From: Liolophura sinensis
Taxonomy: Eukaryota; Mollusca; Polyplacophora; Chitonida; Chitonidae
NCBI RefSeq assembly: GCF_032854445.1
Contig: NC_088295.1
Location: forward strand, 22,369,385 to 22,433,384
DNA: 64,000 bases
Direction: 5' to 3'
The notes under the pieces were generated by a model, which was not told where the DNA came from, searched no databases, and saw only the letters and a list, made by a program, of their open reading frames with translations. Of the stretch, positions 1 to 64,000 are shown one piece after another; position 1 is the stretch's first letter; each line of letters opens with the position of its first letter. The translations under genes and the position numbers were made by a program.

Positions 1-604
1 TACTAAATGATGGATCTGGAACTCGTTTAGACGAACATTCAGGGAAACTTTTCACCATATATCTTACCTTATCATCCAAAATTTAGGCTAAATGTGCACA
101 TGGTCAGTAGATCATCGCTCCCCTTGTGGAAGTGACCACTACCCAGTTTCATTATCTTCTGGATTCGAAACACACTCTGATCACCTTGATTCATTGCCCA
201 GGTGAAAGTTGAAAAAAGCAGATTGGCACAAGTACAGCAAAACCTGTGAACGACACTTTTCTCAGGACTTCTATGACACAGATGTGAATAAGTTTTCAAA
301 TAACACTATTAGTGCTTTAACTGAAACAGCTAATGAGGCTATTCCAAAAACTCATGGTAATATTCCAGAAAAGCTACCTGTTCGATGGTGGTCACAGGAA
401 GGTTCACAAGGAACGGAAAAAAGCTAAAAATAGAGCACCTCGCACAAGGTTATATAATGATATAATTGTAATCAAGAGGGCTAAAGCCCATGTCCAGAGG
501 ACAATAAAAAGAACCCAGAAGGATGGTTCTAGCATAAATCGTAACACACCTGTCAAAAATATATTGTAACAAGTAAAAGCCATAATCTGGAAGAAGAAAT
601 CTTC

Positions 605-1540
605 ATGGAAAGTATTGTGGTAGGCGGTACATTACATATTACCAGTTCAGATAATTGTAACGTGTTAGCTGACAGCTTTCCATCTGTCTCTAGCTCCAGT
701 TACTATAGTGATGGGTTTATTACTCACAAGAAACAGATGGAAGAGATGCACAGTTTTAATAACATCATGTTTGAGGATAAGTCCATTAATGAAGATTTTC
801 CACTAATGGAACTTAAACAGGCGTTCATTGGCAACAAGGACTCCTCCCCTGGGGAAGTTTGGGTTAGCTACTCTGTGATTAAGCACCTGCCAGAAAGTAG
901 TTTAAATGTATTGCTTTTGTTTTTTAACACCATTTGGTCAAAGATGGAACTACCTGTTTCATGGAAAAAAGCAGTTGTCATTCCAGCACCAAAGCCGAGC
1001 AAAGATCCATCTTTTACCTCATATTGTAGGCCCATTGCACTAACATCTACACTCTGTAAGATCATGGAAAAAGTGGTAAAGCCGAGGCTTGAATGGTTTC
1101 TAGATAAGAATCTTCTGTATTCCAGAGTAGGTTTAGGAAAGGTAGAACCACAACGGATCATGTGGTTTGGCTTGAAACATCCATAAAAAGATCCCTTGCA
1201 AATAAAGAATGTAACTTGGTAGCATTTCCAGATATCGAAAAGGCCTATGGTATGTTGTGGAATAGTGCACTGTTAATTAAGATGAAGGGTCTCGGGGATG
1301 GGATGCTCGAATGGGTAAGGGATTTCCTTTCCGAGCGTACAATGCAGATTTCACTCTAGAATGACCAACTAAAAGGGAGTGTGTTATCCCCAACACTGTT
1401 TATATAGCTGTTAATGATCTGCCATCGGTCCTCAACCCAAGGATAAATTGTTCCCTTTTCGTTGATGATAAAAATAAAGCTATTGGGTTCAGTGCTAAGA
1501 ATATTAACATATCAGATTTATTCAATTTATTTGATTGGTG
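605..1540 (+). pseudogene. LINE reverse transcriptase domain, N-terminal part (pseudogene)
   Basis: The longest open piece (605-1186) carries LPVSWKKAVVIPAPKP, then a CRPIALTSTLCKIMEK stretch, the classic fingers and palm motifs of LINE reverse transcriptases. After a frameshift near 1150, a VAFPDIEKAYG motif (usual form VFLDIEKAYD) occurs near 1220-1250, so the catalytic Asp position of motif A is altered. The FVDD active-site box lies near 1450. The piece ends where a SINE has inserted. No intact reading frame spans the domain. Confidence 0.85.
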
Positions 1541-1767
1541 TGTTACGCCGCATTCAAGAATATTTCACTTATACAACGGCGGCCAGAATTAAGGTGGGAA
1601 GAAACCGGGCAGAGCCCGGAGGAAACGCACGACCACCCGCAGGTTGCTGACAGACCTTCTCACTTACGGCCGGAGAGGAAGCCAGCATGAGCTGGACATT
1701 CACATCGACCATATTGGTGAGAGGCTTCTGGGTCATTACGCTGCGCTAGCGCGCTAACCAACTGAGC
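1517..1767 (-). mobile_element. tRNA-derived SINE (family A) inside the LINE, with target site duplication
   Basis: Read on the minus strand, it starts with a tRNA-like head (AGCTCAGTTGGTTAGCGCGC, an A box), passes through a conserved body, and ends in an AT-rich tail with the GGCGTAACAC motif just before it. The perfect 12-base direct repeat TAACATATCAGA flanks it at 1505-1516 and 1768-1779, which fixes both ends. LINE reverse transcriptase coding resumes right after the right repeat. This is the best-bounded copy of a family found at a dozen or so places in the window. Confidence 0.9.
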
Positions 1768-2487
1768 TAACATATCAGAGATGTATGTACAACAGGCTTT
1801 GAACGAAACTGACACATGGAGTAAATTGTGGGCATTCCACTTCTCCTCAACCCAATGCGAAGCAGTTTTGTTCACCAGAAGACAAGTGGATTTACCCGTA
1901 CAATTACTCATAGGAAATAGTGTGATCAAAGTATCTACATTATTCACATATCTTGGGGTTGCCTTTGGCCCAAAGAGGCTCACACGGACAAAACATATTG
2001 AAATGGTTGTTACAAAATACAAATAGCTCATAATCTTATGCGGGCTACATATGGGAAATACTGGGGCCGGATGAGCCTTCCCTTATACTACGGTACAGAG
2101 CATTAATTAGATCTTGGTTAGACTATAGTTGTGAAGCCTTTGACTCAACTTGTTGTTCTCTTAAATATAAATTGGATGATGTGCAGTGTACTGCTCTCAG
2201 CATTTGTACAGGAACACTTAAGTCCACTGCCGTTAATGTTTTACAAATAAGCTGTAATGAGTGGCTGTTGGAAATTAAATATCAACGGATCTTCGCAGTG
2301 GTAGGCTTATTAAGAAGTCTGATACTGTGAACGTCATGAAATGATACGCTTTGAGTTATATTAGCGATAATTTCAGAAAGTGTTTAAATGTCTACATTGA
2401 TGCATCTGGATGTTCAAAGAGTGTCAGAAAGGGGGCAGTGGGTGTAGTTAAAACTTCGCGTTTGTCCGATCTTACGTCAGTATTTAC

Positions 2488-5400
2488 CACGGGCTGCGGA
2501 AGCAAATTAAGAAGCAAATTAAGATTGCCCCGACTAGGCCTATCTCAGCCCAATAGGCGATGGTCCAGGGTAAGCTGGGGATCGCCAGACGGCCGCAGAG
2601 ACCTACATTAAGATTTATGAAGTGCTGAATTCTTATTATCGGTGCCCAGTTGCGCAGAAAAATGCACTTGTTGGGGTGAAATATGGGCGTCAAACTTTCA
2701 GTAGGTAGCGAAAATTGGACCTCGAGTATTACATCTTTCTTCAATTTACATTATAGGGGTAGGCCTACCATATTTTTTCACCTAGTGCCAAATAAATTTT
2801 GGGAAATTCGGGGCTAAAACGATCATACATATCGGAAAATGATGCCGTCTATAGATATAGATGCCATCTGTATTTAAAGTCCCAAAGAATATACTTTTGC
2901 AGATTATTTACTCATTTTAACGAATTTGAATGTGTGGGCCGTCAGCATACTGCACAGGCGGCGCTGTTTTGTGACAGCACAGATGGCGCTGTTTTGATAT
3001 AACAGTCTGTGACAGTGTATAAATACCGTCCAGTAATCGGTTGATTCCATTACAGCTGTAGGCCTGCTTGTAGAAGTACTCAGACTACAATTTGGTTAAT
3101 TCACTGCTCGTTTCACTCAAACTTAATTATTTCACAGATAAAAATTCGAAATGTCGATTCAAAACTATTTCTCTCTAAAATCACGTTCAGAAATTCGTCA
3201 AAATCCGTCTCCTCCGGCAGAGGCTGTCGAAGAAAACCCTCAATGCGGTGACAACGCACCTTCGACATCTGGGTCCCAAACAACTCCACTGTGTACTCGC
3301 ACGACACGTGTGTCATCTACTCCCAATCAGCCCAGATCATTTGATTTTCCGTTCCGTGAGTTTGGGGGAAAAACTATCGTTAAACTGGTTGCATTATCAA
3401 GAAAATACCGACTTAGCTTTCTGTTTTGTATGCCAAAACGCAAATTTTTCGTCAAGGTTACCCTTCTGCAGTGAGGCTGAGCCCACATACATATCTAAAG
3501 GTTTCAGCAACTGGAAAGAAGCACAGGGCGTATTTAGGGAACTCGAAGCTAGCAAGTTTCATAAAGAAGTTGTTGAACGTCTCATTACCTTACCAGCAAC
3601 TACTAGAGATATTGGCGAATCCCTCAGTCAAGCGCATGCTGAAGAAAAGGCGGAAAATAGAAGGATTATATATAAAATATTTGAAAATGTACGTCACTTA
3701 TGTCGACAAGGTTTACATTTCGTGGAAGCAGTGCTGCTGCAGATGAAGACGATGGAAACTTCACTCAGCTTCTCATTTTGCGTGGAAGTGACGTACCCGT
3801 CTCTTTTACAGCGGTTAAAAAAGAAATCGAAAAAATATGTATCGCATGACATTCAGAATGAAATGAATCGTGTTCTTTCGAGACAGGTCATAAATGAAAT
3901 TCTGAAGCCTATCCATCGCTCCAAGTTTTACTGTATAACAGTAGATGAGTTAGCTGACTTTGAACAGGCAGTACTAGTTTTTAGGTGGGTAGGAGAGGAT
4001 TTTATTGTCCACGAAGATTTCGTTGGGGTTTACAAGGTAGATGACATCACTGCTTAAACTTTAGTAAAAGTAATTTTGGACGTAGGCTTTGGACTTTGTA
4101 GAATGAATGTATCAATAGGAAAAGGCAGAGGGCAATGTTATGATGGCGCGAGCAATACAAGTGGGAGAAAATCCGGCTTGGGTGTCAGGTTACAGGAGTT
4201 GGAACCGAAAGCGTTGTTCACACACTGTTATGGCCACTCACTAAATCTTGCGAGCAACGACGTCATCAAAAGGGTAAAAGCTACTAAAGGTGCTTTGGAA
4301 GTTACGCACGAAATCTGTAAATTTATCAAATACTAACCCAGGCGTGAAGCATTGTTTGATAACCTGAAAACAAATATTCAACCCCATACACCTGGAGTCT
4401 GTGGAAGGGGCACTACAATGTGCGACAGACACTGAAGTGAAGGCTAGGATTATTGGTGTGCAATCACAAATGAGAAAATTTGATCTTTTCTTGGGAATAT
4501 CACTCTCATACCTCATTCTTAAACACTCCGATAATCTTAGTAAAACATTACAAAGTCCAAATTTGTCAGCCGTAGTAGGTCAAGAAATTGCTTCTTTGAC
4601 TGTTAAAATCCTTCAAAAAATAAGGCAAAAACCGAGATTTTGATCTGTTTTACGAGAAGATTCTCCAAAACGCAAAATCACTTGACGTAGAAGATCCCGT
4701 GTTACCGCGCACACGCAAGACGCCAGCACGATACGAAGTTGGCGAATGGGCAGGGCATTTCCCTCAGGCGCCGCGAGAGGTCCACAAGCAACAGTACCTT
4801 GATGTTCTTGATCGTATCATTAATGCAATTCATGACAGGTTTGATCAGCTGGGGAAGACTCGCCTGTTGATTTGAAGTCTCTGATTTCCCTTTTTTCTGA
4901 TATGTCACACCATGAGAGGACGTTTTTTTCCCGAGGTTTGCATTGTACTCCGCCTGATCCGTCTGAAAGGCTTTCTCTGCTCTCCGTATGCTAAAAACAT
5001 ACCTGCGATTACTATGACACAGTCCAGGTTAAATGACCTCATGGCCTTACATGTCCTTAAGGATTATACAGACAACGTTGATATCAAAACTACAGTCAAT
5101 CAGTTCGTTGAACTCTCAGACTAATAGGCTATCAATCTTTGCAAAATATTGATAGCTTAAATCGATTGGCAAGCAATTATACCAGCGTAATTATTTCAAC
5201 TAATTGTGTGACTCACATGCGTCCAGTCAATGCAAACCCTTGTCAGAAAAGAGCCAGTTTCTGACGGGCGAATACCAGCCGTTTTTCTGACTCGTTCTGT
5301 CTTTTCAATATACTACATTACTATTATATAGTTGGTTTCATGTGTAGTAGTCTGCACGCCAAACTTCAAAATATAGTAGGATTACCACAACTTCATAGCC

Positions 5401-5580
5401 ATAAATACGTGGTAGAAGTTATTGACTTGATACACATTTTGAGTGAATAGTCTATTTATCTATAGGTGCTGGATAATTTGTCTTCACTCTTGTTCTCTTC
5501 TGTTTCTTTTTCAATTTTTTTTTTGGGGAAATTATTGCCCCGGGGTGGTCGGGGTGGTCGGGGCGGTTCTGCCGCCCATG
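2488..5580 (+). mobile_element. hAT-superfamily DNA transposon inserted in the LINE RNase H region
   Basis: The element contains a degraded ZMYM1-like hAT transposase. The proposed ends are imperfect inverted repeats: CACGGGCTGCGGAAGC at 2488-2503 and, on the minus strand from 5580, CATGGGCGGCAGAACC (12 of 16 match). The direct repeat TTTAC flanks it at 2483-2487 and 5581-5585. Removing the element and one repeat copy rejoins the LINE frame as SVFTLELMA, which supports these limits independently. Most hAT elements make 8-base duplications; a 5-base duplication would fit a hAT5-like group (from memory). The right end carries short GGGGTGGTC repeats (about 5533-5565). Confidence 0.8.
3151..5124 (+). 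pseudogene. Broken hAT transposase, ZMYM1/DUF4371-like
   Basis: From 3151 the protein starts MSIQNYFSL, with a Ser/Pro-rich N-terminus. It then shows a TTF-type zinc finger region (QPRSFDFPFREFG, then AFCFVCQN) near 3330-3450, a DUF4371-like stretch (IGESLSQAHAEEKAENRR) near 3610-3660, and a catalytic-core segment with CYDGASNTSGRKSG and HCYGHSLNLA at 4130-4250. Another segment follows at 4400-4640, and a C-terminal dimerisation-like piece (TMTQSRLNDLM) at about 5013-5045. At least four frameshifts or stops separate these parts, so it cannot make a full transposase. Confidence 0.85.
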
Positions 5581-6235
5581 TTTACTCTTGAACTTATGGC
5601 TATTTTAACACCCTTCTGCTTTGTTTTGGATTTTAAACCGAAAAGGGATTTTTACAGATTCTTTCAGTGCTTTCCAAAGCCGTACGAAACTTCAGCTGGA
5701 ATATATCTTTCAGCTATAGTTTTAAAGGTTTTACATATGTATACAATGTAGCACTTTAACGGAGCAAACATCAGTTTTAGTTGGATTATGGGTCATGTAG
5801 GTATTGTTGGAAATGAATCGGCAGCAACACAAGTTCTGACTCTTAGCAGTATTTCAGCAGTAAATATTAGTTCCACACCATCAGATATTATTAGCAACAT
5901 GAAGTCCCATTTTGTCAGTTTGTGGCAGAGGCATTCAGAGACGTCTGAGAATGGAAGGTTCTTCTTTCAGTACAACCTATAGAATTTCCTCCCATGCACT
6001 GACATTGCCGTCTCATAGAGTGTAAGTCATCTATTACAGACTGCAGACCGGTCATATCCCACTAAATCCTTATCTATACCAGTTCAAAATACGTGATTCA
6101 AATCTTTGTGAAAGTCTGGTCGAAGAAACTGTTGAACATCTTCTGTTTAAATGTGCTATGTACAAGCCTGAAAGAGCTAAATTTTTAATGATAATAGTTG
6201 TGCATGTGTATGCAGACCTTATATAAAAGGTGTCC

Positions 6236-7204
6236 TGAAAAGGGAAAGAAATATGCAGAAAGTGTTACAACTTGTCCGGGATTATATTCTTTGATGCCTA
6301 CATATGTTTCCCTCAGAAATGTGAGCCGTGGAAAATCTCCTTCACATTGCATAGTAATGAATGTTTTTGCATGAGGCTTTGCTTTGGTGGTTTGCTGCCT
6401 TGTATGACCTAAACCACCCCTTACACGTTCATGTGTTACTTGTTTTTTGCTTGAAATCCTTTTCCTATTGACGTTTTGCTACTCTGTATGACCTGTAACC
6501 TGGGTCTGGTTTTAAATTAAATGTTATACATGATTGTATATCTATCAACAGTTTTTTTAGCGTTCTCACCCATGTTGTTGTCTTGTTTTCGCGTGAATTA
6601 TTCTACTGAATAGAACGCCAACAATTTTATATCTGTCTGTCTGTTCATTTCCTGCTTTATACGATGCCGATTTGTGGGCAAACTGGCATCGTATAGTACT
6701 CCTGTATTACAAGAGAACAGTTCAGGTGTCTGGAAAGTTGGACAAAAGACATGTCTATATGCAAAGTGTCCGACTTATTCTGATTTAAAATTTGCTTGGT
6801 ATATACTCTACCCTGTTATATTTCATTCTATTTCCACCGTGTTTGAGATCTGATTTACGCGTTCGGGTTCATTGAAAACGGGTTCATTATGCCCGGTATC
6901 ATTGAAAACTGATGACCGCTTCTCTCTTGTGTGTTACCGGCTTTATTTCCTATTTGTATAATTTCTTACATACGTTTGTGTTAAATGTTGTTTTGGAAAT
7001 GGATTATCGACTTGGAACGCCCTTTACGGACTACGAATGGTATTCGAATGTCGGACATGACCCGTATATTCCGCACTCTTGAGGTTTGCCTAACATTTGA
7101 GGACCGAGTTCCAATAGGTCGATTCCGGCTGTCGGATCTGACTGGCTTCTTTTATCCTATGATCACTGTAAATTGAACATCGAGAATGATAATGTTCGCA
7201 AAAA
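6236..7204. other. Gene-free stretch; possible LINE 3' region with one hairpin
   Basis: No reading frame with recognisable protein similarity is visible. The stretch directly follows the LINE coding remnant and may include its 3' untranslated part. The only clear structure is a perfect 11-base inverted repeat near 6658-6695. Confidence 0.5.
6658..6695. repeat. Perfect 11-base inverted repeat (hairpin)
   Basis: TATACGATGCC at 6658-6668 pairs perfectly with GGCATCGTATA at 6685-6695 across a 16-base loop. Its place about 430 bases past the LINE tail makes a retrotransposon 3' stem-loop conceivable, but that is inference. Confidence 0.7.
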
Positions 7205-7870
7205 CGCGAAAAATGTGCAAATATATATAAATGTCCCTCTCTTCTTCAATATGTGAATGTCCCTCTGTACTGGACGCTATATGTGAATGCCCCTCTCTTC
7301 TGAACGCTATATGTGAATGTCCCTCTCTTCTGGACGCTATATGTGAATGTCCCTCTCTTCTGGACGCTATGTGTGAATATCCCTAGACACTGGGCGCCAT
7401 CTGGGAATATCCCTCACAACGGGAGGCTATATGGAAATACTGTTTTTCGGAACGCTACATACAAATATTCCGTTTCAGGACTGAATGGAATTGTCCTTTG
7501 CTTACGGGTGGTCTAGTTGGGAATATGCCTCGCTTAGGGACTCTACATGGGATTGTGCTTTGCATTTGAACACTACAAGAAATTGTCCCTTAAACTGCTT
7601 TGGGACGCTAAAGTATAGCTTTGCGTTGGGGCCGTCGTGGGAATGCCCTTTACTTCAGGACGCTATGTAGAATTGTCTCTTATTTGGGGACGCTACATTT
7701 GAATGCCCCTCACCGCGGGACGTTACATGGCAATGTCCCCCACTTTGGGATGCTAAATAGTTATCATTAATTTTAGAACACTACATCGGAATCCCCATCG
7801 TTTCGAGACCCTAATTGGGGATGTCCCTCTTCAAGAGACTCTACACGGGAATATCCGCCATTCCACGCAT
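7205..7870. repeat. Degenerate 30-base minisatellite
   Basis: About 20 units of roughly 30 bases recur, each with a GAATGTCCCTC-like core, a CTGGACGCT-like core and an ATGTG or ATGGG spacer. Four units near 7283-7378 are nearly identical; divergence rises towards 7870. Because the unit is a multiple of three, one strand stays open and mimics a repeat protein (NVPLFWTLYV), but nothing suggests it is translated. Confidence 0.85.
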
Positions 7871-10346
7871 GCTTTTCATGCTCTATACTGTTCAAAGAAA
7901 ACAGTACAAGAAAAAGATTATGCATGGGCAAAAGTGAAATAAAACGCCCATGGTTGACGCCCATCAGTGATACCAAACATGAATCTTGTTTGATTGGATT
8001 AAAGTTGGGTAACATTAATACACATTGTGGTTGGTTGTTGTTTTTGTTCAGAGATGCACGTGAGCTTAACCGGGTTGCACAATCGCAGTTCATACATAAT
8101 AACTGAAGTTCAATAAACATAGCGTGGTTATTTATTTTAAAGTTCACATTTTAAAATACTAATGAGCGTTTAACTAGGGTTATGGGAGTAACTGTGAGCA
8201 AATATAACAACTGTTACAGAAAAATCGAACCTGTCAGTTTATACCCGTTTATGAACCAGTCAACAAGTCTAAACAAGCCCCCAGGATATATACCGCTGGC
8301 CTATCAATAAGCAGGTTTGGATAGGGAATTAGTAGATTTCCCCACTCGGGCTGTTCGTTGGGCCTAGGTGACAACACAGACACACTATTCTACCTCCATT
8401 GTAACAATAAGCGGTCGACGACACACGTGTGTGGCCGGTCTTACTTTAGCTCATGACCATATGTTTCCCACCAATATCTGATGTGCATTTCTGTACATCA
8501 CATGTGAGGAAAGTTCGCGGAAGTAACATGCCAAAGGCTAATGGTTTACGCGATGCAAACTGGTTTCCTTCACTGATAAAACTGGCCTCCATGTTGTGTA
8601 AGCGAAAAATTCCGGAGTATGACCGTAAGCAACACTTAATCAAAAGGATATATCAATAATAAATTCAGGTACGTTGTATGCACCTAACCTAGACTGAACA
8701 AAAGTCTCACCGGACATCGATGCCGACCCGACCATACGCCATGTTTTGTGAGCCATTTATTCCAGATCTGTATTATAGTTACAGCTGTACAAAATGTGCT
8801 ATGTTTCACAATATAACATGTGCTTGTAGTGAAAGTAAAATCCTGAAAACAAGTTAACGTGGTATAGATCATATGACCTGTATTAAGCTCCAATGCGATA
8901 AAGATAACAGCATCGCATGCTGTTTAAAACCGTGACACAACTTAGAACTATTACTCAAGTTTTCATCTCCCCATGCAGCACATACTATGTATCAATTCAT
9001 CGAACATTTTCAGGTATATAGACGGCATACATATAGATGATTCTAACTTTAAAATCTGAAAACAAGAAAATGTAATATAACGCTACCTACATCTCTTTAC
9101 GCATACAAATAAAAATATGAAAACATACCCAGTAATAAAAATAAATAGAATGGGAATAACAATTGCGTATCGATGGTATATTACGACATTTCTTAGATAC
9201 ATACATATAACTTAAACGCTTAAAACCACAGCTGAAATTACTCAAGTAACTGATAAAGAACTGATATATAGTCAATTTCTTTTAACTTATCACCAATATT
9301 TATCTCTGTAAAATCAGTCGTATTCACTGTCAAGACTTTCTTAGTGACACGTAACGCCACAAGCTCTTTACACTGATAGGTTGAACTTCCATTTTACTGT
9401 AATGAAAATGCATTTTGGGTACTATCCATAATCCTGGTTTAGACACCAAGAACTCATTAATTCGGCAGACGTCATCATTATTCTAAAACTGTGTAGAGCT
9501 TGTGTCACTAACAAAAAGCAATTTTGACAGTAATTAGGACTAATTTTACAGAGAGCTGAAAACAGGCAACAAGTTAAAAGACAGAGATTATAATACTTTA
9601 ACCTCCATGAAGTTTAATTACATAAAACTCGCAAATGTTACCTAATATTTTCGCTGAGGCAAACGGTCAAGCTATTTACTCTAAAAGGTGTTCTGTTTAG
9701 ATATAACCTTATGAGCTGAACATTTTTTATGAAGTCACATAAGTACAACACAACCAGAAGCTACGTTTCCCCTTCATTTGAAAACCAATACTAGTCTTTT
9801 CAGTTCTGGCTTTAGTACATAAGGACTTGCTCTGTTTTTCCAACAGACACCAGGATGACCAGTTTAAATGGAAGTGGGATGTCGTTTACATTAGAAAATA
9901 AACAGTAATTATGGCTCATTTATCAAGTCTATGTCTATAGGCTTTGATAATTGTCCATTTGAACCACTTTGCAGGTGAACAGGGGTGACAATAAAAAATG
10001 TGGAGAAGTATCCGTGAGTTTCGACTAGCATATCACTATGTCAAAGTGCATCGGGCGGAAATTCTTACCGATGTCCAGTGGCGGTCCTGAGTACTCTAAT
10101 GAGGTTAGTTATTGATTAATATGACGGTTATAGACTTTTAGGGTACGGTGCCATGCTTCGGGACGCTGCAGCCGCATGGATAAAACTATGGCCACATTGA
10201 TCAATTACCCGAATTGTCTTGCGAGAATAAAGCGATAGATCACTAGGACAACGACTCTTTCTGTCCTTCCCCTCTATTATATGCAGGCATATCCTTGATT
10301 GTTAGGGTTTAAAAAAAAGTCATAGACAAATTTTAATTTCATAATT
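7871..10346. other. Intergenic stretch downstream of TMEM26-like
   Basis: I see no recognisable gene. Short open frames occur at about 8446-8659 on both strands without familiar motifs. The part next to 10346 probably holds the 3' untranslated region of the TMEM26-like gene, but I found no convincing minus-strand polyadenylation signal to mark its end. Confidence 0.5.
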
Positions 10347-13300
10347 TCATGACAATTGAACATTATTTTCTTTCATACTTTTTTCGACATCTTTGTCATG
10401 GGTATAGTTATAGACGATGGAAAATATAATTGCAAGCCTGTACACTGATAGACATACAATCAAGACGTTTTTAATCAGGAAGAAGATGATGTTATAGCCA
10501 AGGACATTCAAACTCAAGACGACGTATAAGCGAATGCCCAGGAAGGGGCCATCCATGAGAAATAAGGTGACCAGTATGGACCAGACATCAGACGATAGAC
10601 AACCGAGTAAGAAGCAGTTAGGCTCTGACTCGTCTGCGGAATAGCTTCTTCTTACTTTGCGGGACGTCCCATAAGCTCTGCCCCTCCGCCTAGATCTTCT
10701 CTGTGACCTGAAGGATAGTGACTGTATGGGTCTGGACTGGCGGAAATTCCTGGTCATGGTCAGTACGATGACGAACTGCAGCAGGCTCAGTGTCCAGACT
10801 CCCAAGACACAGTACGGAATGATGGGAGAACAGGTGACCCGCCGGTCCTCAAACAACTGAAACAACTCCATGATATCCGAAGCCATAGCGAAATAGACGA
10901 ACAGCAGTAGGGACAACTGGTTACGGTTAATGTGTCCAAGGGGTAGCACCCAGCGGCCGAATATAACAAAACCGAGGAAACTCTGTTTGATCAACTCCAG
11001 CCATGTCTCTCGGCGTAGCGTTACCGTGACATCTACCTGTTCAGTGGAAAAGATCGTTACCAGCGAGTATGGGTTATTATGGACTTCTTGCCAATTCGCG
11101 ATGCAGTGTAGTCTCTCTATGCTGTACGCTTTTAAATATAAATGATATTTATAAAGGTGTGAATATCAATCCTCGGTGTGGCCATTAGGTCTCCATACAT
11201 TGTGGTCAATGAGGTCCCTCCTTGAATGAGTGAGAATTAGTACAGTGTGTTATCATGTGGAACATATTAATAGTCTGTGATCAATGATGTCCCTTCTTGA
11301 TGTGTGAATATCCCTTCCCGCGTTTGTCTATGTGGCTTCCATGCATTATGATCAATGATGCCCGTTCTTGATGTGTGAATATCAGTACTGCGTGTGACCA
11401 TATTGGGCATCGTTATAGTCGCCATGCATTGTGGTCAATGATCACCATTCTTGAATGTGTGAATATCAGTACTGCGTAAGACCATGTGGTCACCATGCAT
11501 TATGGTTAATGAAACCCCTTCTTAAATGTGCGAATATCAGTTCTGCACATGACCATGTAGGACATCATAATAGTCGCCATGCATTCTAGTCAATAATGTC
11601 CCTTTTTGCGTGTAGTCAGTGATGTCTCTTCTTGAAAGTGTGAATATCAGTACATCATGTGGTCAGTGGCATTCCTTCTTGAAAGTGTGAATATCAGTAC
11701 AGCGTGTGACAATGTAGAATATCTTAATAGTCTTCATGCATTAATATGCCGTCATCAATTTGTGAATCCAATTTCGTACATTATATACTTTCTTAGTTCT
11801 TTGGTGGTTTATGTTATACGTCGATTTTGGGAATTGGCCTTGCGATTATTGACCTGGGATGTCCTTACTGGTTGGCGGCTGGTATACGAACGTCTGGTTC
11901 GACGCATAGATTCAGCCTAACATGTGACTGTCTTGGATACCTTACCAGTTCGCCTTGCAGTGTGGTTAATGGTGTGTTATTATCAATGTGTGAATATCAG
12001 CCTGGCGTGTTAATCTACTTGTTGGAATGTATACATGTAATTATATGTTAAGCATCTTGCAATTCGCATTATAATATGACCGTTAATGTACTTTCATGAA
12101 TGAATAATTTTTTGGACATCTTATCAGTTTGCCTGACGCTGTAGTCATTAATATATCTTAAAAATGTTCGACATTGTACAAGCTCACAACATAATATGAC
12201 TTTTAATATGCCTCCATTAGGTCACAAGTAAAACAGTAACCACTATATAGATTATATCAGATAATAAGTGTTCGGTCTGATACTCATATATAGGTTTATT
12301 GGGAAAGGAACAGGAAAAGGAATTAATATTATTATTAATATAACTTAACATTATATTAACTATAACTACATAACTATAACGTATTGGTTAGAGTTACTTG
12401 CCCCTGGTAGCTGAATGGCCTCGTTCACAGCAGACCAGTCAGTTGTTGCGCTGATATTGGTGTATCTGTCTGTGATGTTGCCTACTTGCTGCTGAGTGAA
12501 TGTGTTTAAGCGATCTAGCTCTAGAAGCCAAATACTTGGTACTGTTGCTGCCAGAAATGCAAACGTACTGGAGGAAAACCTGAAACCGAAATGTATTTCA
12601 TGAAGTGTCAATATACAGGACAACTAAAGCAACATTATTACATGGTCATGAATTTGGTAACACATAATTACTCCACCATAAGGATGCCAGATCGCGGTTG
12701 CCAGTTCAAATAACTTAAATGCCACTTCGATATTCAGAATAAAACAGTTATATCAGGCTAATTTAAAACAATATCACCACCAAACTGGTACGTTTACACA
12801 CACACAATAGGATAATTCATCTTTTTAGTTAGTCCATGGAGGTAGAATCTGTTCTACCTCTATGGTTAGGGAGAGTGACAGTCCTTACTCTAGCGTCTCA
12901 GCCTCTCATATTTAAGCTGAAATTCACAAAGGAGAAATAGGCCAATTACTACAGGAGATTAAGAGATGGAAACGGTACATCTCACCATGCACTTACGCCT
13001 GATCAAATATGTATGTCTATAGCACTAATTACTACATCCCATTAAAAACAAATTCATAAAAGAAGGTTGTCTACAACTTTGGCGCATATGACGACGATAT
13101 GGTTTATGGGTGGACACATCCGGGGTTCTGGAAGAAAATAACAGCCAAAGTATATAGCCAGAGATGAATTCGAACAGGCGACCTCATAGGTCAATGGCCT
13201 GGTGGCCTGGTGACCCCTTCTTAAATATATGTGTCAGATCGGTAAAATTTTGACCGCTGATTTTATTTTGTGGTCGTACAATGTCAGTCAAAGTCTAAAC

Positions 13301-15214
13301 ATACAGCTTCAGAAATATTAAAGCTTTGGACTTAAGCCCAAATAGTCTTCGTGAATCGGGTACCAATATCCTTGCTGCCTGAGCTAACGAGGTTCCTTCG
13401 ACGATATTAAGCACCCATGCAAATGTGTGCTGTGGTTTAATGGTAGAACCATGGTAGATGTTTTGATTATATTTAAAGTCTAGGTACGTTTAATTGTTTA
13501 AGGAATTTGTCTACTGATAGGTGGCATGAGGATAAATCACAGGATGGTTCACAACAAATCGTATCCGTCCAGGTGATTCATAGGTGTTTATAATAATATG
13601 AATAATTTGGCTTCTGAAACATGGCGAAACATGGAGTTACAATTGTTGCACGTAGACACGTTTAATTGGTGAATCTGTATGTATTAATTATTCGCATTAC
13701 GCTGGGAAGCTTTATGAAAGAGAGTGACTGAACATATAGGCCCACGCCATAAAAACGTAGGGGTGACTTGGTGTGGATACATGACTGCGTTCTGGCTGGT
13801 ATTACAAGAACCGGTGACCGGGTTAGATTAACATGTAGCAGTAAGCCAAACAACAAATAGTTTGGACAACAAAATAAACTGCAAGTCATGGCTAGTGAAA
13901 AATGGCAAGCTTAAACGCGGATGCAGTAGCTCAGCCGAGGCTCCACTTACTGAGGGCCAGAGTTGGCATAATTATTCTCTCATGATAAAGGTACTGCACA
14001 ATTATAGATATTATTAGTTTTTTATTCACAAGCCAACAACTCATTGTTCAAGGGTTGTCATTATATTGGCCATATTCATAATTGATTTAACGCTACTATA
14101 CCCATTACTAAATACGTACATTTACTCATGAATGTATAAACAGGATATGCATATCATATGGGTTGGTTTTAATAAGCTGAGATCTAAGGTCGAATTATTG
14201 GTTTCCAAATTTTTGTCTTGTCCACTATAATTTTACAAATGTTTCATGCGCCAAATCAACGCAATCAAATTCGAAGAAACTCAAGTAGCGTTCCAGTGTG
14301 CCTAAAATTTTAAACTGTATACATTCAGTGTCATCAGCCTTGTTGTCAGACCCCAAAACTTAAACAGATTTCTAGTAAATGTGAGATTCGGGAGGGATAG
14401 TTTTTAACATAATCTAAATAACGGTACTTAGACTGACATCAGGGATCGCGGATCGTCTTAAATCGTTCAACAATCAAAGCTTTCTCCTGTGCATGGATGT
14501 CTCACACTTATTACAGTTAAAATATTCTTGGTTATTTACGCTACTTTTCTATTCCAGTGTCAACAAACGAATTTTGGACGGCGATCATTTGAGTATATTA
14601 ATTAAATGATTCGTTGAGCGGTCATCTAGACAGTCACCACACGTAGCCAAGATGTTTTAGGTACAAAAAGTCATCAACCGTCTGAATTGGATGTGTTTCT
14701 CTCCTGAACAGCCTGTACCTGGTGTGTTATTTGTATTCATGCATACTGACATATTTTATACAATTAGTTGACGTTTCATGCATTGCCTATTGCTTTGTTG
14801 TGTGAAATAAAACATTAATAAGGTAGAAGCCTTCTTCACTACCAACGCCTCCCCCACTTTTTCCAAATTTATGTACATGCATATAGACCTATCTGTATAT
14901 CATGCAGTGATTTTGGAAACCCAGCACCCGTAAAATTCTCCTCACATTATTTTAACTTGAACGTTCTATATAGTAAGGAATGGCTGTTTGTAGTAATTAA
15001 TTATGTAGAGATCAAAACCGTACCATTTGGATTCGACACCTCCCCTCCTTAAGATGGTGAATAGGGCCTCTACTATAATACCCAGCAGCGATAGGAACAG
15101 AATCCGGTATTCCGGTTCATCCAACACTGTTGTCGTGTAAAACACAGTCACCACACTATGTAGTAAATAGCAAAGGCGTGCCGAGAGCGCCTGTAACTTA
15201 ACACAAGCACCCAT
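10347..15214 (-). CDS. TMEM26: TMEM26-like multipass membrane protein, three coding exons
   Basis: Coding exons on the minus strand are 15214-15024, 12579-12398 and 11032-10347, about 352 residues in total (human TMEM26 is about 370). Exon 1 starts MGACVKLQALSARL and ends after two bases of a Trp codon. Exon 2 supplies the third base and continues FSSSTFAFLAATVPSIWLLEL, the family hallmark. It leaves one base that joins exon 3, which reads through FGRWVLPLGHINRNQL and FVYFAMASDIMELF. Phases match at both junctions. Several hydrophobic segments indicate a polytopic membrane protein. The middle of exon 3 is a basic, Arg/Ser-rich loop (RSQRRSRRRGR). TMEM26 is a brown or beige adipocyte marker in mammals; its molecular role is not known. 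The 5' untranslated part was not located. Confidence 0.88.
11157..12010. repeat. Degenerate tandem repeat in TMEM26-like intron 2
   Basis: The phrase GTGTGAATATCAGTACTGCG recurs in diverged forms at least eight times (near 11157, 11302, 11370, 11456, 11525, 11636, 11682 and 11986). GTCAATGATGTCCCTTCTTG-like and ATAGTCGCCATGCATT-like blocks lie between. Spacing varies from about 45 to over 100 bases, so the units have been rearranged or partly lost. The block fills most of the intron between coding exons 2 and 3, beginning about 125 bases from exon 3. Confidence 0.75.
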
Positions 15215-16489
15215 CTGTTGTTTAAGATGTCAACAGCGAATTCTCCAGCATGTATATAAATAATCAAACATTCACATTTGGGAATCTTAACTTGATGTGC
15301 GTCAGAAACGTTGCACACCATAACACGCCAACGGATATAGTCGAAGCTTCTAGCGAGCTTGTGTAGCAATTTGGTTAAATTGCCTGCCTATTACCTGGCA
15401 TTAAACCACTCTGAGGGCGCATGACACATAATCATTATCAGCGGATGTTTTAAATCATCAAATTCCAGACAGGCCCATGCGCATACAGTCATCAGCTGCT
15501 CGTGTTGCACGTCACGCGTTGCTACAGTCTGCCTGTGTGATTGTCGCAAACAAAACTTCTAGTTATATCTGTTCTGATCACAATTAATAGTTAATGTTAT
15601 CGCATCGAAAAACCCCAAATTTTCCCCATCAACCAATTATAGGAGTAACCTTGAAATGCATAACGTACCATTCTAACCGAATCAACAACGTATATACATT
15701 TATATCAAGCATAAATTAAGATCTGCATTGGCTGCTTGCAGTATTAGAGTATTTAAAGATAGATATGTGTTTTTTTTATTACACAGCTTGGAACAGACAG
15801 GAAATGTTCATCAGAAATGTTTTCCCGCGAGTCATTTTAAGAGGTCAAACGTACATATACATGATGCGAAATGCACGAGAGATCCTGTACAATTCACCCT
15901 ATTCATCATCCATCCAGTTTCAAAAATAATTTTAAAATGCGGAATATTGTAATTGTGAAACATGTCCACTGGATGTAAATTAAGGTGTTACGACTAACTC
16001 ATCAAATTCTGCTGTGTATAATGAGTTAGATTTAGCTTGCTCGATACATCGGTGTATAACACATACGTCCATGTTACTTGCAACAGTTTCACATTAAACA
16101 GATGGTTATACTGGCGTCTGCAGTGTTGTCATGAACAACAAACCCAATCTACAAATTATTCCATTTTTAAGATGAGGAGTTTAATCTAACTGAACAGTCG
16201 GAGAGCTGCAGGGTGCCGAAAACTGTTAAGGCAGGAACTCTCTATGAAGTCTCTTGTCCAATCGTAATAATTGTTCAACACCCTTAAAGAGGAAAGCACA
16301 GCAGATAATTTCATATTGCCCAGACGCTGTTGACATCTGTAGAAAGTGGCCCAGCCACAATATGTGACCGGAATATATACTCATATTTGGCGGCATCACT
16401 TCTCTTTGGTCTGAGGGGTGGGCAGGTCGTGGCAGTGATTATGATCGTCCAAGATCACGAATTGTTGGTTCAATCCCAAAACGGACAAG
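15215..16489. other. Upstream region of TMEM26-like; no gene seen
   Basis: This is the region 5' of the TMEM26-like start codon and should contain its promoter and any noncoding first exon. No confident TATA box or splice pair was found. A tRNA-like fragment with a GGTTCAATCCC B-box-like sequence lies near 16425-16485 and is probably a SINE head remnant. Confidence 0.45.
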
Positions 16490-17475
16490 AAACTTTATAG
16501 TAATAGCTTAATAATAAGCTATTACAAATTGGGTTGTTACACACCAAGAGTGGCTTTATGTAATAAATTATTACAAATTGCAGAGTGGTCCTAGGCTGGC
16601 TCTTCGACATTACTTATTCCTTTCAAAAATGTATTACAAATTGCTATTTATTACAAACTGCGTTGTTACACTTACCAAGAGAACGGTTTTTGTTAGTAAA
16701 TTATTACAAATTGTCACTCCCAGAGTGGCTTTTTGAAATAATTTATTCCTTTCAAGAATGTATAAGAAAAAGCCACTCTCAGAATGAGACCCGTCACAGT
16801 TAACATACTCCTTCGCAGTATCCATCATAAAGTCTTACATCAAAGGCCTCCACAACAACCACCAGACGCCCTCAAAGTAAACACCACACACCCTTATTAT
16901 AAATTATTGCAATGGTAAAATTTTAACAAATTTTGTTATTGCAAATTGCGCTAGAATAGTGCAAGTTGCAACAAATATGTTCTTAGAGGAAGTTATCGTC
17001 ATTACTCTCATTCATGACATCTGTCAGGTCAGGCTTGTTCATCATTAGATGAAAATTTCCAGTGTCTTCCAGAATGAAATAAGTTGTTACAAAAAGACAC
17101 TCTCGTAGTTGCAATTTGTCAGAATTTATTACAAAAAAAACCTCTCTGGAAGTTGCAAATTTTAATAATTATTACAAACTGCGGTAGCGTCTGGAACGCA
17201 ATTTCTAATAATGCAATTTGTAACAACTATATTCTTAAAGGATGTCAGCGTCATTATTCTCATTCATGACATGTCAGGTTAGGCTTTGCCATCTTTAGAT
17301 GAAATTTTCCAATGTCTTCTTGAAGCGAATAAGTTATCACAAACAGCCACACTGAGAGTTGCACTTTGTAACAGTTTACAAAATGCCACTCTGAAAGAAG
17401 CAACTTGTAGTGGTTATTACAAAAAGCCATTCTAGACTCGTTATTACGAATTGCGTTCTTGCACAGCCATCTGTA
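16490..17475. repeat. Complex repeat cluster with TTACAAATTGC modules and a 250-base duplication
   Basis: The word TTATTACAAATTGC and its variants recur more than ten times in both orientations, often beside GAGTGGCTTTTTGTAATAA-like modules. In addition, the segment at about 16977-17084 (with CATTCATGACATCTGTCAGG and TTAGATGAAAATTTCCAGTG) is repeated in diverged form at about 17230-17340, giving a period near 252 bases. The inverted GAGTGGCT and AGCCACTC modules would allow stem-loops. It lies between the TMEM26-like 5' end and the WIPI2 3' end. Confidence 0.75.
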
Positions 17476-19334
17476 CCCTGCTTGGTGGCAATAACTAAGC
17501 GATCCACAGCTCTCCATCCGTAAAGTTGGAATTAACCGCCTAAAATGGTTTCATGAACCGGTTTTTTGCGTATGTCTTCAGTCTGATCATCTTATTGAAA
17601 TTTCTGAACCGCTGTGTTAGGAAGACTGGTAACTGTACTTTAACTTTTACTTAAGAACATGGAGTATTCCAGTGGTGTTATTAGCAGCTTCTGTCAAGTA
17701 TTTCACCGTTATTCTTGAGCTAGGAGTTTCTTGTTCTTACAGTTTGTCAGCATTGGGGCTCACAACAGGCATACTCAAAACAACTTTGATTTAGTTCGGC
17801 CTTGTCGTTCTGGAGATTTACTTCGGACAATGCTAGTCTGGATGCTAGATAGCACGAAAACAATATGGAAACACATACAAATAGAAACAGATAACGTACA
17901 TTGTGAATTTTTCTGTGTTTATTAATATTAAGACATCTTGCAATAATACAAGATAAAGATAATATTTAAATCCTTAAAGAACAGAAGTTTTCTTTCAGCT
18001 GATGTTAAAGTAAATTGGAACAAGTTCAATTTATCTCATCAACTGGAAATTCCTTTATCTCTTTAATACATCATTTGTACAGGTAAAAGGAGGGGCAATA
18101 TTTATGTACATTTACTGTTACAAACGTTTGATCTCCACGCTAACACTATCATAACATTGCCAATATATATGTAGTGTGCTGACAAGCATTTTATCATAAG
18201 AGAATGGGCATGGTTCTTAACCTCACAATCTGAAGATGGATGGGATCCAAGGACAAAAAGTAACAAAACAAAAAAACAAACATGTAAAACGGTATCATTA
18301 AAGTTCTATTCTGGAGGAAAACATTGGGAAATATTCATCCACAAAAAAATTAACTAAGACAGTGGTCTGAAACTGCAGAGTCTTCAGATAAGGTAACGGC
18401 TGGTCACATGGCAGCTATACAGTTGTCTCAGCTGTGCTAACATTTTGGCTGAATATGCCATTCTTTACTTACTGATGGCAAGCTTATTCATGGTTTACGA
18501 GCAAACAGTTGTTTTTGGTTAAATCATTATGCAGAAATACTTTAACACTGGAACTATTTATTGCAAGCTAATTATTTGCATTAAAGAAATATCAAATATC
18601 CATCTAATAGCATCTGCCAAACGACAAAACGACATGGCATCAATCCAACAAACAGATACACTTTATCTTGTCAATCATTTGCACAAGTTTTGCAGGTAAG
18701 GTTTTACTTATATTCATGGCAGTTATAAAAGATACAATATATTTCTCACAACACATCAGGATATCCACGTAAGAGGCATCAAGCACTTCATCAGTTAGCC
18801 TATGGACACAGAGTGACTGCCGCAGTGAAATACCAAAGCCAAAGGGCAAGGACATGAATGGGTTATGATACATTTGAGTGTTTAATTTCCTCACAATATT
18901 TCACAAAGTCACCAAGTTTATACATAATCCCTGTTGTATTGATTTAGTGATGACAAACTCCTACACACAGAATTCCAAGACTGATTACAAGCTTTCTACA
19001 ATGTTAAGTTAACTTTTGATCTAAGTTGTATGAAATTTCCACATCTCTGCTGTCGTACATGGCGGTCACTTATAAAAATCCACAGCACCTCCCCTTTACT
19101 GCTGTGGAATGAGTGTTTTCTAAAGCCAAATAATTTGAAGGCTGACTTCATGAAAAGATCACATTTTTATCTTAAAATAAATTCCATATAAACCAAATAA
19201 GTGTGAAATTCAAGAAAAAAAAATATATAAGCCAAAAACCTAAATAAAGCTCCTAGATGGTGTGAAATTAAATGAATGCTTGACTTTGAACAGTAAAGAT
19301 GATAGTCTGTTAACATACAAGATAAAGCAGACGA
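17476..19334 (-). other. Probable WIPI2 3' untranslated region and flank
   Basis: No protein-coding signal is seen. The stretch directly follows the WIPI2 stop codon on the minus strand. A minus-strand AATAAA at 17913-17908 is a candidate polyadenylation signal, which would make a 3' untranslated region of about 1.4 kb. The exact end is unknown. Confidence 0.45.
17908..17913 (-). terminator. Candidate polyadenylation signal for WIPI2
   Basis: AATAAA on the minus strand, about 1.4 kb past the WIPI2 stop codon. It is chosen because it is a canonical hexamer before the repeat cluster; transcript ends would be needed to confirm it. Confidence 0.35.
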
Positions 19335-22300
19335 TCAGTCATTCTTGTGTGTCATTGGAGGAAATTCATTGTCATCATCCAATCTTAAAGCTCCAATTGC
19401 TGGGCTCTCCAAATCTCCCCCAACAGCTCCCTGTTCTAGGTCCTGGTAGGGTTGAGATTCTGTAAGAAGAGAAGTCAAATGACAGTGAGTATTTCAGCAC
19501 AAAGCCAATTCACCAAATTAAAGCTTTAAGCACTCTGAACAGGAAAGACTTCCTAAATTAAGAGTATGCCACTTTGATCAAGAAAGTATATTACAATGCA
19601 TTTTAATTATTTATTTAATTGTTGTTTACTGCCACACTCAAGAATTTTTCATTTATATGGATGGTGGCCAGAATTATGGCTGGAAGAAACCAGACCTTTG
19701 GCTTGCTGCTTGCAAACTTTCTGAAAGGTGACATATAGATGTGTACACCATACTGACAAACATCAGAGTGTGCAAATGGCCTCCCGAGCATTGTCAACTG
19801 CTTCTTGTCACCTAGGCTCTCCTTGAACAATGAGAACAATGTACTAATTCCCTGTCCAAGGTCAGTTTGGAACGCACATCTTATGTGTCCTGGTGATTGG
19901 CAAGCATTGCAGTACTATAAATACAATTTCAATTTGTTTCCATTCCTATTTCTATTTATTGTCAATAAATACCATCCACTAGCCTTGTTTCATGCTAAAA
20001 GAACCATTTTGCATTTCCTGTCAAATGAATTAATGTTAAATATAAACTTAACGTGTTACTTTGGTACAGTAGATGTGGTTCATCCTTAAAAAGCACTTGC
20101 CATAACTTCAACATAAATTTTAAGTTTATGAAATAAAGGAGTTTGGCAACAATTTAATGAAAGTACAGATAAATGGGTGACCACCACAAGTGTGTGTATA
20201 TGCATGAAGCAGGTTAACGGTTACTGGGTAATTGTGAGCCTTAAGATATAGTATGGTGAAGGGAAATTGCAAACCTAAAATGAACTAACAAACTAAAAAC
20301 AAAGCCTACACATTCAAAACAAGCAGAGAGAGAGAACATTCAAAAACCTAATAAGAGAAGGAACAACAACAACAAAAGAAACAGAACACTTCATGAGAAG
20401 TATTTCATATTGTGAACTAAATGGTTATGTACAATGCTGTGTTAGTAAACAAGAAAGCAATGCTCAAAATAAAACACCTAATAATGTAACAGTGTTTTAG
20501 ATGTGATAGATAACTTAGAACAGTAGTCCCAATAGAGATGAAGGAAACAGGGCACTGAACAAACAAAACAGAATGAATCACTCTGTAAACTAATCCTTTA
20601 AAACAAAAACATGTATCTACATACATGTATTACACAAGAAACCTGTGCTGTTTTTCACTGATACTGTCGGGCAGATATGTCAAATTCTGAATATCTGCTG
20701 AATGTCATATAAGTACAGAAGCATATATCGCAGATAATATTTTACCTGGTAATGAGGTGAAGTTAGGAGAGGACTAATGCACCAAATGCTCACTGCATTC
20801 CCAACTCAATCCCACGGAAACACAGGGAAGATACCATGGCAACCAAGGGGAGCAACCCTTACCTGAGTCTGCCAAATACCTACATGAAGTCCTCTCCTTC
20901 TCCTCCTCACTACCCTCAGAAGACAGACTACTCCGCCCTGGAGACACAGGAGCTGGAGTGGTTGTTGGCTTAGCAGCACCTGGCTGACCTTCTTGTCTCC
21001 ACTGTCTCTGAAGCACCTGCGCATAACTTTCGGCTCCCCATGGGGAGGGAGGAGATGACCCAGTGATGGGCTTACCTGGGGGCGTCCCCTGGAGTAGTGG
21101 GCCTTGGTCTGGGCGGCGCACTGTGGAGGCATAGCTGGCCCCAGTCTGGGACAGAGCTTTGTCAACACTGGTCTGGGAGTCGGGTGAATGTGCTCCTTCC
21201 CCAGGCCTACCATCCAACCTGGAAAACACAGAACAACACCTCAGTACAGGGGATAGCCAGCTGTTCAACTTTCACTCTGCACACAGAGTTTTTCATTCAT
21301 AGTAAAAGCAGTGTATGCCATACTGGCGAAACATATTCTTAAACAGCTTATTACTCTAGTTTGGACACAATGACCAGCCTAGATTGACCATCCAGAACGG
21401 TGATGAATAGTTTCACGAAATGCCATAAGCAATAGTGCCATAGTGCACTAAATGAGAATCCCACTTTACAACAGACTTGAGATCTGCATAAAACAGTTTT
21501 ATTGTGTATTCTATATTTAAAATGAATGTGGGACTCACCTATGCTGTCTCAACAACATGCAATCTCCACCTTCATTTGGATCAATGTTATATATGTACAA
21601 ATAACTGTCCTGAGAGGCCACCAGCAGACGGGGTAATTTCTGAATCCTACAGCACAATAACACCTTTGTTAGAGATAATGATAAACATAGAGTCTCCTCA
21701 ATACAAATGTTGCCTTACATCAATTGTATATGTAACTATATCACTATGCATGTACAAATATATATACACCAAGAAAAAAAGAAAAACCCAGAGCAAAAAA
21801 TTCATTTCTAATTTATTTACTTCATTGGTGTTTTACGCCATACTCAAGAATGTTTCACTTCTATGATGGTGGTCAGCTATGTGTTGGGAAGAAACCAGGC
21901 AGAGCCTGGGGGCAACCGATGATGATCTGCAGGCTGCTGGCAGAGCTTCACTTGTAAGACTGAGGAGGAAGCCAGCATGAGCTGGATCTAAACTCACAAT
22001 AATCTCACAAGTGAGAGTCTCTGAAGTCACTGTGCTGCACTAGAACATCACAAACATCAAAAGCTCATCATAGTGCTTTGATTAAATTTATATATATAAG
22101 TGCCACATTGATAACAACCACCATAATTCTACAGATTTCTGTTCACTCAGGTATAGCATTCTTCTTAAAGTTTTGATGTTTTACAATCTTTTACAAGGAC
22201 ACCAATCTTTTACAAGGAGACAAATGTAAAGCTTTATAATGTATATCATTATATAGATTCAAGTTACATAAAAATACAAACTCAATAACCCAGCATGGAT

Positions 22301-25300
22301 ATAGCTGTTACACTGTAAAACATTTGTGGTAAAAGCAACAAGATTACATGGATCAAAGCCTGGTAGGAAAAAAATTCATTTTGAAATAGATGAATTCATA
22401 ATTTGGAAGGGTCAAATTTTGGAAATTGAAATCATTAGAGCTTGAGATACCAGGTACATGTACCTAGAACTTACGTAGCTAATGCACAGACGTTGCGCAG
22501 CCCAGAACTAGGCAGGCGAGCTGCGGCAAATGATCTCCCTTGGTTAAACATCTCAGTGACCTGTGCAGGTAAGTAGTTAGCTGAGGTTTTTAGGGCTTGA
22601 CCAAAGTAACCCATCCAGCCCTGAGGCTCCTCATGAGGTCTACTGAAAGTACAATATCACATACCATGTGTGACTGAGGTTTGGTTATAATGAAAAGTTT
22701 TGCACCTTTCATAATCTTCACAATTGTTCAACAACTTTACCATTCTTCAGCAAAGTGCACTGCTAAAGTTTAAAACAAAAACTCTGTCTGTGGTTCTGGA
22801 ACTTTGTAAAATAAACAGCCTTCTAGAAGTTTGAAAATGTTAACTTTTGTTTTTAATAAGAACTTCCAATTATTTCAAATTGCAGCATATGGGGGATGAG
22901 GAAACCATCCAGACAGAATTAAGACTGCACACAGCATATATTTGAATACTCAGGTAGTTATATAACCAAGACAAATACTTTGGTTAACAAGGATGCAGAC
23001 TTACTGATCTTTGATCATTTCCAGTTTGAATATATGTACAGTTTCTGTGTTACTAGAGGCTGCCAGGTAAAGAGAGTCAGCACTGAAGGCCAGGGAGTTG
23101 ATACTGACACATCTGTTCAACACAACATAGTTAATAAAATTTCATCAAAAATTCATCCATACCACAGACTATTACTGGAGTATACAACACAATGCTATTC
23201 TTCATAGTTCAACCAAACATTTTTTTCTTGACAAGGACTGACAGCGACAGTTAAATAAGTCAACACTTATTTCACTTTAAGCACCACAAACATATGTTAT
23301 CTAACATGAGTATAACGTATTACCTAATAGTTATCTCTTTACAAAATGATAACTGTATGCTCTTAGCTTTATTGGTGATTTGTGTCGGAAATGGGTCAGA
23401 AGTCACACAAACACCTTACCGTTTCATACCTCTCCTAAACTCAAACAATTTCTGTCCATCAGGAACTGAAAATACTCTGATGACTGTACCCTGTAAAGAT
23501 ATTTCAACATGTTACATTTACAAGACAATAGAAATAAATCTGCAAATACTAATAGTAATGTAATGTTATAACATAGTTGATTTGCAAGATACACTGCTGA
23601 TAAAGGTTTTCCATATGAATTTTCATATGGCAACTGATTAAACACACATGTATCCTGTGTTTTATCTTTAAAAATGATTTCTCTTCTGCAGGTTGAGATT
23701 TTATTTATACTAGATTCATGATCATCCGCATATGTGTATGTGAACTACAGGGAAAGTAATTCATGGTAATTCCTTGCTTTATCTTCTATACTGAATTCAT
23801 CACAATCAATAAAATCAGATAAACACTTCCTGCTAAATTAACAGTTACATGTATCCATCTCTTTGTCTCACCTTTTCTGATGCTGTTGCGACTCTAGTGC
23901 CCAAAGGATTAAATGCCAAAGCTGCTAATGGGCTGTCATGTGCAGGTATCATTGTAACAGCTCTCTGTAAATACCAACATGACAATTTTTTTTCATAATA
24001 TGCAAATTAATTTTCTTTTTTGAAATTTAAACTTCACCTGATAAAGCAACACTCTAAATGAGAAACTTAAAGACTTTCAAGTGGAAACATTTGCACATAA
24101 AACACAGATGGAAATGTATTTGTAAAAATATTTTCGTAAGAGTTGTGAGAAAGCTGGGAGCTCAGTGCTTCACTTTAAATAGTCAAGAAAACCCAAATTT
24201 GTTTTTTTGCCCAAATCCATATATTATTTCAGATTTAAAAGGTGTATATTTTAAATACATGATGTGAAAATTATAAGACAAGTTACTAAAACATAAAATC
24301 TAAGTATGGTCAAAATGTATAGAAATTGGTCCACGGCCTGATAATTTTAAAGAAACATAAATTTCAACTAAAATTTTAAAATTGAGACACCTTTTTCTTC
24401 AAAACTTGCTCATCAAGCCCATCAAGTTCCATGAGGTTGTACTGAAAACTGAGAGACTAGTTGATCCAAACATAAAACCTTACTCTGGAAGCTTTATGTT
24501 TAGCCTACTGAATCTAATACCAAATTTGCGACGTCAAAAATCTGGGTGAGTTTTGAGGTCTACATCGTCACAGCAAAGTCATCATGTCCATTAAGTTTAC
24601 TGAAGTAAAAACTCAAACATAAAAACCCTTTCTCAGGGGCTACATGTACATGTACAGTTCAAACCCTGGAAATTAAAAAAAAAAAAAAATTCACGCATAA
24701 TCTCAGAATTAAGGGACCTACATCTTCAAAGCACTGAAATGTGACTTCATATGAATGAAATAGCTGGACTATTCCACAAAGCTTACCCAAGACACTGACA
24801 CTGTCGCCACTTTCCGCTCTCTCACAATGCTTTGCACATTACTCTGCAGCCAGCTAAAAATGTACTTTGTTCCATTATCTTAGTATTTTTGTCAGTTGTT
24901 TTGTTTTTTTTGTTTTAACTCACCAAGTTTACAGTATCAAATATTTGGACCTCCCCAATCTGGTTACTTCCTGGGTATGCCAGGAAAGAGTTATCATTGT
25001 TGATCGACAGTGCACATAGGCCACTTGGGTTTGGTGGAGTGTCTCGAATAGTATGTAGGACTTTCATGTCCCTTATGTTGTGAATGTAAAGGCTTTCCTC
25101 TAGGCATACTATAAGTCTCTACAAATAGAAAAAAGAAAAAATTGCACTGCATGTGTAGCATACACTAAAAATGTCTTCCCATTATATATATATATGTACA
25201 CAAGAAACGGTTTGGGTCTGAACGACTACGACACACTGGAGATCAAAAACAGAAGTAATATCCCTCAATTTTAATTTTTGAACTTGTATAATTTATTGTC

Positions 25301-27590
25301 TTTGTAATATCAGCCCAAAACAATGATTATTTACAGTCAAAGAGTAGCCAAAGTTTATCTTAACTCACTTGTCTGTTTAGCCTGACAGCTAATATAGAGT
25401 TGGAATAACTGTAGTTGCATATTTCTGTCCCCTTCTTAAAATGGCACACTTTCAGTTTCCTAGGAGCTGACAAGCTCACTATTGCAACCAGACTGCTCGA
25501 AAACAGCCTCTCCACAATGCAGATATCCTCAGAATCTAGAAAACAAAACAAGTATAAAATGTATTATAACAAGCATCAGTAGCAACATGTAAGTTGCATA
25601 AGTTATTATGTACATCAGTGTAGATGACATAAACGTTATAGATACTGTATGTATCCTAATTCCACAATCTTTCAGTATGTACTGTAATTCTCCAATCTAT
25701 TTGCATGTTTGCAAGGGGTTTATCTAAGCATATTCTGAAAGCATTATTCTGGATAGAATGGTAAAATTACACTTTTTGTGAAGCCATGAAATTGGCCAAT
25801 CCAACCAACCTAGTTTTGTCTCCAAAATCAACTTAAGAATGAGTATCAATTGGACATAAAGTTGCTCTTTCATATGGTAAAAGGTCGAGGAAATAAGGTA
25901 ACAAGACATTTTGCACTCATACATGTACAAGTACATGCCAATGAAGAGATTTAATTTAGTTTGAGAATAAATAAAGTGGTGAACTCAAAGTTGCAAAATG
26001 TAACCCTAAATGCAAATGTATATATTTATGAAAAATTATATCTTATCTTATATTTCAAACTTACTGGTTGCTACTATCACTAGTTGTTTCTTTCCACACT
26101 GGCTTAAACTGTTATGCCTGCTTCCTATTATTTATCCATCTTAACATATACAACAATGGGTTGCTCGGTTATTTAATTTGGCATTTAATTCCATCAGAAG
26201 ATAAAATGATCTATTAAATAACCCACTACTGCTCAACTGCTCAAATTACTTTGTTGCCAAAATATTTTGCCATCTCTTTTGACAGTGCTATGGTAATACC
26301 GAACATAGTGAGGTGAAGCTGAAGCTGAAGCCTAAGCCGAGCGAAAAGAGGCCTATAGGTATCATGTAACTTTACCTGTCATATTCCTGAGACAGGGTAA
26401 AAATGCCTGCCGAACTTATGGATTTTATGATGGCTGCCATGTTGAAAGCATGATGGGAAAAGTACCGAAAAGTGTTAAAGGCTCAAGATTCTAAAATTTA
26501 TCTAGGTTGAACGCTTTTGATTCTCACTACCTTATGACACACAATCAGCATTAATCTTTAAAACAACATTTTCTTTCTCTGTGACTCCTAGCTGTAGCTG
26601 GCATAAGAGTCCAATAACGAATACCAGATGAAATTCAGCCTTGAGGCGTCCTAGCAGTCATGAGCAAATCAGCTATTGGCTCATGCTGTATGCTAGCTTC
26701 AACAGACTTTTGATGTCTCACCCTTCTTGTAGGGTGTGGGACAATGGAACAGCCAATTACAAGATTTATACGCAGCCAGATAGCATTTACAGTACATATA
26801 ATGGAGAAATGCACCACACGCAACAACACAAATATAAGCCTATTCTTTGTCTACTCTTTCAGCTTGTGTATAAATAGCCTAAAGTATGTAGTAGATAATA
26901 AATTACATGTAGTTAATAATTTGCTCAGTAGATGTTCAAAGTATATATAGGCTGTATATATACACTCTACATTCGGTCTTGTGCCTTGCCCATTTCATAT
27001 TATCTTTACAGTTTTAACTTACCATTTTCGTAGATTTGCTCTAGCTTGTCCACTGATCCTAATGAAAAAAGCTTGTACCCTGTCTTTGTCCCTACTGCAA
27101 GTGATCTGAAAATATTGTGTACATGAACAAATTTAGTGGCCGCACCGTAAAAGACATCAGTCAATGATTAACAGTTAGATCAGGTTTATGTACATAGAAA
27201 GTCACTATTGAATTTCCGTTGTGCAATGTCACAGGACTGCCTATTGTGACTGACAGATCAATCTTGTGACTGAAACAACAACAACAGCATTCAGTTACAT
27301 TTACAATAAGATGTCAGTCTACCAATACACGCTCGTAACAACGACTCCGGTCAACTCTGGGTGTGTAAATTGAAGAGATAAACTGAAATTTGGCAATTAT
27401 AGTTGCAAAACGAGAATTTATTAGCCTACAAAACATTACCTGTCATGGGCCTAGTTTACAAACTGCCATTGCTCGACGTTTCACGATAAAAAGGAACGTA
27501 CGGTAACAAAATCACTTACGAGCAATCCTGATTACAGTTGACAAACAGCAAGTTTGACTGTTGGTCTGCTCCTAAAGTTGCTAAGTTCAT
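19335..27590 (-). CDS. WIPI2: WIPI2, WD-repeat phosphoinositide-binding autophagy protein, 11 coding exons
   Basis: Minus-strand coding exons: 27590-27520, 27105-27023, 25535-25369, 25118-24924, 23964-23872, 23490-23420, 23112-23005, 22642-22475, 21646-21539, 21218-20863, 19459-19335. They sum to 1545 bases (514 residues plus stop) and every junction keeps phase. The protein is a PROPPIN beta-propeller. It binds PI3P on the phagophore and recruits the ATG16L1 complex for LC3 lipidation. The FRRG lipid-binding motif is at residues 221-224. The vertebrate-like core is very well kept, for example [37 protein letters not shown] and [12 protein letters not shown]. The arginines of NRQRL and NIRDMKV, the ATG16L1-binding face in human WIPI2 (from memory), are present. 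Exon 10 encodes a Pro/Ser-rich disordered insert that differs from vertebrates; the C-terminus [14 protein letters not shown] is again conserved, separating WIPI2 from WIPI1 and WDR45. Confidence 0.96.
19605..19850 (-). mobile_element. Diverged SINE in WIPI2 intron 10
   Basis: The left part (TTGTTTACTGCCACACTCAAG, GGAAGAAACCAGAC) matches the tail and body of family A on the minus strand. The rest (GTGACATATAGATGTGTACA, TTGTCACC) resembles the body of the longer family B copy at 46744-47085. It lacks a recognisable tRNA head and is old or 5'-truncated. Confidence 0.6.
21811..22043 (-). mobile_element. SINE family A copy in WIPI2 intron 8
   Basis: Near full length on the minus strand. The tail (GGCGTAAAACACC) and the body with CAGGCTCTGCCTGG, GCCAGCAGCCTGCAGATC and CCAGCTCATGCTGGC are easily read. 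The tRNA head end (TAGTGCAGCACAGTGAC) is diverged. It lies between exons 8 and 9 in the same orientation as the gene. Confidence 0.85.
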
Positions 27591-28360
27591 CAGGCCAGTT
27601 AAGCCCACAGGAATTCCACTGAAAACAAACTCTACGTAAATCGTGAAAGAGGTTTGTTTTGGGTTTCAGACAATCAGTCTACCTCATCCGCCTCCATTGA
27701 GTCGACAGCTGACAATAACAGACAGCCCAACGATGGGCGTAACACGCATTTTCATTGGCTTAAGTCCCACGATGAATATACGTCATTATTGTTGTCAAAC
27801 ATATTTCGATGTTCTACCACAGCTTATCAACCATATCCAGTGTTACAAGAAATATGAGTATCGGAGTATCACGAATATGTAATGTAAGGTGAAAAAAAAT
27901 TAATAAAAATAAAATGAGAAAAGTAATAATGGTAGTAGTAGTAATCTTAATAATAATAACTGATAGTATGGTGATAGAGATGGTGTTGCATGGAGATGGT
28001 GATTATGATGATCATGATAAACAGCAAAAAAAAAAAATATATATATATATTTCACCTCCTGTTGCTTTTTTTATTTCCTTAGCAACTGTATATAGTCTGC
28101 TTATTTTTGATAAGTTCACAATTATTAAATACATTTGATACATTCATAGCTATAATAGCAGTACTTACCACTGCAGTTAGGACATTACATGCAATATGCC
28201 TACTCAAATTTGCACCTTTTGGGTGGTTACACGTATAAGCCTATCGGTATGTTTTATTTCAACACTGCTGAACTGATTGTGCAGCATAGAATGTATACAT
28301 TATAGTACACACAATAGTATGGAGCCATTTGTTCGCTTTTATGCTCCTGTGAAGATATTT
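27591..28360. other. WIPI2 5' flank; no gene seen
   Basis: This is the region upstream of the WIPI2 start codon. It holds A-rich and TA-rich low-complexity DNA (28025-28052) and nothing recognisable as coding. A promoter must lie near 27600-27800, but no diagnostic element can be named. Confidence 0.45.
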
Positions 28361-28364
28361 ATTT

Positions 28365-28505
28365 GTTTATGGCTTTGATTGGTGTTTATGCCATGCATAG
28401 CCTTCCGGTAGTGAAGAATGTTGCACGTATAGGGCAATGGTCAGCATTATGGTGGGAAGTTCAAAAAAACTTCAGGCAAAGCCTGAGGGAAGCGTAGATC
28501 CCAGT
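28365..28505 (-). mobile_element. 5'-truncated SINE family A fragment
   Basis: Minus-strand tail and body motifs (GCATAAACACCAATCAAAGCC, CCACCATAATGCTGACC, CTCAGGCTTTGCCTGAAG) are visible. The tRNA-like head is missing. The fragment lies between the WIPI2 5' end and the CYBC1 3' end. Confidence 0.7.
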
Positions 28506-29067
28506 TTATGTACAGGCCTAGCCTTAATTATGTTTATGTAACCGTGAATGTGTATTCATAGCCTACAAGGTGCATTAAATTTTTTTTTTCAGGGTTTACC
28601 AAAACAAAATTGTGGAAACTTAAGAATGCAACCAAAGAGTTCAACATTGTCCAAAAATAAGATGTCACAGTACACAAAATGTGTATTTCAAATGGACACA
28701 CCCAAACTGGTGCATTGCAGTTGTCACCCAAAAGGATATACAGTGGCTAAAATTAGGCTAGGCCTCAAGTGCACGCATGTATATTTTGTTTATTGTGCTT
28801 TTTTATGTTTTGGCACTGGTTCCCAGAATCTACTGCTAAACCTCTTGGAAATCTTATTAATGGAAACATAGGCTACAGCTGGTATGTAATTTAGGTTACC
28901 GGTAAGTTATGAAAGTTCTAGATAAAACTGTTTTCAAACCCTAGTGCGCTTTTCTTGTGTCCTTGTAAGTTGTACAATGCTATGTGTTGGAACATGCCAA
29001 CATTTATAATCCTGAAAAATATCATGTAACAAAGAAAGAACAAGCACGTGTGTGGCAACTAGTTCTT

Positions 29068-29073
29068 TTTATT
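29068..29073 (-). terminator. Candidate polyadenylation signal for CYBC1
   Basis: Canonical AATAAA on the minus strand about 2.3 kb past the CYBC1 stop. Other A-rich hexamers exist, so this is only a candidate. Confidence 0.3.
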
Positions 29074-31404
29074 TGTCTCTTAGCCTCCCTCTGACACAAG
29101 TAGAATTTCCATTTCACATCACAATATTCACCTGTGCACTTACTACAGGCAGATGGTATACATCCATCTTAATTCAGCATAACTAAATGATTGACTTGGC
29201 AAGGAACACTAATAAAGGCATCATATACATAACCATGTACTTATTTTTCCCGTGAACTGAACATACGATTAATTACAAATATGGTAAGTGTTTCCTTCCC
29301 AAAGAAAAAAGCACATGTATATGTGAACAACTGGGAATTGAACTCAAGATAACTATACTGATACCAAACAAATAAAAGAACTTTAATTTAGCTATAGGCC
29401 TACAAGTCAAATTCAACACAAATTCACTGTTATTCCTAGTTCACAGACCTACACATTGCACAGCAATTTAGGTGAAGATAATTACAGTCAAGAAGTCAAG
29501 ATAAACACTCCAGTTTACAAAACAGATACATTTAGCATCCACAAAAAATTAAGGTAGCAATATACAACTTTTGCTATACCCAAAGACATCACTGCTATCT
29601 TTTAGATGAGGTCAATGCACTAATTAAAATTCCATTGGTTTGATGCAATATTAAGTTCACAGTAATTAACGGTAAAGGTAAAACCATGTAAACAGATATT
29701 AGTATTGCACAACAAACTTGTATCCACAATACATGAACACAAATAACAATCCTTACATAAAACATACACCATGTAAAACTCACACCAAACATGTTACAAA
29801 ACTTGACCCAATGTTATAGAGGAAGCTCTGAAAATTTTACAAATTAAAAGTTTCTGTAAATTTACATGATATAATATGTACATGTATCAGTATACAGGAA
29901 AAGTACAATACAGTTTTCTCTACAGAACCATATTTATAAATCTGTATGGTTTTCCTCTACTTGTAATTCTCAACTTCCCGTGGAAAACAATTCACGAAAA
30001 TTATGTGTAACTATTCACAAATTCATGTGTTGTCCTCATGTGTTTATCAGGCTTTTAGTAGAAATTATGGCACTGTATGGATTACAATAATTCTGTTATT
30101 GTTCATCAAAACACTCAAAGACTTTGTTTTCTTAACTGTACATGGTTCATTCTGGCAAAATGTTGTTAATCACAATATAAAGTAAAAGGTACCATAATGT
30201 ATCATTAGACTTACTGTTCAGCACATCGACTCCTGTGTATAGCACTGATTGCTCCACAGATTCAACAATCTACTAATTTGGAAGTTTTGGCAAAATACCC
30301 TACCAGAAATGTAACAAAAAACATGTGGATTAACAAATAAAAAATCAAACATGACTTAAACATGTTAAAGGATTCCTCAACAACATACATTGACAAACAC
30401 AGCAAATCATACTAAAAGCAAACTATTAAAACTCAGATTGATGCCAGAAATGAATTATCAATCATTAAAAACAGGCAATCAGTACATAAGGTTATATAAA
30501 AATAGGTACAGATTAATAGCAAAGCTTGGCGCTTTTTTTATCACCATAAATTAAACCCACATAACAAGACCTCAACATTTCACTCTTCATAACTGCAGTT
30601 ACAGAATATGTTGATGTCTTCTAAAATCTTGAAAAAATAATGTGGCAAGAGTTAAGGTAACATTTTGAGGTCTTTGACAAATGCTTTTTAACTAGTAGTT
30701 TACATATATTTTTTCCCCAATACATGTACATATAAAAGTACTGTTAAAAGAATATATCAACTAGCAGTGACCAACAGAAAACTCAAATTACCTATACTTT
30801 CCCATGGAGTTAAATCTAAACACTAAGAGAAACACTGTGAAACAGACTTCTTTCTAATGTACTTTTTATCACTGTATACCTATATATACCAAGTATCACA
30901 AGTAATCATGCATGGCGGGGACATTTTCAATGCAAGATATGTCGAGTGCAAAACTAGATAAAAAAAGTTTACAGTACATCATAATAATTTCTTCAATAAA
31001 CTTATACCCGCGGCATACTGAATTTTTCACTTTAGCACTGGATTAAGAAAAAATATATATGGAATTCCAGAGGTTGTATGGACATGTTATTTCTCAGGTT
31101 TCCGCTCTGTGTACATTCATTTGTAAAGATCAATGGGTGTGAACAATTATTTAAGAGTATACACTAGCCTATACCATAATCTACACACTAGCACATACCA
31201 GAAATGTGTGACTACATAAGGAAACATTTAAATTACATATACAAATTAATCCTGCTTCTCTGAAGTTTGAGAAGAAACCTTTGGATAAGCAAGGAGATCT
31301 TTACTTCACATGTTTGCAAAAAATGGGCGTGACAATTCAAAGAATACAAAGCCAGTACATTTGGGGATAATAAAAGATTGTCTCTTAGTGGAAATCATAG
31401 TCAA
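29068..31404 (-). other. Probable long 3' untranslated region of CYBC1
   Basis: About 2.3 kb downstream of the CYBC1 stop has no coding signal, no SINE copy and uniformly A-rich plus-strand composition. A minus-strand AATAAA at 29073-29068 is a candidate polyadenylation signal. The extent is inferred, not shown. Confidence 0.4.
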
Positions 31405-34400
31405 TCAGTCAGTCGGCCGATCTGTTTGAATGCCTGGGTCTGCTTTTGTTAATTCTGCGTCAGCACCCGCTAATTCGTCAGAGACCTCAGCCTTGTCTAT
31501 CTGCTCAAAGCTGTCCTCAGAGGACGATCCATCTCCTAGGTAATCATCTCCGTCACAAGCCTTTTTATCCAGGCTCAGAAAACTTGAGATTTTATCTGCA
31601 ATTGCACTGTGTTCTCTGTAAAATACATAATTAATATGTACATATGAACAAAGGGAAAATGGCAAAATCGCATAGCAAATTGGTGTAAATTCTCAAAGAA
31701 TGTGATAACTAGAAATCCCCATAATTTAATTATACATGTATCAGTGTTATCTGATACATGTATACTGCAAAACAACTTAAAATCCACAGCCAACAGAATT
31801 CTAATTTTGAGCCAATAATTTCTTATGTACAGGTGCGAAAAATACAAATTACCGAATGTACCATACATAAAGAAGCCATTAAATACTGCTATGACTCTGC
31901 TGAATGTTGAGGTTTTAAAATGATCATTGATTATCTCCCTTACTTCATCTGACAGATCCATGTCATACAGTGCTGAGCTTACCGATTATCTCCAAATGTA
32001 CAGGCATCAGTGATTCCCATGGAAAGGCCGGTGTCGAAGTACAGCACTACTTGGTGGCCTTTCCCAAAATACCTCACCTTTTCCTCCTCAACTCGCACAT
32101 CAACTATTCCACTCAGTTCTGTCACAACTGCAATGTCAAATACACGAGACAACTAAACTGACTGATACTCGTATCATATACATCTGTATGTAAATGATTT
32201 TGAACTCATGAAATAAAATGTTTGTACTACAGTGCTTATTAAACTGCAAAAATGAACCTAAATAAGTCCTTCCCCAACTGGAAATGTAAAGTCACCTTTT
32301 TTCTTTCTTTATTGATTAGATTTTAATGCCATACAAGTCTATTCTTTAGTGTGATGTGATAACTGACTGATTTAAGAATAAAGAAATCACTAAATACTAG
32401 CAGGAAACCAGTCCATCTAAACAACTACTTGACAAACAACAGCTGATCAGCCATTTGAAAGGGCTTTTAATGCCAACCTTTAGGCATATCAATAATGAAA
32501 CTTCACGAAGATTCTTAAGACCTCAGGCTAGGAATGAGCAGGACCAACACAGTAACATTCTGGTTTTTTATCTGCTGTCCTACCAGCTGGCTGTTCCTGA
32601 GAGGGTCGTAGCAGCTTCTGCATCAGGCTGAGTTTATGGAGCTTCACCTGGCCCGAATTCATGTCAAACACACAATCCTAAAGCAGAAAAAACAATCATG
32701 CAGCAGTCCTGAATTTAACACTAAGCAGACAAACTTACAGCAGAAAAACCAATCAAGACAGCAAAAAAGAGTTAGAGGTAAATACAGTTATATCCTGTGA
32801 GGTGTTAGCCTGTATAAAAATTGCTCTTTTTTTCATTCTGTCATATGTTATGATATAATATTAAAAGGGACATAAATAACTCTTTTGATTTTATTTTCAG
32901 TTAGCATGTACACTTGAGACTCAACTTTATCATTTGCTTGAGATAGTGTTAAAGGGAACACACATAATTCTTTTCATTTTATGAAGTCCTTGATGCTCTA
33001 CAGGCCTATACTAGTAAACACAACCTACCTCCCAATCTTCTAGGCAGGAGATCCCCAGAAAAATTGCACCAGCAACATAAACCACTTTCCACAGCAAACA
33101 GTCTAATACAAGAAATTGAATGAAAACACCTTTCAGATCAATACATAATGTGAAACTTTTAAATCATTACAAACAAGGACATATGCATATACACAAAATT
33201 ATTAAAAGGGTGAAGTTTAAGAGGTAATAGTTTATTGGAGAATTATTCAATGGGTATCTGAGTAAATTTATATCCTTCAACAGACTGACAAATTCTCCTT
33301 GAAAGACACGAAGTGCCTGAAACTTGATACATTGTAAAAAATATACATTATTTTATTAGAAATAAGCACAATGAAACTGGTTGTATTTTACTGTATTGTA
33401 CAGACCATTTGTGAATCCGGGAACATTTCTCATCCAACCTATTTTACATTTTAATTCATACAGGTAACATTTTTGTTGCCATTTACCCACCTGAGCCATA
33501 ATAGGCAGCACCAAACCCAAAAGCAATCAACCCTGCGGATAAAGTTAAATGAAAAAACAAGATTTTAAAATGTAGAAACCAGATGACTGAAAAAAGAACC
33601 CAACATATGCATGTTCAGTCTTAAACTATTGGTATGTAACATAAATTAGGTGTGAAGTATTAACAACAACAAAAAGCATCATTGTTGGAGCTGTATTTAT
33701 CTATTTGATGAAGTAAGTTTAATAGGTAGGGGAAACCAAAGTGCCTGAAGTATACTAAAATACCTACTTATGGCAAGTTACTTTCCCACATGTGAGATGC
33801 AGATTTGCAAACTGTATGGATGAAGGACAAGTGATGCTGTCTTCAAGCAAACAGCCCTGCAAACACAGCTGATCACATATTGTCATCTTAGTTCCAAGAA
33901 CAAAGAAACCTGGGAATTCTAAAAAATGACTGTAAAGATCCATTTCAACAGTTTAATCTCAAACCAGTTCATCTTTTTCAAGGATTTGGGAAGCTCTTTG
34001 TGGGGCAAATGCATGTTTACATATAGGTACTTCACATCTACATCTTCACAACCTCGAAGTAGATGTGACAGCTGGTTTGTTGGACGCAGCAGTGGATCAA
34101 TTATTTGGCAATAGTCCAAGGTAAACACACAAAAAAGAATTTCCGCACACTTCCCAAGTGACATGCAAGTAATGACTGAATGATAGAACTCCACAAGCTC
34201 CACAGAACAATGTGCATTTGTAATACTGAACACAGTCAACATATTGCAAATGACAACAACTTTATATCTGGAAAACAGAGATGTTATTCTCCATCAATTT
34301 GGTTGTTGGATATATTTGTTACAGAATACATGAAACGCTTGAATTTTATTTAATTCTTTAATTTGTAAACACAGTCAACATATTGCAAATGACAACAACT

Positions 34401-35129
34401 TTATATCTGGAAAACAGAGATGTTATTCTCCATCAGTTTGGTTGTTGGATATATTTGTTACAGAATACATGAAACGCTTGGTTTTTATTTCTTAATATGA
34501 GGCAGCTTTCTTCTTGAGGTGTAAAAATGGTTTTAAACCATAATTTTCCTAAGGCCCCAGCAGTCAGTACAAAAATTAAATAGCCTACTGTGGTGATGTT
34601 AATGGCAACCGCTGTCAAATTAATTTAGTTGTGGGGAGAGCTTGAATTAGCTGGTCTCGCATTACCAGTACCGTATGTTAAATCAATGACATCATTTCTC
34701 AATTGCCACAATCATTGATGGAAAATATTCATAAAATTAGACGCGTTACCAGGAAATATAACATATGCCTCAAAAATGATTTTTTTTCTTCTAATTTTAG
34801 GGGAATATCATTCTTTATTTTCCAAAAAAACATGTTCTTTGTTTTATAGCACCGTTTCATGTAGACTTTCAGTCATTTCTTTTGTTGTTCTGTAAACCTG
34901 TCAATTAAGTTATTTCTACCAGTTAATAAGTTCTTGGTATAACAGATTCTCTGGCTATTATTTTTGAAAAAAGACAAACTACTGTCCCAGACCGGAAGAT
35001 GGCATAATATTAATACACTCATCTCTCCAATACAATCTTACCTACTAAAATACTGTAGGACCAAATACTTGGTTCTCTAGCCAAGTGAAGTCTCTCCTTA
35101 CTCTCTTCCTTCACGGTAATGTAACCCAT
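31405..35129 (-). CDS. CYBC1: CYBC1/EROS, cytochrome b-245 chaperone 1, six coding exons
   Basis: Minus-strand coding exons: 35129-35042, 33532-33491, 33102-33029, 32677-32584, 32127-31983, 31615-31405. They sum to 654 bases (217 residues plus stop) with all phases consistent. In mammals EROS is an ER membrane protein that stabilises the gp91phox-p22phox heterodimer and is needed for the phagocyte respiratory burst. Two membrane segments are visible (about residues 25-42, GLIAFGFGAAYYG, and 47-66, VVYVAGAIFLGISCL). Family signatures LEDWE, VEEEKVRYFGKGHQVVL and the C-terminal ADKISSFL follow. The last 45 residues are an acidic Ser/Asp/Glu tail longer than in human (human protein about 187 residues). 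An acceptor at 35160-35159 upstream of the ATG and a donor GTAAGT at 36011-36006 suggest a noncoding first exon ending at 36012. Confidence 0.95.
33775..33895 (-). mobile_element. SINE family B-like fragment in CYBC1 intron 1
   Basis: The stretch with TGGATGAAGGACAAGTGATG and CTGATCACATATTGTCATCT matches, with changes, the body of the copy at 46860-46970 (TGGTGAAAGACAAGTGATCA, CACTTATTGTCACC). It has neither tRNA head nor tail. Confidence 0.5.
34231..34490. repeat. Near-identical tandem duplication, period 139 bases, in CYBC1 intron 1
   Basis: CACAGTCAACATATTGCAAA begins at 34231 and again at 34370. Across about 115 bases the two copies appear to differ at one position (CATCAATTTGG versus CATCAGTTTGG) before diverging near the T-rich ends. 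The low divergence indicates a recent duplication. Confidence 0.9.
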
Positions 35130-35158
35130 GGCCAGTTATAGTTTGATGCAGGAGATGG

Positions 35159-37729
35159 CTGAAAACATAAACAAGCAGATTACCTCATGGATTACATCAC
35201 TGAATCTTTGCAAATGTAATTTACCGAACAATTAAGGGACAACTAAATGTTGGCAATAGAGCTTAAAGCAACAATAAACAAGTGGGAAAGCTGGTAACTA
35301 TTATATATATATGCCAACCATATTATATGGATATGCCAACCCAACAAAATAATAACCTCAATTCTAGACCTGATCATATTACCATGTTATATTAAAAAAA
35401 AAACAAACAAAAAACAAAACCAAAAAAAAACAAATTTAACAGGCAAGTGAACATCAGCAAAACTGGAAAAATTAGCAAAATTTAAAAGCAAAAAGTTAAA
35501 AGTGTTCCTGTACACATACAAGTGAACTAGCTCATACCAACTTGAAGTAAAGCATAGAATAAAGGGAAAATCTAGTATGTGCAAATTTGTTCTGTGCAAA
35601 ATTGCGAGCTGTATGTATATCCTGCATTCACAGGGTCAATGCTGTGTATGTACGGGACACAATTTGCTTTAATTTAGATGTAGTCATCTAGCTTTAAAGC
35701 AGTTACCCCTATCTACACTGATCTCTGATGAATATAAACTATATGTCATATTAGTCCCAGCACTGATTCATGCACTCAGTTGTGAAAGTTGAATATTACC
35801 CAACAAAATGTGGCAGCTATCCTCTTATTCTTGCTGTGCAGCGATGATAAATAAAATGATCATCATTTTCAATGTACTGCTTTCCACGTGGATGTTCAAG
35901 CATGTGCATAGTCATAGTTATACATTTAAAATCATCAATTGTCCGGCCAATCAACAAAAAGACGTCAGACAACGATCTCAACTATGTAAAGAAATTCTGC
36001 AATATACTTACCCTAAAGACCAGTGACGATTTTAATGCCGAAACTACCCAAATGCACTGATGCGCATTAACTTTATCAACAAATTTCGAAAGGAATGAGC
36101 GCGTAATCTGTTGTGTGAACGTTGCTTTGTCATGACATAAAAACAAGTGAAATGCAAGCAAATCACAATGATCATAACATGACCCAGATACAACATGAAA
36201 AATTTCCAACAAAAGGCTACGTACAAAAGACCTTTGATATCGAAAACAACAAACCCCAACGGGAACACCCTTCTCTCCTTTCGTAACAAACGTCAAAATC
36301 GAAGGTGCACTTTGTTTACCCTTGCTGAGCGGATGTTTGTATATTCAATATGGTTGCATGTGCTCGATGCTTCCGACATCACCTGCACATGCACAGAAGA
36401 GTATGCGAGTAATCGGAAACCTTATTTATTTACCCCACACAAAAGCAATGGACTGGTCCAGTATACCATTTTTACCTCCTTTCTCTGAAAATTTCTACTG
36501 TGACGGATTTGGTCGAGATGTATTTGCATTAAACAAGCGCGACAGCTGTGACTATATCTTAGCCACTTATTTATTGCTGCGTCCGATTGGTTTTGTCATT
36601 TTGGACTGCCTTCTGTATGTTTTCACACATTCAACTACCTTTTCATTTTGTTTATTTCGTTAAGTGACGGTCTGTCGGTTAAAATCTGAAGGTTTTGTAG
36701 GGAAACGTGTCATTCCAAGTGGACACGTGTTGGCCCAAGCACAATTTGGATGAATCATACGCATGAATAAAATTGAGCACAGTAACTTTTAGAACGAGCA
36801 AAAATACATGTGTACCATTTCGCCCCAAACCAATCATATACCAGTTATGCTTAAAAACCACTGGGACCCCAAAACAACAGGAAACTTTAGTTTGAGATAC
36901 AGAACTAAAATAAGAATGAAATGACTGCGTTATCTTGTGACATATTGAAAATATAGAAATATGTATTCAAGATATGGCTGAAATTGTTATGAATTTCGCT
37001 CAGTGTTGTTCATGTTATAAATTGTAATTGTAATAAATTATGGCTCTATATATTATATATATACTGTAATATAAAAAACAGTGTGTACCAGTATTGTCTT
37101 TAATTAACATGACGATATCATGGAGACACAGTTAAATCTTTAACCTTCACCTACTTAAGAAATGATCAGTCATTGTGGCTGTCACAATAAGAAATCTCCT
37201 ATTCTCTTCTGGTGAGTGAATCACTATGGTTTTGTGTATCTTACTCTGGAAGTTAATTGAAGATGAATCAACAATTTTTTGATTATCAGTCAGTTTATCG
37301 CACACACCCAAACAGGTTACAATTATACAAGTTACTCAAGCTGTTCCTATAATTCCCTGTTTTGTTTCAGACTTGATGTTTTGATCTTTTATGTTGCAGT
37401 TCCTGGTCCAGTTTCATTGGGATGTAAAGATAACATGAACAGGTTCTTGGCTGTTAGCCTATAAGGCAGTCCTGTCCATAATTATGGCTAGGGAAGAGGG
37501 TTACCGGTAAATTGTTTATTCCAAAAAGTCATTTGTTATGACATGTACTGTGCTATAAGGCTTAAATAATATGTAAAAATTATTACCTGCTGGTAGATCA
37601 ATTTTTTTAATAAATATTCTTGTTAAATCCTTGGTAAAACATCTATATCAGATCATAGTTGACCCTGTCTTTATGTGTAACAATGGTAATTATGGTGTAC
37701 TGTATACTTGCTTTGAATTTTTATTGCAG
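35159..37729. promoter_or_regulatory. Divergent intergenic region between CYBC1 and HEXD, likely promoter area
   Basis: CYBC1 reads left and HEXD reads right from here. A good donor on the minus strand at 36011-36006 suggests a CYBC1 noncoding exon starting upstream of it, so transcription probably begins near 36050-36350. HEXD needs a first coding exon ending in phase 2 before 37729. One candidate is ATGAACAG at 37435-37442 (start M-N-R), with a weak donor GTTCTT. No TATA box or CpG island can be claimed by eye. Confidence 0.35.
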
Positions 37730-40700
37730 ACTAGTCCATCTTGATTTGAAGGGAGCTCCCCCAAAACTATCCTACCTGCAGCAAGTAAGTTAACAACTGG
37801 AGGCGCATATCACCCTGGCTTTATACACCAGGAGAGGGCCTCCGTGGCTGAGGTGGTGAGTGTGACAGTATGGCACACTGACCCAATAGCCTCTCACAAA
37901 TGCGGTCACAGTGAGCTCAAGTCCAGCTCGTACTGACTTCCTCTTCGGATGTACATGAGAATGTCTGTCAACAACATGCAGATGGTAATGGGTTCCGCCC
38001 CCCCCACTTCCAGCATAATGCTGGCCACCGTCGTATAAGTGAAATATTCATTATTACGACAAAAAACAATGAAATAAATAAATAAATGAATAAATTACAC
38101 ACCAGGACAGTTTACATCAGAATTGTCAGTGTCTCCTCACTCTTTATAAAGTGAGTATGTTTGCACATCTAATCAGAAAATGAGTTAATAGCCTGTGTGG
38201 CATGTTTGGTGTCCATACATGCACTTTCACATCGTATTACGTGGTAAAAATATTATTATCAAAATGTGTTGGTTTAGGCCTGTTAGTGATGAAGGACTGA
38301 ACTGTTAAAATGACAGTTTATTCACATAATTTTCTGTTGTTCGTCACATGAGCTACCTGTATGGTGTAGAATGTACAGCTATGTACTCTAGCTACTATGT
38401 AGTTATACCATGTATTAAAAGATTAAACCTGATAATATAAGATAAAAAGTTGAGTATAAAAGTTTCTTTTGCTTGGACTTTTGATACTCATGTTTTAGAT
38501 ATTCCCCCTGCTGAAGAAGTGGAATGCTAATGGTCTGCTGATAGAATATGAGGATATGTTTCCTTATGAGGGCAATCTCAAGCCACTAGCTAGCCCAAGT
38601 GCCTACAGGTGAGAACAGGTCTTATGCTCTGTGTTATGGTAAAACTTCCATGGTGTTCCATTGCTGTCATGAAAAAGACGAAGACTTGACACATAACATA
38701 CCGACATCAAGTTTAAAGCTGATATAGATTTTCTCTCTGGGATATTAGGTTACTACTAGTTCAGTTAAATTTACCATGCACATTTAGATAGGTTTTAGTT
38801 TCCCGACTTCAGTTTTATAGATTCCTTTTTATGCTTGTCTGAATCATCCAAAGAGGAAACATGTTAAAATCATCATCAATAAACCATCTTATAACAGTAA
38901 TCCAGCCATTCAAACTTTTGAATGGAGGAAATGTTTTGAATTTGAATTTCCTCAAGTTTAGTCAGACTCTTATTGTGAGTAAGTTATACATTTGATGCTT
39001 TCTTATAGTAAAGATGATGTGCGAGCTATAGGAGAAATGGCAAAGGATAATGATTTACTGGTTATCCCCCTTGTGCAGACATTTGGCCATTTAGAGGTAC
39101 CAGTATCAGCCTTATTGCAACATTCTTGTATAATCTGACGCATTTTCTTTTGGTGTGCAAGATTATTGTAATGCTTTGTAAAAGAAGGAACTAAATGTTT
39201 TTTAAAAGCTGCATGACGAGAAAGAAATATGTCCTTGAATGATTGTTCATAGTTTGTAAGGAAAGATCTCCTTTAATTTCAGTATCACATAAGTGATGCT
39301 CCCCTGTTATAATTTCCTATAATAGTTGTCATGTAACTAACTCTTTGATGTCAGTACGATATCTTTTAGTTTGTGCTGAAGCATCCAGAGTTCTTCATAC
39401 TGAGGGAAGATCCTGGTCATACTCGTTCTCTGTGCCCATCAAAACCAGGTGGGTTATCTCGTCTAGTGTGCATTGCATAATCAGCTCGAGAGTGGGTTAT
39501 AGGGTTCTCAGTAAGTCTGCCTAAAGGCCCAGTCACACCAGAGCTACGACTACCCATGAGATCTGTGATTTGTCGTGATGCTTTGATCGTGACCGATTTA
39601 CCCTGGTTGAAACCCAATAAGTTATCTGCAGCCAGACCTAAACATACCCAGCATCACCCAGCAAATTTCACTTATATAGCCATGGTAGTATGTAATTACA
39701 TGAAGACAAAGGCACTCTGTGATAAAAAATGTGCATTCGATGAATGAAAATAGTTTCCGATGCTCGAATGATAAAGTCTGACAAATTAAGATTAGTGCGA
39801 TATTTATCTTCAGATTAATCCACATTCATCAGGAACCCCCATGATATATTGTGCAATCAGTCCAAGATTTAAGACGATTACCTGTGATTTTTTGCATTAA
39901 CTGACCAAAAGCTGGGGATTTACTCTGGACAATCTGTTTTCCACCCACATAACTGACCACGATGACATAAGTGAAAATTCTTTAGTATTGTGCTAAGCAA
40001 CAGTCAAACAAATAAACAAATTGGATGGAATGGTTAAAATGCTGACGCGCCGCGACTATCAGGCTGTTGACTAATGAGGTCACATGGTCAAATCCAGCTC
40101 TTGTCTGTTCTGCTGCGGCATTAAATTGCGAGAAATAATAAGTTTTCTAATTATTGAAAAGATGATTGTAAACATTGTGATTTTTTCCATCTGTCATGTC
40201 CTTGTTGTCAGACAGCCTGAGACTGGTTGTTGAGATGATAGATCAGGTGATGTCACTTCACCCCCACTTGCGCTGGTTCCATATTGGGGCGGATGAGGTA
40301 AGCCATACAGTGTTACGCTCAACTTTACATAGGGCACAGAAATTTGTATCTTTGCAGAGAGTATTTATATGAATTCTTGTGTGAAAATTACTTTTAGTTG
40401 TGCGGCTTATCTCCAAACATGTCTTGCATGTGGTTATTATTTCCGCTAAATTATGTTTATATGTATCTTGTTTATCTTTTTGTCACATGTTACCGTAAAA
40501 TACATTTTACTCGCACGGTCATCAAGTCTAGCCTCCTTTTTCAAGAAGAATTCCGTTGTTGCATTCAGAGGTCAGCATTGTTGAAAAAGTATTTAGTTTA
40601 CTTCTTTTTAACCTTGAGGCTATCTCAGACATAAATTAATTAATTAAAATTAATTAAATTAAATTAATTAATCAGTTAACTGCTAAGATTACTTGTGGAG

Positions 40701-43700
40701 TGATATTCGACTAATATTTCCAGTGTGCACCATCATATTGATTCTAATTCTCATCTTTGGTGGTTCAGATTGCATGAAAAGATTTCTTTGTATTCATCTT
40801 GATGACCCTATACACACAATCATATTGATCCTGGACCTATCACCATGATCATATTGATTCTGGATCCATAACCATAGTCATATTGATTTTGGACCTATAA
40901 CCATAATCATGTTGATCCCGGACCTATAACCATAATCATATTGATTCTGGACCCATAACCATAATCATATTGATTCTGGACCTATAACCATAATCATATT
41001 GATTGTGGACGTATAACCATAATCATGTTGATTCTGGACCTATAACCATAATCATGTTGATTCTGGACCCATGACCATAACCATAATCATATTGATTCTG
41101 GACCTATAACCATAATCATATTGATCCCGGACCTATAACCATAATCATATTGATTCTGGACCCATAACCATAGTCATATTGATTGTGGACCTATAACCAT
41201 AATCATGTTGATCCCGGACCTATAACCATAATCATATTGATTGTGGACCCACAACCATAGTCATATTGATTGTGGACCTATAATCATGATCATATTGATT
41301 CTGGACCCATAACCATAATCATATTGATTGTGGACCTATAACCATAATCATATTGATCCCGGACCTATAACCATAATCATATTGATTGTGGACCCACAAC
41401 CATAGTCATATTGATTGTGGACCTATAACCATAATCATATTGATTCTGGACCTATAACCATAATCATATTGATTGTGGACCTATAACCATAATCATATTG
41501 GTTCTGGGCCCACAACCATATCATATTGATTGTGGACCTATAATCATAATCATATTGATTCTGAACCCCTAACCATAATCATATTGATTGTGGACCCATG
41601 ACCATAATCATGTTGATTCTGGGCCTATAACTATGATCAAATTGATTCTGGACCTATAACCATAATCAAATTGATTCTGGACCTATAACCATAATCATAT
41701 TGATTGTGGACCTATAACCATAATCATATTGATTCTGGACCTATAACCATAATCATATTCATCCCGGACTTAAAACCATAATCATGCTGATTCTGAACCC
41801 CTAACCATAATCATATTGATTCTGGACCCATAACCATAATCATGTTGATTCTGGGCCTATAACTATGATCAAATTGATTCTGGACCTATAACCATAATCA
41901 AATTGATTCTGGACCTATAACCATAATCATATTGATTGTGGACCTATAACCATAATCATATTGATTGTGGACCTATAACCATAATCATATTGATCCTGGA
42001 CCTAAAGCCATAATCATATTGATTCTGGACCCATAACCATAATCATATTGATTGTGGACCTATAACCATAATCATATTGATTGTGGACCCATGATCATAA
42101 CCATAATCATAATCATATTGATTTTGGACCCATAACCATAATCATATTGATTGTGGACCCATAACCATAATCATATTGATTGTGGACCCATAATCATAAT
42201 CATATTGATTCTGGACCTATAACCATAATCATATTGATTGTGGACCTTTTCAACTGTGTTGTGGTCATTTGGCTTGAAGATAAGCTTTTTTTGGTATGAA
42301 AATATATTTTATATGTCATATATTACATTAATGACCTGCAGTTGACCATCATGTTTTTTGTTTAACAGGTGTATCACCTGGGCGAGTGTGATTTGTGTAA
42401 GGCAAGGATGCTAGACGAGGGCCTGACCAAAGAGATGCTGTTCCTGTCACACGTACGGTCAGTGGCTCACCAGGTCATGACCAAATTTCCAACCACACAG
42501 CTTATTATGTGGGATGATATGTTCAGGCTATCTGATGCACAGGTCATTAAAGGTACAAACTTTAGAAATAACACCATTACAGATGGTAGCATTCTTGATC
42601 AGTTATACTTAATGTACTGCACTGGATGGATCCAGAAGTTCTAAATCATAGCAGCGTTTGGTAATTAAAGGATTAGGGTCCAGATTTAGCTACATGTCCT
42701 CAGTGTAAAGATTATAACCTGTTCAACAGCGTGTTACCAGGAAGGCCTTTGAGAAATGTAATTATCGCTTCAAATCGACCAAAGATTTACTGCCCTAGCT
42801 GATCTTCGTCCGGCCACCCTGTAAGGCTCAGCGGGAGACGTCACAGATGGTCAACCCAAGTCTGACTGGCCTGTGTAACCTGGGAATTCGTATCAAAACA
42901 ATATCATTTTAAAGATGAAATCTAGCTACACAGAAGCAAATATACTGCTGTATCATTTTGAACACATAGTATATGATGTTGAAGTTCCGATTTAACACAC
43001 TGACAGCTCTGGTCAGACTGCATATTCCGAGTTTACAGATGTTGAATTTGATCTTGTCCTGACATTTCCAACTGCACTGGCAACACGGACTGGTAAGCTG
43101 TGGCTTTATCCTGTGTTACGCTGTAGGTCTGCATTTTGTGCGTATATCAAATTCAATATTTGCTATTCTTTCCTTCTGTCAACTTCACAATAAATATCAT
43201 TCTATTCCTCAAGTGGATTTACTTAAAAAATGGGTTTGCGGGAATTCATTTTTGTGCATTTAATCAAAGCAATACCGAAATGAAATTCTTACAAGTGTTT
43301 AATTTTCCTAGTTATATTATGGCCGGAATTACTCAAGCATGTCAAACAGGTATTAGAAATGGTGGCTTTAATCCACTTTTGTTTCCTGTGGTGTCGTTAA
43401 TCCTTGTAATCTGGAGCCGACAGAGATTGAAACAATGGGGGATGAATTATTACTGTGTTAGATTGCTTTCGCACCTACCCTAAGCAGTGTTCAAAGAGAT
43501 GTCACTTGTTTTCACACCTTTGACAAGTAATTTTAACCAACACCAGTCATTAATTCTTGAATTATTCAGTCAAGCAACTCGATTAGTTTTGGTTTATTTT
43601 CAGTTTTAATCATCCTCTGTAGCTGGTCACAAACGGCTATCATTGCCGTAGCTGTCAAAGGGTGTACACAGTTCACAATTTGTTAGAAGTGGTCTCATTA

Positions 43701-46700
43701 GTCCACAGGGGGGAAACAGCCAATGGGATAGTGTGTATCAAAGCGACATTCATTGGAAGCCATCACGTGGCTGTATCTACTTTTCTTTCACTTAACTAGC
43801 ATATCATAGATTGATCAAAATAATGACAAATGAACTCCCGCTTTTTTTTTACACCAACCAACAAGCCCTGTCACCGGAGTTAATATACACATATCCTGTC
43901 AGCCTGGCAAAGATTTGGCCGTGTTTGGTGGCTTTGTGCCGTGAATCCACACATTCCTGAGGGCCAAATCATCCGGAAACTTGACAAAAATAACTCTAGG
44001 GTTCTTCAAGGACCTGTTTCACAACAATATGCAGCAGCAACAAACCATTTTGTGGAGAAATTTGATATGCTTGTTGTCACTTGTGTGGCTTTTGAACACT
44101 GAACTAATCGTGAAACTGACAGCTGCGTAAAGGTTGGACTTGTATGATGCCAATCGGGAGAGACTTTCGACTTTGGTGGAAAAAATGCACAAACCCAGCC
44201 TCATTATCTGGTGATTTTAATGCCATGTTACTCAAACTTCTGCACTTTCTTCCAATATTTGTTTATAAAATTTAACAGTATATACAGGACTAGCTAATTA
44301 TGAATAAATAAACAATCTGAACTCTAATTCTTTAACATTAATCCAATTGAAAATGTATTTTTCTTTTACAAGGACAAGCCTGTTATTAACATTTATGTTT
44401 TGTTCTTGATTGTTTTTTTTTAATCTCTTAATTTTCAGAAAGTGGAATTGGATCTCTTGTTGAGCCAATGGTATGGTACTACCAGCCGTGTGATATACCA
44501 GGTAGGCTAAAAGACTGTGTGCTCCAGGATAACTCTAATTTTAGTTTAAACAGTCATTTTCATATTGTAGTTGTTGTTCTTGCATTGCTAGCCATATAAC
44601 TAAATTGTTTTAACTGGAGTTGTGGTGTTGCTCATCAATTACATTCAGTCACTATTCTTAACACCTGTTTCAGTGATAGACATATGGAAGAAATACTCAC
44701 AGGTGTTTTCCAACATCTGGCTGGGGAGTGCCTTTAAGGGTGCCACAGGAATCCAGCAGTATGCCACAGACATCACTTATCACCTTGGAAACCACGTAAT
44801 GTGGCTCACTGTGATGATGAAAGAAGCTGGGAAGTTTGATCATATCCGTGGCATTGCTTTGACAGGCTGGCAGAGGTGAGACTTCATAGGACAGATCAAT
44901 ATAGGATAACACTATTCTTTTCAAGGATTTAGGGAGATGGCCTTGGCCAAGTAAGGAGCCTCTCATCAATGTGGTTGCTGTGAGTTCAAGTCCAGCTCAT
45001 GCCGGCCTTCTCCTGGGTTGTATGTGGGAAGGTCTGCCAGTAACTTGTAGATGATCATCGGCTCTACCTGGTTTCCTCCCACCATGATGCTGGCGGCTAT
45101 CGTACAAGGGACATATTCTTGAGTACAGCATAAAACACCAATAAGTAAATAAAAAAAGTAAAGGATTTATGACAAACTAAATAGTAGTTTAGACAACTGT
45201 GGCAGTCTGTTTGCTACTTAGTTTCAGGACTGAGGACTGGAGCTTTAGAAAGACTGTAGATAAAGGCAATATTGTGTGCTGTTATATGTTAGGACATGCC
45301 CTAAAATGCATATTAAGAAATTAAAGTCAAGTATCTTTTATGTTTGTTAGGCAAACGTGAGTCTATTTTGTCTTGTCAGCAGTTGAACAATGGTGAGACA
45401 TGAGCATGTATTTCATTTGTTGGCAATAATAATTATAGAAACAGTAGTCCATTTTCCTTCTTCAGAGGAGTTGGTAAACATGTGAATTAATTCAAATCGT
45501 TGTTATTTTTAAACAAAACTGTAAATAGGGGAGAGGTGGTTGTCAAATTTTCCTGTAATTAAATTAATATACTTAGGTTCTTTTATTGAAGTAGTGCCAG
45601 AAATATTGAAATGGAGAAAAGCATGTCAAATGTGAATCACAGCTTCCTGCAGTGGAGCTTTTGGAATTTATTAACAGTGTAACAGTGCAGCAACATACTG
45701 GTGGTGTAGTAACGTATTATGGAGTTTCTTGTTATGTAAGTAACACTTTTGTTATATGGTACTTAGAATGTAGCAACAAACAGGGGGTGAAGCAACATAC
45801 TTGTAGTATAGCAACATTTGTGATGTGGCAACATTCTTGGACTTGTAGTGTAACAACACTTGTGATGTGGCAACATTCTTGTAGTGTGGCAACTTATGTG
45901 ATGTGGCAACATTCTTGTACTTGTGTTGCAACTCATTCCTTACAGACATGAGGTGTACATCTCAGTGTGAGGTATAGATGAGGTGTATATGGGGTGTACA
46001 CCTCATGTACACCTTAGTGTGAGATATGTATGAGGTGTACACCCCATCTATATTATCTGAGGTGTACTGTACCTCAAGTGCACCCCGGCCATATGCCTAT
46101 ACCTCAGATGTTCCTCAGGAACTTAGACAAAAATCAGCACTTAGAAGATGCACATCAGTTACATCTTAGAAACTTTGAAAATTTAAAAAAAAATGAATGA
46201 TATACCTTGGGTACACATTAGAAACTTTGTAGGTACAAACCAGCAATTCTGCCAGTACTTCTGACAGTATATCTTCTTGCCATTACTTTGAGTGTTTATG
46301 TTTCTCGCTAATTGTTTAGTTTCTGTTCACAGATATGATCATTTCACAGTTCTGTGTGAGCTCTTGCCTGCTGCCATACCATCACTGGGCCTATGTTTAC
46401 AAACCATTCACACAGGTAACCTACAGCTGATCATTGTGTCGCTCATATATTAGCATTATTTGGCTTCTCTCAGCCCCTTTTCCCATCTGTTTCATCTTCT
46501 TGGACTTCCCTGTCCACTGTTCATGGCTTTGTTTTTTCCTTGTAAAGCCTTTTCTTGAGCCAGATCCTCTTTTTTTTTCTAAACTGTTTTATCTTCAGGA
46601 TTTTTTCTGTGAACTTCTCTGGGCGTTTTCTTTACAATGCCATTTCTAGGGTCGTATCCTGCATCCTTTGGCTGTGACATTTCTGACTGAATGGTGTAAT

Positions 46701-48459
46701 TCCTACCTTCATCAATCTGGGTGATATATATGTATTCATGTGATTGTTCGTTTATTCTGTACTCAAGAATTGTCCACTTACTTGATGGTAGTTAAATATG
46801 TGTGCGGAGGAAACTGGCATGGCTGGGGTAAACCACCGACTTTTGGGCAGGACACTTACAAAGTTTTGCATGTGTGAGGCCGGTATACACGCCTTAATGG
46901 TGAAAGACAAGTGATCAAGTGATGCAGATATCATCAGCCACTTATTGTCACCAAGGTCCCACAGTTCCAGTGAGGAAATCCACAAATTCCTTGTCCAGTG
47001 CTGGGTTTGAACCCACACATCGGGTGTTTTAGCGATTGAAAAACAAGCATGTTAACCACTCTCTCCCCCATTCTGGGTGATAAAGTTTGCAGGTATTGTA
47101 CTGTGCTAGTTTCCCTTAGAGTCATTACATTTACACCAATACTTTAATTGTTCATTAATATCTTGTGTATATTTTGATTGTCATGATTGTTGATTACAGG
47201 CTCATTCACCTCCAAAGTCCATGAAACAGTGTCCCAAGATCTTCAGTGTACTGGCTTATTACCCCTGAACCCTTTTCAGCTGTAAGTTGCTCCAGGCATT
47301 GTTTTACCATAACTCCCTCGTTGTTGTATCTCTTCAAATCCACTTGGTAAATGGTAACTATGCTTTTCAATGGTTAATAATTGAGGACACATAAGTTTGT
47401 TGTTGGGTAACTCTCACTGGAGATAAATAACTTGAGGACAGTTTGAAAGACGAATTCAGTATATTGTAATAGTATATAATTTATCCAGGGCCTAGTTCCA
47501 GAGTGTATGGGTAGTTAAGCCTTATCTGGATTAACGTCTCATTAGTATGGAACATAGCTTGTATTGTCATATATGAAGACTACCTTTTTCTACATATTTT
47601 CCGACCACCAGCCCAGCTGCACCTGAATGTAGCTTCCCAGGTTGTGACATTTACATCCTCGGTATTCAGTTGGTTCACTTGGATGCACAGTTTGAGTGGA
47701 AAATCCTGAGCCACTTCAGGTGAGTTATTGTAATTACCATAGTTAATGAATTACTTTTCATACACATGCTTTGAGAATGATAATTACATGTAGAATTTAA
47801 GATGCTGGGATATTATGTGATAGTACTTGTATAACCTCATCTCAGGTGGTAAAATCAGAATTCCTTTATAACAGCAGTGTCTTAAAAATAACATTCATTT
47901 GTTTTCAGTTGAATGTATTGAAGTTGTTGAGTCTAGCTAAGAGTGATACTTACACCATTGGTAGTGATGGTGCAGGGTGAATCACAGTGCCAAATCACTT
48001 AATCCATGAGGAACACAGGAAGAATTTTGATCCTCTTGTTACAGGTCTGAACAAGGTGATCTATGTAAGATGAATCTTCCCCCAGAGAGTGAGAAAATGT
48101 CTGCTGTATTATCGGAATGTGAAAGGTAAGGCAATTTATGGCACATTCAGCTGGCATCAAATTCATAATTTTTAATGTAACACCTTTGACAATAGTAAAA
48201 ACTGCACAAAGGAAAACAGATAGTTTCATGACAAAGTTTACTCATTTCAAACTTCACTCACATTGGCTGTTTCAGAATATTCAAAGTGAATTTGTTCGAA
48301 TGTTTGAATGTTTTTCTTTCCAGATTGTTAAGTGCATATGAGGAAATCCGGCAGAAGTTTGTGAAGTCCCTGGCTGATGTCTTCTTCCCTCATACCGTGG
48401 AGGAATGGATAAATGTCCACGTTATTGTCAAAATTTTAAAGTTAAAAGACTTTCTGTAA
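37730..48459 (+). CDS. HEXD: HEXD, hexosaminidase D (GH20), 13 coding exons seen, N-terminal exon not found
   Basis: Plus-strand exons: 37730-37784, 38499-38608, 39009-39096, 39370-39448, 40212-40297, 42369-42552, 44439-44501, 44674-44875, 46333-46415, 47200-47281, 47612-47719, 48045-48125, 48324-48459. Phases agree throughout and give about 451 residues (human about 486). HEXD is a nucleocytoplasmic GH20 beta-N-acetylhexosaminidase that prefers galactosaminides; no signal peptide is expected. Signatures are [34 protein letters not shown] and the catalytic Asp-Glu pair in HIGADE at the end of exon 40212-40297. [15 protein letters not shown] and [17 protein letters not shown] follow. The first exon must end in phase 2. 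The 3' end is ambiguous: reading through exon 48324 stops at 48457-48459, but an exon with acceptor near 49003 may be used instead. Confidence 0.93.
37834..38098 (+). mobile_element. Full-length SINE family A copy in HEXD intron
   Basis: It starts with a tRNA-like head (GGCCTCCGTGGCTGAG), continues with CAAGTCCAGCTCGTACTG and CGTCGTATAAGTGAAATATT, and ends in AAATAAATAAATAAATGAAT. The direct repeat ACACCAGGA flanks it at 37825-37833 and 38099-38107. It lies 50 bases past the donor of the first recognised HEXD exon. Confidence 0.92.
39895..40140 (+). mobile_element. Old, rearranged SINE remnants in HEXD intron
   Basis: ATAAGTGAAAATTCTTTAGT followed by AAACAAATAAACAAA near 39970-40020 resembles the family A tail. 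GGTCACATGGTCAAATCCAG near 40075-40098 resembles the promoter and body junction of another copy. Both are too diverged for exact limits. Confidence 0.45.
40807..42247. repeat. 29-base minisatellite, about 50 units, in HEXD intron 6
   Basis: The unit contains CCATAATCATATTGATT followed by CTGG, GTGG or CCCGG and then ACCTATAA. It repeats almost without interruption for about 1.44 kb, ending about 120 bases before the exon at 42369. Unit variants are interspersed. A block from about 41561 recurs from about 41793, an offset of 232 bases or eight units, showing a higher-order repeat. Confidence 0.97.
44932..45160 (+). mobile_element. SINE family A copy in HEXD intron between exons 44674-44875 and 46333-46415
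   Basis: Body motifs GAGTTCAAGTCCAGCTCATG, TGGTTTCCTCCCACCATGAT and GAGTACAGCATAAAACACC are clear, and the tail is AATAAGTAAATAAAAAAA. The head is shortened by an internal deletion. The direct repeat AAGGATTTA at 44923-44931 and 45161-45169 fixes the limits. Confidence 0.9.
45665..46110. repeat. Two adjacent short tandem repeat blocks in HEXD intron
   Basis: At 45665-45945 variants of GTGATGTGGCAACATTCTTG and TAGTGTAGCAACAT recur about eight times, leaving both strands open by chance. At 45950-46095 variants of GAGGTGTACACCTCA recur; this second block is rich in palindromic GGTGTACACC. Confidence 0.75.
46744..47085 (-). mobile_element. SINE family B, tRNA-headed, in HEXD intron
   Basis: On the minus strand it starts with an A-box-like GAGTGGTTAACATGC and a clear B box GGGTTCAAACCC (about 47010). 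A body unlike family A follows, and it ends in ATTCTTGAGTACAGAATAAA, a family A-like tail. Shared tails with different heads and bodies suggest two SINE families mobilised by the same LINE. Confidence 0.7.
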
Positions 48460-49620
48460 TTATACTACATGAAAATTGGCTGATTGTGAATAGAATTGAT
48501 TTTACCGGTATTTTACATGTTGCATTGAGCAATTACTCATTAGGCTACATGTACATTCATAGTTGCCATTTATTGTGGTGGGTAGTTAAAATTTAAAAGA
48601 TCCCAACTACATGTAGCTTAGGTGATTGTAGGACAGTGCAGTGGTTTTCATATGTGTGTAAACATATTGTAGGGGTTCTTGAGCACCTGTATGTCAGATT
48701 CATGTGTATATTTTTTCATGGAAATGTCTCATTGTCCCAATATTAAAACAAATATTTCTGTAAGTTATAATGATATTTGTGATACAGTAACCAGACACTT
48801 GATTCCTAGTCACTTAAAAAAAGTAAAAACAGTCATTCTGTAGTTGACGTTCCAGAGAGAAACAACCACTTTATAACTTAGCCTAATGTTATCCTCTGTG
48901 ATGCTGCTTGGTGCTAATCACTGAGAGGTTAGAGCAAGGAAACAGGACTACTTGGCCGAGTGTCAGTGTAATGTGCATAAGGGTGTCATGTCTGGTGTTT
49001 TCAGAATGATACTTCAGTGGCGGCAGCACTTCAGCAGCATGAACTTGCCCCGCCACAAGAAGACACAGTATATGTATGCAGACACCTAATGACTCTTCCT
49101 CGTCATGTGACTCTCGTTAATTGTTAAGTATGATGTAAAACTCCAAGCGCACATACACAATGTACATGTACATACATTAATTTTTGATATAATGATATTT
49201 GTTAGTCAGTTGTTGCTGTGATGTGTTGCCAGGCTGATAATGTAATGGTTTATATAGTATGTTACTGGTTCTTACTGTTCTATCAGCAGTATTTAATTCG
49301 CAGATAACTGAAAGTTATGACAGTGGTAATAACTTATTGAAAATGCTTTCTGTAAGTTTCTATGTCTCTTACGTTTAGACATATGCAGTATCATGGGCAC
49401 TGTTTATGTGGTTGTCCATGTGCCTTAGTATGTAAAAATGGTGCGGCCAAATAGAATTTTCAGGAAGAACTACCTTTTTGCTGAAGAAATGAACTTGAAA
49501 GTAACCAGTTAGACTTGACATAAAGTACAACAGTTTGTATAATTTACATTTATAATTATTTTTTTGTGTCAAATTGGAATTCAAATATGACAGGCTTTAA
49601 TTTGTGTGTAATAAACAGTG
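48460..49620 (+). other. HEXD 3' region with a possible alternative last exon
   Basis: A TTTTCAG-type acceptor near 49003 precedes a stretch open for about 120 bases; read in phase 0 it begins NDTSVAAALQQHE. Canonical AATAAA occurs at 49610-49615. Either this is 3' untranslated sequence after the stop at 48459, or the true terminal exon reached from a weak donor in exon 48324. Confidence 0.45.
49610..49615 (+). terminator. Candidate polyadenylation signal for HEXD
   Basis: Canonical AATAAA about 1.15 kb past the read-through stop of HEXD. It would serve both possible last exons. Confidence 0.45.
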
Positions 49621-49799
49621 TCATCATTGTTATTATCAAAGCTTATGATGTTAATAAACAATTTGTCATTAAAATCCTGTTTTAGGTTTATGGAAATGAG
49701 ATTTGTTGTCCCTTTTTTTCGTTGGTTTGTAGGGCTTTGTAATTCTACCCAGAACAAACAATTTTTTTCATTTCCAATCACTGACTGTATAGACTTCTA

Positions 49800-52200
49800 A
49801 CTTTCCTAATACCCTGATTTGTAGGCCTAAATTGAAGGGAGTCATGGTGTGTTGGTTGTTGTTCCATCCATCATGTTATCTGTAACGCTAGTGGTGAAAT
49901 CTCACCGACCTGCAAAGCAATAAATGAACACCGTTCATATTGGCCATATGTCAGCTATATTGTGGAGGTGCAATTAAATGAATACATTTCCAGAAAATTT
50001 TGTAAAGTGTAGAGAAATAAATGCCATAATGGTAATATTTCAGCCATATAGTGGCAATATTATGATTAAGCCATACCACACTGTAAATGTACTTGAATTT
50101 TTCGTGAGTCACCAAGACAACCCAAGTACAGTGCTGGTATTTGGAGTTTTCATTATGGCCATGAGCACAAATAAAACTGAAGTGTTCCTTATGAAACCCG
50201 AATAGCCTGGTGGGATAGGCTACCTGTTCAAAGTGCAGACTATGGTCTCAACAATTAGTTCCAGTTCTAACTCTAGTTCAGTTTAATTAAATGTTATGTC
50301 TATTTTCAAGTATTACACAAACCTGAACTAGTTGTGGACCAGGCTAAGCATCAACCCCTCCAAGGGAGCTTACCTTCGTGTCGGGGTGCCATGAGTTACG
50401 CCCCTTGGATTAGAGTTAGTAAGGTCGCATTTTGCATATTATTTCTTGTAAATTTTTCTACTTTCCTTTATCCGAAATGAACGGACAGTGTTGTGTTTTA
50501 TTTTATAGTAAACATTTACTTGTTACGTAGTCGGTAACTTATACTGACAAGCCAACATGATCAGATGGGCTCTGTCGTCGGCTTTAAAACATAGTCAAAC
50601 ACTTAAAGTACGCCTTTTTTGATTGGCTGTGTATCCTTTTGGTCCAATGAAAATTTTCGAAACAACATTACTAAGAATATATGTCTATCGAGACAGGTGT
50701 TTTGGGAAACGATGAACATGTTTACATTCGGTTTTGCAACATGTGATGTAAAATGTTTTTTCCTCCAACAACGGCGTTGGATGTTATGATGTGACCGCCT
50801 CTGCTGTGACATGGTCAGTTTGCATATGGTCACCGCTGTTATACGGCAATGAGTTTTGTTGATGTTGATGTTGAACAACATGAGCTGAGCCATAAGTTTA
50901 GGCCCACTGTAGTGGTAGCCCTGCATGACTACGCCACGCTATTTTATATTTGTACTGAGGCTCGCGTCAGAGGCTAATGTAGTGTGGTGTAGGCTTACAA
51001 TAAGACCCCCTTGACAGGCATTGGATTTCAGTCGTCTTTTGGGTATCGATCCACATCTGATGTCAGTATTTTTATGTGAAGTTGACATATTCCTGAAGAG
51101 TAAAGGTACATGTAGCAGGCTCTTTATAAAGATCAGTACAGAGGCTGCAACACCGAAATGAAACCTCCTCATAAAATTGATCACAAATGTATGGACTGAG
51201 TATGACTTGTCAGCATTAGTGTCATTACTGTTAGCACTGGTCCTCTGTAGGGCTGTGGTTATGTATATTGTCACAGTCGTGTCCATAAGCATACATTGAA
51301 GGCTTGATCTGTACTTCCAACAAGTGCTGTCCCCAAAAGATCGATGCATTGGCCTTTAAAAAAGTGTCTGGCCTGTGGCCCCATGTGTCATCACTGGTAA
51401 TTCCACGCAAGCCAAAACTGGTAGAAATTAGAAAATTTGCAACTCCACCATGTTTGAATGCAAACTCCTCACACCACGGGGAGCTATACAGATGAGATAA
51501 CCAAGGGGCAAGTTTCTGGTCTAGTTTTACATGACTTAAACCATTAATGTGTTTTGATTGTTGATGAATGTGGATTAAAGGGCAGCACAAGGTCATTACT
51601 GGTGAGATCCTTCCTAAGCAAAGCCCACATGATTTTTGCTTGGGGTCAGAAGGTGAAGTAGTGGCAGTGATATCCTTTATATGCATCCATAGTTCGATCC
51701 CCTCATTAAAACATGGCAACTGAAGTTGGAATTTGTCTAATTTTCAACCATTGTTAGGCTCCTATCAGTGTGGATTTACCACTGATGACACATGAGGACT
51801 ACCTGCATCTGACTATCTTGGGGCCAGTTGTTCAAAACTTAATTTAATGTCACCCGAGGCTTAAAGGTTAATGCCAGTCTCATTGTAATACAAAGTAAAT
51901 TTCCCTAGTCTAATTAAGAGAAGGGTTAAATCCTAATATACTTTGAACAACTTACTCCTGGGTACTAAGTCATTGGAATGTGTTAGCATTATATAATAGT
52001 GAATGAATGTCATAACTTTAAGAAAGAACAAGAACATTAGCTTTCTATATGAATTTATTTACAACAGGTAGAGTACTGAAAGTTGTTTCACTTTTCATTG
52101 GATGACTGGTTAAGATTCTTTTCATTACATAAGTGAAAATTTCTTGAGCATGGTATTAAAACACTTATCAATCAAATCACAATATTAAAATTGTTTTACA
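49800..52200. other. HEXD to TMEM94 intergenic region with unassigned minus-strand open frames
   Basis: Three overlapping minus-strand open frames occur (51719-51231, 162 codons; 51349-50939; 50926-50603). Their products are rich in His, Cys and Ser and match no family I know. They may be chance or an old pseudogene. The rest should include the TMEM94 promoter and any noncoding first exon, since an acceptor lies just before the TMEM94 start codon. Confidence 0.35.
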
Positions 52201-52219
52201 GGCATCCGTCAACCTACAG

Positions 52220-55200
52220 ATGGAGTTGGAAGGGCTGTCGACACGACAAGCCTTAATGATGCTCTATGAGGAGATAGAAGCAGAGCTAAAGGTTTTCAAA
52301 TCTGCATTCAAGAGTGCTAGATGGAAGCTTCCATTTCAAGTTTTCCGAATGAGTAACACAAAGTCTTCCTTCCACTGGTCCAGCATTATACTACTTGTGT
52401 TGTGTGCAGGTTTCTTACTTGTAGCATATGGAGTGCCTATCTCTGTTGGGTATGTTAATAGTCATACATTACCTTAGCTTACATGATTATGTTCAGTTAT
52501 ATGGTAAAAATAAACACACACGTGCTAGCAGGCTAAATCTGCGTTAAATGTGGAAAATTGAAGCAGTATGATGTGGTCAACTGAAACATGCCAGTCTCCA
52601 TGTACATACATTTACAGGTCTCTTGTATACATACATGTGGGCTTATCAGTTCAGAAACTGATTTTGACTTTATTACTGTTAATTTAAGGAGAATGTATAT
52701 TTTTAATAATGCAGAGACGAAACCCTTGAGTTGTCGTTTTTGCATTTGTGTTAAAGGTCACTATTGTTGTCAGAGAACAACTTATTTAATAACATGCTAT
52801 CACAAAATGAATGCTCATAATTACCCCTTAATGCTGTCATCAATTGGTGTAGATTTACTTGCTTCTTGAGATGAAAGATGTTTCATATTATTCAACATAT
52901 TGGTAAAAGTTCAAGTGCAGATTAAGTACTTTTAGGTAAATGCATGAAGTACCTGTACCCTTATACTTTGTGTACAGAGATAATGGTGGAAACTTTTTTG
53001 TTGGACAGAGGCGAGGAGAAGTTTTACAAAGACCCCTGGTGGACAGTGGAGGCATTGGTGTTGCTGGTGATCCTGGCTCTCAGCTGCTACCTGACAGGCT
53101 GGGATTACTCTGTGGAGAAGGAGGAAGTAGCCAGGTTACTGGAGCAGGCACTTGACAAGGTCAAAGGTCAGCAGTTTATGGTATCATGGGATACAGTAGC
53201 ACTTTGTCTGAGGTTAAATTATGATTCGTGAAGTGAATAGTGGAGACTCAGAGGGTATAAGGAAGAGTGTTTTCTGGCCAGTTGTCTCCCTTGTTCATCA
53301 TCTAAGTGTCAGATGTTGGAAGGTCACAATGTTATGCTTGCTATAATACGGTGGCTGTAAGACTCAAAGTTGCACTGACATGATAACTAAGCAACTTTTG
53401 TTAAGCATCATTTCTCCCTCATCAGCAGTTCGTATATGCACCTGTTAACTCTGAAATTCAGCTGTTTAGTTATTAATGTCTTTGGTGCTATACACCATAC
53501 CTAGTAATACTTTCAGTAGGGTGGGAGGAAACTAGGTAGAGCCTGGGCTAGACCCACAACCATCTGCAGATTGTTGACAGATCTTCCTACAGAATGACTG
53601 GAGAGGAAGCCAGCATGACTTTCAACATCCAGCGACTGCATTATGGAGAGGCTTGTGATGAAATTCAATTATTCAAATATATTGTATTGTGTAACTTTCA
53701 CCACTATATAATCTTCTGAGCCTTTCGGGAAATAAGCTTTACAATGGCATTGATCACACCTTATTGTCTTTGATCAGATTGTTACAAAAGCTGCACCTGG
53801 AATGGAAGAAACTACCCTGACATCCATTCCCCACTTTCTCCATCTGTATCCCTTCAGTGGACCTTACGGGAAGGAGAAGTGGTCAATATGCCAAAGTGTT
53901 TGCTGGTCAAAGGGGACATTGTACTGCTGAGACCAGGTCAGCTTGTGCCTGCAATGTGTCGCAGCCTTGAGGTTTGTGGTGTTGAACTCACGTAATACAA
54001 GTGTATGATGTGCTTGAAAGGCTGACAGTATTGAAATTTGAGCTTGCAACAACCCTTAGGTCAGTAGTGTTAAGCCAAAAAAATTTCTTCTTTGATCTGA
54101 TAGTAGCCCAAAGCATTCTGTATCAGAATCCCGTCGTGATGGATTCAAGGAAGTCAAGATATGTACATTTAAAGTTAAAAGAATGCTAAAGTATGAAGTA
54201 AGGTTCATCATAAAGACAACTGAAAACTATGCTTCAGAATACTTCCATTTATTTTTTCAGATTTTTTGGAGAGTGTTGAAAGGCATTCAAATATTTGAAA
54301 ACAATGGTGGGCTTTATGAGCTATACTGACGGTATCTAGAAACCCTGATGTTACATCACCTTTTTTCCTGATGTTCACCAGAGGAAACAAATTTTTGGCA
54401 ACATTATTTCAGTAATCTTTCACGCATGGGTGAAAAGAGTTATTCCAACATTCAGTGTAGCGATTAGAGTTCGATACCTGGTTTCCTCCCACCATAATGC
54501 TGGCACCCGTCATATAAATGAAATATTCTTGGGTATGGTGTAAAACATCAATCAAATGAATAAATAAATAAATACAGTGGGATAATCTTCCTGTTCCTAA
54601 CCTCTGATAGTATGGTCCTTAAAGTCCACCTTAAAAGTTAATTGTCTAAGCGCCTTTAGCTCTTTTCATAAAAAGCTAAAAAAATAAATGAAAGTATATT
54701 TATGCATAGTTTTAAGTGGTCTACTTAGTGATGCCTACTTTGATTTTTAGAGGTCGTCCCCTTTAATTTTTCAGAGCTGAAATTCTTCATAGTGTAATTC
54801 CAATAGAGACCATTATCTGAAAAGTGTTTTTTGAATATGACGCTATTTGAGATGGGTTGGCTATTGAACTTCAGAATTTCAGTATGTATTGATTTTATTT
54901 ATTTATTTATTTATTTAATTAGTGTCGTGGGTGAAAAACATGACCATCCAAAGCATTGGTTTCATGATATAAATCCTAATACATATATGCTGTTTTTCTG
55001 TTTGTTTTTGTACAGGACTACCCTTCTGAGGTCACTCTAAGTGGAGGTGAAGTGTTTGCTCCTGGGGAACAGAAAAGCTCGGAAAGCTTTAGTTTACCCC
55101 AAGGGCGTACTCCTCTCAAGGCTCAGAAATTCCTCTTGTTAGAAACACCCTATATCTACAATTTGAGGTAAGATATCTTAGAGGTTACTTCTGGCACTCT

Positions 55201-58200
55201 TTGATTTATGAAACTCAAGGTGAATTTCATGGAATTGTTGCAAGCTTAAGGATTATATGAAACAAATTTTCAGGTATCTTAACACGCCTTCTACATAACA
55301 TATTGTCAGATTCACCAGTCCTTTGTTTGATGGATTTTCTCCAACAGGCAGATGCTACGCCGAGACCGTGAGAGGCCTGTCAGTGTAGTGGACAATGAGC
55401 GGTACTATGTGTGCACAGTCTGGTTAGAGCGCAGGGTGCTTCCAATAGTGTTTGTAAGTACTGGATATGAATATGCCTGTTCATCATACCTGTCAAAAAA
55501 TATTTTACATGATGGTCTTTGTGGCATAAGCTGGTTATAATCTTGCTGTTCCATACCAGCAGACCTGGATACATGAGGTCATATGTTGAATTTAGCCTTT
55601 GGTGGTTCAGTTGCAATTTTATGACAAGTACATGTAGGAATAATGTGAGATGTTGAGGTGTCTTCCCCAAGGCCTGTCACTGGTTTCCTCCTCAAGACCT
55701 CTTAACCTTTTTATTCCTGAAGACCTCAAACTGGTTTCTTCCCAAAGGCCAGCATTTAATAAAATTACTCAAGTATACCAGAATACATTTCAATACACCA
55801 GTGATATGAAAATAAATGAGTCACTGCAATTCTAAATTTGAGCACAATGTGATGCTTGCGGCACTTTCCTTTTGTGTTGACCCCAGAAGCATAACGCTTT
55901 AACATAAAGTGTGAATAAAGGTATGATTTTAATTTGATTTTTTACAGGTTATTATGATCATTGTCAGTGTGGTCAGGTTTGTGTATTTGAGGGGCAGTGT
56001 GGGAGACTGGACAGAAATGATCCTTGTACTGCCAGTAAGTACATCTATTCTTCTGTCATATTGACCATAATTGCATTGAAACTGTTTTCTTTTTCAACTT
56101 TTACATACTGATGAGAAATCAAATCTCTTACAACCTTGTTCCAACTTTTGAAAGTCTTATAAACTGCTGGTATGCTGTGTTACATCAAAAATTATGTGTT
56201 AGCCCTCAATGAAACAATCTGGTCTGCATTATTTCATGTTCATTATAATGTGTTATGTGCTGTCTTTTTATACATTAAAATGTACTACTGATAACCTTTT
56301 CTTCCCATTTCAGATCCATGCTCTGCTTCCTTTGTTACCAATCATGTTCCCAGTATTGTGGAAAGTGTTGAACTATTTTGGTCAGGCCAGACTGCTTACA
56401 GCTTTTGAGATATGTAAAGAGCAGAAGGTAACTACTGTAACTAAGAAATTGATGCTTTACGCTGCGAAAGGAGAAAATTGTTTTGACAGAGATCATACGA
56501 CATTTTACCATCTGAAATTTGGAGTTGTGTTTGTTTGTTGTTGTGGGAATGTGGTTGATGATTCCACAAGTAGTTTTTGTAGCATCTGTGTGTACATGTT
56601 TATTTATCCTTGTACCGGGTTTAGCTGTGCTTTTTGGATTCACACTTGTAGAAATGTTTCTATGTTTCCTGATTTGTCAAGCACATTATGTAACATTTAC
56701 ATTCGTGAATAGCCAGATAGGCCCTTTGATGTTTATTTAATGTCATTTCTGACAGGTTTGATGTATCATTGCCTCTCTTCGTGTGTTGGGTTTGTTCCCT
56801 CCAATATAGTGATTTTTTTATTGTTTGCATGGAAATATTGCATTGTATGTACCTGTATTCTCTAGCTGCAGGTTGCCCGGCTGAAATATTGCTGAGGTGG
56901 TGTTAAGCCATAATCATTCATTCATTCTAGCTGCAGGTGTCTGAGGGAAGCTTTGACAGTAACAGCGTGATCTCTGTGGAGGAGGCTCGTGTTAACATGG
57001 ACTGGAAACAGGTACTGCATACGATGTGGCTCATTGTCATAGGCCGTTCACCCCTGCTCACCAGACAGGCCAACATCATGCACGTCATGGGATCTGTCAC
57101 TGTAAGTCAGATGTTCTCCTAAAATTTGTAGCACTAGAGATTTCTTTACTGAGCCAGTGTCAGTATAACATGAGGACGAGTAGAGGGACTATAAATATGA
57201 TGTTATTGGGACTATAATGGCATTGTTAGGAAACTGTCTGGATATAACCAAGATATTCTTGATATTAGTCCTATCCTGTTCATAAAGATATCTGTGGTTA
57301 AGAAGTCATGTGTTACTGAAACTATTTTTTTTGTGGGAATGTTTATATATTTCTGAGAGAAATATATACCGTGTGTTGCCTAGTAACCAGTTAATTCATT
57401 CACATTAAAATAATGTGAACATTCAGTAACAAGTTTTGTTTTTGTATGAAGATGAAAGAAAATTGCATTTTATGTTCCCTTGTGTCTTTTCAGTCTTTTT
57501 GTTGTGTGGATAAGAAGGGAGTGTTGTCCTGGGCCAATCCAACTGCAGAGAAGGTTTTTTTCATGACCAAGCAGCCGTCAGATAAACAAGATTCTCAGAT
57601 CTCAACTAGCCGTTTTGTGGATGAAATAATCATGGAAAGTTCTGCTGAATCCAAGAAAGGACACAAAAAGAAGAGAAACCTGTCAAGCATGAATGGTAAA
57701 TACAGATAGCCTGTTTTCTGTATCTGAAGAGTGTAGCACTTTTGTAATGCAAAAAGTAGTGTTTTCACTGTCAGTACATAAACTATGTATCAGTATCACT
57801 ATTTTGTATAATCATAAATAGGGGTCTCTGTGGCCGAGATGACCCAGGAGCCTCTCACCAATGTAGTCACTGTGAGTTCAAGTCCAGCCACCTCATGCTT
57901 CGTCTCCAGCCGTATGTGGGAAGGTCAGATAAATAAATAATCATAAATAAATCTGAAAGTAAGAAATTTGAAATGTCAGGTGTGTAAAGGGATGGAGTAT
58001 ATATCATTCCAGGGTAACATTGGGTAAGATTAACATTTGCTCATCATTGTTAAAAATAGTGTGAGTTTATTTCTTGAGGGTGAGGCAATAAGTCATAGAG
58101 CTTTTCTTACTTTAAGCCATAGAAAAAAAGTAGATATTTCAGACTAGTTTTACCACTGTAACAGTCCCAAACAGCCGATGAGACAGGCTTGTTGGAAATC

Positions 58201-58458
58201 AACCAATCATCGACCCTTTCCTAGCCACATGTTGTTTGGAACCCACTCCACACATTCACAGGGCACAAATCAAGTGAGTGGGTGGTGGCCCTTTTCCATC
58301 CCCTGTTTGATGCATTCAATGCACATTTGTACATGAGTGTTACAGGGTAATCAGTTCCTTTCAAAGCTGTTTTCTATGCAGATATTTTGTCAATTTCAGG
58401 AATTTCTCTTGAGCAAGAGTGTCATTTTGAAGTTCTGGACCTGACACATGATGCCAAG
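52220..58458 (+). CDS. TMEM94: TMEM94, P-type-ATPase-like ER membrane protein, N-terminal 10 coding exons (gene continues past the window)
   Basis: Exons: 52202-52449 (ATG at 52220), 53009-53166, 53778-53971, 55016-55167, 55348-55453, 55948-56034, 56314-56427, 56937-57101, 57494-57695, 58400-58458. Phases fit and give 489 residues of a protein of over 1,300. TMEM94 is an ER transmembrane protein related to P-type ATPases and has been reported to load Mg2+ into the ER. Membrane segments lie near residues 53-73 (LLVLCAGFLLVAYGV), 84-105, 278-300 and 305-330. GDIVLLRPGQ in exon 53778-53971 matches the actuator domain of P-type ATPases. CVDKKGVLSW at residues 406-415 is the phosphorylation-loop equivalent, with DKKG where canonical pumps have DKTG. 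GLSTRQAL near the N-terminus is conserved. The start is provisional because the upstream acceptor leaves an open in-frame stretch before the ATG. Confidence 0.93.
53478..53660 (-). mobile_element. SINE family A fragment in TMEM94 intron 2
   Basis: The minus-strand body is recognisable by AAGTCATGCTGGCTTCCTCT, CAGGCTCTACCTAGTTTCCT and the tail-side GGTGTATAGCACCAAAG. The head and A-rich tail are eroded. Confidence 0.75.
54448..54582 (+). mobile_element. 5'-truncated SINE family A in TMEM94 intron 3
   Basis: Only the 3' third remains: CCTGGTTTCCTCCCACCATA, ATATAAATGAAATATTCTTG, GGTGTAAAACATCAATCAAA and a tail of AATAAATAAATAAATA. Truncation at the 5' end is typical of incomplete reverse transcription. 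Confidence 0.85.
56874..56926 (+). mobile_element. 53-base SINE-tail insertion at the TMEM94 exon 8 splice acceptor
   Basis: The insert (GGCTGAAATATTGCTGAGG, GTTAAGCCATAATCATTCA, with an ATTC-repeat tail) looks like the 3' end of a tRNA-derived SINE of a type different from family A. The perfect 13-base repeat TCTAGCTGCAGGT flanks it at 56861-56873 and 56927-56939. The duplication contains the acceptor and first coding bases of exon 8, so a functional acceptor was rebuilt on the right side. Confidence 0.85.
57823..57952 (+). mobile_element. Internally deleted SINE family A in TMEM94 intron 9
   Basis: A tRNA-like head (GGTCTCTGTGGCCGAGATG) and body (CAGGAGCCTCTCACCAATG, GTGAGTTCAAGTCCAG) are followed, after CCGTATGTGGGAAGGTCAG, directly by an AATAAATAATCATAAATAAA tail. 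About half of the body is missing. Confidence 0.85.
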
Positions 58459-61400
58459 GTAGGGATAATAATCTAAAGTTAGCTGGCTTTCTGGTTGACT
58501 GCCCATTGCTTGTTGTAGAGAATAGGGTTTTTAATAGTATAACAGTTAAAAAGAATCATATTTGTGGTCAGAAGTGGATAATGTTGAAATAAAGTAGTAT
58601 GACATGTGACAAGGCTCTTTGGATTTATGACCAGGCATTTTATTCTTTATTGTGGTTATAATTTTGATTACTTGTATTCTCTGTGGTGTGCTGTGGAAAC
58701 CTCTTGACGTTAGCTCAGATCGCTCCGGCTAGCTTAGCTGTGGTCTAATGTGAGGAGATTTTGTCAGGGTTTTAGACTGTCGTCACAAATGTGACCAGTT
58801 TTTCAATAATAAAGACATCAATCCAACAAGTTGTGAACATTCTTCATGTTGCAATATTTACGAACAGTACTTGACTTTTTAAATTGCATACATCAATGAA
58901 AAAAATCTTCAGTGCAGGGTATATGTAAAGATTGTATCTTGGCCTCATGATATTAATGACAACGGTTATTTTGTGGTAATGAGATAATTCTTTTATTTTG
59001 TGGTTATCAGTAACCAAACACTCTTCGGTTTGGAGTCATAGTAATATTTGCAGGCATTTGCAATTGGAAATGAATTGTTTTCTTATCATTCTAGTCATTG
59101 TTTGTCCTGTTGGCATAAGCAGCCTTTAGCTAATGTTAATTAGTTGTAGCCAACTAACGTTATAGGAGAACCCCAACGCTTTTATTTTCTTAGTAAATAA
59201 TCCCTAGACACAATATTTTTGCTATGTTAGTATGTAAACTGCATTTAAAAATGTATTATTTTAACCAGTTCCACCTATAAAAAAAAAAAACCATTAAAGC
59301 TAGATTACCTTGTCGACCACGGAACCCTGGCCGGGTGACATCATGCCGTGAAGACCAGCCAGGATTATGTATTGAAAAGCGCTGAGAAGCATTGACAAAT
59401 CTGTGCATTAGGCCTACCCAGTGTGTACGTTTCCTGAAGCTATCGTATGACTGAATCTATAGTTACCCCTATGCGTACACTTCTTAATTAGCATGCTGAA
59501 AATGATATAAGTAAAGCAGTTTTTCAGTAAGTATGTTGAAAGATACCAAAGTTTTATTAGATCCTGAAAAAGCGTGTACAGCATAGCGACTGGGCGATAC
59601 GATGACCGATTTTCGCTCAAGTATCGTCCACTGTAGATGATGCAAATGCGTTCCTGTGTGGTTTTTCTGACACAAATTGGACATCCATGGAACTATGGTA
59701 ATACCCTTGTAGAATGTGGTGCAGTTTCGCAGTCCACTGATTATAATTTTTTATAGCCAAGTTGAGCGATAGGCCTACTGGCTTGCGACACGAGGATCCA
59801 TGCAGTCAGGCCAGCTGATTGTGATTTGCTGTGATGAGAGCAGCCTGTCACTCAACACCGCTGAAAGTAACAATAAAGCTATATTTATCGAGTTTTCCGT
59901 TATGAAACAGTGTTATCGATGAAATACAGTCCACATTCTCTCAATCTGTGGCATTTTTAGACCATGTATATGTAACTTCAGAGTACCCTATGTTGTGTTA
60001 CTGCAGTTGCAAAGCCACACTTGGGCGTGGAATAATCTCAAAACTAGTTGTAAAAGTATAGCGATTGTCTCCTGTGGTCTTTGTTGTACACGTAGAGAAG
60101 CCTCGCATGGCGGCAGGGAATGTACCGCCATGACGTCACAAGGCCAACGGCAGCTTGATCGTAGTAGAGTAGAATTTCTGATGTTTGATCACCAAAGTTT
60201 ACCATTTTTCTTCCGTTTTCGATGTTTTAAACGATCGGAATGGATATGGGAACATAAAAGGATTTATATGCAGTTTGGAAAGTTCAGCGTTGGGGTTCTT
60301 CTTTAAGTAAAGATTTCAGCTGATATTTCTTGTGCACTGTACACATGTCCATGCATTGAGCATAAAATTTTGACCCACATCTGTAGAATTTATCCAGGCA
60401 TTTTGTTTCGGCACCAAATTTACTATCCACTCACCAGGTATCAAAATTAGAGCATGTGTGCCTTCACAATTTTTGTGTATTTGTGTTACTTTTATGTTTG
60501 AATGCAAAAATGTGTACATCTGAGTTATATTTAAAGTGTCCCGTTAGTTGTCTTTCTAGAAATCTTATCTCGTATGTTATAGATTGCTTTGTAAATGTCT
60601 TATGGATTGTTATATCTTGTGATAAATACATGTATATGTTTATATTATGATAATGTGTCTATTAAATTTGTTGCTTTAACAGAACTCTCAGGTGAAGTAT
60701 AATGTAAAGTCAATACAGCTTGCTCAGTAAAAGGATTTGGTTTATTAACAATATAAATCACCATTAGGACGTATATTGAACTAATATAAGTAGTGATTCT
60801 AGTCCTGATTAGGATTGTACATTACACTCTCCACTATTTTGCATGTTTTCCTCATAAAAGTTACGGTATCCTTTTCTGAGATAACCATGTTGTTGAGATA
60901 AACTATGTAATGTGTTTGAAATTCTTCATAACTTCTTTAATCAAGAATTGAATCAATATGTGTCATTTTTCATGCAAAATGTGTGTAAAATAAATCCATC
61001 TTAAGTGAGCCAGTGTTTGGTGGTAGGGGCATGGTTTGTGTTAGTTGCTTTGTGTCAGTTATGGTTGACTGTTTGCATGATTTTATTTGATGACTGGTAT
61101 TCATGAATGTCTGCTTCACTAGTTTATACACAGAATTTATATTTATAACTCATTTCCACACTCATATCACACAAAGTGTATTTCTTTCTCTGGTCCTTTC
61201 CATGAAATTGATAGGAAACATAAAAAGTTTAATATCAGTAGAAAGACTATTAAAAAATGTACCTGAAAACATCAGCTCTTATTTTCTAGGCTTCATTTAC
61301 AAATACAGGTAAATGTTTGGATTGTAAAGTGAACTTTTTATAGCTCTAAAATCAGTATTAAATGTCAAGAGTCACTTTTATGTGCACAGGCATACTTTAC

Positions 61401-61739
61401 ATGAGTTAAGTTGACAGGAATTTTTATTCTGACCTGAAAATAAACTAAAAGGTGTGGGGAAGGTTGTGTGATGACTCGGGCAACATACGTTATCAATATG
61501 GCCCATAAACTCCATTGTACAGTCCACACGTTTGAAATTATTTGGATAAAAAATATGTACCTAGATATTTTCAGGCTCATAATGGTCTTCCTACTGATAC
61601 TTACTTCATTTGTATGCTTTCTTTCCCTTTAAAAATTCTTATCTGTGGTATCGGAGCTCGTTCTACAGGTTAAAGTCTGTGTTATATATTGGAAATTTTA
61701 AAAATTAACTGTCAAAGGTAGGTCATCAGTGTGATCAGA

Positions 61740-61962
61740 AATATTTATTTATTTATTTATTTGATTGATGATTACACTCTACTCAATAACATTTAACTCA
61801 TACGACGGCAACCAGCAATATGGTGGGAGGAAACCGGGCATAGCCCAGGGGGAAACCCACGACCATCCGCAGGCTGCTGTCCGACCTTCCCATGTATGGC
61901 TAGAGTGGAAGTCAGCATGAGCTGGACTTGAACTCACAGTGGCCACATTTGTGCAATATCTG
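61740..61962 (-). mobile_element. SINE family A copy in the last TMEM94 intron
   Basis: On the minus strand: GTGAGTTCAAGTCCAGCTCA, GGGAAGGTCGGACAGCAGCC, GGGTTTCCCCCTGGGCTATG, the CGTATGAGTTAAATG tail region and an A-rich tail of AAATAAATAAATAAATA. The tRNA head is mostly lost. Confidence 0.85.
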
Positions 61963-62744
61963 CTGCAAGTTTTAGTCAGAATATTCAGACTGGGAGAGAC
62001 CCCTTGATCAGAAACAAACAGCTCGTGAAAACTGTGGGGACAAGTACATGTAATCTGTAATTTGTTTAAAATGCCAGGGCTTGTTTTCCTTGCTTCCCGG
62101 AATACCACAAAACATTTTATGAAATTTGAGTGAAAAATGTACTACATGTACAACATTCTGAAATAAGGAGAGCTAAACAAAGTTTGTTTTATAAACAAGG
62201 TCATCTAACTGCCACATCCTGCCATTGTCAAAGCAGAAGAATCCTGTAAAGAGCAGTTTTGTAATGGTTCGAAGCTTTGCATGTCATCTTTAAACATGTT
62301 ACAAGTATAAATTTATTTTGTAGATCAATTAACGTTTAGCAACTTAGAGACATGGGTAACATATTGACCTATATTATTATACATCATGTCCATGTATTGG
62401 TACATACCTTTGTTGCTGCGCTCAACCAATCAGTGTACAGCACTTCTCCCCACAGTACCCATAGTTTTCGCAGAACCACTTGTTGTTTTAGATATGATGA
62501 TTTGTGCTAAATAGGGTAGCCCATGACTGACTCAAACAACCTTGACATTGTGCATGTACTTCAGCTTTGCCTAAAGCAATGTTGTGTCCTCTTCAGTCAT
62601 GATCTAACCTCTAATTAGTACATTATTAATACATTGTGCTGTAACCTGTTTTGCCTCAACACAAAACTGGGCCATATTGTGTTCTACATTCTCACACATG
62701 TAACACAGGTTTGAGGTCACCTCCACTCTCTCATTGTAAAAGTG

Positions 62745-62905
62745 CATGTCCTCATTCATTTACTTATTTATGTTATCTGATTGTCATTTTACACTGCACT
62801 CGAGAGTATTTGACTAAATACAAGATTGGCGAGCATTATGGTGGGAGGATTCTGGGCAAACCCACGACCATCCACAGCCTGGTTGCTGGCAGACCTTGCC
62901 ATGTT
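62745..62905 (-). mobile_element. SINE family A fragment in the last TMEM94 intron
   Basis: On the minus strand: CATGGCAAGGTCTGCCAGCA, GTGGATGGTCGTGGGTTTGC, TCCTCCCACCATAATGCTCG and an AT-rich tail. The head is absent and part of the body is deleted. Confidence 0.8.
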
Positions 62906-64000
62906 GCCATTCATGGTGGCAGAAATAATAATACAGTATGTTGTAATGTGATTGAGGGAATACCACTAGTCTAGTGGGGTTTAACCTTATTTGTGTGGGA
63001 GAGAATTTATTATAGAAAAAGGTAGCAGGTCTACTGTTTTACATTATTGGTTGTTTGGTGGCAAAGCTAAAAATTTCTCTTCCATCTGTGTATTGTACTA
63101 ATATTTTCCCATATTGTATATTCTGTATCGTTGTTATATGACTTAAAAGTTACTAAGTACTAGGTAAAACCCCAAGCATACATTTTATGTGTGAAATCAT
63201 GAACATGCACCAGATTATGTTGGTTGGGAAAATGTTTGATCTACCGATCTCCATCTTATTGGGATGGATAAATGGACTCAGTGAATATCTTCATTTGATA
63301 GTTAAGGCTTAGTTGGGAGCATTTTTATTCTGAAGAAAACTGAAAAAGAGCTGAAAACTATACAGTGTGCACACGATTGCCAACACAATACACGTAGAGC
63401 ACCCGTTAACGCCCAGAGATCTGATTTAAGCTTAGGACGTATGCATGTTAAACTGTACACTTTCTTGCCTCATGAAGTGCTACATCCTGTTTTTTTGTCT
63501 TTTTTTTTTTGTTTTCCACCAAGTTGTCATGTGTGATGCATTTGAGGACCTCAGTAATGTGACAGTGTACACTGTAACATGCACACACCAGGTGAATGGG
63601 TCATAGTTTAGTCATTGGTTGAGTTATTTTAGGTTATTTTTCATGAAGCCAGTTTTCAAGGTTCCCCTGACCCGGTTGTGTCTGCCATCAGTACAGCTCA
63701 CCCTGTACTGTTATAGGGCAGGCAGACTTTCGCAACAGCAGACAGTACAAGCCACTCTAATTTAACCTCCATGCACTGATAGCAACCCAGTTTTTCCTAA
63801 GCCTTTTGTTTAGCTGACCAAGCTTCTATCCCCATTATGGAAAAATGAGACTGACCTTATTGGAGCTCTGTCTCCTTACACCCCTCTCTGTGTAACATGG
63901 ACTAACTGGAAGGACATACTGGAATTCATCTTGGGTGGTACCAAGTGAATAAATAGTAGTGCTGTACATGTAGGATATTGTGTCTTTTGTTTATTTTCTT

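Follow-up and report, generated by a model that had tools for sequence, protein, structure and literature searches.

The window analysed is a stretch of 64,000 nucleotides, and the feature of interest lies at an exon boundary of TMEM94. Eight exons in the window, joined by phase, give 402 residues in one open frame. The joined product matches the solved TMEM94 (9ywq chain A, Transmembrane protein 94) with E = 2.5e-63 over query residues 23–362, in agreement with an earlier note on this DNA that had named TMEM94 as the host gene. Pfam reports a partial E1-E2 ATPase domain at 25.9 bits, below the curated cut-off of 28.1. Another coding feature of the window is an open frame on the minus strand at 10350–11165, with a Pfam Tmem26 match (E = 3.1e-44).

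The two exons flanking the boundary (Table 1) both align to TMEM94. The downstream exon aligns across GRSPLL...GSVT, indicating that it is genuine TMEM94 sequence. This exon can begin in two ways. The short form has 165 bases, and the long form, starting at 56931, adds Leu-Gln to reach 171 bases; both forms end in phase 0 at 57101. The residues at the junction itself align poorly. The Leu-Gln difference is therefore plausible, and lies beyond the resolution of homology.

At the junction TCTAGCTGCAGGT occurs twice, as a perfect 13-base repeat with zero mismatches and a start-to-start distance of 65 bases. Each copy contains the acceptor AG, as the earlier note had claimed. Between the copies lies the insert TGCCCGGCTGAAATATTGCTGAGGTGGTGTTAAGCCATAATCATTCATTCAT, and the whole unit of repeat, insert and repeat occupies 78 bases. 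The insert had been given as 53 bases and the unit as 79; each number is one too large, because 52 bases separate the copies and the last base of the unit is 56938. The TC that opens the right copy may equally complete the final ATTC unit of the insert; the GGT that ends the left copy can be assigned to either the target or the insert. The true duplication would therefore measure between 8 and 13 bases.

Table 1. Features at the TMEM94 exon boundary, and SINE-like copies in the window
Feature	Position	Strand	Remarks
TMEM94 exon upstream of the insertion	56314–56427	+	Phase 0 end, donor AAG/GTAACT; identified by ORF, phase and TMEM94 match
Old intron end	56811–56860	+	No AG before 56864–56865; single yUnAy match at 56820
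Left TCTAGCTGCAGGT copy	56861–56873	+	TAG acceptor ending at 56865, CAG acceptor ending at 56871; each leads to the stop
Insert, likely 3′ end of a 5′-truncated SINE/LINE	56874–56925	+	ATTC-repeat end
TGA stop met from both left acceptors	56893–56895	+	
Right TCTAGCTGCAGGT copy	56926–56938	+	TAG acceptor ending at 56930, CAG acceptor ending at 56936; each keeps the frame
TMEM94 exon downstream of the insertion, short form	56937–57101	+	165 bases (VSEGSF...GSVT), donor ACT/GTAAGT
SINE-like family, about 200 bases, AAAT-repeat tail	1516–1735, 19602–19693, 21796–22035, 37873–38091, 44954–45153, 53514–53618, 54475–54574, 57839–57926, 61747–61953, 62747–62904		At least 10 copies, both orientations

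The frequency of such repeats was estimated by counting exact 13-base pairs with a spacing of 20–120 bases in 50 windows of 64 kb simulated by a first-order Markov model. The simulated windows contained a mean of 0.24 pairs per 64 kb (maximum 3, n = 50), and a chance origin of the TCTAGCTGCAGGT repeat was rejected on this basis. The real window gave 56 pair rows after neighbours were merged, with pairs starting at 40.5–42.5 kb, the minisatellite, excluded beforehand. The remaining 55 rows are confined to five stretches (7.2, 11.3–11.7, 16.6, 35.4 and 45.8 kb), which are tandem, repeated or low-complexity DNA. The minisatellite itself spans 40807–42247, with about 49 copies of a 29-base unit, and a 139-base unit is present at 34229–34490 in tandem duplication, 97% alike. 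At the junction an ordinary tandem duplication was rejected, since the repeat does not include the 52 intervening bases and a search for a tandem array at the insertion site with a lowered score threshold found none. The arrangement supports an insertion whose putative target-site duplication spans the splice acceptor of a coding exon.

The consequences of the two copies for the reading frame are distinct. From both left acceptors the frame reads ...KYC and then meets the TGA. From both right acceptors it stays open, with or without Leu-Gln. The stop after left-copy splicing and the retention of frame from the right copy, both proposed earlier, thus apply to TAG and CAG alike. The proposed pair of in-frame AGs also holds: each copy carries a TAG and a CAG six bases apart, whose alternative use adds or drops Leu-Gln. 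The TGA is about 206 bases upstream of the next junction, and decay of the mRNA is therefore predicted. The interval between the TCTAGCTGCAGGT copies contains two further AGs, with their ends at 56896 and 56907. Because the insertion appears to have copied the acceptor and the left copy leads to a stop, normal protein would require the copy downstream of the insert. The frame would imply dependence of the host on the right copy only on the condition that normal TMEM94 is produced from this allele. The frame also leaves two stop-avoiding routes that were absent from the earlier reading, namely skipping of the exon and excision of the insert after use of the left acceptor. On balance we lean, by a little, toward the explanation that insertion of a retroposon fragment duplicated the acceptor and that normal TMEM94, if made, comes mainly via the right copy.

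The splice signals around the two copies were compared. The earlier note had set an ancestral pyrimidine tract on the left against a SINE-made tract on the right. This contrast does not hold in composition, for all four candidate acceptors have 12 pyrimidines of 17 at positions −20 to −4; eight other TMEM94 acceptors have 9 to 15 of 17. A local acceptor matrix was trained on eight TMEM94 sites, all of them CAG and two of them (52201 and 52977) from provisional exons, a set too small to decide anything. On this matrix the left CAG scores 2.65, the right CAG −3.03, the right TAG −7.53 and the left TAG −17.71, at percentiles 97.6, 85.5, 60.1 and 6.5, respectively, among the 3,567 AGs of the window. 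Both CAGs are inside the leave-one-out range of the training acceptors (−3.71 to 11.03) and both TAGs are outside it, a result due in part to the training set, which has CAG ends throughout and by construction penalises TAG. The local splice scores thus give the right copy no preference and do not support its choice over the left CAG, which ranks top on the eight-site matrix.

Candidate branch-point motifs were found on both sides. A scan of 56781–56936 located TAAT 17 bases upstream of the right TAG, and CTGA motifs, which may serve as branch points, lie 46 and 35 bases upstream of the same TAG, inside the insert. For the left copy the scan found one upstream yUnAy match, 45 bases before the left TAG.

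These signals bear on the possibility that the allele with the insertion is in the minority and either damaging or neutral. In that case most splicing would still use the left copy, or use would be mixed, the mRNA would contain the stop, the other haplotype would suffice and no new dependence would have arisen. The original upstream signals do stay with the left copy, the left CAG does score best where tract richness is equal in all four acceptors, and the two repeat copies are identical, as expected of a young insertion. The single open frame formed by the eight TMEM94 exons speaks against a damaged allele, with little weight, as it comes from one haplotype and a partial gene. We give this explanation a modest chance.

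Skipping of the exon from most transcripts of the allele would yield an in-frame protein without about 55 residues. The exon permits this, since its length is 165 or 171 bases and both of its ends are in phase 0. Its sequence, however, aligns to the solved TMEM94, so that its loss would probably be harmful to the protein, and we consider predominant skipping very unlikely.

The preferred explanation, insertion of a retroposon fragment, further depends on the identity of the insert. A flanking duplication together with a simple-repeat 3′ end abutting the downstream copy is the form of a 5′-truncated retroposon. Both the flanking repeat and the terminal simple repeat that mark target-primed reverse transcription are present here. 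Because the tail sits at the downstream end, the element would be in sense orientation to the gene. The insert ends in CATTCATTCATTC (56915–56927), which abuts the right copy and is the sole such run in the window with one mismatch or fewer; an ATTC run by itself is unremarkable, being present in 16 of 100 shuffled windows. ATTC-tailed elements of similar kind are common in gastropods. The insert is likely, short of proof, to be the tail of a 5′-truncated retroposon lying sense to the gene. With 52 bases left, any 5′ part that carried the Pol III promoter of a SINE or the coding region of a LINE would be missing.

The window also carries the SINE-like family of Table 1. Ten copies were taken forward, and additional partial matches exist in the window. 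The insert was compared with eight of these ten copies; two in which the match stops short of the tail were omitted. When the whole insert was aligned with the consensus of the eight tails, 34 of 10,000 shuffles scored as well; when its last 11 bases were removed, equally good scores came from 165 of 10,000 shuffles and, among 5,000 random stretches of the window, from 101. With the repeat excluded, the score against one of the eight single tails was equalled by 8 of 1,000 shuffles, and the scores against the other seven by 52 to 735 of 1,000. Summed across the eight tails, 20 of 1,000 shuffles were as good. The similarity of the insert to the SINE-like tails is suggestive only. The earlier claim of a SINE tail is supported by the anatomy of the insert, repeat-flanked with an ATTC end, and weakly by its similarity to the family.

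Other possible traces of mobile elements are found near one end of the window. A reverse transcriptase remnant in two frames, with a Pfam RVT_1 match below the cut-off, occupies 545–1356, and one SINE-like copy (1516–1735) sits downstream of it. An open frame at 3179–4054 matches DUF4371 (E = 8.4e-08), a domain common among hAT-type transposon proteins.

Searches for relatives of the insert gave little. No second close copy was found within the 64-kb window, where scanning for Rfam families and tRNAs gave no match either. Exact degenerate patterns of the insert matched 2, 0 and 0 viral-contig loci and 6 prokaryote-genome loci. All eight loci were read; their likeness is confined to the pattern itself, the flanks are unlike the insert, and they were rejected as chance matches. 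Among the papers listed by a literature search with short sequence words, none concerned a mollusc repeat, as judged by titles.

The lack of a second close copy in 64 kb, and the weak resemblance to the SINE-like tails, would also be compatible with an origin in the repair of a break, where a templated or filler insertion copied the 13 bases by accident. The perfect flanking repeat, the tetranucleotide repeat at one copy and some similarity to the tails suit retroposition better, and we hold the repair origin to be improbable.

Least probable of all is removal of the insert as its own tiny, introner-like intron. The left acceptor would be used first, and a donor CAG/GTTGCC at 56872 would then be joined to the right TAG or CAG; the frame would be kept, through either a micro-exon of 6 bases or a recursive site of zero length. 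The two micro-exon combinations, the only ones computed, both translate in frame, and introners are described in PMC9860276 as recruiting splice sites out of target duplications. Against this, the donor GTTGCC scores −1.83, under all eight other TMEM94 donors (−0.80 to 4.10, leave-one-out), and the intron would be very short, at 59 or 65 bases.

On the favoured explanation, target-primed reverse transcription would have inserted a short 3′ piece of a non-LTR retroposon (a SINE, or a LINE represented by its 3′ end). The insertion point would lie exactly across the TMEM94 intron/exon junction, with the element in sense orientation. The duplicated target would have carried the acceptor, leaving the gene with two acceptor copies. 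The left copy would have retained the old branch point and pyrimidine tract, and its use would lead to the TGA and presumably to mRNA decay. The right copy would give the correct frame, with its upstream signals now supplied by the insert: the ATTC repeat as the tract, and the CTGA motifs as possible branch points. We infer that, if the allele yields normal TMEM94, it does so mainly through the right acceptor, with leakage to the left copy giving a poison product.

A bolder version can be drawn. In it the allele would be common or even fixed, every functional TMEM94 mRNA would rely on a retroposon-made branch point and tract, the ATTC tail would act as a length-variable splicing dial as in merle, and the left acceptor would be a standing poison-exon switch. 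We regard it as doubtful.

One short insertion would have left a conserved gene with its acceptor in duplicate, the two identical copies standing 65 bases from each other in unlike surroundings, one leading to a stop and the other to the correct frame. The TMEM94 site is in this respect a natural experiment on whether branch-point context or acceptor sequence decides the choice between acceptors. It also bears on the question of how a gene can withstand an insertion that lands on one of its splice sites.

The closest published precedent that we found is canine merle, in which, according to PMC7349775 and PMC6091007, a SINE lies at the boundary of intron 10 and exon 11 of PMEL (SILV) with a 15 bp target duplication. 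There tail length influences whether splicing uses the original acceptor, on the far side of the insert, or another within the SINE. The likeness to the TMEM94 site is close. At both sites a short retroposon, a probable one in the case of TMEM94, occupies an acceptor between the copies of a target duplication that spans this acceptor, with both copies at TMEM94 holding TAG and CAG. In both, normal protein would need the acceptor beyond the insert, and a simple-repeat tail lies in the acceptor region. The merle SINE, however, is antisense and offers a long oligo(dT) as the tract, whereas the TMEM94 insert appears to be sense, with a short ATTC repeat, and is a tiny fragment. The cryptic acceptor of merle is within the SINE, whereas the competing acceptor at TMEM94 is the duplicated left copy. 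Merle is backed by RNA and phenotype data, and the TMEM94 case is known from sequence alone.

Introners are intron-making transposons, some of which take their splice sites from target duplications, as set out in PMC9860276. They resemble the present case in that the insertion duplicates splice signals and that the insert could formally be excised in frame. They differ in that the TMEM94 insert is at the edge of an existing intron, looks retroposon-like rather than DNA-transposon-like, and has a weak would-be donor. The TAG and CAG of each copy also recall tandem acceptors, both NAGNAG and wider pairs (PMC3250501), in adding or dropping whole codons; here the spacing is six bases, two residues are affected, and the pair itself is duplicated. 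Given the merle and introner precedents, insertions of this kind are already known, and the TMEM94 site would be a new and compact instance.
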